In this document: positions 1 to 51,208 of the stretch, in pieces
How the letters are laid out: every line of letters starts with the position of its first letter
Numbering within the stretch: position 1 is the stretch's first letter
The notes under the pieces: generated by a model
The model's database searches: none
Seen by the model: only the letters and a program-made list of their open reading frames with translations
What the model was told of the DNA's origin: nothing
Made by a program: the position numbers and the translations under genes
NCBI GenBank assembly: GCA_017614995.1
Contig: JAGAAX010000048.1
Span: 1-51,208, forward strand
Length of the DNA: 51,208 nucleotides
DNA from: Spirochaetaceae bacterium
GTDB taxonomy: Bacteria > Spirochaetota > Spirochaetia > Treponematales > Treponemataceae
Direction: 5' to 3'

Positions 1-62
1 AAAGTTGTATTATATGAAAAACTGTGTTAGATTTAGAAAAATCAGGCATTTTAGAGGTTTAT

Positions 63-1001
63 ATGTGCGATCTTTCGCTTGTTGTTCCATGCAAAAACGA
101 AGAAGAGTCAATTCCATTTTTTTATAAAGAAGCCGCAACTGTTTTAGACAAGCTCAAAGAAAGCCACAGCATAAAAGAAGCCGAATTTGTTTTTATTGAC
201 GACGGCTCGGATGACAAAACTCTTGAAATTCTAAAAAGCCTTTCTGAAAAAGATTCACGCGTTCATTATATCAGCTTTTCAAGAAACTTCGGCAAAGAAG
301 CTGCCCTTTATGCGGGCTTAAGCCGCGCAAAAGGCAGGTTTGTCGCTACGCTTGACGCAGACTTGCAGGATCCGCCCGACATGCTCGGAAAGATGTTTGA
401 CGCAATCTTAAATGAGGGCTACGACTGTGCTGCTACAAGACGTGCGACGCGGGCGGGCGAGCCTGTTATCCGCTCGTTTTTTGCGCGTATGTTCTATAAG
501 ATTATGGGCAGGCTCTGCGACATTGAGGTTGTAGACGGTGCGCGCGATTTCAGGCTTATGACGCGTAATTACGTCAACGCGGTTGTTTCGCTGTACGAGA
601 AGAGCCGCTTCTCAAAGGGCATTTTTCCATGGGTCGGCTTTAAGACAAAATGGTTTTCTTACGACAACAGAGAACGCGTTGCGGGCACAACCAAATGGTC
701 TTTTTACAAGCTTTTTATGTACTCGCTCGACGGAATTACGGCTTTTTCTGTAAAGCCACTGATGCTTGCAAGTGTGCTCGGTTTTGCCTCGGTGATTGTT
801 TCGTTTGTATTCATAGTTTTTATAATTGTGCGGAAAATCCTGTTCGGCGACCCTGTCGCAGGCTGGCCTTCTATGGTCTGTATAATCTTGTTTTTGGGCG
901 GCTTGCAGCTTTTTTCAATCGGAATCCTCGGACAGTATCTCTCTAAAATCTATATCGAAACCAAAAACCGCCCCCTCTTCATAGTCCGCGAAGAAAAGTA
1001 G
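63..1001 (+). CDS. Family 2 membrane glycosyltransferase (GtrB/DPM-like)
   Basis: Transfers a sugar from a nucleotide donor, probably to a polyprenyl phosphate at the inner face of the cytoplasmic membrane. This follows from its similarity to the bactoprenol glucosyltransferase/dolichol-phosphate mannose synthase type. The N-terminus opens with LSLVVPCKNEEES, followed by a VFIDDGSDD nucleotide-binding segment and a TLDADLQDPPD metal-binding segment, the usual GT-A landmarks. Two hydrophobic helices near the C-terminus (about residues 230-260 and 270-295) give the usual two-helix anchor. The ATG at 63 is preferred because AGAGG lies about 6 bases upstream. An in-frame GTG at 24 would add 13 residues with no family support. 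The gene stands alone ahead of a tRNA, so the acceptor cannot be read from context. Confidence 0.85.
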   Translation: MCDLSLVVPCKNEEESIPFFYKEAATVLDKLKESHSIKEAEFVFIDDGSDDKTLEILKSLSEKDSRVHYISFSRNFGKEAALYAGLSRAKGRFVATLDADLQDPPDMLGKMFDAILNEGYDCAATRRATRAGEPVIRSFFARMFYKIMGRLCDIEVVDGARDFRLMTRNYVNAVVSLYEKSRFSKGIFPWVGFKTKWFSYDNRERVAGTTKWSFYKLFMYSLDGITAFSVKPLMLASVLGFASVIVSFVFIVFIIVRKILFGDPVAGWPSMVCIILFLGGLQLFSIGILGQYLSKIYIETKNRPLFIVREEK

Positions 1002-1016
1002 CGTGCACAAAAGCAT

Positions 1017-1045
1017 TTGCATTTTTGCATGTTTTTTGTTATTCT
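1017..1045 (+). promoter_or_regulatory. Candidate sigma70 promoter for tRNA-Arg
   Basis: TTGCAT at 1017-1022 and TATTCT at 1040-1045 are separated by 17 bases. The predicted start falls a few bases before the mature tRNA at 1060. The match to consensus is moderate only. Confidence 0.35.
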
Positions 1046-1059
1046 TTCTAAGTATTTTT

Positions 1060-1133
1060 GCTCCATTAGCTCAGTTGGATAGAGCGGTTGCCTCCTAAGC
1101 AGCAGGTCGTACGTTCGAATCGTATATGGGGCG
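1060..1133 (+). tRNA. tRNA-Arg (anticodon CCU)
   Basis: A complete cloverleaf can be folded by eye. The acceptor is GCTCCAT paired with ATGGGGC (one T-G pair), the D stem is GCTC/GAGC, and the anticodon stem is GTTGC/GCAGC around loop CTCCTAA. That puts CCT at positions 34-36 and so reads AGG codons. The T stem is GTACG/CGTAT with loop TTCGAAT. The discriminator is G and CCA is not encoded, so it must be added after transcription. The length is 74 nt without CCA. Confidence 0.95.
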
Positions 1134-1141
1134 AAGAATGT

Positions 1142-1208
1142 GTCATGCTGAGCTCGTCTCAGCATCTGCTTGAGTTTTGAGCAGATTCCGAAACAAGTTC
1201 GGAATGAC
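1142..1208. repeat. Cloverleaf-type mosaic repeat, copy 1
   Basis: The outer frame is GTCAT...ATGAC with an inner ATCTGC...GCAGAT stem. The left arm is GCTGAG/CTCAGC and the right arm is TTCCGAA/TTCGGAA. It belongs to the same family as the elements at 4586, 5752, 41858, 43847 and 48539. It lies just after tRNA-Arg and before the convergent HAD gene. Confidence 0.8.
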
Positions 1209-1222
1209 TGTAATGTGAAAAC

Positions 1223-1885
1223 TTATTTTCTTGGTGTTAAATCTTTCAGTAATGAAGGCAGCGTGTACACGTCTTTTACGCCGGTGACAAGAATGCCGCC
1301 CATGCCCATTTCTAGCGGAACAGCCAAATCAATATCGTAGCGGTCGCCAACAGAAAGACACTGCTCAAAACCAAGCCCAAGATTCTGAGCGGCGCGCTTG
1401 TATGGCAGCCTGTGCGGCTTAGAGACAAAGCACGTATCAAGTGCAATAATTTCATCAAAAAAGCTGATTACGCCCAAAACTTCAAGCGTCTTTTTTGCAG
1501 GAATCATCGGATTGTTTGTAACGGCTGCAATCTTATACTTTTGCGCAAGTTTTTCCATTGTTTCAACGAGTTTTGCGTCATATTCAAGATATTCCGCCGG
1601 GTCTATAAGCTTCTCGCGCCAACGGATGCTTTCTTCAATTGAAATGCCGAATGCTGTCAGCGTGTTGCCAAAGCTTGTCTTTGCGCCGCCATGTTCTTTT
1701 GCCCAGTTCTGGCGGTAAGCGTCAATTTTTGCCTTTGCTTCTTCATAAGCCCAGCCTTTAAGTTTTGCAAAATGCCTTAACTGCACGTCAACCTGCTCAT
1801 GTGCATAAAAGGCGTTTGTATAAAGGGTTGAGTCTATATCGAATAAAATTGCTTTTGTTTCAGCCGGAATGCGGTAAATCTTCAT
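1223..1885 (-). CDS. HAD-superfamily hydrolase (nucleotidase-like)
   Basis: A cytoplasmic phosphatase of the haloacid dehalogenase superfamily. The catalytic loop is FDIDSTLY near residue 15, motif II is VTNNP around residue 122, a lysine follows in VSKPHRLP, and motif IV is GDRYDIDL near residue 182. The helical cap between motifs I and II fits subfamily IA. The DxDSTLY form resembles pyrimidine 5'-nucleotidase-like members, but the substrate cannot be read. The start overlaps the end of the FGGY kinase gene by 4 bases (ATGA), so the two are translationally coupled. The length of 220 residues is normal. It may dephosphorylate a sugar or nucleotide linked to the kinase and PRPP synthetase upstream; that is inference only. 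Confidence 0.8.
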   Translation of the reverse strand: MKIYRIPAETKAILFDIDSTLYTNAFYAHEQVDVQLRHFAKLKGWAYEEAKAKIDAYRQNWAKEHGGAKTSFGNTLTAFGISIEESIRWREKLIDPAEYLEYDAKLVETMEKLAQKYKIAAVTNNPMIPAKKTLEVLGVISFFDEIIALDTCFVSKPHRLPYKRAAQNLGLGFEQCLSVGDRYDIDLAVPLEMGMGGILVTGVKDVYTLPSLLKDLTPRK

Positions 1886-3102
1886 TTTGAAGCGTACCCG
1901 CTTTCCAAGTTTTTGTGCGGCTCAAAAATGCGCGCGGTCTTAACAAGTGCTTCCGCGCCTTCTTCAAGTGAACTGAAAAAGCCCATGCCTGTAAAAGCTG
2001 TAATTGCATCGCCCATTAATTCTGCATCAAGCATCTGCGTGGTTTCAATGTTTATGCCGAGTGTGTCTGCCTTAAACTGGTTCCATGGCGTGTTGTGCGC
2101 CTGACCGCCTGTAACGCGCATAGACTTAATTTCAAAGCCTGTGGCTTTTTCAAGAACGGCGATGCTCTGCTTTATTTCGGCTGCAATGTCTGATATAAGC
2201 CTGTAGCCTTCAGACTTTTTGTCATTTAAGATTGCTAAAACTGTTTCAGCCGGTGACCAGTCGCGGAATTCTGAATTTTTCTTGAAATTTGCAAATTTCG
2301 CGCCAGAATCCGGCAGAAGAACCGAAGCGTTCCACAAGCTGCTTATTACAGACGGCAGCGTGCGGATATTGCTTTGAAAGACCGGCTCTGAAACACAGAG
2401 ATTAAGCCCCTCGCTTGAGCCGGCTCTGTCGCAGAGTCTGCCCGGCTTTAGTGTCGCTGTGCCTATAAGTGCAGCGACAAAATCGGGCGTTCCGCAATAG
2501 ACTTTGACGCCTGTGCTCAAATCAAGCTTTTCTGCAATGGCGGCGGTAAGGCTGCCTGTGCAAAAGCCAGGTGCAACAAACGGCGGAAGCTTTGCTCTGT
2601 CTATGCCGCAGCGTGATAGCACCTCATCGTTCCAATATGCGGCTTCAAAGCGCTTTTCAGGCAGAATGGTTATTGCTGTTCCGGTCAGCGCATAAATCAA
2701 ATATTCAGGCCCTGAAAAAATGTAAGCGGAAGCGTTCCATTGTGAAGGGTAGTGTTCCATGCAGTAAAGCAGCTTGGGCAAAAAAAGGCTTCTGCCAGAA
2801 AGCGCGGCATATTTTGCCTGCTCTCCGTCTGTGCCGTTAGGTTCGTTCCACAAATGAATGAATTTATCTGATGCGATTGTAGGACCGTTGCCAGAAATGC
2901 AGATTGCGCTTATGGCGGGGCATTGTTCAGCGTTTTTTCTTAAAAGATGAAGAGCGGCTGTCAGAGCGTCAAGCCAGCAGTCTGGTGCAGACTTATTCTC
3001 AAAGCGGATTCTTGCAAATGAAAATACCGCGCCGTCAGGGCTTATCAATGCTCCTTTCAGCGAAGAAGTTCCAATGTCTGCGCAAAAAACGGCTTCGTTC
3101 AC
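1882..3102 (-). CDS. FGGY-family carbohydrate kinase
   Basis: An ATP-dependent sugar kinase of the FGGY (xylulokinase/glycerol kinase) family. The N-terminal phosphate-binding loop is CADIGTSSLKGAL at about residues 7-19. A GTPDF segment near residue 205 provides the catalytic-base region, and VTGGQAHNTPWNQ near residue 330 is the adenine-binding region of the C-terminal lobe. At 406 residues it is shorter than the roughly 480-520 usual for xylulokinases, so the substrate is uncertain. It begins one base after the prs stop codon and overlaps the downstream HAD gene, forming a three-gene operon. Co-expression with PRPP synthetase suggests pentose or pentose-phosphate supply, but this is inferred. 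Confidence 0.8.
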   Translation of the reverse strand: MNEAVFCADIGTSSLKGALISPDGAVFSFARIRFENKSAPDCWLDALTAALHLLRKNAEQCPAISAICISGNGPTIASDKFIHLWNEPNGTDGEQAKYAALSGRSLFLPKLLYCMEHYPSQWNASAYIFSGPEYLIYALTGTAITILPEKRFEAAYWNDEVLSRCGIDRAKLPPFVAPGFCTGSLTAAIAEKLDLSTGVKVYCGTPDFVAALIGTATLKPGRLCDRAGSSEGLNLCVSEPVFQSNIRTLPSVISSLWNASVLLPDSGAKFANFKKNSEFRDWSPAETVLAILNDKKSEGYRLISDIAAEIKQSIAVLEKATGFEIKSMRVTGGQAHNTPWNQFKADTLGINIETTQMLDAELMGDAITAFTGMGFFSSLEEGAEALVKTARIFEPHKNLESGYASK

Positions 3103-3103
3103 A

Positions 3104-4342
3104 CTATTCAGTTTTTACAAGCTTGTCGATGATTGTGCGGTTGTCAAGAAGGTCGCTCAACGACTGGTTGTGGTGAACTCTTGAGATTACGTTTGCAAAA
3201 AGCCCGGTAACATTTGTGTTGATGTACCATTCGCATTTAAGCAGCTCTTCGTGGTAAACGGCGTTTGTACCGATGATGCGGTAGAAGTAGCCTTTCTGGT
3301 AAGCTTCGTTAAACTGCTCGATTGCGTTGCCTGTAAAGAATGGCAGACTGATTGCAGCGATAACCTGTTTTGCGCCCTGCTGCTTTAAGAATTCCATTGC
3401 CTTAAGCAGAGTGCCGCCTGTTCCGAGCATGTCGTCAGCCATAAAGACTGTCTTGCCCTGCACGTCGCCCAAAAGCTTGACGGCTTTAATGTTTGTTTCG
3501 TGCGCGTTCTGCGTAACAATGGAATAATCGCGCTCTTTGTAGATAAGCGCGAGCGGTTTTTTAAGACCGGTGGCGTAGAACTTGTTTCTGTCTACAGCGC
3601 CTGTGTCCGGCGAAACTACAACAAAATCATCTTCTTTTGAAGTCAAATCTACGATTTTAGAAAGTTCGCGGATAATCTGGTAGCTTGCATGAAGGTTTTC
3701 GATATTTGCTTTATTGAAAGAATTTTCAATTTCGCGTGAGTGAATGTCCAAAGTGATGATTCTTGAAACGCCGAGGTTCTCGTAAATGTGGCCGAGGAGA
3801 CTTGCCGTAAGACCTTCGCGTCCCTTCTTTTTGTGCTGGCGGCTGTAAGGATAAACAGGCACTACAAGAGAAATATTTGCCGCTCCTGCCTGTCTTACGG
3901 CGTCAATTGTAACAAGCAGAGACATTACGTGGTCGTTTACAGACAAGCGGATTTTGTTCTTTCCGCCGTTCAATGGAATTTCCTGATGGTTTTCGACATC
4001 CTGGAAAATGTAGATGTCTTTGCCGCGGATACATTCCTTGATTTCGGTCTTGAATTCACCGTTCATAAAATAGGTGAACTGTGTATCGATTTTGAATTCA
4101 GGCAGACGGTATTTGTCTACAGAGCCTTTTATGCAGGCTTCTGACGCATGAACATCACCAAGAAAGTTTATTTTTTGCTGAAGTTTATCTTTATCGAGCT
4201 CGTAGCGCTTTGCAAGTGCTTCGTTTTTGAGCTGAAACCGATGCTTGTAGATGTGCTTTAAGTGCACAATTACTTCGTTAGCAAAAGCTTCACCACCTGG
4301 ACAGGCAACGATTCCAAGATTCGTCGGTAAAGAATAAGTCAT
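3104..4342 (-). CDS. prs: Ribose-phosphate pyrophosphokinase (PRPP synthetase), long form
   Basis: Makes PRPP from ribose 5-phosphate and ATP for nucleotide, His and Trp synthesis. Visible family marks are SLVVPVYPYSRQHKKKGREG (the ATP-binding loop), ITLDIHSREI (metal and substrate binding), VVVSPDTGAVDR, and the PRPP loop MADDMLGTGGTL. The protein is about 412 residues, against about 310-320 in most bacteria. The excess is mostly an N-terminal insertion of roughly 60-80 residues between the first strand and the FMNGE segment, a form I associate with spirochaetes. The ATG at 4342 has AAGGA about 8 bases upstream; the longer in-frame start at 4420 adds 26 unsupported residues. It is first in the operon with the FGGY kinase and HAD genes. 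Confidence 0.92.
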   Translation of the reverse strand: MTYSLPTNLGIVACPGGEAFANEVIVHLKHIYKHRFQLKNEALAKRYELDKDKLQQKINFLGDVHASEACIKGSVDKYRLPEFKIDTQFTYFMNGEFKTEIKECIRGKDIYIFQDVENHQEIPLNGGKNKIRLSVNDHVMSLLVTIDAVRQAGAANISLVVPVYPYSRQHKKKGREGLTASLLGHIYENLGVSRIITLDIHSREIENSFNKANIENLHASYQIIRELSKIVDLTSKEDDFVVVSPDTGAVDRNKFYATGLKKPLALIYKERDYSIVTQNAHETNIKAVKLLGDVQGKTVFMADDMLGTGGTLLKAMEFLKQQGAKQVIAAISLPFFTGNAIEQFNEAYQKGYFYRIIGTNAVYHEELLKCEWYINTNVTGLFANVISRVHHNQSLSDLLDNRTIIDKLVKTE

Positions 4343-4430
4343 GTGGGCATCCTTGTTTTTTCGTACTGATTTATTACAAAGAACTGTACTAGGTATACCA
4401 TTTTGAGGGGGTTTCGTCAATCATGCGGAA

Positions 4431-4476
4431 GGGGAAGGCAAAACCCTTAATTCGGAAGCACGGTTTTTCCTTCCCC
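4431..4476. repeat. 15-bp inverted repeat
   Basis: The left arm at 4431-4445 (GGGGAAGG then AAAACC, with one mismatch) pairs with GGTTTTTCCTTCCCC at 4462-4476 across a 16-base loop. No T-run follows in the plus direction. It lies upstream of prs. Confidence 0.6.
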
Positions 4477-4502
4477 TTCAACCCCATCCTTTTCCGGCAC
4501 CG

Positions 4503-4529
4503 ATTAGGGGCTTGCTTCGCGCCCCTAAT
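4503..4529. repeat. Perfect 9-bp inverted repeat
   Basis: ATTAGGGGC at 4503-4511 pairs perfectly with GCCCCTAAT at 4521-4529 around loop TTGCTTCGC. It is a stable GC-rich hairpin in the prs upstream region with no T-run. Confidence 0.65.
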
Positions 4530-4585
4530 AACCCCCGATTTTCTACAGTTTAAGTTGTGTTTCGCGGAGAGGGGGCTTTAAAAAT

Positions 4586-4613
4586 GTCATTGTCGGGCTT
4601 GACCCGACAATCT
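4586..4613. repeat. Half copy of the mosaic repeat
   Basis: GTCATT, then arm GTCGGG, then CTTGA, then arm CCCGAC, then AATCT. This is the left half of the element family; no right half follows. Confidence 0.75.
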
Positions 4614-4636
4614 TTTTGGTGCATGTGTGCACAAAT

Positions 4637-4677
4637 GCTGCCGGTTTTGCGTAAGCAAAAGCGGCGCTTTTCGCCGA
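4637..4677. repeat. Dispersed two-hairpin repeat, copy A
   Basis: Two adjacent hairpins. The first has stem CCGnTTTTGC against GCAAAAnCGG around GTAA; the second is GGCGCTTTTCGCC. The reverse complement of the whole 41-base unit recurs almost identically at 46994-47033, over 42 kb away. Confidence 0.75.
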
Positions 4678-4734
4678 TTGTGCTTTGTTTGTAGATTGGG
4701 CTGTTGCGAAAAGAAAAGTGCCGATAAAAATATT

Positions 4735-5745
4735 ATGCAAAACAAAACTTATTCTGCTGCATTGATTGGAACGGGGCGCATTGGCTACAGTCTTGGGCTT
4801 GACAAAAAGCGCGAGCAGCCTGCTTCTCATTCAATGGCGTTGAACGCTGAAAAACGCATAAAGCTTGTTGCAGGCTGCGACATAAATGCTGAAAATCTTG
4901 AAAAATGGCACCGCGCCAACAGACAGGCAAAAGCTTTTGCCACTACAGAAGAGCTTTTCAAGTCGCAGAACTTCGACATAATTACTGTGGCTGTAAACGA
5001 GGACGCACACCTTAAGACTGCGCTTGAGGCAATTGCCGCAAAACCGCGGCTCTTGATTCTTGAAAAGCCGGTTGCGCTTAATATGAGCGACGGTCTTGCC
5101 ATAAAGCGCGCCGCAGAGGCCGCATCTGTGCCGGTGCTTGTAAACCACGAGCGGCGTTTCGCAAAAGATTATGCAAAAGCCAAAACTCTTGTGCCCACAA
5201 TCGGTGAGCTTCAGTCTGTTCATGCGTCGCTCATGTCTGGGCTGCGCGTATATTCTGAAAAAGAAGAAGAGACCGGCGCGTACAGTCTTATTCATGACGG
5301 CACGCATCTTGTGGATATAGTGCGCTTTTTGCTTGATGACCCTGTGCTTGAAAATCCGAATATTTTCGGCATTTTCAAAAGCGATGACGGCGCTGTACGC
5401 AACGTGTCTGCGCAATATCAGACAGAGCAGGGTGCTTCTGTTGTATTCGATTTTTCCGGTCGCAGCAAGTTCTTCGGTTTTGAGATTGTGCTTACAGGCA
5501 CTTTGGGAAGAATTTCAATTGGAAACGGAATTGCAAAGCTTGAGCGCCGCCGCTCGTCAAAGCTGTACACCGGCTTTTATTCGCTGACCAAAGAAAACGG
5601 ACATTTCCCAAAAAAGACAGGCTATTTTGCAAACATGGTGAAAAATGCCGCCGATTTTTTAGACGGAACAGCACCGCTTAAGTCTACGCTCGATACAGGT
5701 CTTGCCGCGCTAAAAATGCTTGAGGACATCAAAGAATCGCTTTAG
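4735..5745 (+). CDS. Gfo/Idh/MocA-family oxidoreductase
   Basis: An NAD(P)-dependent dehydrogenase acting on a sugar or sugar-like substrate in the cytoplasm. The N-terminal Rossmann motif is ALIGTGRIGYSLG (residues 8-20), followed by GCDINAENL at the end of strand 2. The conserved EKPVALN segment near residue 117 contains the catalytic-region lysine, and the C-terminal half is the alpha/beta substrate-binding fold. The ATG at 4735 gives 336 residues, a normal length. Earlier in-frame codons would add 36 Cys/Arg-rich residues lying over repeat DNA. The ribosome binding site is weak. No sugar-pathway neighbours are present, so the substrate is unknown. Confidence 0.85.
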   Translation: MQNKTYSAALIGTGRIGYSLGLDKKREQPASHSMALNAEKRIKLVAGCDINAENLEKWHRANRQAKAFATTEELFKSQNFDIITVAVNEDAHLKTALEAIAAKPRLLILEKPVALNMSDGLAIKRAAEAASVPVLVNHERRFAKDYAKAKTLVPTIGELQSVHASLMSGLRVYSEKEEETGAYSLIHDGTHLVDIVRFLLDDPVLENPNIFGIFKSDDGAVRNVSAQYQTEQGASVVFDFSGRSKFFGFEIVLTGTLGRISIGNGIAKLERRRSSKLYTGFYSLTKENGHFPKKTGYFANMVKNAADFLDGTAPLKSTLDTGLAALKMLEDIKESL

Positions 5746-5751
5746 ATGTAT

Positions 5752-5813
5752 GTCATTGCCCGGCTCGACCGGGCAATCTAATGAGAGGTTGTCGGGTCAC
5801 GCCCGACAATGAC
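5752..5813. repeat. Cloverleaf-type mosaic repeat, copy 2
   Basis: GTCATT, left arm GCCCGG/CCGGGC, AATCT, a short loop, AGGTT, right arm GTCGGG/CCCGAC, AATGAC. It is placed between two convergent genes just after the Gfo/Idh stop codon, so it may also act as a bidirectional transcript end. Confidence 0.85.
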
Positions 5814-5828
5814 ACTTTAATAAAGCTG

Positions 5829-6335
5829 TTAATTCTGCCAAAGCGCCGGATATGTGCTGCGTGCTATTGCGGCGGCTTCTGAATCGAACAGGACAAGATA
5901 TGCGGAAATATCGCCTGCATATTTTGTGATTGTTTCCACTGCCACAGCAATTGCCTCTGCTTTTGGGTAGCCATATACGCCTGCGCTGATTAACGGAAAA
6001 GCCATGCTTTTGCAGCCATTCTTCTGTGCAAGCTCAATTGAGTTTTTGTAACAGCTTTCAAGCAATTGCCTTGCTTCGGCTGCATCATGCTCATAATATA
6101 CAGGTCCGACTGTGTGAATTACATGTCTTGCCTTGAGGTTATAGCCTTTTGTAATTTTTGCCTGACCTGTTTTGCAGCCGTTAAGCGTAATACACTCTTC
6201 AAGCAGCTTTCTGCCTGCCGCCCTGTGAATTGCGCCGTCAACGCCGCCGCCGCCAAGCAGACTTTCATTTGCAGCGTTTACGATTGCGTCTGTGTCAAAA
6301 GTTGTAATGTCGCCTTGTGTAATTTTCAATGCCAT
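5829..6335 (-). CDS. Macrodomain ADP-ribose hydrolase (YmdB-like)
   Basis: Predicted to bind ADP-ribose and hydrolyse O-acetyl-ADP-ribose or remove ADP-ribose from proteins. The single 168-residue macrodomain shows GDIT near residue 8, AIVNAANESLLGGGGVDGAI (residues 17-36, the adenine- and ribose-binding loops), HTVGPVY and the distal phosphate loop ISAGVYGYP. All the usual ligand-binding segments are intact. Its ATG overlaps the last base of the preceding ATPase stop (TAATG), so it is the final, translationally coupled gene of the ABC importer operon. A link between peptide import and ADP-ribose chemistry is not obvious; it may be housekeeping carried in the operon. Confidence 0.88.
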   Translation of the reverse strand: MALKITQGDITTFDTDAIVNAANESLLGGGGVDGAIHRAAGRKLLEECITLNGCKTGQAKITKGYNLKARHVIHTVGPVYYEHDAAEARQLLESCYKNSIELAQKNGCKSMAFPLISAGVYGYPKAEAIAVAVETITKYAGDISAYLVLFDSEAAAIARSTYPALWQN

Positions 6336-7318
6336 TATTCTGCCGCCTCAAAACACCTTATAAGATGTGGTCTGTCTGTTTTAGAAATATCTGCAAGAGG
6401 CGGCATCTGCTTTGAGCAGCGTTCTGTCGCGCGCGGACAGCGGTGCGCAAAAGGGCAGCCAGAAAGTTCTTCAATATTGGTTTTAACTTCGCCGCTTGTT
6501 TTTGTGCCGAAACTCTGCGCGCTTTCAAAGAGAAGCTGCGTATAAGGATGCGCCGCAGTCTTGTAAAGGTCGGCAGCGTCAGCTTCTTCCATTAAACAGC
6601 CGCGGTACATTACACCGATTCTGTCGCAGAAATAGCACGCAATTTTAAGATCATGCGTTATAAAGAGATAAGAAAGCTTGCGTTTTTCGCGCAAGTCTTG
6701 AAGCAGGTTAAGAATCTGCCCCTGAATTGAAACGTCAAGTGCCGAAACAACTTCATCGCAGATAAGCACTTCTGGCTGCATTATAAGCGCGCGCGCAATT
6801 GAAATGCGCTGACGCTGACCGCCAGAAAATTCCGCAGGGCGTCTGTAAAGGTCGTCGGCGGAAAGACCTGTTTCTTCTAGAATTGCGGCTGCCTGTTCTC
6901 TGGCGGTCTGCTTGCCCGGCCAGTGTGCAGACCAGCGCAAGCCGGTTGTAAGCACCTGATAAATGGTCATGCGCGGGTTGAGCGAGCGGGCAGGGTCTTG
7001 AAAAATGTATTTGACTTTTTCGCGGTAGTCTTTAAGCTCTGCGTGCGAAAACTTTGCGGTGTCCTTTCCGTTGTAGCTTATAACGCCGCTGTCTGTCTTG
7101 TACATTCCTACAATCATTCTGGCTGTTGTGGTTTTGCCGCAGCCTGATTCGCCTACAAGCCCATAAGTCTGGTTTTTTCCTATTGAGAAAGAAACGTCGT
7201 TGACTGCGTAGACAAATCTGCCGTAGTTTGCAAAAAAGCCTGCTTCAAGATTGAAGCGCTTTTTTATGTGCTCTGCCTTAAGTACAGGCTCTTTGTCATT
7301 AGATTCAAGTGCGCTCAT
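6335..7318 (-). CDS. oppF: Oligopeptide-type ABC importer, second ATPase (OppF-like)
   Basis: One of two ATPases that energise the Opp-type importer at the cytoplasmic face. The Walker A motif is GLVGESGCGKTTT near residue 55, the ABC signature is FSGGQRQRISIARAL, Walker B is VLICDEVVSALD, and the switch His lies in LFITHDL. A C-terminal Opp/Dpp extension contains SGCPFAHRCPRA with its characteristic cysteines (later ones in RCS and IRC), which in this family carry a 4Fe-4S cluster. The start overlaps the OppD-like gene by 14 bases. The length of 327 residues is typical. The imported substrate may be peptides or sugars. Confidence 0.9.
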   Translation of the reverse strand: MSALESNDKEPVLKAEHIKKRFNLEAGFFANYGRFVYAVNDVSFSIGKNQTYGLVGESGCGKTTTARMIVGMYKTDSGVISYNGKDTAKFSHAELKDYREKVKYIFQDPARSLNPRMTIYQVLTTGLRWSAHWPGKQTAREQAAAILEETGLSADDLYRRPAEFSGGQRQRISIARALIMQPEVLICDEVVSALDVSIQGQILNLLQDLREKRKLSYLFITHDLKIACYFCDRIGVMYRGCLMEEADAADLYKTAAHPYTQLLFESAQSFGTKTSGEVKTNIEELSGCPFAHRCPRATERCSKQMPPLADISKTDRPHLIRCFEAAE

Positions 7319-8261
7319 AGCATTTCATTCCTTTAAAAGATTCTGTACTGCATTCGGCAGAGGCTTGTGCACAGCGCGGCGCAAACGGGCAGCCTGGCGC
7401 AGGGCGGGCAGGGTCTGTTACCTTGCCCGGAATCGAAATCAGCCTGCTTGTCGAATAATGTGTGCCGAAAGACGGCGCTGCGGCTAGAAGTGCCTGCGTG
7501 TACGGGTGTACAGGGCTTTTTGCAACCTGCTCCGTCTTGCCGCGCTCCATAATCATGCCGCCGTACATTACAAGCATTTTGTCGCTTATATGCGCAACAA
7601 GGTCGATGTTGTGGCTTATAAAGATTATGGAAATGTTTCTTGTCTTGCGCAATTGAAGCAGCAGCTCGACAATCTGCGCCTGAATCGTAACGTCAAGCGC
7701 GGTTGTCGGTTCGTCTGCAACTAAAAGCTCGCAGCCCTGCGCAAGCGCAAGCGCTATGCCTATGCGCTGAAGCTGACCGCCTGAAAACTGGTGCGGATAA
7801 TTTGCAAGGCGTTCTTCTGCATTTGAAAGCCCTGTCTCTTTTAAAAGCGCGGCGGCTTTCTGCATCGCGGCTTCTTTTGTAATGGCAGGGTCAATAACGC
7901 GGAAAGACTCAAGAAAGACAGAGCCGATATTCTGCAACGGGTCAAATGAACGTCCCGGCTCCTGAAAAATCATGCCGATTTTGCGTCCGCGGTAGTATTT
8001 CAGCTCTTTTGGCGGAAGCGCAAGCAGGTCTTTGCCGTCGTAAAACGCATGGCCTGTAACTGTGGCATTTGAACCCAAAAGTCCCGGAACAGCAAGTGTC
8101 GAAACGCTTTTGCCCGAACCGGATTCGCCTACAATGCCTAAGATTTCGCCTTTTTCAATGCTGAATGAGATTCCCCTTACAGCGTGAATGTCAATGTATT
8201 CTCTACCGCGCAGCACGTTAAATGTTACTGTGAGGTCTTTTACTTCAAGCAATGCGCTCAT
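7305..8261 (-). CDS. oppD: Oligopeptide-type ABC importer, first ATPase (OppD-like)
   Basis: Partner ATPase of the OppF-like protein. It shows GIVGESGSGKSVS (Walker A, about residue 41), FSGGQLQRIGIALAL (signature), LLVADEPTTALD (Walker B) and IFISHNI (switch His). The C-terminal PGCPFAPRC cysteine motif is typical of Opp/Dpp ATPases. The 318-residue length fits OppD. The start codon overlaps the permease stop by 4 bases and the gene runs into oppF with a 14-base overlap, so the complex is produced from one message at near-equal levels. Confidence 0.9.
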   Translation of the reverse strand: MSALLEVKDLTVTFNVLRGREYIDIHAVRGISFSIEKGEILGIVGESGSGKSVSTLAVPGLLGSNATVTGHAFYDGKDLLALPPKELKYYRGRKIGMIFQEPGRSFDPLQNIGSVFLESFRVIDPAITKEAAMQKAAALLKETGLSNAEERLANYPHQFSGGQLQRIGIALALAQGCELLVADEPTTALDVTIQAQIVELLLQLRKTRNISIIFISHNIDLVAHISDKMLVMYGGMIMERGKTEQVAKSPVHPYTQALLAAAPSFGTHYSTSRLISIPGKVTDPARPAPGCPFAPRCAQASAECSTESFKGMKCYERT

Positions 8262-9385
8262 TCTGAATCTCCGGCTGCGGCTGTATTCTGTGCTTTTTCC
8301 AGATTCTTAGCGCGCTTTTTCCGGCTGAAAAATTTCATCAGCTTGAACTGCGGAAACATGTTGTGGTACGGGTCGTAATAGTCGCGGAGAACGTCGCCCA
8401 CAAAATTGAACGCAAGCGTTACAATAAGCAGCAGCAGTGCCGGGTACAAAAGCCACGGATAATGCTGCAAGTTGTTCAGTGTAGAAATATCTCTGTTTAT
8501 AAGCGAGCCCCAGCTTACGGCAGGGTCTGAAATTCCAAGTCCGAGGTACGACAATGTCGTTTCGCTCATAATAAAGCCCGGCACGCTCAAGGCTGTGCTG
8601 ACTATAAGCAGGCTTGAAATCTGCGGAATTATATGCGCAAAAATTATGACGACAGACGGAATGCCTTCGAGCTGTGCGTTGAGGACGAATTCTTCTCTTT
8701 TAATGGAATGAACCATGCCTCTTATTGTGCGTGCGCTGCCCGGCCAGCCGACAAGCGCAAGAATTACGGTAATCACCATATAAGACTGTCCAGAATCCAT
8801 TGACGACGAAAGAATCGAGCGCAAAAAGAGAATCATATAAAGCCCCGGAATGAGCATGAAGAATTCGCAGATGCGCATTATTGCCCAGTCCGTTGTGCCG
8901 CCGTAATAGCCTGCAAGCCCGCCGAAAAGAATCGCCAGCACAAGCGAAATTGCCGTTGCTATAAAGCCTATTGTAAGCGAGATTCTGCTGCCGTAGATAA
9001 TGCGGCTGAAAAGGTCACGCCCTAAAGAATCTGCGCCGAGCAGAAAAACAGGGTAGCCGTCTGTTGTGCCGAACAAGTGCCTGTCGCATTTTAAGCCAAG
9101 AAATGTGTATTCTTCACCTTTTACAAAGAAGCGCACCTTGTGATAAAGCCCTTTTACCCTTGCGTATTTCCAGCCGACAGAGTTGATTACGCGGCATTCC
9201 TGCGCCTGTATTCCACCTGAAAAGCGTATGTTTGCAGGGTGATAAGTCTTGTCTGGAAACGAAGTCTGTGCTTTGTACGGCGCGGCGAACGGCGCAAAAA
9301 TCATTATAACGTAGAGAATGCAGAGTATGATAAACGAAACGTATGCAATCGGGCGTGTCCGCAGATATTTGAAAAACTCTTTCAT
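8258..9385 (-). CDS. oppC: ABC importer permease (OppC-like) with periplasmic insertion
   Basis: Inner-membrane permease forming half of the translocation channel. The first helix is at about residues 15-36. An unusually long hydrophilic stretch of about 90 residues follows before GADSLGRDLFSRIIYGSR, the usual start of the transport domain, and five more helices follow. The EAA coupling loop reads VLNAQLEGIPSVVIIFAHIIPQ near residue 225. At 375 residues it is longer than the roughly 300 of enteric OppC because of the insertion, which probably sits outside near the binding protein. The gene ends inside the OppD start and begins 3 bases after the OppB-like stop. Confidence 0.88.
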   Translation of the reverse strand: MKEFFKYLRTRPIAYVSFIILCILYVIMIFAPFAAPYKAQTSFPDKTYHPANIRFSGGIQAQECRVINSVGWKYARVKGLYHKVRFFVKGEEYTFLGLKCDRHLFGTTDGYPVFLLGADSLGRDLFSRIIYGSRISLTIGFIATAISLVLAILFGGLAGYYGGTTDWAIMRICEFFMLIPGLYMILFLRSILSSSMDSGQSYMVITVILALVGWPGSARTIRGMVHSIKREEFVLNAQLEGIPSVVIIFAHIIPQISSLLIVSTALSVPGFIMSETTLSYLGLGISDPAVSWGSLINRDISTLNNLQHYPWLLYPALLLLIVTLAFNFVGDVLRDYYDPYHNMFPQFKLMKFFSRKKRAKNLEKAQNTAAAGDSE

Positions 9386-9388
9386 CGG

Positions 9389-10486
9389 TTATTCCTTTCC
9401 GTAGCGGATGCGCGGGTCTACGAGTGCAAGCAGAATGTCGGCTATGACCATGCCTGCCAGAACCAAAAACGAAATGAACATGAGGTTTGCGAGCACAAGG
9501 TTGATGTCTTCCTGCAAAACTGCTTCATACATAAGGCGGCCGATGCCCGGATAAGAGAAGATAATCTCAAGTACGAGCGAGCCTGAAAAAAGACTTGCAA
9601 GCAGGTTTGCGCTGCCTGTAATGTACGGATTAAGCGTGTTTCTGAAAGCATGGGCAAGGTACACGCGCTTTTCAGAAATGCCCCTTGCGCGCAAAGACGT
9701 TATGTAAGGCTGACCGAGCTGGTCAAGCATGGTTGCGCGTATCATTCTAAGCGTGCCGCCGATTCCGCCTAAAAACGAAGCAAGCAGCGGCAGAAAAATG
9801 TGGTGCATATAGCTGAAAACAAATTTTACAGGCGCTTCTGTTATGGGAAACGCCGGATACGCTGTAATCGGAAAAAGCCCGGTTACTGCGGCAAAAAGCT
9901 GTAGCAGAATCAGCAGAAGAATGCCCGGCACTGCATGAAAAAAGAGCGAGAAAAAAGTGACAGCAACATCTGCCGCAGTGCCTGCCTTGCTTGAAAAGTA
10001 CACGCCGAGCAAAAACGAAAAAGTCGTAATAAGAATCAGCGAAATCAAATTCAGCGTCAGCGAATTCCATATACGCGAACTTATAAGAAAAGAAACCGGC
10101 GCGCGCGAAATAAGGCTTGTACCGAGGTCGTGGTGTATGACGACACGCTTTAACCAGCTAAAATACTGAACGTAAAAAGGCTTGTCGAGCCCAAGCTCAT
10201 GGCGTGTCTGTTCGTATTTATCAAAGTTTGTAGCTTGCAGAGTCTGTGCGTTGCCGGCAGGGCCTTCCGCAGAAGAAAAGACCTGCTGCATCATAAGGCG
10301 CGTAACAATGTCGCCCGGTGCAAGCTCCATTAAGCCGAAAACGGCAAAGCCCAAAAAGAACAGAATAAGCACCATCGTTATCAGTCTTGAAACGATAAAA
10401 GACCAGAGCGGCGACTTTTTTCTGAAATTCAGCCATGGAGAAGCCGCTGCGTACATTATGCGCTTAATATTATTTAAGGTAGACAT
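9389..10486 (-). CDS. oppB: ABC importer permease (OppB-like)
   Basis: Second channel subunit, pairing with the OppC-like protein. The N-terminal helix (about residues 30-50) is followed by MELAPGD, the family's conserved periplasmic start. The FDKYEQTRHELGLDKPFYVQYFSWL segment is the usual OppB signature, and the EAA loop reads TSLRARGISEKRVYLAHAFRN near residue 275. Six helices are apparent. The gene overlaps the binding-protein gene by 17 bases. The length of 365 residues is slightly above enteric OppB. Confidence 0.9.
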   Translation of the reverse strand: MSTLNNIKRIMYAAASPWLNFRKKSPLWSFIVSRLITMVLILFFLGFAVFGLMELAPGDIVTRLMMQQVFSSAEGPAGNAQTLQATNFDKYEQTRHELGLDKPFYVQYFSWLKRVVIHHDLGTSLISRAPVSFLISSRIWNSLTLNLISLILITTFSFLLGVYFSSKAGTAADVAVTFFSLFFHAVPGILLLILLQLFAAVTGLFPITAYPAFPITEAPVKFVFSYMHHIFLPLLASFLGGIGGTLRMIRATMLDQLGQPYITSLRARGISEKRVYLAHAFRNTLNPYITGSANLLASLFSGSLVLEIIFSYPGIGRLMYEAVLQEDINLVLANLMFISFLVLAGMVIADILLALVDPRIRYGKE

Positions 10487-12296
10487 AGTCTGTGGTTGCC
10501 CCTCCCATAGGGTCGTAGTAAAGGTTTGTCTGATCCCATCTGTTGCTCAAAGCATAAAAACTTATAGGCCGCATTAGATAAATCAGCGGACACTGCTCAA
10601 GAATTATAGACTGATATTCGTCCCAGATTTTTTTAGCTTTATCGTGGTCTATAGTACAGCAGCCTTCATTATAGAGATAGTCAATGCGTGCTTCCCATTC
10701 TGTTGCAGGGCTTGGCTGCATCGGGTACCAGATGTGAAGCGGCGTGTTTGAAGGCCAGACATTTGAGCCCTGCGAAGGGAAGATAGATGTGCCGAGACTT
10801 ATGAACAAAGACTGCCAGTCGTAAGTTGAAGTCATCTGCTCTACAAGCTTTTGAAAGTCTGTTGTGCGCACGTTTATTTTCATGCCGACTTTCTGGGCTT
10901 CGTCTACTATAATAGAAGCAATATCAGAAGCAACAGGGCTTTCTGCTGTAACTGTAAGGTCAAATTCAACCGGTGTGCCGTTCTTGTCGCGGAGAACGCC
11001 GGTTTTGTCCTTTTTCATTCCGGCTTTTGCAAGAAGCTCCTCGGCTTTTTTGAGGTCAAAAACATACTTCAATGTAATTTCCTCGTTATAAAAAGCGTTA
11101 GGCTTCGGAAAGAGGTAAAGGCATGGCTCGGCAAGTCCGTTGTAAACCTGCGAGATAATGCGCTCTCTGTTTAGAAGGCAGCTCATAGCCTGGCGGAATT
11201 CTTTGCAGGTAAACCATTCGTAGTAGGGTTTGTCTTTATTTATTGGATTTTCGTTAAAAGTCCAGAGCGAAGCACCGTTTGTGCCGCCGTTGTTGTAGAT
11301 TGTGTATTTGTCGCCCTGTTTTTTTACAAGCTCGCTGATTTCTTCGGTTTTCGGGTTATAGTCTTCCTGCGAGCCTTCTTTGAACATAAGAAACTGCGTG
11401 TTTTTGTCAGGAACAATGCTCATAATCATTTCGTCAGGGTACGGAATAACTGTACCGTTTGCGTCTTTTTCCCAATAATAAGGATTCTTCTTATATACAA
11501 GCCGCTGACCGGACGTGTATTCAACAAGATAATACTTGCCCATTGAAGGAATTGTCTTTGGGTCAGCCGAAACGCTGAAAATTTTCTTAAGTCCTTCAAC
11601 ACCTTCTTTGTCTTTTACAGGCTTGAACACATGCATTGGCCCGAAAGAACCGTTGCAGTGCAGAAGCGGCTCTGCTGTTATGCGCGGAAAATGATACACA
11701 AACGTCAAATCGTCAATTTTTTCTATATCAACGTGCTTTATTGTGCCGTCTTCCATTGCCAGAAACTGTCCTGTATAGGCTGAAAGGTGAAGCTGCTCTT
11801 CGCCGTCAATTTCATCGTACCAGAAAACAGCATCATCGCTTGTTACTTTGATTTTCTTGTCAGAGCCGTAGTATGTCCAGTAGAGGTCGTCTCTAAGCGT
11901 GAAAAACACGTCCATTGTGCCGTCGGCTTCATGCACTTCTACGCGCGGCGCGGCGATATGCGGTTCCCATTCTTTTGTAGTGTAGTTATAGTCAATAAGA
12001 TAATCTGTAAGAAAGTTGAGCAGCGCATTTGTCTCGCCGTCGCCGTCTGCAACAATCAGATTAAATGTTTTTGGGTCAGACGTTATGCTGTCTTTCCAAG
12101 TGCCGCCGCTTTTGCCCGGGGCAAATTTCTGACCTTCCCATGGACGGTATTTTGTTTTTTCCAATAATTCTGCAACGCCGCTTGTACCATAGTTTTCAAT
12201 CTCTTCAAGCGAAAGTTCTTCCTGCTTATTGCAGCCAGAAAGCAGCAGAACTGCTGCAACAAAAATAAAACCAAAAACAAGACTAATTTTTCTCAT
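10470..12296 (-). CDS. oppA: Extracellular solute-binding lipoprotein (family 5, OppA-like)
   Basis: Captures the substrate outside the cytoplasmic membrane and delivers it to the OppBC-like channel. A lipoprotein signal is clear: MRKIS, a hydrophobic core, then LLLSGC with the lipidated Cys at residue 22. The mature 586-residue region has the family 5 features, including TSDDAVFWYDEI and the later CKEFRQAMSCLLNRERI segment. First in the operon oppA-B-C-D-F-macrodomain. At 608 residues it is longer than E. coli OppA (about 540). The ligand cannot be assigned, since family 5 proteins bind peptides, nickel or oligosaccharides. Confidence 0.9.
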   Translation of the reverse strand: MRKISLVFGFIFVAAVLLLSGCNKQEELSLEEIENYGTSGVAELLEKTKYRPWEGQKFAPGKSGGTWKDSITSDPKTFNLIVADGDGETNALLNFLTDYLIDYNYTTKEWEPHIAAPRVEVHEADGTMDVFFTLRDDLYWTYYGSDKKIKVTSDDAVFWYDEIDGEEQLHLSAYTGQFLAMEDGTIKHVDIEKIDDLTFVYHFPRITAEPLLHCNGSFGPMHVFKPVKDKEGVEGLKKIFSVSADPKTIPSMGKYYLVEYTSGQRLVYKKNPYYWEKDANGTVIPYPDEMIMSIVPDKNTQFLMFKEGSQEDYNPKTEEISELVKKQGDKYTIYNNGGTNGASLWTFNENPINKDKPYYEWFTCKEFRQAMSCLLNRERIISQVYNGLAEPCLYLFPKPNAFYNEEITLKYVFDLKKAEELLAKAGMKKDKTGVLRDKNGTPVEFDLTVTAESPVASDIASIIVDEAQKVGMKINVRTTDFQKLVEQMTSTYDWQSLFISLGTSIFPSQGSNVWPSNTPLHIWYPMQPSPATEWEARIDYLYNEGCCTIDHDKAKKIWDEYQSIILEQCPLIYLMRPISFYALSNRWDQTNLYYDPMGGATTDYVYLK

Positions 12297-12392
12297 AATG
12301 CTTAAGTTTGACGTGTGTTTAATGATTCGTCAACCCCGGACTTGATTTTGGCGGTTTTTTACAATCTTTTACAAAAAAGTTGTGGTTAAAAG

Positions 12393-12421
12393 TGGTTGTT
12401 AAATCACATAAGTGCTATACT
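12393..12421 (+). promoter_or_regulatory. Candidate promoter for chemoreceptor gene
   Basis: TGGTTG at 12393-12398 and TATACT at 12416-12421 are separated by 17 bases in the 225-base divergent gap between oppA and the chemoreceptor. The -35 is weak and the -10 is good. Nothing else recognisable lies in this gap. Confidence 0.4.
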
Positions 12422-12521
12422 CTATTAGATAAAAAAGTTCATATTATAAAGTGTGTTTGTTTAATAAAGTTTGTTTATCTTAATTTTTTGCTTGTATTTT
12501 GTTTTAGGAGAGCAAACATAA

Positions 12522-14597
12522 ATGAAGAAACATCTTTCACTTAGTTCGGAACTGTTAATCGGAACAATCGGCACAGTGCTGATTGTAGCATTATTCCTCT
12601 GCACATCATTCACAATCCTTACCAGCGGCATTCTCAAAAAGTCAACGGTAAGTTCCGTTGAAGAAACAATGGAAACTTTGAGCGAAGAAGTTTCCGGCAT
12701 TTTGTCAGAATACAATGACCTTGTAACAAACCTTGCCACTACAGTTTCTGTATTGAACAACCGCGAGCTTTTAACGCCTGTGGTAGAGCGCCTCGGCGAC
12801 CGCATGATGGAAGGCTCAATGCTGTATTATCAGACACTTAAGCAGCAGTGGGAAGGCGGCTACCTTATTACGAACATAGGCTGGCAGGCGCCGCCCGATT
12901 TTGACGCAAGCACACGCGAATGGTTCAAGAACGCTGTAAATAACAAGAAAGATGTTGTCTACACAGAACCGTACACCGACATGAACTCGGGAAAAATCTG
13001 CGTTACAATGAGTTACCGTGTTCTTGACGAAAGCGGCGCACAGCTTGGTATTGCCGCTGCTGACATTGTACTTGATGATTTGTCAAAAGCCGTAAAGAAC
13101 ATTAAATTTTCAGCTAACAGTAAGACACACATTATAAATCGCGAAGGTCTGTACATTACAAATGACGACTTTGAAGCCATTATGAACAAAAACTACTTTG
13201 ATGATGTTTCTTTCAAGACTTATTCAAAGCAGTCATATCTTGACGGCAATGCTAAGACATTTATAGAAAGAAACACCTTCTATGCCATTCATCCGGTAAG
13301 ATATACAAACTGGTTCATTGTTACAGACGGACCTATTTCTGATTATACAGGCGAATATACGCGCATGATTCAGCGCCTTATTATTGCGCTTGTTCTGATT
13401 CTTGTTGCGGTTATTGTTGTTATTGTTATTCTTGCAAAGCGGGTTTCTAAAAACTTTAAGGAACTTGCGAACGGCTGTTCATATATTGCGAACGGCGATT
13501 TTTCAAGAAAATACCGCAGCTATTTCACTACAGAAGCATCGCTTCTTGCAGAAGGCTTCAACACATTCTCAGAAAGACTTCAGAACATCATCAACAGTAT
13601 GAAGCACTCAAAGCAGTCTTTGACTGATGCCGGTATTTCGCTTAAAAACGGAACACAGGAAACTTCTGCAGCAATTTCGCAGATTACCGGAAGCATTAAC
13701 GGACTTGAGGGAAACATTGCCACGCAGAATACGAGCGTTGAACAGACTGCAAAGTCAGTACACAACATCATAGGAAATATTCATTCGCTTGAAAATCTTG
13801 TAGGCGCGCAGGCAAAGGTTGTGCAGGAAGCCTCAAGCGCTGTTGAGCAGATGATCGGCAACATAAGCGAGGTAAACCGCTCTGTTGATAAGATGGCTTC
13901 TTCATTCGGTGCGCTTGCCCAGGACGCAGAAAACGGCGCGGCTACACAGGCTCAGTTGAAAGAACAGATTTCAGAGATTGAGAACCAGTCAAAGCTTTTA
14001 AACGACGCGAACACAGCCATTGCAAATATTGCAAGCCAGACAAACCTGCTTGCTATGAACGCCGCAATTGAGGCTGCCCACGCAGGTGAGGCAGGTAAGG
14101 GTTTTGCCGTTGTTGCAGACGAAATCCGTAAACTTTCAGAAACTTCTACAAGACAGTCAAAGACTATCGGTGAACAGCTTAAGCACATTCAGGACGCAAT
14201 CAATACTGTCGTTGTTGCCACACAGCAGGGCGTTCAGGGCTACACAAGCCTTGCAAGCGAAATCCGCATGACAGATACGCTTGTACAGCAGATAAAAGCC
14301 GCCATGACCGAGCAGCAGGAAGGTTCTGTTCAGATTACCGGCGCACTCCGCAACTTGAACGACAGCACCGCAGAAGTTCGCGGTGCTTCTCAGGGCATGA
14401 CAGACGGAAGCCGCGTAATTATGGAAGAAATCGGTACATTGCAGCAGGAAACTGAAAAAATGCGCCAGAGTATGTCTGAAATGACGCATGGTGCAAACCG
14501 CATAGAGCAGATGGGTTCATCTCTTACAGAAATTTCTTCTGTAATGGAAAAATCTATCATCGAAATCGGCACACAGGTTGACCAGTTCGAATCGTAA
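12522..14597 (+). CDS. Methyl-accepting chemotaxis protein, dCache sensor
   Basis: A transmembrane chemoreceptor that signals to CheA/CheW. TM1 is at about residues 12-35. An extracytoplasmic double-Cache-like domain follows (about 40-280, with REWFKNAV and VVYTEPYTD segments typical of dCache_1). TM2 is at about 287-310, then a HAMP domain, then the long coiled signalling hairpin. The conserved tip includes [18 protein letters not shown] and [16 protein letters not shown]. There is no C-terminal CheR-tethering pentapeptide; the protein ends QVDQFES. A strong AGGAGA ribosome binding site precedes the ATG. A paralogue with a nearly identical tip lies at 24497-26551. The ligand is unknown, although amino acids or organic acids are common for this sensor type. 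Confidence 0.92.
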
Positions 14598-14599
14598 GC

Positions 14600-14656
14600 A
14601 CAAAAACTTATGCGAAGAATATGAGGCTGCTTAGTTTATATTCTTCGCGTTTTGTG
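14600..14656. terminator. Bidirectional terminator-like hairpin
   Basis: GCGAAGAATAT at 14612-14622 pairs perfectly with ATATTCTTCGC at 14638-14648. An outer CACAAAA at 14600-14606 pairs with TTTTGTG at 14650-14656. It sits between the chemoreceptor stop and the convergent CPBP protease, and overlaps the protease stop codon. Confidence 0.65.
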
Positions 14657-15355
14657 TTTTTGGTTCCCGTACAATGCTATTGAAACCAAAACCAATGTAA
14701 TACCTGCCGCAATTGTGGAGCTTATGGACATAGCCGGGAAGTGCTCATGTTTCAGCATATATGTAACAAAAGCATTGGGAAGGTTTACAAAATATGCTAC
14801 AAACAAGTTGCTGCCTGAAAGTTTGTATGCAGCCGCAAAACTGATACCTACAGCAAACAGCAGTAAAATATCGCCAAAGCTGCGGAATCCCGGGTAGCCC
14901 AAATGATACAGCGAGAACATCATTCCTGAGACAATAATTGCAGCTAACCAGCCGAAGTGCTGCTCAATTCTAGTCTGTATAAATCCACGGAAAAGAAATT
15001 CTTCAAAGAACGTTGTCATAATCAGCGGAACAATTCCCATGTGCAGCAGGTGCCAGGGAATCTTTTCACCTGCAAGCATTTTTGGAATAAGCTGCCCGCC
15101 GGCAGAAAATGCTGTAAATGCTGTTAAAACAATGAACTGCCGCAGCCCAATCTTTTTAATTCCGACGGAAAATAATGTTGCATTTTCTTTCCGGAGGAAA
15201 TAAAGAAGTGCTAGAAAGCTGAATATAAATCCATATCCAAGATTATAAAAAACAAAGTATAGTACAGAATCTGGATTTGCATTTGCCAAGGCAACACAGC
15301 TTATTAACAGCGCCTCTAAGACAGCGCATAAGAGGACGAATTCAAGCTTTTTCAT
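14636..15355 (-). CDS. CPBP-family intramembrane glutamic protease
   Basis: A multi-pass membrane protein of the CAAX-protease/bacteriocin-processing (Abi) family. The catalytic motif EEFLFRG (EExxxR) occurs near residues 117-123. The second motif, with its histidine, is in MFSLYHLGYPG near residues 148-158. About seven hydrophobic helices are visible and the length of 239 residues is normal. Bacterial members have been linked to bacteriocin self-immunity and membrane-protein processing; the substrate here is unknown. It overlaps the upstream MerR-type regulator by 14 bases, so the two are co-translated and the regulator probably controls it. Confidence 0.88.
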   Translation of the reverse strand: MKKLEFVLLCAVLEALLISCVALANANPDSVLYFVFYNLGYGFIFSFLALLYFLRKENATLFSVGIKKIGLRQFIVLTAFTAFSAGGQLIPKMLAGEKIPWHLLHMGIVPLIMTTFFEEFLFRGFIQTRIEQHFGWLAAIIVSGMMFSLYHLGYPGFRSFGDILLLFAVGISFAAAYKLSGSNLFVAYFVNLPNAFVTYMLKHEHFPAMSISSTIAAGITLVLVSIALYGNQKHKTRRI

Positions 15356-16097
15356 TTTCAGCTAAGCCATAATAAACATCAACGGACATGTCTTTGTTGT
15401 AGACTTCGTAGACTTTGCCGGTAAGCTTAATCTGGTGCGCATCTGCATAGTTCTTTATGACAACATGCGCCCGGCTGACTTTTGAGAATCCTTCTGTAAA
15501 ATTTGTGTGCAGGCACTTTTCTTCAAAAACTTCGCTTGTGTCTGCACCAGAATAATTTGCAACAGGCAGACATGTTCTCATAGAAAAACCTTCTTTGGCA
15601 GCAAGACCGTCATAAACTACAAAATGATTTCCCGCTATGCTTATGCCTTCTCTGGAAGCTTTCTCGTATAGCTTTCCGACAGACATTCCAAGATTCTCTA
15701 GCTCGACATTCTCATCAATATAAAGGCAGCGGCATTTTTCAAAAGGACGGATATCCGGCGTGCATTCCGTAGTTCCATTTTGCGTCACAAATTCTTCATC
15801 TGCATTGGCAAGTTCCCTGGCTTCCTGTAGCCGCGAATCCATTTCGTGAAGCTTAGATTCAATAAGCTCTTTCTCGGCTGCCTTTCCTTTTAGAACAAGT
15901 TTTATTTCATATAAAGAAAGCCCGATTTTTCTGAGCTTCTTAATTTTTTCAAGAACCGCCAGCTGGCTTTCTTCATAATAATGGTAGCCGTTTTCTCCGT
16001 TGATAAAAGCCGGAACAAGCAGCCCCTCTTCATGGTAGATTCTGAGCGCTTTTCTGCCTACTTTTCCTATAATTGCAAATTGACCGCGTGTGTACAT
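15342..16097 (-). CDS. MerR-family regulator with effector-binding domain
   Basis: A transcription factor of the BmrR/TipA type. The N-terminal winged helix reads FAIIGKVGRKALRIYHEEGLL followed by NGYHYYEESQL, the usual MerR recognition region (residues 7-50). A coiled dimerisation helix runs to about residue 100. The C-terminal part (about 105-250) resembles a GyrI-like small-molecule domain, suggesting sensing of a hydrophobic or cationic compound. No metal-binding cysteine set is apparent. A perfect 28-base palindrome (16121-16148) sits 24 bases upstream and is a plausible operator. Its product probably regulates itself and the overlapping CPBP protease. Confidence 0.85.
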   Translation of the reverse strand: MYTRGQFAIIGKVGRKALRIYHEEGLLVPAFINGENGYHYYEESQLAVLEKIKKLRKIGLSLYEIKLVLKGKAAEKELIESKLHEMDSRLQEARELANADEEFVTQNGTTECTPDIRPFEKCRCLYIDENVELENLGMSVGKLYEKASREGISIAGNHFVVYDGLAAKEGFSMRTCLPVANYSGADTSEVFEEKCLHTNFTEGFSKVSRAHVVIKNYADAHQIKLTGKVYEVYNKDMSVDVYYGLAENEKA

Positions 16098-16120
16098 TAT
16101 TCACCTGCCTTTTTATGGAA

Positions 16121-16148
16121 ACCTAGAAAAACTTCAGTTTTTCTAGGT
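16121..16148. promoter_or_regulatory. Perfect 13-bp palindrome, candidate MerR operator
   Basis: ACCTAGAAAAACT at 16121-16133 is followed by two bases and its exact inverse AGTTTTTCTAGGT at 16136-16148. It lies 24 bases upstream of the MerR-type gene. The lack of a loop large enough for a good hairpin favours a protein-binding site. Confidence 0.55.
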
Positions 16149-16165
16149 AACTCTGAAAATGCGAT

Positions 16166-16198
16166 GTTTTAACTCTTGCTATTTTCAAGAGTTAAAAC
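16166..16198 (-). terminator. Hairpin at the end of the creatininase gene
   Basis: GTTTTAACTCTTG at 16166-16178 and its exact complement CAAGAGTTAAAAC at 16186-16198 flank a 7-base loop. The right arm contains the creatininase stop codon. No long T-run follows, so termination is probable rather than certain. Confidence 0.55.
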
Positions 16199-17073
16199 TC
16201 GCCGGCATCTTTAGATGCCATTATTCTTCTAACTTTGCCGAAAGCTTTTAAGAAACCGATATGAAGCGGAAATATCTTATATAAGAAATAATCATCATAT
16301 TTCTTGTAATCTGTTCTATTGTAAAAGTTTATCACAGCTTCGCAGATTGATTCAATGCAGTTCTGGTTAAGCTCTCGCCCGATTTCTTTTGAAGCAAATC
16401 TCGGCATGCCTATATGTCCGTATTTTCCCATCGCGGCAATTTGCTTTTTCTTAAAAATCATGTCTCTGTCAGAAATGTCAGAATCGGGTAAATCCTTGTA
16501 TCCGTCACGCACAAAATTCGCGTCAATATCCAATAAGCTTGAAGTTTCAACCCAACCGGCATGAAAATCGTTTCCGTGTTCAGCTTCAAGTTTTTTGATT
16601 TCTTCAGAAGGCTCAACGCCGGCTCCCATAAAAATTGAACCCATCGGTGCTATAGCGCAGATTCCATGTTTTTTATTGATTTTTCTGACCGCTTTTGTTA
16701 CGGCAATCTGATGATTCGGGTCTGCATGTGAAGCGATAACAACAATGTGCTTAAAGCCCATAAATCTGATGCTTTCAAGAATTTCATACGCTGTTTCATA
16801 AGTTGTCTTCATTGAAAAATGAATTGAACCATAAAATTCGTTTACTGATGCTGCCGCTACCGGAAAAGGCGGAAGATAGTAACATTTAACAGAGTTTTTC
16901 GCCTCAAGTTCTGCCATTGCGCCCCGGCTCCAGTTCTCGCCTTCAATTAAATCTGTTGCAAGCGGAAGACACCAGCCATGCTCTTCGATTGGAGCCATTA
17001 CAATAAAAGCGATGCTTTTTTCTTTATCAACCGCTTTAACCTCTTTCCAAGTCATTAAGCTTAAATCTTTCAT
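16192..17073 (-). CDS. Creatininase-family amidohydrolase
   Basis: A metal-dependent amidohydrolase of the creatininase fold. Metal ligands are visible in PIEEHGWCLPLATD (Glu, His and Asp, about residues 28-41), VIASHADPNHQ (about residues 111-121) and DFHAGWVETS (about residues 170-179), the three conserved blocks of the family. At 293 residues it is slightly longer than creatininase (about 260). Family members act on creatinine, formamidopyrimidines or peptide-like bonds in cofactor maturation, so the substrate is open. It stands alone, with its own terminator-like hairpin and a tandem repeat upstream. Confidence 0.82.
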   Translation of the reverse strand: MKDLSLMTWKEVKAVDKEKSIAFIVMAPIEEHGWCLPLATDLIEGENWSRGAMAELEAKNSVKCYYLPPFPVAAASVNEFYGSIHFSMKTTYETAYEILESIRFMGFKHIVVIASHADPNHQIAVTKAVRKINKKHGICAIAPMGSIFMGAGVEPSEEIKKLEAEHGNDFHAGWVETSSLLDIDANFVRDGYKDLPDSDISDRDMIFKKKQIAAMGKYGHIGMPRFASKEIGRELNQNCIESICEAVINFYNRTDYKKYDDYFLYKIFPLHIGFLKAFGKVRRIMASKDAGEF

Positions 17074-17167
17074 TTCGTCATTCTCCCTTTTCTTAAGTCT
17101 GAGAGAATGGTAAACCTGGCCTCAAAGACCAGGTCAAGCAGTTTTTGCGATTTTTTTTCAGCAGTAG

Positions 17168-17282
17168 CAATGGTACTGTTATTGCGGCAACAAGGGTATT
17201 GTCATCGTAGTAACAATGGTACTGTTATTGCGGTAACAATGGTACTGTTACTGCAATAACAATGGTCTTGTCATCAAGTTCC
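17168..17282. repeat. Five-copy 23-bp tandem repeat
   Basis: Five consecutive 23-base units start at 17168, 17191, 17214, 17237 and 17260, with consensus CAATGGTACTGTTATTGCGGTAA. Units 1, 3 and 4 are nearly identical; 2 and 5 are diverged. Each has an internal GTTA...TAAC dyad. It occupies the gap between the creatininase start and the ATPase stop. Confidence 0.85.
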
Positions 17283-17327
17283 TGTAAACCTTACAATCAG
17301 CTTTTCTCTTACGGTCTTAGAACGATA

Positions 17328-18551
17328 TTATGATAAATGCAAACTTGCTTTATGTAAAAGAAAATCCACAATATTCAAATGCTCTATTCCATTGTGTGAT
17401 AAATCAATTCTATCCATAGAAAGAACATATTTTGGGGAAGCATCCGTAATTTTATCATACGCTCCAAATTCTCTTTTTATAGTTTCTTCCCCAGAAAGCA
17501 GATATGCCACCTGAATAAAACACTTTTTATTTCCCTTAATAGCGACAAAATCAATTTCTCCCTTATAAGTTTTTCCAGTGAATACAGTAAATCCTTGAAT
17601 CAACAGTTCGTTGTAAATAATATTTTCCAAAAAGAAAGTATCTTCATAATTGATTGTATTCGTATTAAGAGTGCGCAGACCTGTATCAATAGCATAAAAC
17701 TTGTCATTCGATTCAAGGGCAACTTTTCCCACAATATTGTACTTTTTGCAGGAATGTAGAATATAAGCTTTATGCAGTTTTTCAAGATATGTGTAAATTG
17801 TACGGGCGCTTAGCCTTTTTTTGCTTTTTTGCGAATAATAAGCTGCAATGTTTTCAGCAGAAAACTCTTTTCCTGCGTTCGACATAATATAAAGCGAAAT
17901 ATCCTTAAAAGCTTTTCTGTCAATTTTGCTTGATTTTTTGATTATATCCCTGTTTATAATGTTTGAATAAAGATTATCCAGAAACCGCTTAATAGAATTC
18001 TCTTCCCTAAAGCTGAATCTAAGAGGAAAACCACCCCATTTTATATAATCTTTTATAAACTCATCAGGATTACAGCTGATATTATTCATTTTCAGAAAAT
18101 CAACTGACTCTTTAAAGCTAAACGGAAATATTTCAAACTCAACAGTTCGCCCTGTCAAAAGTGTGGCAAGCTCACCTGAAAGCATTGTTGAATCACTTCC
18201 TGTAACAAATATTGAGCAGTTAAACTTAGCCTTAAGCGAAGCAAGAACCTTTTCAAAATCCTCAAGATGCTGAATTTCGTCAATAAAGATATAATATTTT
18301 TCCAAGTCTATTATACGGCTTTTTATTTCTGAATGAAGCTCAACGGCATTTGTTATAAAAGAATAATCCAGATCTTCAAGATTTATGCTGATTATATGAG
18401 AACCGGAAACCCCTTTTAAAAGCAGTTCATTCTTAATTGTATCCATCAGAACTGATTTGCCTGAACGGCGAACTCCGGTTATCACCTTTATTAAATCTAC
18501 ATCATAATAAGGACGAATAAGTTTTAGATAGTCTTCACGAATTAACTGCAT
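17328..18551 (-). CDS. AAA ATPase with DUF4143-type C-terminus
   Basis: Belongs to the large family of AAA_14 ATPases with a C-terminal DUF4143 nuclease-like region, common in accessory DNA of anaerobes; its function is not established. Walker A is TGVRRSGKSVLM near residue 25. Walker B is YYIFIDEIQHLEDFE near residue 86, then sensor VTGSDSTMLSG near residue 115. The C-terminal part holds a winged-helix-like segment and GEIDFVAIKGNKKCFIQVAY, a restriction-endonuclease-like E-x-D...QVxY pattern. The ATG at 18551 has GAGGTG 4-5 bases upstream and is preferred over a TTG at 18569. It opens the accessory island next to the restriction system. Confidence 0.85.
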   Translation of the reverse strand: MQLIREDYLKLIRPYYDVDLIKVITGVRRSGKSVLMDTIKNELLLKGVSGSHIISINLEDLDYSFITNAVELHSEIKSRIIDLEKYYIFIDEIQHLEDFEKVLASLKAKFNCSIFVTGSDSTMLSGELATLLTGRTVEFEIFPFSFKESVDFLKMNNISCNPDEFIKDYIKWGGFPLRFSFREENSIKRFLDNLYSNIINRDIIKKSSKIDRKAFKDISLYIMSNAGKEFSAENIAAYYSQKSKKRLSARTIYTYLEKLHKAYILHSCKKYNIVGKVALESNDKFYAIDTGLRTLNTNTINYEDTFFLENIIYNELLIQGFTVFTGKTYKGEIDFVAIKGNKKCFIQVAYLLSGEETIKREFGAYDKITDASPKYVLSMDRIDLSHNGIEHLNIVDFLLHKASLHLS

Positions 18552-18762
18552 AAGCACCTCGTTTGTCAAAATCTCTGAAAATAAACCGTTGTTTACTTTT
18601 AAAGTTTATGACTGTATCTAAAATTTTGCAAGAATAAAAGCATTTATTTTCACAAAATATAAAACTAATTCAATTTATTTTGATTTTGGAGAAACTGGAA
18701 TTTCAGCAAAAACCATGTTACTATGTACTTTTGTTAAATCTGATGAGCGTCTGCGTATTTTT

Positions 18763-19092
18763 TTATTTTTGCATATTGGGAACAGAAAGTCTATGAATTA
18801 CTGTTTTAGCGATTTTGAAATCATCAGATGATAGATGGCGAATATCGTGAATTATTTCATTTATATCGGTATTTAGTTGTTTTTTTGTTGTTTCCTGTCC
18901 TGTTACAAGGTATTCTACACTGACTTCTAAAATTTTTGCAATTTTGACTGCTGTTTCGGCTGATGGGGTACTTCCAAGTTTAATTCCTTGTCCTATATTT
19001 GTAAGGCTAAATCCACATTCTTTTGCAAGATATGTTCTATTCAATCCTTTGTATTCTAGTTCTTCATCAACTCTTCGCCAAAATTCACTCAT
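18763..19092 (-). CDS. XRE-family helix-turn-helix regulator
   Basis: A small Cro/CI-type DNA-binding protein of 109 residues. The helix-turn-helix reads RTYLAKECGFSLTNIGQGIKLG (about residues 19-40), followed by SAETAVKIAKILEVSVEYLV, the usual helices 4-5 of this fold. A short C-terminal tail may serve for dimerisation. It is divergent from the methylase/restriction genes and separated from them by a region with a perfect 18-base palindrome. This matches the layout of controller proteins that time restriction-modification expression. Alternatively it could be a solitary phage-type repressor. Confidence 0.82.
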   Translation of the reverse strand: MSEFWRRVDEELEYKGLNRTYLAKECGFSLTNIGQGIKLGSTPSAETAVKIAKILEVSVEYLVTGQETTKKQLNTDINEIIHDIRHLSSDDFKIAKTVIHRLSVPNMQK

Positions 19093-19132
19093 AAAGCAAT
19101 AATGTGAAAAATTTCTGATTTTTTCGCTTAAA

Positions 19133-19179
19133 ACTGAATAATTACTGAATATTTGTGTTATACTCAGTAATTACTGAGT
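19133..19179. promoter_or_regulatory. Operators and extended -10 promoter of the restriction operon
   Basis: ACTCAGTAATTACTGAGT at 19162-19179 is a perfect palindrome. A related ACTGAATAATTACTGAAT lies at 19133-19150. An extended -10, TGTTATACT (19156-19164), runs into the palindrome, so binding there would block transcription toward the methylase. There is no good -35, consistent with regulated expression. Confidence 0.6.
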
Positions 19180-19225
19180 AATTGCGATTAAGTCAGAATT
19201 TTTACATTTAAGCGTGCGGTTTATA

Positions 19226-20167
19226 ATGCAAAAAAATGATAGATGTACAATAACACCAATTTTTCCTTTCACCGAACAAGTTCTTTCCACTCTACTTTTA
19301 GACCGTACAACTGGCAGAAACATTCTCTGGGCAACCGAAGATTATTCTCCAATTAGTGCAAAATCACAGATTAAAGTGTCACAGCTAATCGGCAAAAATT
19401 CAGATTTTATAAAGCCGCGTGTTCAAAAAGAAAAAGAAGCTCAGGCACTCCGCACAAGAAACAAAGCCGAAGTTTTTACTCCAAGCTGGATTTGCAACGC
19501 CCAAAACAATCTTATAGATGAAGCATGGTTTGGAAGAAAGGATGTGTTCAATACAAGCGAAGAAAATTCTGCTAGTAAAAAATGGATTTCAACAAAAGAG
19601 AAAATCTTATTTTCAACAGACATAGAAAGTCATAAAACATGGCAGGATTATGTCAAACTTTCACGACTAGAAATCACTTGCGGAGAAGCACCTTATCTTG
19701 TAAGCCGTTACGACACTGTTACCGGCAAAAATATCAAACTTCTTGACCGTATTGGGCTTCTCGACCGAAAAATGCGTGTTGTCTGTGAAAATGCTGCAAA
19801 CGAAGCAGACTACTTTTTGTGGACAACGGTTGCTTTTCAAAACATTTATGGCTTTGAGCTTCAGGGCGACAACCTTCTCTTAGCACGAACAAATCTTCTC
19901 CTTTCATTTAACGAATACACAAAACATTTCTTAAAGCGAAATTCCACAGAAGAAGAACAGTTAAAAATCGCAGAAATCATTTCCTGGAATTTATGGCAGA
20001 TGGACGGGCTGACATTTTCTACACCGTTCTCCTCTGGTGATGACAACGAGCAGGAGTTTTTATTTGAGGAAATGAACACTGTAGAAAATTTCCCCTGCAA
20101 AATCATGGACTGGAAAGAAAACAAAACCATTCTATATAAATCACTTTTGAAAAAGCGGGGTGCATAA
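19226..20167 (+). CDS. Restriction-system methyltransferase-like subunit
   Basis: Resembles proteins annotated as restriction endonuclease subunit M. VFTPSWICNAQ near residue 84 matches the (F)TP motif found before the SAM site of Eco57I-type N6-adenine methylases. LEITCGEAPYLV near residue 150 matches a motif I, and FELQGDNLLLARTNLL matches the motif II region. No NPPY catalytic motif is present, so on its own it should not methylate. It overlaps the next gene by one base (TAATG), which makes a joint complex likely. An in-frame GTG at 19214 is an alternative start; neither has a strong ribosome binding site. It could supply SAM binding, specificity or a regulatory subunit. Confidence 0.7.
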   Translation: MQKNDRCTITPIFPFTEQVLSTLLLDRTTGRNILWATEDYSPISAKSQIKVSQLIGKNSDFIKPRVQKEKEAQALRTRNKAEVFTPSWICNAQNNLIDEAWFGRKDVFNTSEENSASKKWISTKEKILFSTDIESHKTWQDYVKLSRLEITCGEAPYLVSRYDTVTGKNIKLLDRIGLLDRKMRVVCENAANEADYFLWTTVAFQNIYGFELQGDNLLLARTNLLLSFNEYTKHFLKRNSTEEEQLKIAEIISWNLWQMDGLTFSTPFSSGDDNEQEFLFEEMNTVENFPCKIMDWKENKTILYKSLLKKRGA

Positions 20168-23100
20168 TGGCAGATTCTACAGAAAAGACTTTTAAAAATA
20201 CTTTTTCTTACAAACTCATTTATGTTTTTGCAATAGCAGATGATGCACACGCAGGAAGTGTAAAAGTCGGCGATACCAAACTAGATACAGATTTAACACA
20301 AGACCGCTTACAACCTAATTGCAGAGAATTAAATCAAGCCGCACTTGAAAGAATTAAAGCTTATACAAAAACAGCCGCTGTCAGCGTTATACTTCTTCAT
20401 ACAGAACTTGCAATCAGAACTATTCAGAAAAAAGACGGTAGCTGGAATACAGAAAGTTTCCGCGATTACGATGTGCACCGCGTTCTTTTGAATTCTGGAA
20501 TTAAGAAGAAAACTTTTGGTGACAAAAAACTTGGTAACGAATGGTTCTGCTGTGATGATGTTACAGCAATTAAGGCAATAACTGCTGTTAAGCATGGAGA
20601 TACTGCAATCGACACGCTGATTCCGATGGATAAGTTTATTCCAATCAATTTCCGTCCGGAACAAAAAGAAGCAATTGAAAAAACAGTCAGACAATTCAAG
20701 AAATCTCCACGAATGCTGTGGAATGCAAAAATGCGTTTTGGAAAAACTCTTTCCGCTCTTGAAGTTGTCCGACGCATGGATTTTGGACGAACGGTTTTAA
20801 TTACACACAGACCTGTTGTTGATGACGGCTGGCATGAAGATTTCGGAAAGATTTTTACAAAGGAAGATAAATTCCGCTATGGCTCTAAAAAATCTGGAAT
20901 CGAAATTTTTGACCTGGAAAAGACTTTCAAAAAAGATAAAAAGCACTACATCTATTTTGCTTCGATTCAGGACTTGCGCGGTTCAAAAATTGTTGGCGGA
21001 AAGTTCGATAAAAACGATGATGTCTTTAATATAGACTGGGATTGTGTAATCATTGATGAAGCGCACGAAGGAACAACAACCGAACTTGGAGATAAAGTAA
21101 AGAGCATTCTGTTCAAACCAGAAAAAGGCACAAAACTCTTAGAGCTTTCTGGTACACCATTCAACATTCTTTCAAATTATGAAGATGACGAAGAAAGTGT
21201 GTTCACATGGGATTACGTTATGGAGCAGCAGGCAAAACAGGAATGGGAAGAAACTCATTTTGGAGATTCAAATCCTTATTCTGATTTGCCTGAAATGCGC
21301 ATGTACACTTATGACTTGGGAAAACTCATAAAAGGAGATTTTGTTGATGTTGGCGATAAGGCGTTTAACTTTGCTGAGTTCTTCCATACTGACGAAACAG
21401 GCTCGTTTGTTCACGAAAAAAATGTGAATGACTTTTTAAATCTTCTTACCAAGCAGGTCAAGGAAAGCCTTTATCCTTTCAGTTGCAAGGAATACATTAA
21501 TCTTTTTCATCATACATTATGGATGGTGCCGGGCGTAAAAGAAGCACTTGCATTACAGCGTTTGCTTGAAAAACATCCGGTTTTCTGTAATTTCAATATC
21601 GTAAATGTTGCAGGTGATGGAGATCCAGAGGATCCAACAGGAGAGGCTCTTGAAGCAGTCCGCAAAGCAATCAAAGATGCAGGTGAAGACGGCTACACGA
21701 TTACGCTCTCTTGCGGAAAACTTACAACTGGCGTTAGCGTGAAACAGTGGACAGCCGTATTTATGCTTTACGGAACATACACAACAAAAGCCGCTGGATA
21801 TTTGCAGACAATTTTTCGTGTGCAGACTCCTTGTAATGATTATGGCAAGACTAAAACCTGCGCCTATGTTTTTGATTTTGCACCTGACAGAACACTCAAA
21901 ATGGTTGCAGATGCAGTAACTCTTAATGCAAAAGTCGGAAAAACAAAAATTGATGACAAAAACCGTCTTGGAGAATTCCTGAACTTCTGCCCGGTAATAG
22001 GAATTGAAGGCAGCACTATGAAGCCGTACAAAGTTAACAGTCTTCTCCAGCAGTTAAAATCATCGTATGCCGAACGTGCAGTAACAAAAGGTTTTGATGA
22101 CGCAAGCCTTTACAATGACGAACTTCTAAAGCTTTCAAAAGTTGAACTGGAAAAATTCAGTGCATTGCAGGCAACCATCGGGGAGACAAAGGCAAACAAA
22201 GCAGGAGATAAAATCGATGTAAACAAACAGGGGCTTACAGAAGAAGAATTTGAAGAAATTTCAAACCCCAAACAACAAAAAGAGAAACGAGAATTAAGTC
22301 CAGAAGAACAGGCATTACTTGCAAAAGAAAAGGAAGCTAAAAAGCAAAGACAAACTGCAATAAGTATTCTTCGGGGAATTTCAATCCGCATGCCGCTTTT
22401 GATTTACGGAGCAAGAGGAAAGAACGGAGATGAAATACCAATCACAGAAGATATTACGCTTAAAATATTTGTGGAACTTGTAGATGACACTTCTTGGGAA
22501 GAGTTTATGCCACGTGGAGTTACAAAAGAAAAGTTCGCAGACTTTGAAAAATATTACGACGAAGATGTATTCATTGCAGCAGGAAAACGAATCCGAAATC
22601 TTGTTTTGGCAGCAGACAAACTGAATGTAACCGAGCGCACAAGAAAGATAGCGGAAATCTTCTCATATTTCAGGAATCCTGACAAAGAAACAGTTCTGAC
22701 TCCGTGGCGAGTTGTGAACATGCACATGGGAGACTGTCTTGGCGGCTATTCATTCTTTGATAAAGATTACGAAAAATCATTAGGAGAAAACGAAACTCCG
22801 CATTTTATTGATGTTAAAGATGTAACAGAAAAAACACTCGGCAACAGTGAAGCAAAGATTCTGGAAATAAATTCAAAAACAGGTCTTTATCCGCTTTACT
22901 GTGCTTATTCGATTTTCAGAGCAAAACAGAGCCTTCATCCGCAAATGGCAGAAAATACGCTTTGGGAAGAAACAATTTGCGAAAACATTTTTGTAATTTG
23001 CAAAACCCCAATGGCAAAAGCAATTACACAAAGGACGCTCTGTGGCTTTACAAGCACAAAAATCAATGCACATGCTTTTGACCATCTTATAAACGATTTG

Positions 23101-24210
23101 AAGAACAAGAGCGACGCTTTCATAAAAGACGTAACATCAGAAAACTTCTGGAAAAAAGGAAATGGAAAAATGGAATTTGATGCAATCGTGGGGAATCCGC
23201 CGTATACAGAGATAGTTCAAAAAGAAGATAACAACACAGGTTCTTCAAAGCAGATTTTCCCAGACTTTATCATCAGTGCAATAAATGCTAAACCTAAATT
23301 TGTATCTCTTATAACTCCATCCCGCTGGTTTGTCGGTGGTGAACAAGCTGGATATTTTCCAAAACTCAGGAAGTTTCTAAAAGAACGTCCACATATGATT
23401 CAGTTGGTTCATTATACTGATTATGAAGAGATTTTCAAAAAAGTTAATATTCCTGGAGGAATAAACTATTTCCTTTATTCTCAAGAATATAACGGAATGG
23501 TGAATTTTGTAATTCATACAAATGGAAAGATTATTAATCAAAAAAGAAATCTTTTTGAAGATGGAATGGACATCGTTCTTGCCGACTACAATCTTTATTC
23601 TGTTCTGCAGAAAGTTAAGAATTCCAATTTTTCTACAATGATGGATATAATAGGTGAATGGAATTCATTTGGCATTGTAGGTAAGAAAGATATTTTGGAA
23701 AATGTTACTTCAGTAGAGAACTTTGAAAAAGCTGTTAAAGTTCAATGTGCCTATGAACAAATCCGATATATAAAACTTCAAGATATACCAAAGAATCATG
23801 ATTTGATTTCTAAATGGAAAGTATTCACATCAAAAGGAAACGGTGGTGCGGGTACTTTGCAAGATGGAAAACCAGTCGCAATAATCGGGAAGTCTTATGT
23901 TGCAGAACCTAATAGTATCTGTACAGATTCTTTAATCCCTGTTGGAAAATTCGAATCAAAAACAGAAGCCCTCAATTGTAGAAAGTTCATGGCGACAAAG
24001 TTTTTGAGATTTATGGTTGGGATTTTAAAGGTAAGTCAAAATATTTACAGAAATGTGTATGGTTTCGTTCCTCTCCAAGACTTCACCGCAGGCAGCGACA
24101 TCGACTGGACTAAATCAATTCCCGAAATCGATACGCAGCTCTACAAAAAGTATAATCTTTCAAAAGATGAAATCGACTTTATAGAGCGTATGATTAGGCC
24201 AATGGAATAG
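20167..24210 (+). CDS. Restriction enzyme: GIY-YIG-like nuclease, SF2 helicase, methylase and TRD in one chain
   Basis: A 1347-residue multidomain restriction-modification protein. Residues about 10-130 resemble a T5orf172/GIY-YIG nuclease (IYVFAIAD..VKVGDT, then VHRVLL..GNEWF). An SF2 helicase follows, with MRFGKT (Walker A-like, about 189-194), IIDEAH (about 295-300), LSGTPF and a later TTKAAGYLQTIFRVQ motif VI-like segment. A charged linker (about 670-740) leads to a methylase with an atypical SAM loop KILEINSKTGLYPLY (about residue 897) and the NPPY catalytic motif (residues 1010-1013). The C-terminus looks like a target-recognition domain (VYGFVPLQDF, then DIDW). The architecture is like Type ISP enzymes but with a different nuclease. 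Base composition is more AT-rich than the flanking metabolic genes by eye. Confidence 0.8.
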   Translation: MADSTEKTFKNTFSYKLIYVFAIADDAHAGSVKVGDTKLDTDLTQDRLQPNCRELNQAALERIKAYTKTAAVSVILLHTELAIRTIQKKDGSWNTESFRDYDVHRVLLNSGIKKKTFGDKKLGNEWFCCDDVTAIKAITAVKHGDTAIDTLIPMDKFIPINFRPEQKEAIEKTVRQFKKSPRMLWNAKMRFGKTLSALEVVRRMDFGRTVLITHRPVVDDGWHEDFGKIFTKEDKFRYGSKKSGIEIFDLEKTFKKDKKHYIYFASIQDLRGSKIVGGKFDKNDDVFNIDWDCVIIDEAHEGTTTELGDKVKSILFKPEKGTKLLELSGTPFNILSNYEDDEESVFTWDYVMEQQAKQEWEETHFGDSNPYSDLPEMRMYTYDLGKLIKGDFVDVGDKAFNFAEFFHTDETGSFVHEKNVNDFLNLLTKQVKESLYPFSCKEYINLFHHTLWMVPGVKEALALQRLLEKHPVFCNFNIVNVAGDGDPEDPTGEALEAVRKAIKDAGEDGYTITLSCGKLTTGVSVKQWTAVFMLYGTYTTKAAGYLQTIFRVQTPCNDYGKTKTCAYVFDFAPDRTLKMVADAVTLNAKVGKTKIDDKNRLGEFLNFCPVIGIEGSTMKPYKVNSLLQQLKSSYAERAVTKGFDDASLYNDELLKLSKVELEKFSALQATIGETKANKAGDKIDVNKQGLTEEEFEEISNPKQQKEKRELSPEEQALLAKEKEAKKQRQTAISILRGISIRMPLLIYGARGKNGDEIPITEDITLKIFVELVDDTSWEEFMPRGVTKEKFADFEKYYDEDVFIAAGKRIRNLVLAADKLNVTERTRKIAEIFSYFRNPDKETVLTPWRVVNMHMGDCLGGYSFFDKDYEKSLGENETPHFIDVKDVTEKTLGNSEAKILEINSKTGLYPLYCAYSIFRAKQSLHPQMAENTLWEETICENIFVICKTPMAKAITQRTLCGFTSTKINAHAFDHLINDLKNKSDAFIKDVTSENFWKKGNGKMEFDAIVGNPPYTEIVQKEDNNTGSSKQIFPDFIISAINAKPKFVSLITPSRWFVGGEQAGYFPKLRKFLKERPHMIQLVHYTDYEEIFKKVNIPGGINYFLYSQEYNGMVNFVIHTNGKIINQKRNLFEDGMDIVLADYNLYSVLQKVKNSNFSTMMDIIGEWNSFGIVGKKDILENVTSVENFEKAVKVQCAYEQIRYIKLQDIPKNHDLISKWKVFTSKGNGGAGTLQDGKPVAIIGKSYVAEPNSICTDSLIPVGKFESKTEALNCRKFMATKFLRFMVGILKVSQNIYRNVYGFVPLQDFTAGSDIDWTKSIPEIDTQLYKKYNLSKDEIDFIERMIRPME

Positions 24211-24237
24211 AAACAATTTTAGATAAAATTCAATAAC

Positions 24238-24266
24238 TTTACGCCCTATTCAGTAGGGTGTATACT
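24238..24266 (+). promoter_or_regulatory. Promoter with palindromic operator in the spacer
   Basis: TTTACG (24238-24243), a 17-base spacer and TATACT (24261-24266). The spacer holds CCCTA-TTCAG-TAGGG (24244-24258), an inverted repeat suited to autoregulation. It lies immediately before the small ORF at 24276. Confidence 0.5.
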
Positions 24267-24275
24267 GTAAGAAAG

Positions 24276-24425
24276 ATGGCAGAAAATAAAGTATTTGAAA
24301 GCATTATGAATGGTCTCACAGAAAGCCTTGAATTTGCAAAAGGGGATATCTCAAAAGCAAGAAAAATTAGCGTAACTGTTGATGAACTTCCTCAATATTA
24401 CAATGTTGTTACAGTAAAAATGTAA
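24276..24425 (+). pseudogene. Truncated HTH antitoxin-like ORF (49 aa)
   Basis: ATG to TAA encodes 49 residues beginning MAENKVFESIMNGLTESLEF, then AKGDISKARKISV. This resembles the leader region of HigA/XRE-type antitoxins (the ...GLxEALEYAKGDxxKGR pattern). The following helix-turn-helix is missing, because the frame stops after VTVKM. No toxin gene is next to it. A promoter with an operator-like palindrome is retained. It is likely the remnant of a toxin-antitoxin pair at the edge of the restriction island; a functional micro-protein is the alternative. Confidence 0.5.
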
Positions 24426-24458
24426 ACTTAGCTAGACCGGTGGTAAGGCTGCTATACA

Positions 24459-24484
24459 GTTCAGGCATGTTTATATGCCTGAAC
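24459..24484. terminator. 10-bp hairpin between ORF remnant and chemoreceptor
   Basis: GTTCAGGCAT at 24459-24468 pairs exactly with ATGCCTGAAC at 24475-24484 around GTTTAT. It lies 12 bases past the end of the minus-strand chemoreceptor. There is no T-run on either strand. Confidence 0.5.
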
Positions 24485-24496
24485 CGCTGGCGAATC

Positions 24497-26551
24497 CTAA
24501 ACTTTGAACTGGTCTACCTGCTGGCCTATCTCGCTTATCGATTTTTCCATGAGGTTAGAGATTTCAGAGAGGGCAGCGCCGCTTTCGTTTATTTTTGAAG
24601 CACTGCGCGCCATTTCGTCCATTTCTTCTTTCATGTTATGAGTTTCTTCCTGAAGGGTGTTCATCTCAGTCATAATTGTCTTACTGCCTTCGTTCATCTC
24701 CTGGGCGGCACTCTGAACCTTCTTTGAACTTTCGTTCATGTCTTTAAGTGCATGAGTTATCTGGGCAGAACCAGCCTGCTGTTCTTCCATTGCAGACTTA
24801 ATCTGGCGGACAAGGCTGTCTGTTTCGCTGATTTCTTTAGCAAGATTTTTATAGCCTGAAACACCCTCTTGAGTTGCGGTTACGACAGTTTCAATTTTTG
24901 ACTGAATTGCGTTAAGCTGCTCGCCGATAGTTTTTGACTGGCGTGTTGAAGTTTCAGAAAGCTTACGGATTTCATCTGCAACTACGGCAAAACCTTTACC
25001 GGCGTTTCCGGCATGGGCTGCTTCAATTGCCGCGTTCATCGCGAGAAGGTTGGTCTGGCTTGCGATATTTGCAATTACCGTATTTGCTTCGTTCAAAAGC
25101 TTAGACTGTGTTTCAATTTCTGCGATATGTCCCTGCAATTCAGTCTGTGTTTTTGCGCCGGAATCCGCAACATTTGCAAGAACCCCGAAAGATTGAGCCA
25201 TGCGGTCAACGCTTGTGTTTACTTCGCCTATGTTATGAATCATCTGACCGACAGCGCCTGAAGCATTTTCTACAACCTGCGCCTGCGTTATAACCATTGT
25301 TTCAAGCGACTTAATATTTGAAAGAATCTGTTCTACAGTTGATGCCGTCTGGTCTACGCTCAAATTCTGGCGCTCAAGGTTTTCGCCAAAGCCTTTGATG
25401 TTGCTGATAATCAGGTTTATTGAGTCCATTGTTTCCTGCGTGCCTTGCGAAAGCTTTGTACCGGCAGTTTCAAGCGAAGCCTTTGACTGCTTCATTACAG
25501 AAATAATCTGATTCAGGTTTTCTAAGAATGCATTAAAGCCCCTTACAATAGCAGGAATTACTTTAAAAGCTGTGTGAAATTTCGTATCAATGCGTTTTCT
25601 TAAATCTGCATCACCGGAAGAAATGCCTTTTACGGCGCTGCTGATTTCATTGAGCGGTCTTAAAATGTTAGACAGCGCGGTAATGATAAGCACTATTACA
25701 AGAATAATCATAATAACTGCAAAAGGCGCTGCGGCGTTCAGAATAAATTCCCTGAAAGTATACGGCTTGAAAAGCACCATCATCCAGCCGACCTGATTGA
25801 GCGGCGTAATAAGATATTCGCCTTTCCATGTAGAAAGCCTTGTATTGGTTTTGGGGAACAAATCAGAAACGGCGGCAAGTTCCGGCATACGCACTGTGAT
25901 TTGTGTCTTTTTCTCAAGGTCGTCAAGGTTTGTTGAGCCTGAAATTTCGCCGTTCATGTTGTACATGAGCATGTCAACGCCGCTTTCAAGCTTTGAATAC
26001 ATTGAATCTACAAAGTCAGAAAGTTCGATACCTGTGCCGGCGATGCCTATAGGTTTTTTGTTCTGGTTGTAGACAAGCGCATTAATCCAGAGAAAGGTTT
26101 TCTGAAATGCAACTTCAAAGTCAACATAAAACTGATACTCGTCTCCGCTGTTCAGCGTCATCGGGTACCATGCGCTGTCTTCGCGTGTCGGGTCGAGCGT
26201 GTAAAGATATTCCATGTTGGAATAGTATTTTTTGTCAATGTCAGAAATCCAGAATGTTCTGTGCGAGGCAAATTCGCTTTGAAAGACTTGAAACTCTTTC
26301 ATCGCGCGTGCGACTTTTTCCGGGTCTGAAGGATTTTCCATATATTCAATCATGACAGGGGAGCGTACCATCTGCATAGCAAGCGTAAGTTCAGGCTCCA
26401 TGTCATTGTCAAGTTCCAGAAGTTTTGTGTATGCAACGGATTCAAGGTGCGTATGTGTGTCGCGGCTGAAAATCATGTGTGAGCCTATGACCATAAAGAC
26501 TGATACCATAACAATGCTTGCTATAGATAAAATAATTTTTCCGGCTTTCAT
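24497..26551 (-). CDS. Methyl-accepting chemotaxis protein, dCache sensor (second)
   Basis: A chemoreceptor of 684 residues. TM1 is at about 7-28, and the extracytoplasmic Cache region follows (about 35-265, with [11 protein letters not shown] and [12 protein letters not shown]). TM2 is at about 272-298, followed by HAMP and the signalling hairpin with [18 protein letters not shown] and [20 protein letters not shown]. It ends QVDQFKV with no CheR-tethering motif. The cytoplasmic half is closely related to the receptor at 12522-14597, while the sensors differ, as expected of duplicated receptors that have diversified in ligand. It is monocistronic. Signals would go to CheW/CheA encoded elsewhere. 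Confidence 0.92.
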
Positions 26552-26655
26552 ACTATTCCTCTTTTGTTTTCGTTGAAAAAATTCAATAGATATTATTTTA
26601 TCATATTATTTGAATTATGGCTATAAAAAGATAAAAATTTTCAAATGTGAATGCC

Positions 26656-26684
26656 TTGACCTTATTTATTGATTTTGGTAAACT
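26656..26684 (+). promoter_or_regulatory. rpmB promoter
   Basis: TTGACC (26656-26661), exactly 17 bases, then TAAACT (26679-26684). This is a good sigma70-type match, 42 bases before the rpmB ATG. GGTAGG near 26713 is the probable ribosome binding site. Confidence 0.65.
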
Positions 26685-26726
26685 TCAAGCTCTAATTATG
26701 AAGAAACTATTTAGGTAGGTACAAAT

Positions 26727-26918
26727 ATGTCAAGAAGATGTGATATTTGCGGTAAAGGTTCACTTTCTGGTAACAAAGTTAGTAAATCTTATAACCACGT
26801 TCGCCGTACATGGAAACCAAATATTGTTGCCGTAAAAACTGAAATTGGCGGAACAACTGTAACTGTAAAAATGTGTACACGCTGCTTGAGAAGCGGCTAT
26901 GTAACAAAAAAGGTTTGA
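26727..26918 (+). CDS. rpmB: 50S ribosomal protein L28
   Basis: Component of the large ribosomal subunit. The 63-residue protein begins MSRRCDICGKG and ends CTRCLRSGYVTKKV. The two CxxC pairs (CDIC and CTRC) form the zinc-ribbon (C+) version of L28. The VSKSYNHVRRTWKPN segment is the usual rRNA-binding core. It has its own promoter and a terminator, and is monocistronic here rather than paired with rpmG. Confidence 0.96.
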   Translation: MSRRCDICGKGSLSGNKVSKSYNHVRRTWKPNIVAVKTEIGGTTVTVKMCTRCLRSGYVTKKV

Positions 26919-26959
26919 TTTGTGCGAATGTTTTAATCTGTGTTAAGCACAGATGCAAT

Positions 26960-26987
26960 AAAGAGCTGTCTTTTTAGGCGGCTCTTT
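26960..26987. terminator. rpmB rho-independent terminator, probably bidirectional
   Basis: AAAGAGC (26960-26966) pairs with GCTCTTT (26981-26987), followed on the plus strand by TTTGTTTTT. It lies between the convergent rpmB and metallo-hydrolase genes, and the A-rich left flank gives a T-run for the other strand. Confidence 0.75.
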
Positions 26988-27004
26988 TTGTTTTTAAAGC
27001 TCTT

Positions 27005-27805
27005 TTAAAGTTCAATTGAAAGTCCGTCGTAGGCAGGCTCAACAATACAGTCTGCAAGCCGGCCGTAGTTTTTCTTTTTTTCGTTGAGAAGCTGCTTTAT
27101 TTCTTTGTGCGTGTAGTCGTGGCAGAAATGCGTCAGATAAATCTGTGTGGCGCTTGTCTTTTCGGCTGTTTCAAGAGCCTGATCAAAGTTAAAGTGCGTT
27201 TCGTGCGGCTTGGTTCTAAGCCCGTCAATTATAAGCACTTCAATGTCCTTAATGCGGTCAAAAGACGAAGGCGGCAAAAAGCTTAAGTCTGTTAGATATG
27301 CAAATCTGCCGAAGCGCCAGCCTGTTGTCGGAAGAATTCCATGCATCATTGGTACGGGCACAAAATCTATTGAGCCGATTGTGAGCGGTTTCTGCTCGTT
27401 ATAGTCTGTGCAGTTTATAAGCTCTATCAGCGGTTTGCCGCCGCCTTTCTGTGTGGGTCTAAAAACATAGTCATAGCAGCAGCGCACTTCTTCGAGCGTG
27501 TTCGGGTCTGAATAAACTGGAATAGAGTGGTCGCGCGAGAAAACGCGTATGTTGTCAAGACCATGTACATGGTCTGCGTGTGCGTGCGTTAAAAGTACGG
27601 CGTCAAGCTTGCAGAGTCCGTAAGCAAGCGCCTGAAGCCTGAATTCTGGGCCGGTGTCTATGACGACATAAGTATCGCTATTCTGCACAATTGCGCTAGT
27701 GCGGAAACGCCTGTCTTTCGGGTTTTTTGATGTGCAGGCTTTGCATTTGCAGCCTATAACCGGCATTCCATGGCTTGTGCCTGAGCCGGTAACTGTCAGT
27801 CTCAT
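27005..27805 (-). CDS. Metallo-beta-lactamase-fold hydrolase (PhnP-like)
   Basis: A metal-dependent phosphodiesterase-type hydrolase of the MBL fold. The metal-binding motif THAHADHVHGLD is near residues 74-85, with DTGPEFR before it, MMHGILPT (about residue 156), a later LTDLS and a C-terminal LTHFCHDY. An N-terminal CKCKACTS cysteine cluster recalls the zinc loop of PhnP (phosphoribosyl cyclic phosphodiesterase), but no phosphonate genes are nearby. The ATG at 27805, with GGAG 6 bases upstream, is preferred to a TTG at 27817. It follows uvrB by 25 bases and is probably co-transcribed. Confidence 0.85.
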   Translation of the reverse strand: MRLTVTGSGTSHGMPVIGCKCKACTSKNPKDRRFRTSAIVQNSDTYVVIDTGPEFRLQALAYGLCKLDAVLLTHAHADHVHGLDNIRVFSRDHSIPVYSDPNTLEEVRCCYDYVFRPTQKGGGKPLIELINCTDYNEQKPLTIGSIDFVPVPMMHGILPTTGWRFGRFAYLTDLSFLPPSSFDRIKDIEVLIIDGLRTKPHETHFNFDQALETAEKTSATQIYLTHFCHDYTHKEIKQLLNEKKKNYGRLADCIVEPAYDGLSIEL

Positions 27806-27830
27806 TTCATTCTCCAAATATACGGCTTTA

Positions 27831-29828
27831 TCAGCTTCCGTATTTTTTCTTTATGTCTTCTATCTCGTTGCGCAAAGCCGCGGCTTCTTCGTATTCAAGA
27901 CGCTCGGCATGTTCAAGCATCTGTTCTTCAAGTGCCTTGATAAGCTTTTTGCGCTCTTTCGGAATCATCGGGTTAAAGCTGTTGCGCAAAGCCTTAGTTT
28001 CAATTGCGGCGTTTTCTTCGGCGTCTTTTTCCTGGCGCACAAGAATGTCGCTGATAGCCTTGTGTACGGTCTCTGGCGTAATGTTGTGCTCTTTGTTGTA
28101 TGCGCTCTGAACGGCGCGCCTGTGCTCTGTCTCGGCGATTGCCTCTTTCATGGCTGGGCTTATTGTGTCGGCGTACATAACGACAGTGCCGTTCTGGTTT
28201 CGGGCGGCGCGTCCTATAATCTGAATAAGACTGGTCGCGCTGCGCAAAAATCCGATTTTGTCTGCGTCAAGAATCGCGATAAACGAAACTTCAGGCAGGT
28301 CAATTCCTTCTCTTAAAAGATTGATGCCCACAAGAATGTCGATTTCGCCTGTGCGGAGGCTCTTCAAAATTTCGACGCGCTCTATTGTGTCAATTTCGCT
28401 GTGAATGTAGCGCACTTTTAGCCCGAAACCGCTTAGATAATCGGTTAAGTCTTCTGCCATTTTTTTTGTGAGCGTAAGCAGAAGGCAGCGTTCGTTTCTT
28501 TCAAGCCGGAGTTTAATCTCGTTGTAGATGTCTTCCATCTGGCCTTCGCTTGGGCGCACCGAAACCAGCGGGTCTAAAAGCCCGGTCGGGCGTATAAGCT
28601 GCTCTACAATCTGCGTAGACTTTTCGGTCTCTTCTTTGCGCGGTGTCGCCGTAACAAAGATTGTCTGGTGCACTTTTTTGTTGAACTCGTCGGCTTTGAG
28701 CGGTCTGTTGTCCAGGGCGCTCGGCAGCCTGAACCCAAAATCAATGAGATTCTGCTTCCGCGAGCGGTCGCCCTCATACATTGCGCCAATCTGCGGAACT
28801 GTAACGTGCGCCTCGTCAATCATGCAGCAGAAATCGTCCGGAAAGTAGTGCAGAAGCGTTGCAGGCGGTTCGCCGCGTTTTCTGCCTGAAATCGGACCTG
28901 AATAATTCTCAATTCCGGGGCAGCGGCCCATCTCTGAAAGCATTTCAATGTCATAAGTTGTGCGCGTCTTTAGGCGTTCAGCTTCAAGTATTTTGCCCTG
29001 CTGTCTGAAAAGCTCAACCTGTTCAGTCATTTCGTCTCTGATTCGGTCAACGGCGCTGATTAAAAGATTCTGCGGAACAACAAAGTGCTTTGCCGGATAA
29101 ATTGTGGTTTCATCAAGCTCTTCGATTGTCTGCCCAGAAATTGAGTTTATGCGCCTTATGCGCGCAACTTCTTCCCAGTCAAGGTCAATCCGGTAAGCTT
29201 CGTCAGTTTCCATATAAGCCGGAAAAATCTCGATAGAGTCGCCTCTTATGCGGAAATCTCCGCGCTCAAAGCCGAAGTCGTTCCGCTTATATTGAAGGCT
29301 GATGAGCTTTTTGGAAAATTCGATTGTGTCGAGAGTTTCGCCTTTTTCAATGTGAATGCGCATGTCGTGGTAGAGTTCAGGCATACCAAGACCGTATATG
29401 CAGGAAACCGTTGCAACAACTATAACATCGCGGCGCTCCATAAGGCTGTACGTGGCTGCAAGGCGCATGTGGTCAATTTCATCGTTTATCGAAGCGTCTT
29501 TTTCTATATAAAGGTCTCGCGCCGGCACATAGGCTTCAGGCTGGTAATAGTCGTAGTATGAGACAAAGTATTCAACCGCGTTTTCCGGGAAAAAGCTTTT
29601 AAACTCGCGGTAAAGCTGCGCCGAAAGTGTCTTGTTGTGGCTTATTACAAGGGTAGGGCGCTGAATGGCTTCGATTATCTTTGCCATGGTAAAGGTCTTG
29701 CCCGAGCCTGTAACGCCCTTTAATGTCTGAAAAGTGTCTCCTCGCAAAAAGCCTTCCGCAAGTTTTTTGATTGCTTCCGGCTGGTCGCCAGAAGGCTCGT
29801 AAGGTGCATAAACTTTGAACGGTCTCAT
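27831..29828 (-). CDS. uvrB: Excinuclease ABC subunit B
   Basis: The damage-verifying helicase-like subunit of nucleotide excision repair, which receives DNA from UvrA and recruits UvrC. Of normal length (665 residues). Walker A is GVTGSGKTFT at about 39-48. The beta-hairpin region is YYDYYQPEAYVPARDLYIEK at about 92-111. The DEAH box is CMIDEAH near residue 338, and motif VI is QIIGRAARN. The C-terminal UVR domain (EYEEAAALRNEIEDIKKK) binds UvrC. It starts MRPFKVYAPYEPSGDQPEAI, the usual UvrB N-terminus. It is followed closely by the metallo-hydrolase gene. Confidence 0.97.
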   Translation of the reverse strand: MRPFKVYAPYEPSGDQPEAIKKLAEGFLRGDTFQTLKGVTGSGKTFTMAKIIEAIQRPTLVISHNKTLSAQLYREFKSFFPENAVEYFVSYYDYYQPEAYVPARDLYIEKDASINDEIDHMRLAATYSLMERRDVIVVATVSCIYGLGMPELYHDMRIHIEKGETLDTIEFSKKLISLQYKRNDFGFERGDFRIRGDSIEIFPAYMETDEAYRIDLDWEEVARIRRINSISGQTIEELDETTIYPAKHFVVPQNLLISAVDRIRDEMTEQVELFRQQGKILEAERLKTRTTYDIEMLSEMGRCPGIENYSGPISGRKRGEPPATLLHYFPDDFCCMIDEAHVTVPQIGAMYEGDRSRKQNLIDFGFRLPSALDNRPLKADEFNKKVHQTIFVTATPRKEETEKSTQIVEQLIRPTGLLDPLVSVRPSEGQMEDIYNEIKLRLERNERCLLLTLTKKMAEDLTDYLSGFGLKVRYIHSEIDTIERVEILKSLRTGEIDILVGINLLREGIDLPEVSFIAILDADKIGFLRSATSLIQIIGRAARNQNGTVVMYADTISPAMKEAIAETEHRRAVQSAYNKEHNITPETVHKAISDILVRQEKDAEENAAIETKALRNSFNPMIPKERKKLIKALEEQMLEHAERLEYEEAAALRNEIEDIKKKYGS

Positions 29829-29966
29829 AGGGCTATTCTATCATGCAAAGGCATTAAAATCAAAGCCCGAATAAATTACGCACTTAAAGGCTGTGAAAAA
29901 TTTATTTGGGTTGCATTTGTTTTTTGTTGAAAATTCGTGGTAATGGGTGTAAAAGAGTATTATAAC

Positions 29967-29981
29967 TGTGAAAATTTCACA
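29967..29981. promoter_or_regulatory. Inverted repeat TGTGAAA-A-TTTCACA upstream of mdh
   Basis: A perfect 7+1+7 palindrome about 130 bases before the dehydrogenase ATG, next to an AT-rich TATTATAAC (29958-29966). It resembles Rex sites (TGTGAA-N4-TTCACA) and CRP sites (TGTGA-N6-TCACA) but is one base shorter than either. It is a candidate redox operator for the fumarate pathway operon. Confidence 0.45.
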
Positions 29982-29986
29982 TGTTA

Positions 29987-30006
29987 TTAGATAAAATTTT
30001 ATCTAA
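29987..30006. promoter_or_regulatory. 20-base perfect palindrome upstream of mdh
   Basis: TTAGATAAAATTTTATCTAA is fully self-complementary and lies 5 bases after the TGTGAAA palindrome. It could be a second regulator site or an AT-rich cruciform. Confidence 0.45.
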
Positions 30007-30109
30007 AACTCTTGAAAATGCTTCACAAGAGCAGTGGAAAATGCTAGATTAGCTTAAAGAACGAAAACAAACCGTAATGTTTGCGAAAAATTCGTTAAGG
30101 AAGGTTTTT

Positions 30110-31057
30110 ATGGGAAACAAGGTAACGATTATTGGTTCTGGCAGTGTAGGTTCTACTATTGCCTATACCCTGGCTGTTCAAGGTACAGCATCAGAAATTG
30201 TTATGGTAGATATTAATGTAGAAAAATCACTTGGAGAAGCCTTGGATATCCGTCAGGGCACACCTTTCTGTGCTCCTTGTTCAATTTATGCCGGCAACTA
30301 CGAAGATACAAAAGATTCTGACATTGTTGTTTTGACATCAGGCATGGCACGCAAGCCTGGACAGAGCCGCCTTGATCTTGCTCAGGCAAATGTGAACATC
30401 ACAAAATCAATTATTCCGCAGATTACAAAATATGCGCCTAACGCAATCTTTATTGTTGTTGCAAACCCTGTAGATATTTTGACTTATCAGTTTATCAAGA
30501 CTTCAGGCATTCCAGAGCACCGCATTATCGGTTCTGGTACAATTCTTGATACGGCACGTCTCCGCGCACGCATTGCCGAATACTATGGAATAAACCAGAA
30601 AAATGTTCATGCCCACGTTTTCGGCGAGCATGGCGATTCATCTTTTGTGCCGTGGTCTTTGGCAAACATTTCTAATGTTCCGATTGACAAATACGCTTCA
30701 TGTATGACAAATCAGGATAAAATCGTTCCGTCTCTGATTCATTCAGAAGTTGAGGATTATATCCGTAAGTCTGGTGCAAAAGTCATTCAGCGCAAGGGCG
30801 CAACTTTTTATGCTGTAGCAATTTCGGTCTGCCACATTATCCGCTGCCTTTTCAGCGACATGGACACAACACTTACAGTTTCAACAATGATGCATGGCGA
30901 ATACGGCATTGACGATGTTGCGTTGAGTACGCTTGCAATTATTGACCATAACGGAATTTCGGGCAAACTTACAGCTCCGCTTACAGATGACGAAATTGCA
31001 TCTCTGAAAAAATCTGCTGACGCACTGAAAGATGTAATCAAGCAGATTGAGTTCTAA
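30110..31057 (+). CDS. Malate/lactate dehydrogenase family, probable malate dehydrogenase
   Basis: An NAD-dependent 2-hydroxyacid dehydrogenase of 315 residues. The Rossmann motif is IIGSGSVGSTIAYTL (residues 7-21), with NPVDILTY, RIIGSGTILDTARLR and the catalytic histidine in GEHGDSSFVPWS. Most of the sequence looks like L-lactate dehydrogenase. However, the mobile loop reads GMARKPGQSR, placing Arg (residue 81) where lactate enzymes have Gln102; Arg there is the classic malate specificity switch. The fumarase gene 18 bases downstream supports oxaloacetate as substrate. The ATG at 30110 is preceded by AAGGAAGG; an in-frame ATG at 30077 is unsupported. First gene of the long redox run. Biochemical assignment between LDH and MDH remains open. 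Confidence 0.8.
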   Translation: MGNKVTIIGSGSVGSTIAYTLAVQGTASEIVMVDINVEKSLGEALDIRQGTPFCAPCSIYAGNYEDTKDSDIVVLTSGMARKPGQSRLDLAQANVNITKSIIPQITKYAPNAIFIVVANPVDILTYQFIKTSGIPEHRIIGSGTILDTARLRARIAEYYGINQKNVHAHVFGEHGDSSFVPWSLANISNVPIDKYASCMTNQDKIVPSLIHSEVEDYIRKSGAKVIQRKGATFYAVAISVCHIIRCLFSDMDTTLTVSTMMHGEYGIDDVALSTLAIIDHNGISGKLTAPLTDDEIASLKKSADALKDVIKQIEF

Positions 31058-31075
31058 TTTATAAAGGGAATTATC

Positions 31076-32494
31076 ATGAATTATCGGGTTGAACACGATT
31101 CAATGGGAGAGATGCAGGTTCCTGCTGATAAATACTGGGCGGCGCAGACAGAGCGCAGCCACGAAAACTTTAAAATCGGTGTGGGCATCGAGACCATGCC
31201 GAGAGAAATAACACAGGCTTTCGGTATTCTTAAAAAAGCGGCTGCTATGGCAAACAACATGCTTAAGCCGCAGAAAATGACGAGCGAGAAACTTGCCGCC
31301 ATAAGCGCCGCCTGCGACGAGGTTATTTCCGGTGCGCTTAACGACCATTTTCCTCTTGTAGTGTGGCAGACTGGTTCCGGCACGCAGAGCAACATGAACG
31401 CAAACGAAGTTATTGCAAACCGCGCCAACGAAATTGCGGCAGGGTTCAAAGCCGGTGCTTTTTTCGCACCAAACGCAAACATTCCGCGTCTGCTTCACCC
31501 GAATGACGACATCAATATGAGCCAGTCGTCTAACGACACTTTTCCGACGGCAATGCATATTGCAGCCGTTACTATAATAGAAGATAAAGTGATTCCGGCT
31601 ATCGACAAGCTTATTGCAACTTTTGTCCGTCTTGAAAAAGAGAACGAAGGCATTGTAAAGAGCGGCCGCACACATTTGCAGGACGCTACGCCGATTAAAT
31701 TCAGCCAGGAAATTTCAGGCTGGAGAGCTTCGCTTGAGCGCGACAAGCAGCTTTTGAACGCCGCGCTGCCGCCGCTAAAAGAGCTTGCTCTCGGCGGAAC
31801 AGCAGTAGGCACTGGCTTGAACGCGCCTGAAAAATTCGACGAAAAAGTTGCAGAAGCTGTTTCTAAGCTGACAGGCAAAGAATTTGTTACAGCACCTAAT
31901 AAGTTCCACGCGCTTACAAGCAAAGACGAGCTTGTTTTTGCTCATGGCGCATTAAAGGCTCTTGCCTGCGACATGATGAAAATCGCTAACGATGTGCGCT
32001 GGCTTGCTTCAGGTCCGCGCGATGGTCTCGGTGAAATCCGTATTCCTGAGAATGAGCCTGGTTCTTCGATTATGCCGGGCAAAGTGAATCCGACACAGTG
32101 CGAGCAGGTAACAATGGTTGCAGTTCAGGTTATGGGCAACGACGTTGCTGTCGGCATGGCTGCAAGCCAGGGCAATTTTGAGCTTAACGTGTTTATGCCT
32201 GTATGTATTTACAATTTCTTGCAGAGTGCGCGGCTTCTTGCAGAATCAATTGTTTCGTTCAACGACAATTGCGCGGTCGGCATTAAAGCTGACAAAGACA
32301 AGATGCACCACAACCTGCATAATTCGCTGATGCTTGTAACTGCACTTAATCCGTATATCGGCTACGAGAATGCGGCAAAAACTGCAAAGAAAGCATTCAA
32401 AGAGAATATTTCGCTTAAAGAAGCCTGTGTTGCACTCGGCTTTTTGACCGCAGAAAAATTTGACGAAGTATTTCATCCTGAACAGATGTGCTGA
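31076..32494 (+). CDS. fumC: Class II fumarate hydratase
   Basis: Interconverts malate and fumarate; iron-independent, tetrameric, cytosolic. The start MNYRVEHDSMGEMQVPADKYWAAQTERS is typical. SQSSNDTFPTAMHIA supplies substrate-binding residues, SGRTHLQDATPI contains the catalytic-region histidine, and GSSIMPGKVNPTQCEQ is the superfamily signature. The length of 472 residues is normal. RBS AAGGGA lies 18 bases after the dehydrogenase stop, and the gene is followed 17 bases later by hdrB. Its position joins the dehydrogenase to the fumarate reductase set and argues for the reductive direction (malate to fumarate). Confidence 0.95.
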   Translation: MNYRVEHDSMGEMQVPADKYWAAQTERSHENFKIGVGIETMPREITQAFGILKKAAAMANNMLKPQKMTSEKLAAISAACDEVISGALNDHFPLVVWQTGSGTQSNMNANEVIANRANEIAAGFKAGAFFAPNANIPRLLHPNDDINMSQSSNDTFPTAMHIAAVTIIEDKVIPAIDKLIATFVRLEKENEGIVKSGRTHLQDATPIKFSQEISGWRASLERDKQLLNAALPPLKELALGGTAVGTGLNAPEKFDEKVAEAVSKLTGKEFVTAPNKFHALTSKDELVFAHGALKALACDMMKIANDVRWLASGPRDGLGEIRIPENEPGSSIMPGKVNPTQCEQVTMVAVQVMGNDVAVGMAASQGNFELNVFMPVCIYNFLQSARLLAESIVSFNDNCAVGIKADKDKMHHNLHNSLMLVTALNPYIGYENAAKTAKKAFKENISLKEACVALGFLTAEKFDEVFHPEQMC

Positions 32495-32511
32495 ATTGAG
32501 GAACTGACTTT

Positions 32512-33372
32512 ATGACTTACAGCTACTATCCGGGTTGCACCCTTAAGACAAAAGGCAAAGACTTAGACAGATACGGCCGTTTTGCCGCCGAAAAGCTTGG
32601 TGTTACTCTTGAAGAAATTGCAGACTGGCAGTGCTGCGGCGGTGCTTACACAATGCCGAGAGACGAAATCGCTTCAAAGCTTTCGGCTGTGCGCGCCCTT
32701 GTTTCAGCACGTGACGCAGACCAAGATGTGGTAACGCTTTGCTCTGCATGTCACAATGTTCTCAAGCAGGTCAACAATGACATGAAAAACGATGAGAACA
32801 TCAACTTTAAGGCGAACAATTATCTTAAGCTTGAAAAGCCGTACAACGGCGAGACAAATGTTATCCATTATCTTGAACTTTTGCGCGATGTTATAGGCTT
32901 TGACAAAATTGCAGAGGCTGTTACAAAGCCGCTTGCAGGCAAAAAGATTGCAGCTTATTACGGCTGTCTGCTTTTGCGCCCAAGCAAAGTGCTTGAAATG
33001 GACAACGCCGAAAACCCAAAGATTATAGAAGATTTTATCAAGGCAGTTGGCGCAGAGCCTATTGTTTACCCGATGCGGAACGAATGTTGCGGCGGCTATA
33101 TTACAATGGAAGATAAAGCGCTCGCCGCCAAGAAAAGCGCCGCTGTCTTGGAAAGTGCGAAAAACGCAGGTGCAGAGCTTATCGTTACAGCATGTCCGCT
33201 CTGCCTTTACAACCTGAACAAGAACGGCGCATCTCAAGTTGCAGGCGCACCAAAAGTTGTGTACTTTACTCAAGTTTTGGCTGCTGCTCTCGGCGATGAA
33301 GCCGCATTAAAAGCTGTTGAAGACGCCTGTTCAGTTACAGCAATTGAAGGAGGCTGCCCATGTCACAAGTAA
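32512..33372 (+). CDS. hdrB: Heterodisulfide reductase subunit B-like (CCG protein)
   Basis: The presumed disulfide- or acceptor-reducing subunit of an Hdr complex. Both cysteine-rich CCG motifs are complete: C9, C41-C42, C77 and C80 in the first (GCT...QCCGG...CSAC), and YYGC...NECCGG...CPLC in the second. These are the ligands of the two non-cubane 4Fe-4S clusters known in HdrB. The length of 286 residues is normal. It overlaps hdrC by 13 bases. In methanogens the acceptor is CoM-S-S-CoB; bacteria lack this, and in Desulfovibrio the acceptor of HdrABC-FlxABCD is thought to be DsrC or another thiol. Here the nearby fumarate reductase is the likely electron sink. Confidence 0.9.
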   Translation: MTYSYYPGCTLKTKGKDLDRYGRFAAEKLGVTLEEIADWQCCGGAYTMPRDEIASKLSAVRALVSARDADQDVVTLCSACHNVLKQVNNDMKNDENINFKANNYLKLEKPYNGETNVIHYLELLRDVIGFDKIAEAVTKPLAGKKIAAYYGCLLLRPSKVLEMDNAENPKIIEDFIKAVGAEPIVYPMRNECCGGYITMEDKALAAKKSAAVLESAKNAGAELIVTACPLCLYNLNKNGASQVAGAPKVVYFTQVLAAALGDEAALKAVEDACSVTAIEGGCPCHK

Positions 33373-33743
33373 CCAAAGAAGACATCGTGCGCATTTCTGG
33401 CGTAAACCCGCGCAAGTGCATGAAATGCGGCAAATGTTCGGGCACATGCCCAAGCTATGATGAGATGGAATATCATCCGCATCAGTTTGTTGCCATGGTA
33501 GAAAACGGAAACATAGAGCCGCTTTTGAATTCGCCTTCGCTTTTTAAGTGCCTTTCATGCTTTGCCTGTGTTGAGCGCTGCCCAAGAAATGTAGAGCCTG
33601 CAAAAGTTGTTGAGGCTGTGCGCGCAGCAGCCATACGCGTTCAGGGCAACAATCACTTAAAGCCGAATCAGATACCGGAAATGCTTGATGACGAGCTGCC
33701 GCAGCAGGCAATCGTCACTGCATTCAGAAAATATTCAAAATAA
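33360..33743 (+). CDS. hdrC: Heterodisulfide reductase subunit C-like ferredoxin
   Basis: A 127-residue iron-sulfur protein linking HdrA to HdrB. Two classical 4Fe-4S motifs are present: CMKCGKCSGTCP at about residues 20-31 and CLSCFACVERCP at about 63-74, both with the full CxxCxxCxxxCP pattern. The GGAGG ribosome binding site lies inside the end of hdrB, and the two genes overlap by 13 bases, so they are translated together. Followed 15 bases later by hdrA. Confidence 0.9.
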   Translation: MSQVTKEDIVRISGVNPRKCMKCGKCSGTCPSYDEMEYHPHQFVAMVENGNIEPLLNSPSLFKCLSCFACVERCPRNVEPAKVVEAVRAAAIRVQGNNHLKPNQIPEMLDDELPQQAIVTAFRKYSK

Positions 33744-33758
33744 GGAGCTGCAATCGTT

Positions 33759-35759
33759 ATGCAGAAAATTGGTGTTTTTGTGTGTCATTGTGGCACCAAC
33801 ATCGCTGCAACTGTTGATGTAAAGACCGTTGCAGAGCAGCTTGGCAAAGAGCCGGGCGTTGCGTTCGCCGCCGACTATCAGTACATGTGTTCTGAAGCCG
33901 GTCAGAACCTGATAAAGAACGCAATTAAAGAGCATGGGCTTACAGGCGTTGTTGTATGTTCCTGCTCTCCGCGTATGCACGAAGCTACTTTCAGAAAGGC
34001 TTGTGCCGCCGCGGGAATTAACTCTTATATGGTAGAAATTGCCAATATCCGCGAGCAGTGCTCATGGATTCACAAAGAAAAGGCTGATGCAACCGAAAAG
34101 GCAATTATCATCGGACGTGCGGCAATCGCAAAAGTTCATTTGAACGCACCGCTTGTTCCGGGTGAAAGCCCAGTTACAAAGCGTGCGCTTGTTATAGGCG
34201 GCGGTATTGCCGGTATGCAGGCTGCTCTTGATATAGCAGAAGCCGGCTATGAAGTCGATATCGTCGAGAAAAAATCTACAATCGGCGGCAAGATGACCCA
34301 GATTGACAAGACTTTTCCGACTTTGGACTGTGCGGCATGTATTTCAACCCCAAAAATGGTTGACTGTGCCCAGAACGAGAAAATCAATATCTATGCTTAC
34401 AGCGAAGTTTCTGCGGTAAAAGGCTTTATCGGTAACTTCGATGTTTCAATTACAAGAAAAGCCCGCTACGTTGATGAAACAAAATGTACTGGCTGCGGCA
34501 TCTGTACCGAAAAATGTCCGCAGAAAAAAGTGCCTAACGAATTCAACCTCGGACTGAACAACCGTACTGCAATATATATTCCGTTTGCACAGGCTGTGCC
34601 TAAAGTTGCCACAATTGACGCAAATTACTGCATGATGCTGAAAAGCGGCAAATGCGGAATCTGTTCAAAAGTCTGTGGCGCAGGTGCAATCGATTACAAG
34701 CAGAAAGACGAAGTAATCGAGAAAAAGTACGGTGCAATTGTTGTTGCAACAGGCTATAACCCGATTAATATCGAAAAATATGACGAATTTGCCTATTCGC
34801 AGAGCAAAGACGTTGTTACATCACTTGAGTTTGAGCGCATTACAAACGCCGCTGGTCCTACAGGTGGAATACTTCTTCGCCCGTCAGACGGAAAACATCC
34901 GCACACAATCGTTTTTGTTCAGTGTGTAGGCAGCCGCGAAGCGCCTCCATGTACAAAAGGCGGAAAAGAATACTGCTCAAAAATCTGCTGTATGTATACG
35001 GCAAAACACGCAATGCTTACGCGCGAAAAATACCCCGATACTGACGTTTATGTATTCTATATTGATGTGCGCACACCGGGCAAAAACTTTGACGAATTCT
35101 ACCGGCGTGCAGTAGAGCAGTACGGCGTACACTACATTAAGGGAATGGTAGGCAAGGTTGCACCGCAGGCAGACGGAACACTTCTTGTTCAGGGTTCTGA
35201 CCTTATTGAGAACAAGCAGCTCAAAATAAAGGCTGACATGGTTGTTCTTGCGGCGGCAATTGAAGCTGACAAGAGCGCGCGCCCGCTTGCTACAATGCTT
35301 ACAGCAAGTATGGACACAAACGACTTCTTTACAGAAGCTCATGCAAAGCTCCGTCCTGTAGAAAGCCCTACAGCCGGTATTTTCTTAGCAGGCTGCTGCC
35401 AGGGACCAAAAGATATTCCAGAGACAGTTGCACAGGCAAGTGCCGCCGCTGTAAAGGTTGTCGGTGTTCTTGCAAAAGACAAGCTTCTCGGCAACCCTTG
35501 TGTTGCTCACCCTAACGAGAACATGTGTAACGGTTGTTCTTCTTGTGAGAAGGTCTGCCCTTATGGTGCAATTACATACAGCGATAAAGAATTCCGCGGT
35601 CCGAACCGCTCAACACTTATTAGACGCGTAGCAAGTGTAAACGAGGCAGTCTGCCAGGGCTGCGGCGCATGTACTGTTGCCTGTCCGTCTGGCGCAATGG
35701 ACTTGAAGGGATTCAGCAATAAACAGATTATGGCGGAGGTTGATGCAATATGTCGATAG
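33759..35759 (+). CDS. hdrA: Heterodisulfide reductase subunit A-like, flavin electron-bifurcating
   Basis: The core flavoprotein of Hdr complexes, where paired electrons are split toward ferredoxin and HdrBC. The 666 residues match full-length HdrA. The N-terminal domain has CHCGTN and CSCSPRMHEATFRKAC (HdrA-type cluster region). FAD binding is by VIGGGIAGMQAALDIAEAG (about 143-161) with GGKMTQIDKTFP after it. A mid-chain ferredoxin motif CTGCGICTEKCP begins at residue 243, and two C-terminal ferredoxin motifs begin at residues 590 (CNGCSSCEKVCP) and 632 (CQGCGACTVACP). The end overlaps flxD by 10 bases. No selenocysteine codon is apparent. Bifurcation is established for this family, not shown for this protein. 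Confidence 0.9.
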   Translation: MQKIGVFVCHCGTNIAATVDVKTVAEQLGKEPGVAFAADYQYMCSEAGQNLIKNAIKEHGLTGVVVCSCSPRMHEATFRKACAAAGINSYMVEIANIREQCSWIHKEKADATEKAIIIGRAAIAKVHLNAPLVPGESPVTKRALVIGGGIAGMQAALDIAEAGYEVDIVEKKSTIGGKMTQIDKTFPTLDCAACISTPKMVDCAQNEKINIYAYSEVSAVKGFIGNFDVSITRKARYVDETKCTGCGICTEKCPQKKVPNEFNLGLNNRTAIYIPFAQAVPKVATIDANYCMMLKSGKCGICSKVCGAGAIDYKQKDEVIEKKYGAIVVATGYNPINIEKYDEFAYSQSKDVVTSLEFERITNAAGPTGGILLRPSDGKHPHTIVFVQCVGSREAPPCTKGGKEYCSKICCMYTAKHAMLTREKYPDTDVYVFYIDVRTPGKNFDEFYRRAVEQYGVHYIKGMVGKVAPQADGTLLVQGSDLIENKQLKIKADMVVLAAAIEADKSARPLATMLTASMDTNDFFTEAHAKLRPVESPTAGIFLAGCCQGPKDIPETVAQASAAAVKVVGVLAKDKLLGNPCVAHPNENMCNGCSSCEKVCPYGAITYSDKEFRGPNRSTLIRRVASVNEAVCQGCGACTVACPSGAMDLKGFSNKQIMAEVDAICR

Positions 35760-36199
35760 AAGAAACTAATGCAGAATGGCGCCCGACTATCGTGGCTTTC
35801 TGCTGCAACTGGTGTTCTTATGCAGGTGCAGACCTTGCAGGAACAAACCGCCTGAATTATCCGGCAAATGTAAAGATTATCCGCGTGCCGTGTTCATGCC
35901 GCGTAAACCCGATGTTCATTCTGCGTGCTTTTCAGCGCGGCGCAGACGGCGTAATTATGTGCGGCTGCCACCCGGGCGACTGTCACTATACAAGCGGCAA
36001 CTATTTTGCACGCCGCCGCATGACGCTGCTTTTCAGTATGCTTGACTTTCTCGGCATTGAGAAAGGACGCACACGCGTTGAATGGGTCAGCGCCGCAGAA
36101 GGTGCAAAATTTGCAAAGACTATGAATGAATTCGCTGAGACAATTACCAAGCTCGGCAAAAATAAACGCCTGGAGGACTTAAGATGCAAGAAGCAGTAG
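35750..36199 (+). CDS. flxD: FlxD/MvhD-like iron-sulfur subunit
   Basis: A 149-residue [2Fe-2S] protein that docks the electron-donating module onto HdrA. It shows FCCNWCSYAGADLAG (about residues 18-32), RVPCSCRVNP and MCGCHPGDCHY, all standard for MvhD/FlpD. In methanogens the donor module is a hydrogenase; here FlxC, FlxB and FlxA follow, so NAD(P)H is the expected donor. GGAGG lies just before the ATG within hdrA. It overlaps flxC by 16 bases. Confidence 0.9.
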   Translation: MSIEETNAEWRPTIVAFCCNWCSYAGADLAGTNRLNYPANVKIIRVPCSCRVNPMFILRAFQRGADGVIMCGCHPGDCHYTSGNYFARRRMTLLFSMLDFLGIEKGRTRVEWVSAAEGAKFAKTMNEFAETITKLGKNKRLEDLRCKKQ

Positions 36200-37134
36200 C
36201 AAAAAAAATGCTTGAACGCGCAAAGGCCCTTCTTAAAGACGGAACTGTAACACGCGTTGCAGGCTGGAAAAAAGGTTTATTCGAGTACGATGTGACGCCG
36301 GGTGTGTTCACATCTGAAGCACAGCTTGATGCAGAATTTGTCTACAACGATTTCTGCTGTTCAAACCTTTCAAAGTATATGATTGCACAGTCTCGCCCGG
36401 TAAAGGCAAACGGTGCGCCAAACGAAGGCAAAATCGCAGTTTTCTTAAAGCCTTGCGACACATACAGCTTCAACCAGCTTTTAAAAGAGCACCGCATTCT
36501 GCGCGATAACGTGTATGTAATCGGTGTTCCTTGCGGCGATTTTAAGACTGTGCCCGAGGGCGGCACTTTGGCTGACGCAAAGCCTACAGACCGCTGTGCT
36601 GTGTGCAAAAGCACAAAGCATGTTGTGTATGACGAGCTTATTGGCGAAGAGGGCGAAGTAAAAGATTCAAAGCGCTTTGACGAAGTTGCAAAACTTGAAG
36701 CAATGAGCCCAGATGAGCGCTACGAATTCTGGCGCGGCGAGCTTTCAAAGTGTATACGCTGCAACGCCTGCCGCAACATCTGTCCGGCATGTTCATGCGA
36801 GCACTGTGTTTTCGACAACCCTGAAAGCGGCATCTCGCAGAAAGCGGCTGCCGACAGCTTTGAAGAAAATATGTTCCATATTATACGTGCATTTCACGTT
36901 GCAGGCCGTTGTACAGACTGCGGCGAATGCAGCCGCGTATGTCCGCAGAACATTCCGCTTCATCTGCTTAACCGCAAGTTCATCAAAGACATAAACGAAC
37001 TTTACGGCGAATTTCAGGCTGGTGAAGATACCGAAACACGCGCACCGCTCAACATTTTTGACAAGAACGACGTTGAGCCGGGTGTCGTCTACGAGCGTGC
37101 AGAAGCGCGCGAAGCCTCAAAGGGGGCTGAATGA
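36184..37134 (+). CDS. flxC: FlxC-like 4Fe-4S protein
   Basis: A subunit of 316 residues. The N-terminal half (FLKPCDTYSFNQLLKEHRIL and VIGVPCGDF) resembles the domain found in F420-hydrogenase beta-type and related electron-transfer proteins. The C-terminal half carries two cysteine motifs: CIRCNACRNICPACSCEHC from residue 190, and CTDCGECSRVCPQ from residue 243, enough for two cubane clusters. Its place between flxD and flxB matches the Desulfovibrio hdr-flx gene order, which is the main basis of the name. It overlaps both neighbours (16 and 4 bases). Confidence 0.8.
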   Translation: MQEAVAKKMLERAKALLKDGTVTRVAGWKKGLFEYDVTPGVFTSEAQLDAEFVYNDFCCSNLSKYMIAQSRPVKANGAPNEGKIAVFLKPCDTYSFNQLLKEHRILRDNVYVIGVPCGDFKTVPEGGTLADAKPTDRCAVCKSTKHVVYDELIGEEGEVKDSKRFDEVAKLEAMSPDERYEFWRGELSKCIRCNACRNICPACSCEHCVFDNPESGISQKAAADSFEENMFHIIRAFHVAGRCTDCGECSRVCPQNIPLHLLNRKFIKDINELYGEFQAGEDTETRAPLNIFDKNDVEPGVVYERAEAREASKGAE

Positions 37135-38225
37135 TGTACAGACTTGCTGAAAATAAATTGAATGATTTCCTTGCAGCTTTGGCTAAGGTAGAAAAGATTT
37201 ATCTGCCGGTCAAAGACAGTTCAAGCGGCGCAGCTTCAAACTTTGCCGCCAACTACAAGGAATGGAAAGAAGGCGTTGAATATGCTGACTGCCTTAATAC
37301 AAGCCGCAGCGCAAAAGACTTTTTCTTTCCGCAGACCGAAAACCTGTTTGAGCTTAAGATGAGCGGCAAAAATATTGAAGTTATCGATACGAGAAAAGAG
37401 CACGAAGATTTTGTAATCTTTGGCGTGCGCGCATGTGACGTTCAGAGTTTTGCTGTTCTCGACAATGTTTATCTTAAACAGCAGCCGGTTGACACTTATT
37501 ATAAGAACAGACGCGAACACGCGACAATTATCGCAATGGCTTGTGCAAAACCTGCACAGACTTGTTTCTGCCAGAATATCGGAATTGACGCCGCAAACCC
37601 AGGCTCAAAAGACGGTGCTGTTGATGCACGTGCCTGGAAAAAAGACGGAAACTACTATTTTGAAGCAGTAAGCGAGAAGGGCAAGGCTTTGTTTGCAAAA
37701 CTTGCTGCAAGTGGTTCTGGTCTTGCAGAAGATTCTTCAGCAGAAAAAGCTGTTGAAGAAGCAAAAGCTGCAATCAAGGCAGAAGTTGCAAAGCTTCCTA
37801 TAAAGATGCCTGATAATGCAATTTTTGATGAGAAAAACCTCAAGACTGTGTTCAATGCAAAAGTCTGGGGCGAGCTTTCAGAGACTTGTCTTGCCTGCGG
37901 AACTTGTACATTTGTGTGCCCGACATGCCAGTGCTACGACATCCGCGACTTTGACACAGGTTCCGGCATCAGACGTTTCCGCTGCTGGGATAGCTGCATG
38001 TATTCAGACTTTACAAAAATGTCTGCCGGTCAGCCGCGCCTTACACAGCTTGAACGCTTCCGCCAGAGATTTATGCACAAGCTCGTATATTATCCGTCTT
38101 ACTATAATGGAATGTCTGGCTGCGTAGGCTGCGGACGCTGTCTTGCAAAATGCCCTATCAGCATGAATATCGTGAAAGTTGCAAAGGCACTTTCTGCTGA
38201 ACTTGAAAACAAGGAAGGTAACTAA
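37131..38225 (+). CDS. flxB: FlxB-like iron-sulfur protein (AsrA/sulfhydrogenase beta type)
   Basis: 364 residues, similar in plan to anaerobic sulfite reductase subunit A and sulfhydrogenase beta. The N-terminal domain contains DFVIFGVRACDVQSFAVLDNVYL. The C-terminal part has CLACGTCTFVCPTCQCYDI (from residue 253) and CVGCGRCLAKCP (from residue 331), ligands for two 4Fe-4S clusters. A flexible Ala/Glu/Lys-rich linker (about residues 180-225) joins the halves. It passes electrons from the flavoprotein FlxA toward FlxC/FlxD and HdrA. It overlaps flxC by 4 bases and flxA by 1 base (TAATG). Confidence 0.82.
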   Translation: MMYRLAENKLNDFLAALAKVEKIYLPVKDSSSGAASNFAANYKEWKEGVEYADCLNTSRSAKDFFFPQTENLFELKMSGKNIEVIDTRKEHEDFVIFGVRACDVQSFAVLDNVYLKQQPVDTYYKNRREHATIIAMACAKPAQTCFCQNIGIDAANPGSKDGAVDARAWKKDGNYYFEAVSEKGKALFAKLAASGSGLAEDSSAEKAVEEAKAAIKAEVAKLPIKMPDNAIFDEKNLKTVFNAKVWGELSETCLACGTCTFVCPTCQCYDIRDFDTGSGIRRFRCWDSCMYSDFTKMSAGQPRLTQLERFRQRFMHKLVYYPSYYNGMSGCVGCGRCLAKCPISMNIVKVAKALSAELENKEGN

Positions 38226-39052
38226 TGGAACAGGAAGCACTTATTCCGCGCGTCGGCGTTATTACTGAAATCCGTCAGGACACACCTGATGTAAAGACCT
38301 TCCGCGTAGTTTCTACTGACGGAAAAAAACTTTTTGAGCATATTCCGGGGCAGTGTGCAATGCTTTCTGTGCCCGGCGTAAGTGAAGCGATGATTTCTAT
38401 TACGTCTTCGCCTACAGTTAAAGAATACATGGAATTCAGCGTAAAAAAATGCGGCTGTCTTACAACATGGCTTCATGCAACAGAGCCGGGACAGATGATT
38501 ACAGTCCGCGGCCCTTACGGCAACGGATTCCCTGTTGATACAGACTTTAAAGGCAAAGACCTCGTGTTTATTGCAGGCGGAATCGGTCTTGCACCGCTTC
38601 ATTCTGTGATTAACTATTGCCGCGCAAACGCAAAAGATTACGGCAAGCTTCAGGTTATTTACGGTTCGCGCTCAAAGCAGGATTTAGTTGACTACAAAGA
38701 GATTCTAGACGAATGGTGCAAAGACCCGAACATGGAAGTTGACCTTACAATCGACAATCCGCAGCCTGACTGGGACGGTCATGTTGGGTTTATTCCAAAC
38801 TACGTCAAGGAGCTTAACCCTGATTTACGCAAGACCATTCTGATGTGCGGCCCGCCAATCATGATTAAGTTCACTTTGGCCGGTCTTAAAGAGCTCGGCT
38901 TTAAGGAAAATCAGGTTTATACAACGATGGAGCTCCGCATGAAGTGCGGAATCGGCAAATGCGGCCGCTGCAACATCGGTAACAAGTATGTCTGCAAAGA
39001 CGGTCCTGTTTTCAGATTTGACCAGCTCGACGAGCTTCCAAATGAATACTAG
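38225..39052 (+). CDS. flxA: FlxA-like FAD/NAD(P)-binding oxidoreductase (AsrB type)
   Basis: The NAD(P)H entry point of the Flx module. It belongs to the ferredoxin-NADP reductase superfamily: a flavin-binding barrel with MISITSSPTV (residues 56-65), a GPYGNGFPV phosphate loop, the nucleotide-binding FIAGGIGLAPLHSVINY segment, and MCGPPIMIKFTLAGLKELGF. Near the C-terminus CGIGKCGRCNIGNKYVC is the 2Fe-2S cysteine set seen in AsrB, PyrK and sulfhydrogenase gamma. The length of 275 residues is normal. NADH versus NADPH cannot be decided by eye. A 135-base hairpin-rich gap separates it from frdB. Confidence 0.88.
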   Translation: MEQEALIPRVGVITEIRQDTPDVKTFRVVSTDGKKLFEHIPGQCAMLSVPGVSEAMISITSSPTVKEYMEFSVKKCGCLTTWLHATEPGQMITVRGPYGNGFPVDTDFKGKDLVFIAGGIGLAPLHSVINYCRANAKDYGKLQVIYGSRSKQDLVDYKEILDEWCKDPNMEVDLTIDNPQPDWDGHVGFIPNYVKELNPDLRKTILMCGPPIMIKFTLAGLKELGFKENQVYTTMELRMKCGIGKCGRCNIGNKYVCKDGPVFRFDQLDELPNEY

Positions 39053-39167
39053 CTCTGTTCGAAAACTTGGTTAGTTTTCGAACAGAGCAGCAATTTTTCA
39101 GGCTAAAGCCTTACAAAATTGCGATTTGCTAAAGTTCGTGTTCGGAAAGCTGATGTTTCCGAACACG
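39052..39167 (+). promoter_or_regulatory. Three consecutive hairpins between flxA and frdB
   Basis: Hairpin 1: GCTCTGTTCGAAAACT (39052-39067) with a perfect 16-bp complement at 39073-39088. Hairpin 2: GCAATTTT (39090-39097) with AAAATTGC (39115-39122), enclosing AGGCT-AA-AGCCT. Hairpin 3: CGTGTTCGGAAA (39137-39148) with a perfect complement at 39156-39167. AGGAG and the frdB ATG follow. Likely roles are mRNA end protection, processing or attenuation that sets the FlxA to FrdB ratio. Confidence 0.7.
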
Positions 39168-39187
39168 TCTATTATAGGAGAATTACA

Positions 39188-39871
39188 ATGGAAAAGATGG
39201 TTAGCATCTTCCTTTTTGGAAAAAAATACGAAGTTCCTGCTGATTTGACGATTATGAACGCCATGGAATATGCAGGCTATCAGCTTGTGCGCGGCTGCGG
39301 CTGCCGTAACGGTTTCTGCGGTGCCTGTGCAACAATTTACCGCATTAAAGGCGAGCGCGAGCTTAAAACTTGCCTTGCCTGTCAGACTAAGGTTGAAGAC
39401 AACATGTATGTTGCCACTCTGCCTTTCTTTCCGCTTGAAAAGCAGGTTTACGACATCAACAAGGTTAAGCCGTCAGAGCAGATTATGATGCAGCTTTACC
39501 CTGAAATTTACTGCTGTATCGGCTGCAACGCATGTACAAAGTCTTGTACACAGGGCTTGAACGTAATGCAGTATATTGCCTACGCACAGCGCGGCGAATA
39601 CGCAAAATGCGCGGACGAGTCTTTTGACTGCGTAATGTGCGGTGTGTGCAGCTCACGCTGTCCTGCCGGCATAAGCCATCCGCAGGTTGCAGAGCTTGCG
39701 CGCCGTCTTAACGGCAAGTACATTCAGCCTGAAACACAGCATCTGCTTGACCGCGTTGCTGAAATTGATGCAGGTAAATGCGAAGAAGCAATTAAGAAGC
39801 TCGTAGAAATGTCTACAGGCAGCAAAGAGCAGATTAAGAATCTGTATAACACCCGCGAGATTGAGAAATAA
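39188..39871 (+). CDS. frdB: Fumarate reductase/succinate dehydrogenase iron-sulfur subunit-like
   Basis: Delivers electrons to the flavoprotein encoded next. The N-terminal half is a plant-type ferredoxin fold with GCGCRNGFCGAC (about residues 35-46) and CLAC (about 63-66) for a 2Fe-2S cluster. The C-terminal half has CIGCNACTKSC (about residues 108-118) and CVMCGVCSSRCP (about 146-157), two full cubane motifs instead of the mixed 3Fe/4Fe set of respiratory FrdB. The ATG at 39188 has AGGAG upstream; the longer in-frame ORF reads back through the hairpins. No membrane anchor gene is adjacent, so the enzyme is probably soluble and fed by Hdr/Flx instead of quinol. Confidence 0.8.
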   Translation: MEKMVSIFLFGKKYEVPADLTIMNAMEYAGYQLVRGCGCRNGFCGACATIYRIKGERELKTCLACQTKVEDNMYVATLPFFPLEKQVYDINKVKPSEQIMMQLYPEIYCCIGCNACTKSCTQGLNVMQYIAYAQRGEYAKCADESFDCVMCGVCSSRCPAGISHPQVAELARRLNGKYIQPETQHLLDRVAEIDAGKCEEAIKKLVEMSTGSKEQIKNLYNTREIEK

Positions 39872-39881
39872 GGAGCGTATG

Positions 39882-41540
39882 ATGAGCGATAAATATATTG
39901 CTGATGTAGCAAACAGCTACACTGATGAGATGATTGAGTCAGCAAAGATTGTTGCTGCAAAGCGTGATGAAAACATCAAATTTGAACATGCGCGCCTTAC
40001 TGCTGATGAAAAAGACGAAATTTTAGCAAAATACCATCCAGACCGCATTGCAAGCCAGTTTGCAGAACTCAAGATTGGTCCGAATAAAGGTGAAAAAGCT
40101 CCGATTGAGCTTGCAGAAATGCTTCAGGCTAAACCGCGCATTGAGCCGGAAGACGTTGACCTTTCAAAAGTTGATTATGAAGCTGACGTGCTTGTAATCG
40201 GCGGCGGCGGTGCAGGAACTTCTGCCGCAATTATGGCTTCTGAAGCCGGTGCAAAAGTTCTGCTCGTAACAAAGCTCCGCGTAGGCGATGCAAACACAAT
40301 GATGGCAGAAGGCGGTATTCAGGCTGCTGACAAGCCGAACGATTCGCCGGCACAGCATTATCTTGATGCATTCGGCGGCGGCCACTTTGACGGAAAACCT
40401 GAGCTTGTCTATACGCTTGTAAACAAAGCTCCGTCTGTTATTAAATGGCTCAACGACCTCGGTGTTGAATTCGACAAAATGCCGGACGGCACAATGGTTA
40501 CAACACATGGCGGCGGAACAAGCCGCAAGAGAATGCACGCCTGCAAAGACTATTCTGGTGCAGAGATTATGCGCACATTGCGCGACGAAACATTCAACCG
40601 CGCAGACAAAATCACTGTTGTAGATTTTACTTCTGCTGTTGAGATTATCAAAGACGATAACGGCAATGCATGTGGTGCTGTCCTTATGAATATGGAAACA
40701 AAGGAAATTCTGATTGCAAAAGCCAAAGTTGTGATTATCGCAACTGGCGGTGCAGGACGTATGCATTATCAGGGATTCCCTACATCGAACCACTACGGCG
40801 CAACGGCGGACGGTCTTGTTTTGGCTTACCGCGCAGGTGCTAAGCTTTTGTACCAGGACTCATTGCAGTATCACCCGACAGGTGCTGCTTACCCGGTTCA
40901 GATTCTCGGTGCGCTTGTAACAGAAAAAGTGCGCTCTCTTGGTGCAAAGCTTGTAAATTCAAAGGGCGAAGTCTACATTCACCCTCTTGAAACACGCGAC
41001 GTAAACGCTTCAGGCATCATCAAGCAGTGCCGTCTCGGCAACGGCATTAAGACAGACATTTCTGAAGGCGTATGGCTTGATACTCCAATGATTGAAAAAA
41101 TCAACGGCGAGGGCACAATCGAAAAGCGCATTCCTGCAATGCTGCGCATGTTCGGCAAATACGGCATCGACATCAGAAAAGACCCGATTCTCGTTTATCC
41201 GACACTGCACTATCAGAACGGCGGCGTAGAAATCAACAAGACATGCCACACAAACGTGGGCAATCTGCTTGTTGCAGGTGAAGCTTCTGGCGGCGTTCAT
41301 GGAACAAACCGCCTTATGGGAAACAGCCTTCTTGATGTTGTAGTATTCGGCCGCGAAGCCGGAATTGAAGCCGGAAAGATTTTCAAAGACATCAAGATGC
41401 CTGCAAAATTGAGCTTGCAGCATGTAAAAGACTTTGAGAAAGAACGCGCCGCCGCAAAAATCGCCGGTGACGCTGTTTCACCAAAACTGCTGCCGGTATA
41501 CACCTTTGGCAACACAGAAATTACCAAAATGCCTTTCTAA
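39882..41540 (+). CDS. frdA: Fumarate reductase-type flavoprotein subunit
   Basis: The catalytic FAD subunit. After an unusual N-terminal extension of about 100 residues (LTADEKDEILAKYHPDRI), the FAD motif VLVIGGGGAGTSAAIMASEAGA appears, followed by MAEGGIQAA and YHPTGA. TEKVRSLGA and LETRDV provide the Glu, Arg and catalytic Arg seen in soluble fumarate reductases (EAVR...TTRD). The C-terminal GEASGGVHGTNRLMGNSLLD is typical of the SdhA/FrdA superfamily. At 552 residues it is close to normal. AAGGAG is best spaced for the ATG at 39882, although 39879 is also possible. It could instead act on another enoate such as acrylate; the fumarase and dehydrogenase upstream favour fumarate. Confidence 0.85.
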   Translation: MSDKYIADVANSYTDEMIESAKIVAAKRDENIKFEHARLTADEKDEILAKYHPDRIASQFAELKIGPNKGEKAPIELAEMLQAKPRIEPEDVDLSKVDYEADVLVIGGGGAGTSAAIMASEAGAKVLLVTKLRVGDANTMMAEGGIQAADKPNDSPAQHYLDAFGGGHFDGKPELVYTLVNKAPSVIKWLNDLGVEFDKMPDGTMVTTHGGGTSRKRMHACKDYSGAEIMRTLRDETFNRADKITVVDFTSAVEIIKDDNGNACGAVLMNMETKEILIAKAKVVIIATGGAGRMHYQGFPTSNHYGATADGLVLAYRAGAKLLYQDSLQYHPTGAAYPVQILGALVTEKVRSLGAKLVNSKGEVYIHPLETRDVNASGIIKQCRLGNGIKTDISEGVWLDTPMIEKINGEGTIEKRIPAMLRMFGKYGIDIRKDPILVYPTLHYQNGGVEINKTCHTNVGNLLVAGEASGGVHGTNRLMGNSLLDVVVFGREAGIEAGKIFKDIKMPAKLSLQHVKDFEKERAAAKIAGDAVSPKLLPVYTFGNTEITKMPF

Positions 41541-41557
41541 AATTTGGAGGAACAGAA

Positions 41558-41806
41558 ATGACAATTGCAGTATGTATGGGAAGCTCCTGCCATGTTAAAG
41601 GCGCAAAAACTATTATAGAGCTGCTTAAAGAAAAAATAAAAGCCAATAACCTTGAGGACAAGGTAATATTGACCGGCACAATCTGCTTAGGACAGTGCGC
41701 ATCTGGCGGTGCAAATATGAAGATTGACGATGAAATCGTTACAGGCATAACCCGCGAAAATTTTGACAACTTCTTCGCCGAAAAAGTCCTGACCAAGCTA
41801 AAGTAA
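41558..41806 (+). CDS. Thioredoxin-like 2Fe-2S ferredoxin
   Basis: An 82-residue protein of the NuoE/HndA C-terminal type. Cys ligands are in CMGSSCHVKG (C6, C11) and TICLGQCASG (about C43, C47), the CX4C...CX3C arrangement of thioredoxin-fold ferredoxins. GGAGG precedes the start, 17 bases after frdA. As last gene of the run it may shuttle electrons between the Flx/Hdr module and another enzyme. It is followed by a terminator-like structure that holds a mosaic repeat in its loop. Confidence 0.85.
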   Translation: MTIAVCMGSSCHVKGAKTIIELLKEKIKANNLEDKVILTGTICLGQCASGGANMKIDDEIVTGITRENFDNFFAEKVLTKLK

Positions 41807-41824
41807 TTACAAAGCTGCTGTCTG

Positions 41825-41958
41825 AAAAAAAGCGGAGAGGAAGTCTAAAATCATACTGTCATTCCGAACTTGGTTCGGAATCTCTGCACTAAATATAGTG
41901 TAGATGCTGAAACAAGTTCAGCATGACAATTCTTTTTATACGTCTCCCGCTTTTTTTT
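41825..41958 (+). terminator. Terminator stem of the redox operon with a repeat in its loop
   Basis: The left strand AAAAAAAGCGGAGAG (41825-41839) can pair, with one bulge, with CTCCCGCTTTTTTTT (41944-41958). The 104 bases between contain the complete mosaic repeat 41858-41927. The right strand ends in a run of eight T, as in a rho-independent terminator. Confidence 0.55.
41858..41927. repeat. Cloverleaf-type mosaic repeat, copy 3
   Basis: GTCAT, left arm TCCGAAC/GTTCGGA, ATCT, a central hairpin with CACTA/TAGTG, AGAT, right arm GCTGAA/TTCAGC, ATGAC. Its left and right arms correspond to the right and left arm types of copy 1 at 1142. Confidence 0.85.
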
Positions 41959-41986
41959 GTTGTATGAAAATGCAAAAAAGTATAAT
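41957..41986 (+). promoter_or_regulatory. paaK promoter, near-leaderless
   Basis: TTGTTG (41957-41962), 18 bases, TATAAT (41981-41986), with a second TATAAT register overlapping it. The paaK ATG follows only 11 bases later with no Shine-Dalgarno sequence, so the transcript should have almost no leader. Confidence 0.55.
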
Positions 41987-41997
41987 ATAATCACATT

Positions 41998-43302
41998 ATG
42001 ATTTGGAATCCAGAATTAGAATGTATGGACAGGGAAGCACGCAAACGGCTCCAGTTCGCAAGGCTTAAGAACCTTGTTGAACACGTATACAATGCTGTTC
42101 CTTTTTACAGGCAGAAGTTTGACGCCGCCGGCGTTAAGCCTTCCGATATTACTTGTCTTGCCGATATTGCAAAACTTCCATTTACAACAAAAAGTGATTT
42201 GCGCGAGACCTATCCTTATGGGCTTCTCGCTGTTCCACAGGCTCAAATTGTTGAAGTTCACATGTCGTCTGGTACAACCGGCACACCTGTTGTAGACGCT
42301 TACACAGACAGCGACTTGAACGACTGGGCAGAAGCTATGGCACGTTCTTTGGCAGGTGCAGGCGCATGCAAAGACGATACAATCCAGAACGCATACGGTT
42401 ACGGTCTTTTTACAGGCGGTATGGGCGTTCATCATGGAACACGCAAGCTTGGTGCAACGATAGTTCCGATTTCTTCAGGAAATACAGAAAAGCAGCTTAC
42501 AATGCTCCGCGACTTTAAGTCTTCGGTTTTTACTTGTACACCTTCTTATGCACTTTATATGGCAGAATGTGCAAAAGAGCTTGGCATTGACTTAAGAAAG
42601 CTCAATGTCCGCGCCGGTGTTTTCGGTGCAGAACCTTGGTCTGAGGGTATGCGCCAGAAAATCGAGGAAGAATGGGGCATTAAGGCTTATGACATTTACG
42701 GCCTTACTGAAATTACCGGCCCTGGTGTTGCATGTGAGTGCGAAGCACAGTACGGTATGCACGTAAATGAAGACATGTTCTTCCCTGAAATTATTAACCC
42801 TGAAACAGGCGAACCTCTGCCGGACGGTGAAAAAGGCGAGCTTGTATTTACAACGCTTACAAAGCAGGGCACTCCGCTTATCCGCTACCGCACAAGAGAC
42901 ATCACATTTATCATAGCTGATGAATGTTCATGCGGACGCACAACACGCAGAATCCACCGTCTTTTCGGCAGAACAGACGACATGATGATTATCCGCGGTG
43001 TAAACGTATTCCCAAGCCAGATTGAGAACGCACTTGTCGGCATAAAAGGTGTTGAGCCAAACTACCTTATTACAGTTGACCGCAATCCAAAGACTCATCT
43101 TGATGAGGCAGAACTTCAGGTTGAAGTCAGCTCAGAAGCTTTCAGCGATGAGACTAAGAACCTTGAAGCACTTCGCGCTAACATCGACGCTGTAATGAAG
43201 AGCAAGCTCGGAATTCACTTGAAGATAAAGCTTGTTGAACCGAAGACAATCGAGCGTTTCACCGGAAAATCTAAACGCGTTATCGACAAACGCAAACTTT
43301 AG
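41998..43302 (+). CDS. paaK: Phenylacetate-CoA ligase
   Basis: Activates phenylacetate or a similar aryl acid with ATP and CoA. The N-terminus MIWNPELECMDREA is typical of PaaK. The AMP-binding P-loop is MSSGTTGTPVV near residue 88, YGLTEITGPG lies near residue 237, and C-terminal RTDDMMIIRGVNVFPSQIE is the hinge and CoA domain. The length of 434 residues is normal. The gene downstream encodes the ACT-domain protein commonly paired with anaerobic PaaK. No indolepyruvate oxidoreductase (IorAB), a common third partner, lies in the window. It may serve uptake of arylacetates for aromatic amino acid synthesis by reductive carboxylation, a known role in rumen anaerobes. Confidence 0.93.
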   Translation: MIWNPELECMDREARKRLQFARLKNLVEHVYNAVPFYRQKFDAAGVKPSDITCLADIAKLPFTTKSDLRETYPYGLLAVPQAQIVEVHMSSGTTGTPVVDAYTDSDLNDWAEAMARSLAGAGACKDDTIQNAYGYGLFTGGMGVHHGTRKLGATIVPISSGNTEKQLTMLRDFKSSVFTCTPSYALYMAECAKELGIDLRKLNVRAGVFGAEPWSEGMRQKIEEEWGIKAYDIYGLTEITGPGVACECEAQYGMHVNEDMFFPEIINPETGEPLPDGEKGELVFTTLTKQGTPLIRYRTRDITFIIADECSCGRTTRRIHRLFGRTDDMMIIRGVNVFPSQIENALVGIKGVEPNYLITVDRNPKTHLDEAELQVEVSSEAFSDETKNLEALRANIDAVMKSKLGIHLKIKLVEPKTIERFTGKSKRVIDKRKL

Positions 43303-43327
43303 CCTTAAAATACAAGAGAGGTATGCT

Positions 43328-43744
43328 ATGAAAATGAAGCAAATATCAATTTTTTTGGAAAACTCTACAGGACGTATTGCCGAGGTTACACGCGTATTGA
43401 AAGATGCCGGTGTTAATCTGCGTGCTATTTCAATTGCAGACACCGCCGATTTCGGCATTCTGCGCCTTATTACAAGCGATTCTGAGAGAACTCTTGAAGT
43501 TCTTAAAAAAGCCAATTTTACCACAAGAACTACCGATGTTCTCGCTGTTAAGATTCCAGATCAGGTAGGCAGCCTTCATGATGTAATGGTGCTTTTTCAG
43601 AAAAACAGCATAAATATTGAATATCTTTATGCTTCTTTTGAAATGACCGAGGACAGCACTGTTATCATTTTCAAGGTTGAAAACCCTGACGACGGTCTTA
43701 AAGTTCTTGAAGCCAACGGCTACGAAGCCATTTCTTCTTTTTAA
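43328..43744 (+). CDS. Tandem ACT-domain protein
   Basis: 138 residues forming two ACT domains. The first starts MKMKQISIFLENSTGRIAEV with DAGVNLRAISIAD; the second has VKIPDQVGSLHDVMVLFQKNSINIEY. ACT pairs bind amino acids, and this gene regularly follows paaK in anaerobes, suggesting sensing of phenylalanine or a relative to control the ligase. The ATG at 43328 has GAGAGG upstream. The longer in-frame ORF from 43232 overlaps the paaK coding end and is rejected. Followed by a strong terminator. Confidence 0.88.
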   Translation: MKMKQISIFLENSTGRIAEVTRVLKDAGVNLRAISIADTADFGILRLITSDSERTLEVLKKANFTTRTTDVLAVKIPDQVGSLHDVMVLFQKNSINIEYLYASFEMTEDSTVIIFKVENPDDGLKVLEANGYEAISSF

Positions 43745-43800
43745 TGCAGAATTGACGTCATTCGTGCACTTGAAGCGGGAATCTCTCAAAAAATGCAGAA

Positions 43801-43834
43801 AAGCCGGTTCTGTTTTTCAGAGCCGGCTTTTTTT
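43801..43834 (+). terminator. Rho-independent terminator after the ACT gene
   Basis: A 12-bp stem AAGCCGGTTCTG / CAGAGCCGGCTT (one G-T pair) around TTTTT, followed by a long T-run. It ends the paaK-ACT transcript. Confidence 0.92.
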
Positions 43835-43846
43835 GCGCTTTAAAAT

Positions 43847-43908
43847 GTCATTATCGGGCGCGACCCGATAATCTACTTATAGATTGCCGGATCAAGTCCG
43901 GCAATGAC
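43847..43908. repeat. Cloverleaf-type mosaic repeat, copy 4
   Basis: GTCATT, left arm ATCGGG/CCCGAT, AATCT, short loop, AGATT, right arm GCCGGA/TCCGGC, AATGAC. The two arms differ in sequence yet each is perfectly self-paired. It sits between a terminator and the convergent GGDEF gene. Confidence 0.88.
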
Positions 43909-43915
43909 AAGAAAG

Positions 43916-45349
43916 CTAATTTATAGTTCTTTCAGATGAACGGCGCAATTCGGGGTGCTTTTCATAGAAAAGCTTTTTATCCTCGTACATGCGGCCGTCC
44001 GCAATTTTCATGGCAAGATGAATGTTGTTGCAGTCCTTGTCAAAGCAGGTGCCGATTGCAAAGCGCACGCATTCTGTAGTTTCCATTTTCTGTTTCAGTT
44101 CAGCAGCTTTTTCATTAAGACTTTCTTCTGTTGTGTCGCGCGCAAGCATCATAAATTCGTCACCGCCCGCACGGAAAATCTCATAACTAGGAAAAACTTC
44201 CTTAAGAAGTTTTGCTGCATCTTTAAGCAGAACGTCACCAGCAGAGTGCCCCTGATCGTCGTTTATCCTTTTAAGACCGTTCAAATCAGCAAAGATTACA
44301 CCGATGTTTTTTCTGTTCGGGTTAATGTCCAGACTAAGCTGTGTAACGCGCTCATTCATTTCGTTGCGGTTAAAGACGCCGGTCAGCATGTCCATAGTGC
44401 TTATAATGCGGAATCTGTCAAAAAGCTGATAATTGGAAATTTCTGAAGCAAGGAAATATGATACAAGCTCAAAAGTCTCTTTCAGTCTGACAGCATTCTT
44501 TGTGTCAAAATTTGAGAACCAGAGATAGCCTAAAAGTTCACAGCCGTTTTTCAAAGGAAAAAGCAGGACGCTTTTGATGTTAATTGCTTTCAATGACTCG
44601 TACCACAGTGGGTTGCGCTCGTGCAGAACTTCCATGTCATGTTCATTTTTTATGATAAGACAGTTGCTTCCGGCGATGCAGTCTTCCCAAGTATCTACGA
44701 TTTTATAAAAATCATCAGTCAGCCAGTTTTCTTTATACATCGAAGTATTATTCGTGTCTTTAAGCGCTTCGCACAAAATTGAATACTTGCTGGTGAAAAA
44801 GTCTATCATAAGAATGCCGCCGTAATCTGCATCGCAGACTTCGCGGATATCTTTAAGAACATCGCCCATTGATTTTTCAAAGTTATCTGTACCGCGGAGC
44901 TTGATGCATGCATTAAGAACAGCAGACGCAGCTTCGTATGAGATGTTCGACATTTTTTCAGTATCAGGCGCCTGAGAAAGTTCCTGCGAGTAGGTGCAAT
45001 AGCCGATGTGCTCGTCGCCTGCATCAATAGGCATCATAAATATATTGAACCAGAAGTCGAAACGTTCTGGGTGAATATAAGTGTGCAGCGGCTCTTTTTT
45101 AACTGCGCAGCGGTAGCAGAAATCTTCAAAATTCAAGTCTTTAGGAAAATAATTCTGATATTCCAAGTTTGGAACAAATTTATGAGTGAGCATTTCCGGT
45201 GCATCAGGATTCACCTGTTCTATAGAATCAATGTAAGGTTTGTTTCCTGTTACGATTTTTATAGCTCCATAAGATCCGTCATCAAGTATCTCTACGGAGA
45301 TAACACAAGTCATAGTTTTAAAACCGTCTACAAATTTCTGAAAATCCAT
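43916..45349 (-). CDS. Diguanylate cyclase (GGDEF) with N-terminal sensor regions
   Basis: Synthesises c-di-GMP. The 477-residue protein has an N-terminal PAS-like segment with a Cys-containing FCYRCAVKKEPLHTY, then a GAF-like middle (about 130-310), then GGDEF. FADLNGLKRINDDQGHSAGD is the metal and substrate region, and RAGGDEF near residues 393-399 is the intact active-site loop. No RxxD inhibitory site is visible five residues ahead of GGDEF, so product inhibition may be absent. It has no transmembrane helix and is probably cytosolic. Convergent with the ACT gene and monocistronic. Confidence 0.88.
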   Translation of the reverse strand: MDFQKFVDGFKTMTCVISVEILDDGSYGAIKIVTGNKPYIDSIEQVNPDAPEMLTHKFVPNLEYQNYFPKDLNFEDFCYRCAVKKEPLHTYIHPERFDFWFNIFMMPIDAGDEHIGYCTYSQELSQAPDTEKMSNISYEAASAVLNACIKLRGTDNFEKSMGDVLKDIREVCDADYGGILMIDFFTSKYSILCEALKDTNNTSMYKENWLTDDFYKIVDTWEDCIAGSNCLIIKNEHDMEVLHERNPLWYESLKAINIKSVLLFPLKNGCELLGYLWFSNFDTKNAVRLKETFELVSYFLASEISNYQLFDRFRIISTMDMLTGVFNRNEMNERVTQLSLDINPNRKNIGVIFADLNGLKRINDDQGHSAGDVLLKDAAKLLKEVFPSYEIFRAGGDEFMMLARDTTEESLNEKAAELKQKMETTECVRFAIGTCFDKDCNNIHLAMKIADGRMYEDKKLFYEKHPELRRSSERTIN

Positions 45350-45528
45350 ATAAAACTCTCGTTGATTCTAAAATATTATACGGTGTTCATTAAGAACAAG
45401 CTCAAAAACAACATTATTATTCTAACATTGTTTTGTTTATTTCTCAAATGTTTTATTTAGCCTGATGTAGTTTCTGAAATCTGTGAGCCTGTTCATTCTG
45501 TATATAGTATGATAGAATCAGGCTCAAC

Positions 45529-46185
45529 ATGATTTCTGGAATTATTTTTGATTTGGACGGCACGCTGATTGATTCTCTTGGTTTTTGGGATATTGTGCCT
45601 GAAAAATATCTGCAAACTGTCGGCATAAAAGCTGACAAAGATTTAGCAAGACAGATAGATTCATTTTCTCTTAAAGAAAGCGCGGCTTTTTTTATTGAAA
45701 AATTCAAGCTTAAGCTTAGCGTAAGTCAGGTTCTAGACGGAATAAATCAGACAATTGAAAAATTCTACAAAGAAGAAGTTCAGCTCAAACCGGGCGCAAA
45801 AGAATTTGCGGTTTTGCTGGCTGAAAAGCACATCAAAATTGCGGTTGCAACTTCTTCGCCGGCGCACCTTGCAGAAGCGGCTCTTAAGCGCCTGCTGCCA
45901 GTTGAGTTTGACTGCATTGTGTCGTGCAACGACTGTGCGCAGGGCAAAGACGAAAGCGCTGAAGTTTACGAGAAAGCTCTGGCAAAAATGGAACTTTCAA
46001 AAGAAAATGTGTGGGTCTTTGAAGATGCTTTGTTTGCACTGGAAACAGCAAAAAAAGCGGGCTTTCATGTCTGCGCGGTAGAAGAAGCCGCTTATCAGCA
46101 CGAAGCCGAAAAAATAAAAAAAGTTGCGGACTATTATGTGCACAGCTTAATTGATTTTTCCGCAAAATTAGGAGAGCAAAAATGA
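45529..46185 (+). CDS. HAD-superfamily phosphatase/phosphomutase-like
   Basis: A subfamily IA HAD enzyme of 218 residues, beta-phosphoglucomutase-like. Motif I is IIFDLDGTLIDS at residues 4-15, motif II is VATSSP near residue 107, a lysine follows in CAQGKDESAEVYEKAL, and motif IV is VFEDALFALETAKKAG near residue 163. The stop overlaps the thiD start by 4 bases (ATGA), so they are coupled. In thiamine-linked operons such a HAD may act as a phosphatase on thiamine intermediates, but its substrate is not determined. Confidence 0.85.
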   Translation: MISGIIFDLDGTLIDSLGFWDIVPEKYLQTVGIKADKDLARQIDSFSLKESAAFFIEKFKLKLSVSQVLDGINQTIEKFYKEEVQLKPGAKEFAVLLAEKHIKIAVATSSPAHLAEAALKRLLPVEFDCIVSCNDCAQGKDESAEVYEKALAKMELSKENVWVFEDALFALETAKKAGFHVCAVEEAAYQHEAEKIKKVADYYVHSLIDFSAKLGEQK

Positions 46186-46970
46186 AAACAGCATTAACAA
46201 TTGCCGGCAGCGATTCTTCCGGCGGGGCAGGTATTCAGGCTGACATAAAGACAATGACCTGCAACGGCGTTTACGCAATGAGCGCAATTACGGCTTTAAC
46301 CGCGCAGAACACAACCGGCGTTCAGGGCATATTTGAAGTAACACCGGAATTTCTTGCCTTGCAGATTTCAAGTGTCTTTGACGATATCCGCCCGGACGCA
46401 GTAAAAATCGGCATGGTTTCTTCGCCTGCTTTAATCGACGTAATAGCGGAGCGGCTTGTGCACTACAAGGCGGAGAACATTGTGGTAGACCCGGTTATGG
46501 TTGCGACAAGCGGTGCAAAGCTAATCTCTGACGGCGCGGTTGAAAAGCTTAAAACAAAGCTGCTGCCGCTTGCTGTTTTGGTTACGCCCAATATTCCAGA
46601 AGCTGAAATTCTTGCAGAAATGCAGATAAAAAGCGCCGCTGAAATGGAAAAAGCCGCAAAAACAATAGCCCAAAAATACGGTTGCAGCGTGCTTTTAAAA
46701 GGCGGTCACAGCACAAATGACGCGAACGATTTTCTGTTTGATAAAAGCGGAAACACATTGTGGTTTAACGGCAAAAGAATTGACAACCCGAACACTCATG
46801 GAACCGGCTGCACGCTTTCAAGCGCAATCGCCGCAAATCTTGCGAAGGGCTGTACCCTTGAACAGAGCGTGAAAAACGCCAAAGACTATATCTCGCAGGC
46901 ACTAGCCGCCATGCTCAACCTCGGCAAAGGCTCCGGCCCTATGATGCACAACTATATCTTTTCGCACTAG
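46182..46970 (+). CDS. thiD: Hydroxymethylpyrimidine/phosphomethylpyrimidine kinase
   Basis: Performs two phosphorylations of the thiamine pyrimidine moiety. The ribokinase-fold protein of 262 residues opens with ALTIAGSDSSGGAGIQADIKT, the ThiD signature. The DPVMVATSG segment is near residue 105, VTPNIPEAEIL near residue 131, and the catalytic NTHGTGCTLSSAIAAN near residue 205 holds the Asp-replaced anion hole typical of the family. Coupled to the preceding HAD gene. No other thiamine gene and no recognisable TPP riboswitch are in the window, so it may serve salvage. Confidence 0.94.
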   Translation: MKTALTIAGSDSSGGAGIQADIKTMTCNGVYAMSAITALTAQNTTGVQGIFEVTPEFLALQISSVFDDIRPDAVKIGMVSSPALIDVIAERLVHYKAENIVVDPVMVATSGAKLISDGAVEKLKTKLLPLAVLVTPNIPEAEILAEMQIKSAAEMEKAAKTIAQKYGCSVLLKGGHSTNDANDFLFDKSGNTLWFNGKRIDNPNTHGTGCTLSSAIAANLAKGCTLEQSVKNAKDYISQALAAMLNLGKGSGPMMHNYIFSH

Positions 46971-46993
46971 CTTATTCTACAAATAAAGTCTAT

Positions 46994-47033
46994 TCGGCGA
47001 AAAGTGCCGCTTTTGCTTTGCAAAACCGGCAGC
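46994..47033. repeat. Dispersed two-hairpin repeat, copy B
   Basis: The reverse complement of the element at 4637-4677 with two or three differences. GGCGAAAAGTGCC and the GCTTTTGCTTTGCAAAACCGGC hairpin region are preserved. It lies 23 bases after the thiD stop and may act as its transcript end. Confidence 0.75.
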
Positions 47034-47112
47034 CCGTGTACACCCGCTGCCCTCATAAGTCTATGTACAGTGGCGAGAGTGCCCAGCCCGAATTTTGAAT
47101 TATTAGGATTTC

Positions 47113-47206
47113 GGTGGCTGAGCGTAGTCGAAGCCACAATAAGCAGAGGTTTTGTTAATAAAAATTGGAAAATCGGTCATTTCGACTCCGCTCAATAACC
47201 GATTTT
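47113..47206. repeat. Two inverted elements of a TGAGCGnAGTCGAA family
   Basis: Element 1 (47113-47137): stem GTGGCT/AGCCAC around GAGCGTAGTCGA. Element 2 (47169-47206): stem AAAATCGGT/ACCGATTTT around TTCGACTCCGCTCAA, the inverse of the same core. The core is kept while the stems differ completely. Confidence 0.65.
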
Positions 47207-47247
47207 CGCTAAAAAGTGCATTTTTTTAACTCGAGATTGAAACTACT

Positions 47248-47470
47248 AAATATCAAATGATAACTGCTTCCTTTTTGCGTTTTGGACGAAATATCATTTG
47301 ATATTTGCTTCCTTTTTGCGTTTTGAACGAAATATCAAATGATATTTGCTTTCTTTTTGCATTTTGAGCGAAATATCAAATGATATTTACCTGCTTTTCT
47401 CATTTTGGGCAAAATATCATTTGATAATTGGCAGAAATTTTTATATCCAATGAAATATCATTTGATATTT
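47248..47470. repeat. Six-copy palindrome array with 41-bp period
   Basis: Near-palindromes starting at 47248, 47289, 47330, 47371, 47412 and 47453, exactly 41 bases apart. Each is AAATATCA, then AA or TT, then TGATATTT (first and fifth copies imperfect on the right). Centres run AA, TT, AA, AA, TT, TT. The 23-base spacers are also related (GCTTCCTTTTTGCGTTTTG-like) and decay toward the right. There is no CRISPR-type spacer diversity and no cas gene. Confidence 0.9.
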
Positions 47471-47491
47471 GCTAATCCGGTATATTCTGTT

Positions 47492-48430
47492 TTACTTTTG
47501 AATTCTGAAAACCTTGTTCTTGTAATCTAGCTGAATTATCTTATTTTCAAAGAAAGGGAAACCTAAGGTAGAATACTCGGTCAATCTTCCTCTTGCTTCA
47601 TCTGCCATTTGTATACGCGGATCTGATGCAAGTTTTGCGGTCAGCTTCTTATATTTTATTTTTCCTATGCTTACTTCTTGAAACACATAATTTACCGGCT
47701 CTGATAATTTGACCCTGCGGTTTTTTAATTCTTTAATCTTTTCAATTGTCTTATGATTATATTCACAGGATTTTTCAAAAAAGGAAGAACGCAGAATAAA
47801 ATCATCTGAGCCTGTGTCAATTAAGCCTATTTCTTTATTTCCGTTGCATGAAAACTCAATAAAGCATAAGCCTTCTTCATCAATCAACATCGGAATCTCT
47901 TCTCCCTTAATTGGTTCACCGTCAAAGACTATAAGTTTGTTTTTATAATCTATTATGATATTAGAAAAACTTTTAAAGCAGTCCTCACCAATTATTCCAT
48001 CAAATTTAGGAAAATCATAATTTGAAAAATAAAAAGGTATATTCTGAAAACCGCCGTCATAAGAAGGTATTGTCCAATATCCTATCTGCTGATTATAAAT
48101 ATTGAAATTTCCGTCTGATGTTATGAGATTTTTCTGACTCATCACATTTTCATAGCTGTCATAAAATAAATCATACAGCCCCTTTTCGCCGACACAAGTG
48201 ATATTTGCACCGGTATCAAGCAAAAGAAATGAATTGTTGATTTTTATTATTGGATAAGAAGCTGGTTGTGTGTAATTCAATGTAAAAGGAAAAATAGCAA
48301 AACAGTTTTCGTAAGGTGTCTCTCTCTGCCTGAAATCTTTTTCATATTCTGAAACAGAACCGCTCTTGTTTGTTGATTTACATGATACAAATAGAATTAT
48401 AAGAATTATAAAAAGATAACTTTTTTTCAT
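47492..48430 (-). CDS. Two-lobed retropepsin-like aspartic protease lipoprotein
   Basis: A 312-residue lipoprotein with signal MKKSY, a hydrophobic core and LFVSC, with the lipidated Cys at 17. Two aspartic-protease lobes are visible. Lobe 1 has LLLDTGANITCV (Asp72) and the hydrophobic-Gly flap partner DGIIGEDCF (about 144-152). Lobe 2 has GLIDTGSDDFIL (Asp205) and TLGFPFFEN near the end. Bacterial retropepsin-like proteins usually have one lobe; the duplicated plan mimics pepsin within one chain. It probably works at the cell envelope on proteins or peptides. Monocistronic. Proteolysis is inferred from the motifs only. Confidence 0.8.
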   Translation of the reverse strand: MKKSYLFIILIILFVSCKSTNKSGSVSEYEKDFRQRETPYENCFAIFPFTLNYTQPASYPIIKINNSFLLLDTGANITCVGEKGLYDLFYDSYENVMSQKNLITSDGNFNIYNQQIGYWTIPSYDGGFQNIPFYFSNYDFPKFDGIIGEDCFKSFSNIIIDYKNKLIVFDGEPIKGEEIPMLIDEEGLCFIEFSCNGNKEIGLIDTGSDDFILRSSFFEKSCEYNHKTIEKIKELKNRRVKLSEPVNYVFQEVSIGKIKYKKLTAKLASDPRIQMADEARGRLTEYSTLGFPFFENKIIQLDYKNKVFRIQK

Positions 48431-48501
48431 GCTTTCTCTCGCTATAAAATTTTTCCGATAGTATTAGCATCAAATTGAGAAATTGTCAAATGAGGTGGGT
48501 A

Positions 48502-48529
48502 AGATTGCCCAATCGAGTCGGAGAATGAC
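48502..48529. repeat. Decayed half copy of the mosaic repeat
   Basis: AGATT GCCCAA TCGAG TCGGAG AATGAC matches the right-half frame (AGATT...AATGAC), but the arms no longer pair well. It stands 9 bases before the full copy at 48539. Confidence 0.55.
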
Positions 48530-48538
48530 AAAAACGGT

Positions 48539-48603
48539 GTCATTCCCGCGCCTGACGCGGGAATCTTTCAAGAAAGATTATCGGGTCAAAGCCCGATAAT
48601 GAC
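48539..48603. repeat. Cloverleaf-type mosaic repeat, copy 5
   Basis: GTCATT, left arm CCCGCG/CGCGGG, AATCTTTC, loop, GAAAGATT, right arm ATCGGG/CCCGAT, AATGAC. The middle stem is 8 bp here. It lies in the gap between the lipoprotein start and the GGDEF-EAL stop. Confidence 0.88.
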
Positions 48604-48633
48604 AGGTTTGTGACGGTGAAGTACATTATCTTT

Positions 48634-48656
48634 CAAGTTTTGCGAAGCAAAACTTG
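48634..48656. repeat. Perfect 10-bp hairpin
   Basis: CAAGTTTTGC (48634-48643), GAA, GCAAAACTTG (48647-48656). A second pairing, GGTGCGC (48661-48667) with GCGCACC (48699-48705), lies between it and the GGDEF-EAL stop at 48708. Both may end the minus-strand transcript, although neither has a T-run. Confidence 0.6.
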
Positions 48657-48707
48657 CAGCGGTGCGCTAGATAAACTCTTTTTGTAGAACAAACTAATGC
48701 GCACCCG

Positions 48708-51208
48708 TTAGGCTTTTCGTGTGCCGAAGATTAGCTTGTCTTCGCCGTTTTCTTTTATGAGCACGCCGCGTTCCGTAACCATAAGAGGAAAACCGTTCAT
48801 CAAAATGCGGTGGCGGCTTGTAAAAAATCCGTCTTTTTCAATAGTTCTCAAGATGTTTTCTTTTGTGTGGCGTTTCTTGAACACTTCACGGTCTTCTTCA
48901 ACAATAGCCCAGTCTGCATTAACTTGTGCAATGGCAAAATAATCTTCGCCCTGTTCCTGAATGCCTATAGTCTTAAATTCAGATGAAGCGCGGTACTCAA
49001 TAAAGCTGTGGGTTTTCGGGTTGACTATGTAGATACAGATATAATCGCCGGAAAGAGCCATAAGTCTTGTATAGAGAAGCTGTTCCTGTTGAGCCTGTTC
49101 AAGCTGTACCTTCTGCCGCATCTGTACATCAACATTGCTTACACCGATAACAATGTGCCTTTTATTCTTCTGCATAGGCATGGCTTTCATGTTTACATAG
49201 ATTGGCACGCCGAATTTTAAAAGTCTGTAAGTATGCAGAAACGTACCCTGCTTTTCAATAGACATGATGATATTCTCTTTTGTAAAGTTTCTTATGAAAT
49301 CATCACGGTCTTCTTCATAAATATGGGTAATTGCATCTCTACGGCTTTGAGCAAAGAAATTTGTTCCATGCCGTTCTGTTGAAAGCTCTTCATCGCCAGC
49401 ATTCGAGGTATATTCAATAAATTCTTCTGTCTCAAGATTCACATAATAAAGGTTGAAATAGTCTCTTGAAAGGGCTCTTGCAATATTGGCATAAGTTTCA
49501 CCCTGAACAGCATCTGTAATAGAAAGAACAGCCACAACAACAGCAGATTTTTTATTGACCGGATCTTCAGAAATTTTGTGCGCATAATAATATGCCCTTG
49601 AACCGTCTGGAAGATTTTCATCAATAAAAAGCCTTTTGTTTTCTTTTGCGGTCTGCTTCAAAATCATATAAAAAGAAGCGCCTTCTCCCTGCAATATGGC
49701 TTTAATCGGAAGATTTTCGTTGTGAACCATAATTGAAAAATATCTCAGCATAAAATCGCGGTAAGACTGATTAGTTCTGGCATAACGTACAGTATCATCG
49801 TCGATTTCAAGAATAGCCATAGGAAGCGTATTAAAGAAATTGGAAAGCCCCTTTTCATCCTGTGTAAGTACGGAGAGGTCATGCAGGTTTATCCTTCCAA
49901 TCATTTCGCTGTATTGCGATTCAGCCGGGTTTTCAAAACCAATTTCCTTCTTAGCCTTGTATTTTTCAAGAATTGTCTCAAGCGGAATAGGTTTCTGGTA
50001 GTAATATCCCTGAAGTTTAGAACATCCTATTTCCTGAAGAAAAATAACCTGTTCTTCGGTTTCAACACCTTCGCATACAGTGTCTACACCCAGAGAAGCT
50101 GCCATTCTCATCAGCTCTGTCAGTATGATTTTTCCGTTTTTGCCCTTGTCAAGCTGACGCATAAAGCTCATGTCAAATTTGATTAAATCAAACGGTATAA
50201 GCTGCAGGACATTAAGAGAAGAGTAGCCGCTTCCAAAATCGTCCATCCAGACGCTGAAACCGTGCTTTTTGAAACGCTCAATCTGCGCCATCATAAACTC
50301 AAAGTCTCTGCCGAGAATGCTTTCAGTAATTTCAATATTGATTTTGTTGTGTGAAATTCCGGCATTATCAACTCTTGTATAGATTTCTTTGACAATATCG
50401 CAGACATCAAAATCTGAGCGCGAAATGTTTATAGACTGTGAAACTTCAAAAAAGCCGTTTGCTTTCATGAATTTCATCTTCTCGAGAACCTGCTCAAGAA
50501 TATAAAGGTCAACTTTGTAAATCAGATTTGCTTCTTCAAGAATCGGAATAAAATCTCCCGGAGAAAGAAAGCCCTTTACAGGATCAATCCAGCGGGCGAG
50601 TGCTTCTTCATCGCAGACACGCGTGTTTGAAGCACGGACAATCGGCTGGTAGTAGACTTTAATCCATTTTTCTTTTAACGCACGGTCAAGGTTATCGATG
50701 ATGTACTGCTTTTTTTCGTTTGCTTCTATAATGGAAATATCATGATAGCTGAAAGCAGATTCCTTAATCTTTTTGATTGAATCACATGCAGTTTTAGCCC
50801 TATCACATGCAATATTGATAGCAACATCTTCTGTATCGAAAAGGTAGATTCCTATGTGGAGAGTTATAGTCTGAGACTGTTCTTTGTTCTGTCCTAAGTC
50901 TTTGCATTCTTCTAAAAGCTTTTTTAGAACGTTTTCAAGATTTTCTTCTTTTGTGATAACAGCAAAATGGTCTCCGCTGACGCGGCAGCAGTTTTTAATG
51001 CCAAAAAAGGTGATAAGAATCTGGGCAAAAGACTGCAGAAGCGCGTTGCCTGCCTCAAAGCCAAATTTATGGTTAAAGACCTTCATGCCGTTAAGGTCTA
51101 TAAAAAGAAGAACCGGAAGTTCATGTGATGCTGTCATGCTTTCTTTTTTTGCCGTAGCAAGCCCCAGAAAGTGCATCATATTCGGCAGGCCAGTAAGGTA
51201 GTCGACTA
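48708..51208 (-). CDS. GGDEF-EAL protein with tandem C-terminal PAS-like repeats (5' end outside window)
   Basis: A c-di-GMP turnover protein. The reading frame is open to the window edge; the visible part begins VDYLTGLPNMMHF, the usual start of a GGDEF domain, so the ATG at 51179 is internal and the true start lies beyond. The GGDEF loop is degenerate (VSGDHFAVI), probably inactive. The EAL domain is intact: EALARW, SINISRSDF, EITES, WMDDFGSGYSSL, IKFDMSF and CEGVET, so phosphodiesterase activity is expected. After the EAL domain come about 400 residues with a PAS-like segment and two related repeats (NLYYVNLETEEFIEY and CIYIVNPKTHSFIEY). Sensors placed after the catalytic domain are unusual. 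Confidence 0.88.
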   Translation of the reverse strand, partial: VDYLTGLPNMMHFLGLATAKKESMTASHELPVLLFIDLNGMKVFNHKFGFEAGNALLQSFAQILITFFGIKNCCRVSGDHFAVITKEENLENVLKKLLEECKDLGQNKEQSQTITLHIGIYLFDTEDVAINIACDRAKTACDSIKKIKESAFSYHDISIIEANEKKQYIIDNLDRALKEKWIKVYYQPIVRASNTRVCDEEALARWIDPVKGFLSPGDFIPILEEANLIYKVDLYILEQVLEKMKFMKANGFFEVSQSINISRSDFDVCDIVKEIYTRVDNAGISHNKINIEITESILGRDFEFMMAQIERFKKHGFSVWMDDFGSGYSSLNVLQLIPFDLIKFDMSFMRQLDKGKNGKIILTELMRMAASLGVDTVCEGVETEEQVIFLQEIGCSKLQGYYYQKPIPLETILEKYKAKKEIGFENPAESQYSEMIGRINLHDLSVLTQDEKGLSNFFNTLPMAILEIDDDTVRYARTNQSYRDFMLRYFSIMVHNENLPIKAILQGEGASFYMILKQTAKENKRLFIDENLPDGSRAYYYAHKISEDPVNKKSAVVVAVLSITDAVQGETYANIARALSRDYFNLYYVNLETEEFIEYTSNAGDEELSTERHGTNFFAQSRRDAITHIYEEDRDDFIRNFTKENIIMSIEKQGTFLHTYRLLKFGVPIYVNMKAMPMQKNKRHIVIGVSNVDVQMRQKVQLEQAQQEQLLYTRLMALSGDYICIYIVNPKTHSFIEYRASSEFKTIGIQEQGEDYFAIAQVNADWAIVEEDREVFKKRHTKENILRTIEKDGFFTSRHRILMNGFPLMVTERGVLIKENGEDKLIFGTRKA

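Follow-up and report, generated by a model that had tools for sequence, protein, structure and literature searches.

The window, by which we mean the whole 51,208-nt stretch of DNA that was analyzed, carries a family of palindromic elements, among them the one under study at 43847 to 43908. Every copy listed in a preliminary description of this DNA is present at its reported position. A complete element reads TGTC, a first arm starting and ending in AT, CT, a spacer, AG, a second arm, and GACA (TGTC-[AT..arm1..AT]-CT..AG-[arm2]-GACA); copy 5752 deviates in having AGGT in place of AGAT. Class 1 elements have an 8-bp stem and the loop CTTGT, and class 2 elements a 9-bp stem and the loop CTTGA. 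The features of the window are as follows (G247 and G248 are relatives).

1142 to 1208, plus strand: class 1 dimer, GCTGAG arm and TCCGAA arm, directly 3′ of a tRNA gene (1060 to 1133)
4586 to 4613, plus strand: half element, single arm GTCGGG with tag TGTC
5752 to 5813, plus strand: class 2 dimer, GCCCGG and GTCGGG arms, flanked by convergent ORFs
41825 to 41958, plus strand: terminator-like outer inverted repeat (AAAAAAAGCGG / CCGCTTTTTTT) whose loop contains the 41858 dimer
41858 to 41927, plus strand: class 1 dimer, TCCGAA and GCTGAA arms; empty site in G248 and G247
43757 to 43784, plus strand: degenerate single arm; no arm at the same site in G248 and G247
43847 to 43908, plus strand: class 2 dimer under study, ATCGGG arm and GCCGGA arm, 10-nt spacer
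48502 to 48529, minus strand: degenerate half element
48539 to 48603, plus strand: class 2 dimer, CCCGCG and ATCGGG arms, within a block missing from G248

Three of the window copies are predicted to adopt cloverleaf-like folds as single strands (z −6.5 to −7.3), and an Rfam search of the window returned tRNA only. At the 43847 site, G247 has the full dimer and G248 the left arm only.

Abundance, kinship, and covariation of the elements

The fixed frame claimed for these copies is well supported by counts: a strict pattern occurs four times in the window (0.12 expected), and a looser pattern gives 81+89 matches in the genome (G000; 3.05 Mb in 64 contigs), compared with 5+5 for a reversed-pattern control. 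The same kind of pattern count across the order is noisy outside the family. From paired pattern matches, 36 complete elements were reassembled in the genome. Two of these (L074 4095 to 4181 and L085 4781 to 4862) form a third dimer class, GTCATTGCGAG..GAAGCAATCT. Single hairpins tagged at both ends are also found (L207 1867; L209 1260, minus strand; L211 6948) and resemble the 5′ strand of arm 1 fused to the 3′ strand of arm 2. At C4:75670, a site that this genome has in common with G244 and G247, the arm-1 loop of the latter two (L179 and L180) is enlarged by an insert of approximately 20 nt.

The full elements consist of two CGTC/TGTC-tagged REPs set head to head, members of a superfamily that a 2013 survey described (Di Nocera 2013, PMC3733652). 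In the part of that survey available to us, its members have the tag CGTC or TGTC, 8–9-bp stems with AT first, and 4–5-nt loops; they form head-to-head dimers (heterodimers being prevalent in families 2 and 3), are intergenic, occur in Spirochaetes among other phyla, and are without a dedicated transposase. The base before GTC is T in 87 of 93 dimers here and C in 6, the stems are 8–9 bp and start with AT, the loops are 5 nt, and the dimers are head-to-head heterodimers, as in families 2 and 3. Class 1 resembles CGTC-2 and class 2 CGTC-3, and they may belong to those families, with which they share tag, stem, loop, head-to-head architecture, and intergenic position. They differ from what the available text says of CGTC-2 and CGTC-3 in having mostly TGTC rather than the commonest CGTC, a CT tail rather than the short unpaired CCA that is mostly, not always, reported, near-obligate heterodimers that can be quantified, a composite unit with an outer repeat, and nested monomers.

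The resemblance to the Neisseria dRS3 repeats pointed out earlier is real at the level of the superfamily only: dRS3 is CGTC-1, with a 4-nt loop and mostly homodimers (PMC3733652, available part), in contrast to the 5-nt loops and heterodimers found here. Rickettsia RPE-4 and RPE-6, which the same text places in the CGTC superfamily, often lie within genes, whereas the present elements are intergenic. Searching the literature for sequence strings turned up nothing but unrelated work among the matches listed.

The inner arms were described as changing from copy to copy while remaining self-complementary, and our analysis agrees. Among 16 class 2 dimers that were selected on the frame, irrespective of complementarity, pairing holds in 99.5% of cells and 10 of 24 pairs have two-sided changes, a level reached by none of 500 shuffles; G-U pairs are few. 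Paired stem change also happens without movement: orthologous sites in different species have 10 paired changes and 15 others in 295 stem-pair comparisons, which are partly non-independent and include one or two doubtful site pairs. Since loops have 21 changes in 173 positions, the stems change more slowly than the loops. Some arm changes at orthologous sites are uncompensated, and upkeep after insertion is therefore imperfect.

The paired changes in place, as at C16:179903 and C35:16536, bear on the proposal that covariation comes solely from template switching during replication, which would perfect quasipalindromes with neither selection nor a structure-reading enzyme. Such switching has been studied at quasipalindromes in E. 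coli (PMC7202029, available part), and it accommodates these two sites but leaves the fixed TGTC tags, the dispersal of the elements, and the mutual avoidance of arms unexplained; as the sole cause it seems to us rather unlikely. The in-place changes also limit the proposed swapping of arms as cassettes: arm types do recur with many different partners, and one chimera was found (L203, a class 1 arm with a class 2 half), so that swapping retains support, but part of the variation among arms has arisen where the elements stand.

Unlike arms and the outer inverted repeat

Two features were overlooked in the preliminary description, the near-absence of same-arm elements and an outer inverted repeat. 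Within a dimer, the arms differ from each other almost without exception. Homodimers make up 1 of 92 same-class dimers, with approximately 13 expected under random within-class pairing (1/23 and 0/69 observed in the two classes versus 7.9 and 5.4 expected), and dimers with one arm mismatch or none number 1/23 and 1/69 (versus 11.3 and 17.4). Calculated with explicit structures, the energy of the two-hairpin cloverleaf beats that of a single long hairpin in 97% of elements with their real arms, in 62% with random partner arms, and in 0% with identical arms; the inter-arm helix is 11 bp or shorter in 89 of 90 elements. SbcD was found in this genome and in seven of eight genomes of the genus. Removal of an SbcCD type that favors heterodimers has already been put forward (PMC3733652, available part).

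The explanation that we consider best, at a probability of about 0.6, is that these are head-to-head REP heterodimers that are moved in trans by an enzyme reading their structure and that keep unlike arms through hairpin removal. The dimers would be small non-autonomous mobile palindromes, and the putative enzyme would recognize hairpin shape together with the TGTC tag, not the arm sequence. When single-stranded, a dimer is predicted to fold on a TGTC/GACA stem that bears a pair of short hairpins and often a small third one between them. Mismatches in the arms may be removed by propagation, by selection, or by template-switch correction at the time of replication. Two identical arms in one dimer would pair into a single unbroken 27-bp hairpin, which would be why the arms are kept unlike, and the energetics and the presence of SbcD suggest that like-armed forms are probably lost through SbcCD-type cleavage or deletion. 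The scarcity of like-armed dimers provides a quantitative argument for long-hairpin removal shaping a repeat family.

At least 14 of 93 dimers are flanked by inverted repeats stronger than 99% of control pairings (approximately one expected), and dimers with such an outer repeat occupy its loop. Many share the outer repeat GGGCTGTCTAANAAGTT, in a unit of approximately 117 bp; where a GGGCTGTCTAANAAGTT hit has a matching partner repeat, a REP lies inside every hairpin but one. The unit of approximately 117 bp is present in G244 with conserved linkers and unrelated flanks, and about 48 distinct composite sites (commonly 117–120 bp) show the same organization. When 84,980 species were scanned with a single exact pattern for the composite unit, which may miss diverged forms, the result was 27 stretches, all from Treponema, Spirochaetaceae, or Spirochaetales MAGs; phage records gave no match to the unit. 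MAG RGIG1579 has an entire REP monomer inside the arm-2 loop at no fewer than five sites among the matches listed. On the Treponema saccharophilum plasmids pTS1 and pTS2 there are a dimer and a half element with the expected linker and outer repeat. The composite unit goes beyond the picture of CGTC-tagged REPs given in the available part of PMC3733652. Simple insertion of dimers into ready-made terminators is weakened as an origin, many outer repeats and linkers being homologous between loci.

The recurrent length, the conserved linkers, the unrelated flanks, and the terminal inverted repeats (present in composite units only) are also features of a conventional MITE of a DDE insertion sequence, in which GGGCTGTCTAANAAGTT would be the terminal repeat and the dimer would lie inside by chance. 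Such a derivation is unlikely: target-site duplication is no higher than chance (none at 41 of 48 composite sites), no autonomous copy with GGGCTGTCTAANAAGTT ends was found in the stretches around the elements, most class 2 dimers have no detectable outer repeat, and DUF772, the sole DDE family searched, was not detected in the genus. In this lineage the loops of other hairpins hold dimers more often than chance predicts, and under the trans-mobilization of heterodimers that we prefer, one dimer within a hairpin would have become the unit of approximately 117 bp, itself now at many unrelated sites. More tentatively, and on balance doubtfully, the lineage may possess mobile nested hairpins of its own: the apical loops of palindromes would take up further palindromes, a dimer within an outer hairpin or a REP monomer within the loop of an arm, and a putative structure-reading enzyme would copy the nested whole as one unit without duplicating the target.

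Turnover between species and the search for a mobilizing enzyme

Four close species, three of them represented by drafts of 80–85% completeness, have 124, 142, 114, and 43 strand hits to a covariance model (R1), and the remaining four genus genomes have 0, 0, 0, and 8. The empty sites that the preliminary description had proposed looking for were found by joined-flank searches and alignments: many sites that hold an element in one species are vacant in others, and several are common to different species. At the 41858 site, G248 and G247 carry a plain short hairpin instead of the dimer; relatives have such a hairpin at several of the dimer sites. Judged from these comparisons, pairs appear to come and go between close relatives within the genus; no movement was seen directly.

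The positions of the dimers, 94 of 97 of which lie outside ORFs longer than 100 aa at a median of 37 nt past a stop codon, might also suggest devices acting at the RNA level (intrinsic terminators or 3′ stabilizers), with covariation reflecting selection on the transcript and not mobility. Several dimers lie in a hairpin loop with a T-run after the hairpin, and the few G-U pairs are compatible with a transcript. However, the arrangement of neighboring genes is close to that at other gaps (convergent at 28/80 dimers versus 42/142), close species lack the element at many sites, relatives have a plain short hairpin at several, and termination needs neither conserved TGTC tags, conserved loops, nor a two-arm design. 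A role of this kind as the full explanation is improbable.

A REP-type transposase, suggested earlier as a possible mobilizing enzyme, was not found in this genome, where no Y1_Tnp was detected; nor was Y1_Tnp detected in G247 and G248, so that three of the four repeat-rich genomes gave none, or in the high-copy genomes G076, G052, and G095. Within the order, 117 of 244 genomes contain Y1_Tnp; among them are G244, with one copy, and another genus member, G098. The overall design, two inverted REPs per unit, is that of the RAYT-associated REPINs and BIMEs, and enterobacterial GTAG-3 dimers are likewise made of unlike members (PMC3733652, available part). Mobilization of the present elements by a Y1 tyrosine transposase of the genome, in the manner of RAYTs, is nevertheless very unlikely: the tag is TGTC/CGTC and not GTAG, the adjacent RAYT gene is missing, and no paired CGTC arms flank 20 Y1 genes of the order (up to 1.5 kb on each side), in line with the lack of association reported in the available part of PMC3733652.

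Other candidates fared no better. Reverse transcriptase is encoded only in G248, and neither its distribution nor that of DUF772 fits the copy number. The ORFs of six element-rich loci suggested no mobilizer, a weak negative because partial sequences (up to 60 residues per protein) were read by eye. The available part of the 2013 survey (PMC3733652) gave no answer as to what mobilizes CGTC-tagged REPs, and none of later date was found in the literature searched. With a burst limited to four close species, sites both empty and filled, and a unit of defined length, the question has become testable, and a related dimer in the culturable T. saccharophilum JCM 32279 adds to this.

The window holds further repeats. 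A tandem array at 47245 to 47490 combines a 41-bp period with ATATCATTTGATAT palindromes and is matched in part elsewhere in the genus; it adjoins a dispersed repeat (47085 to 47244) with many genomic matches. Another dispersed repeat is present at 46957 to 47042 and 4653 to 4714, the two copies being mutually inverted, and has many matches in genomes of the genus. A third (48621 to 48709) shares with the 48539 dimer the block that is missing from G248.
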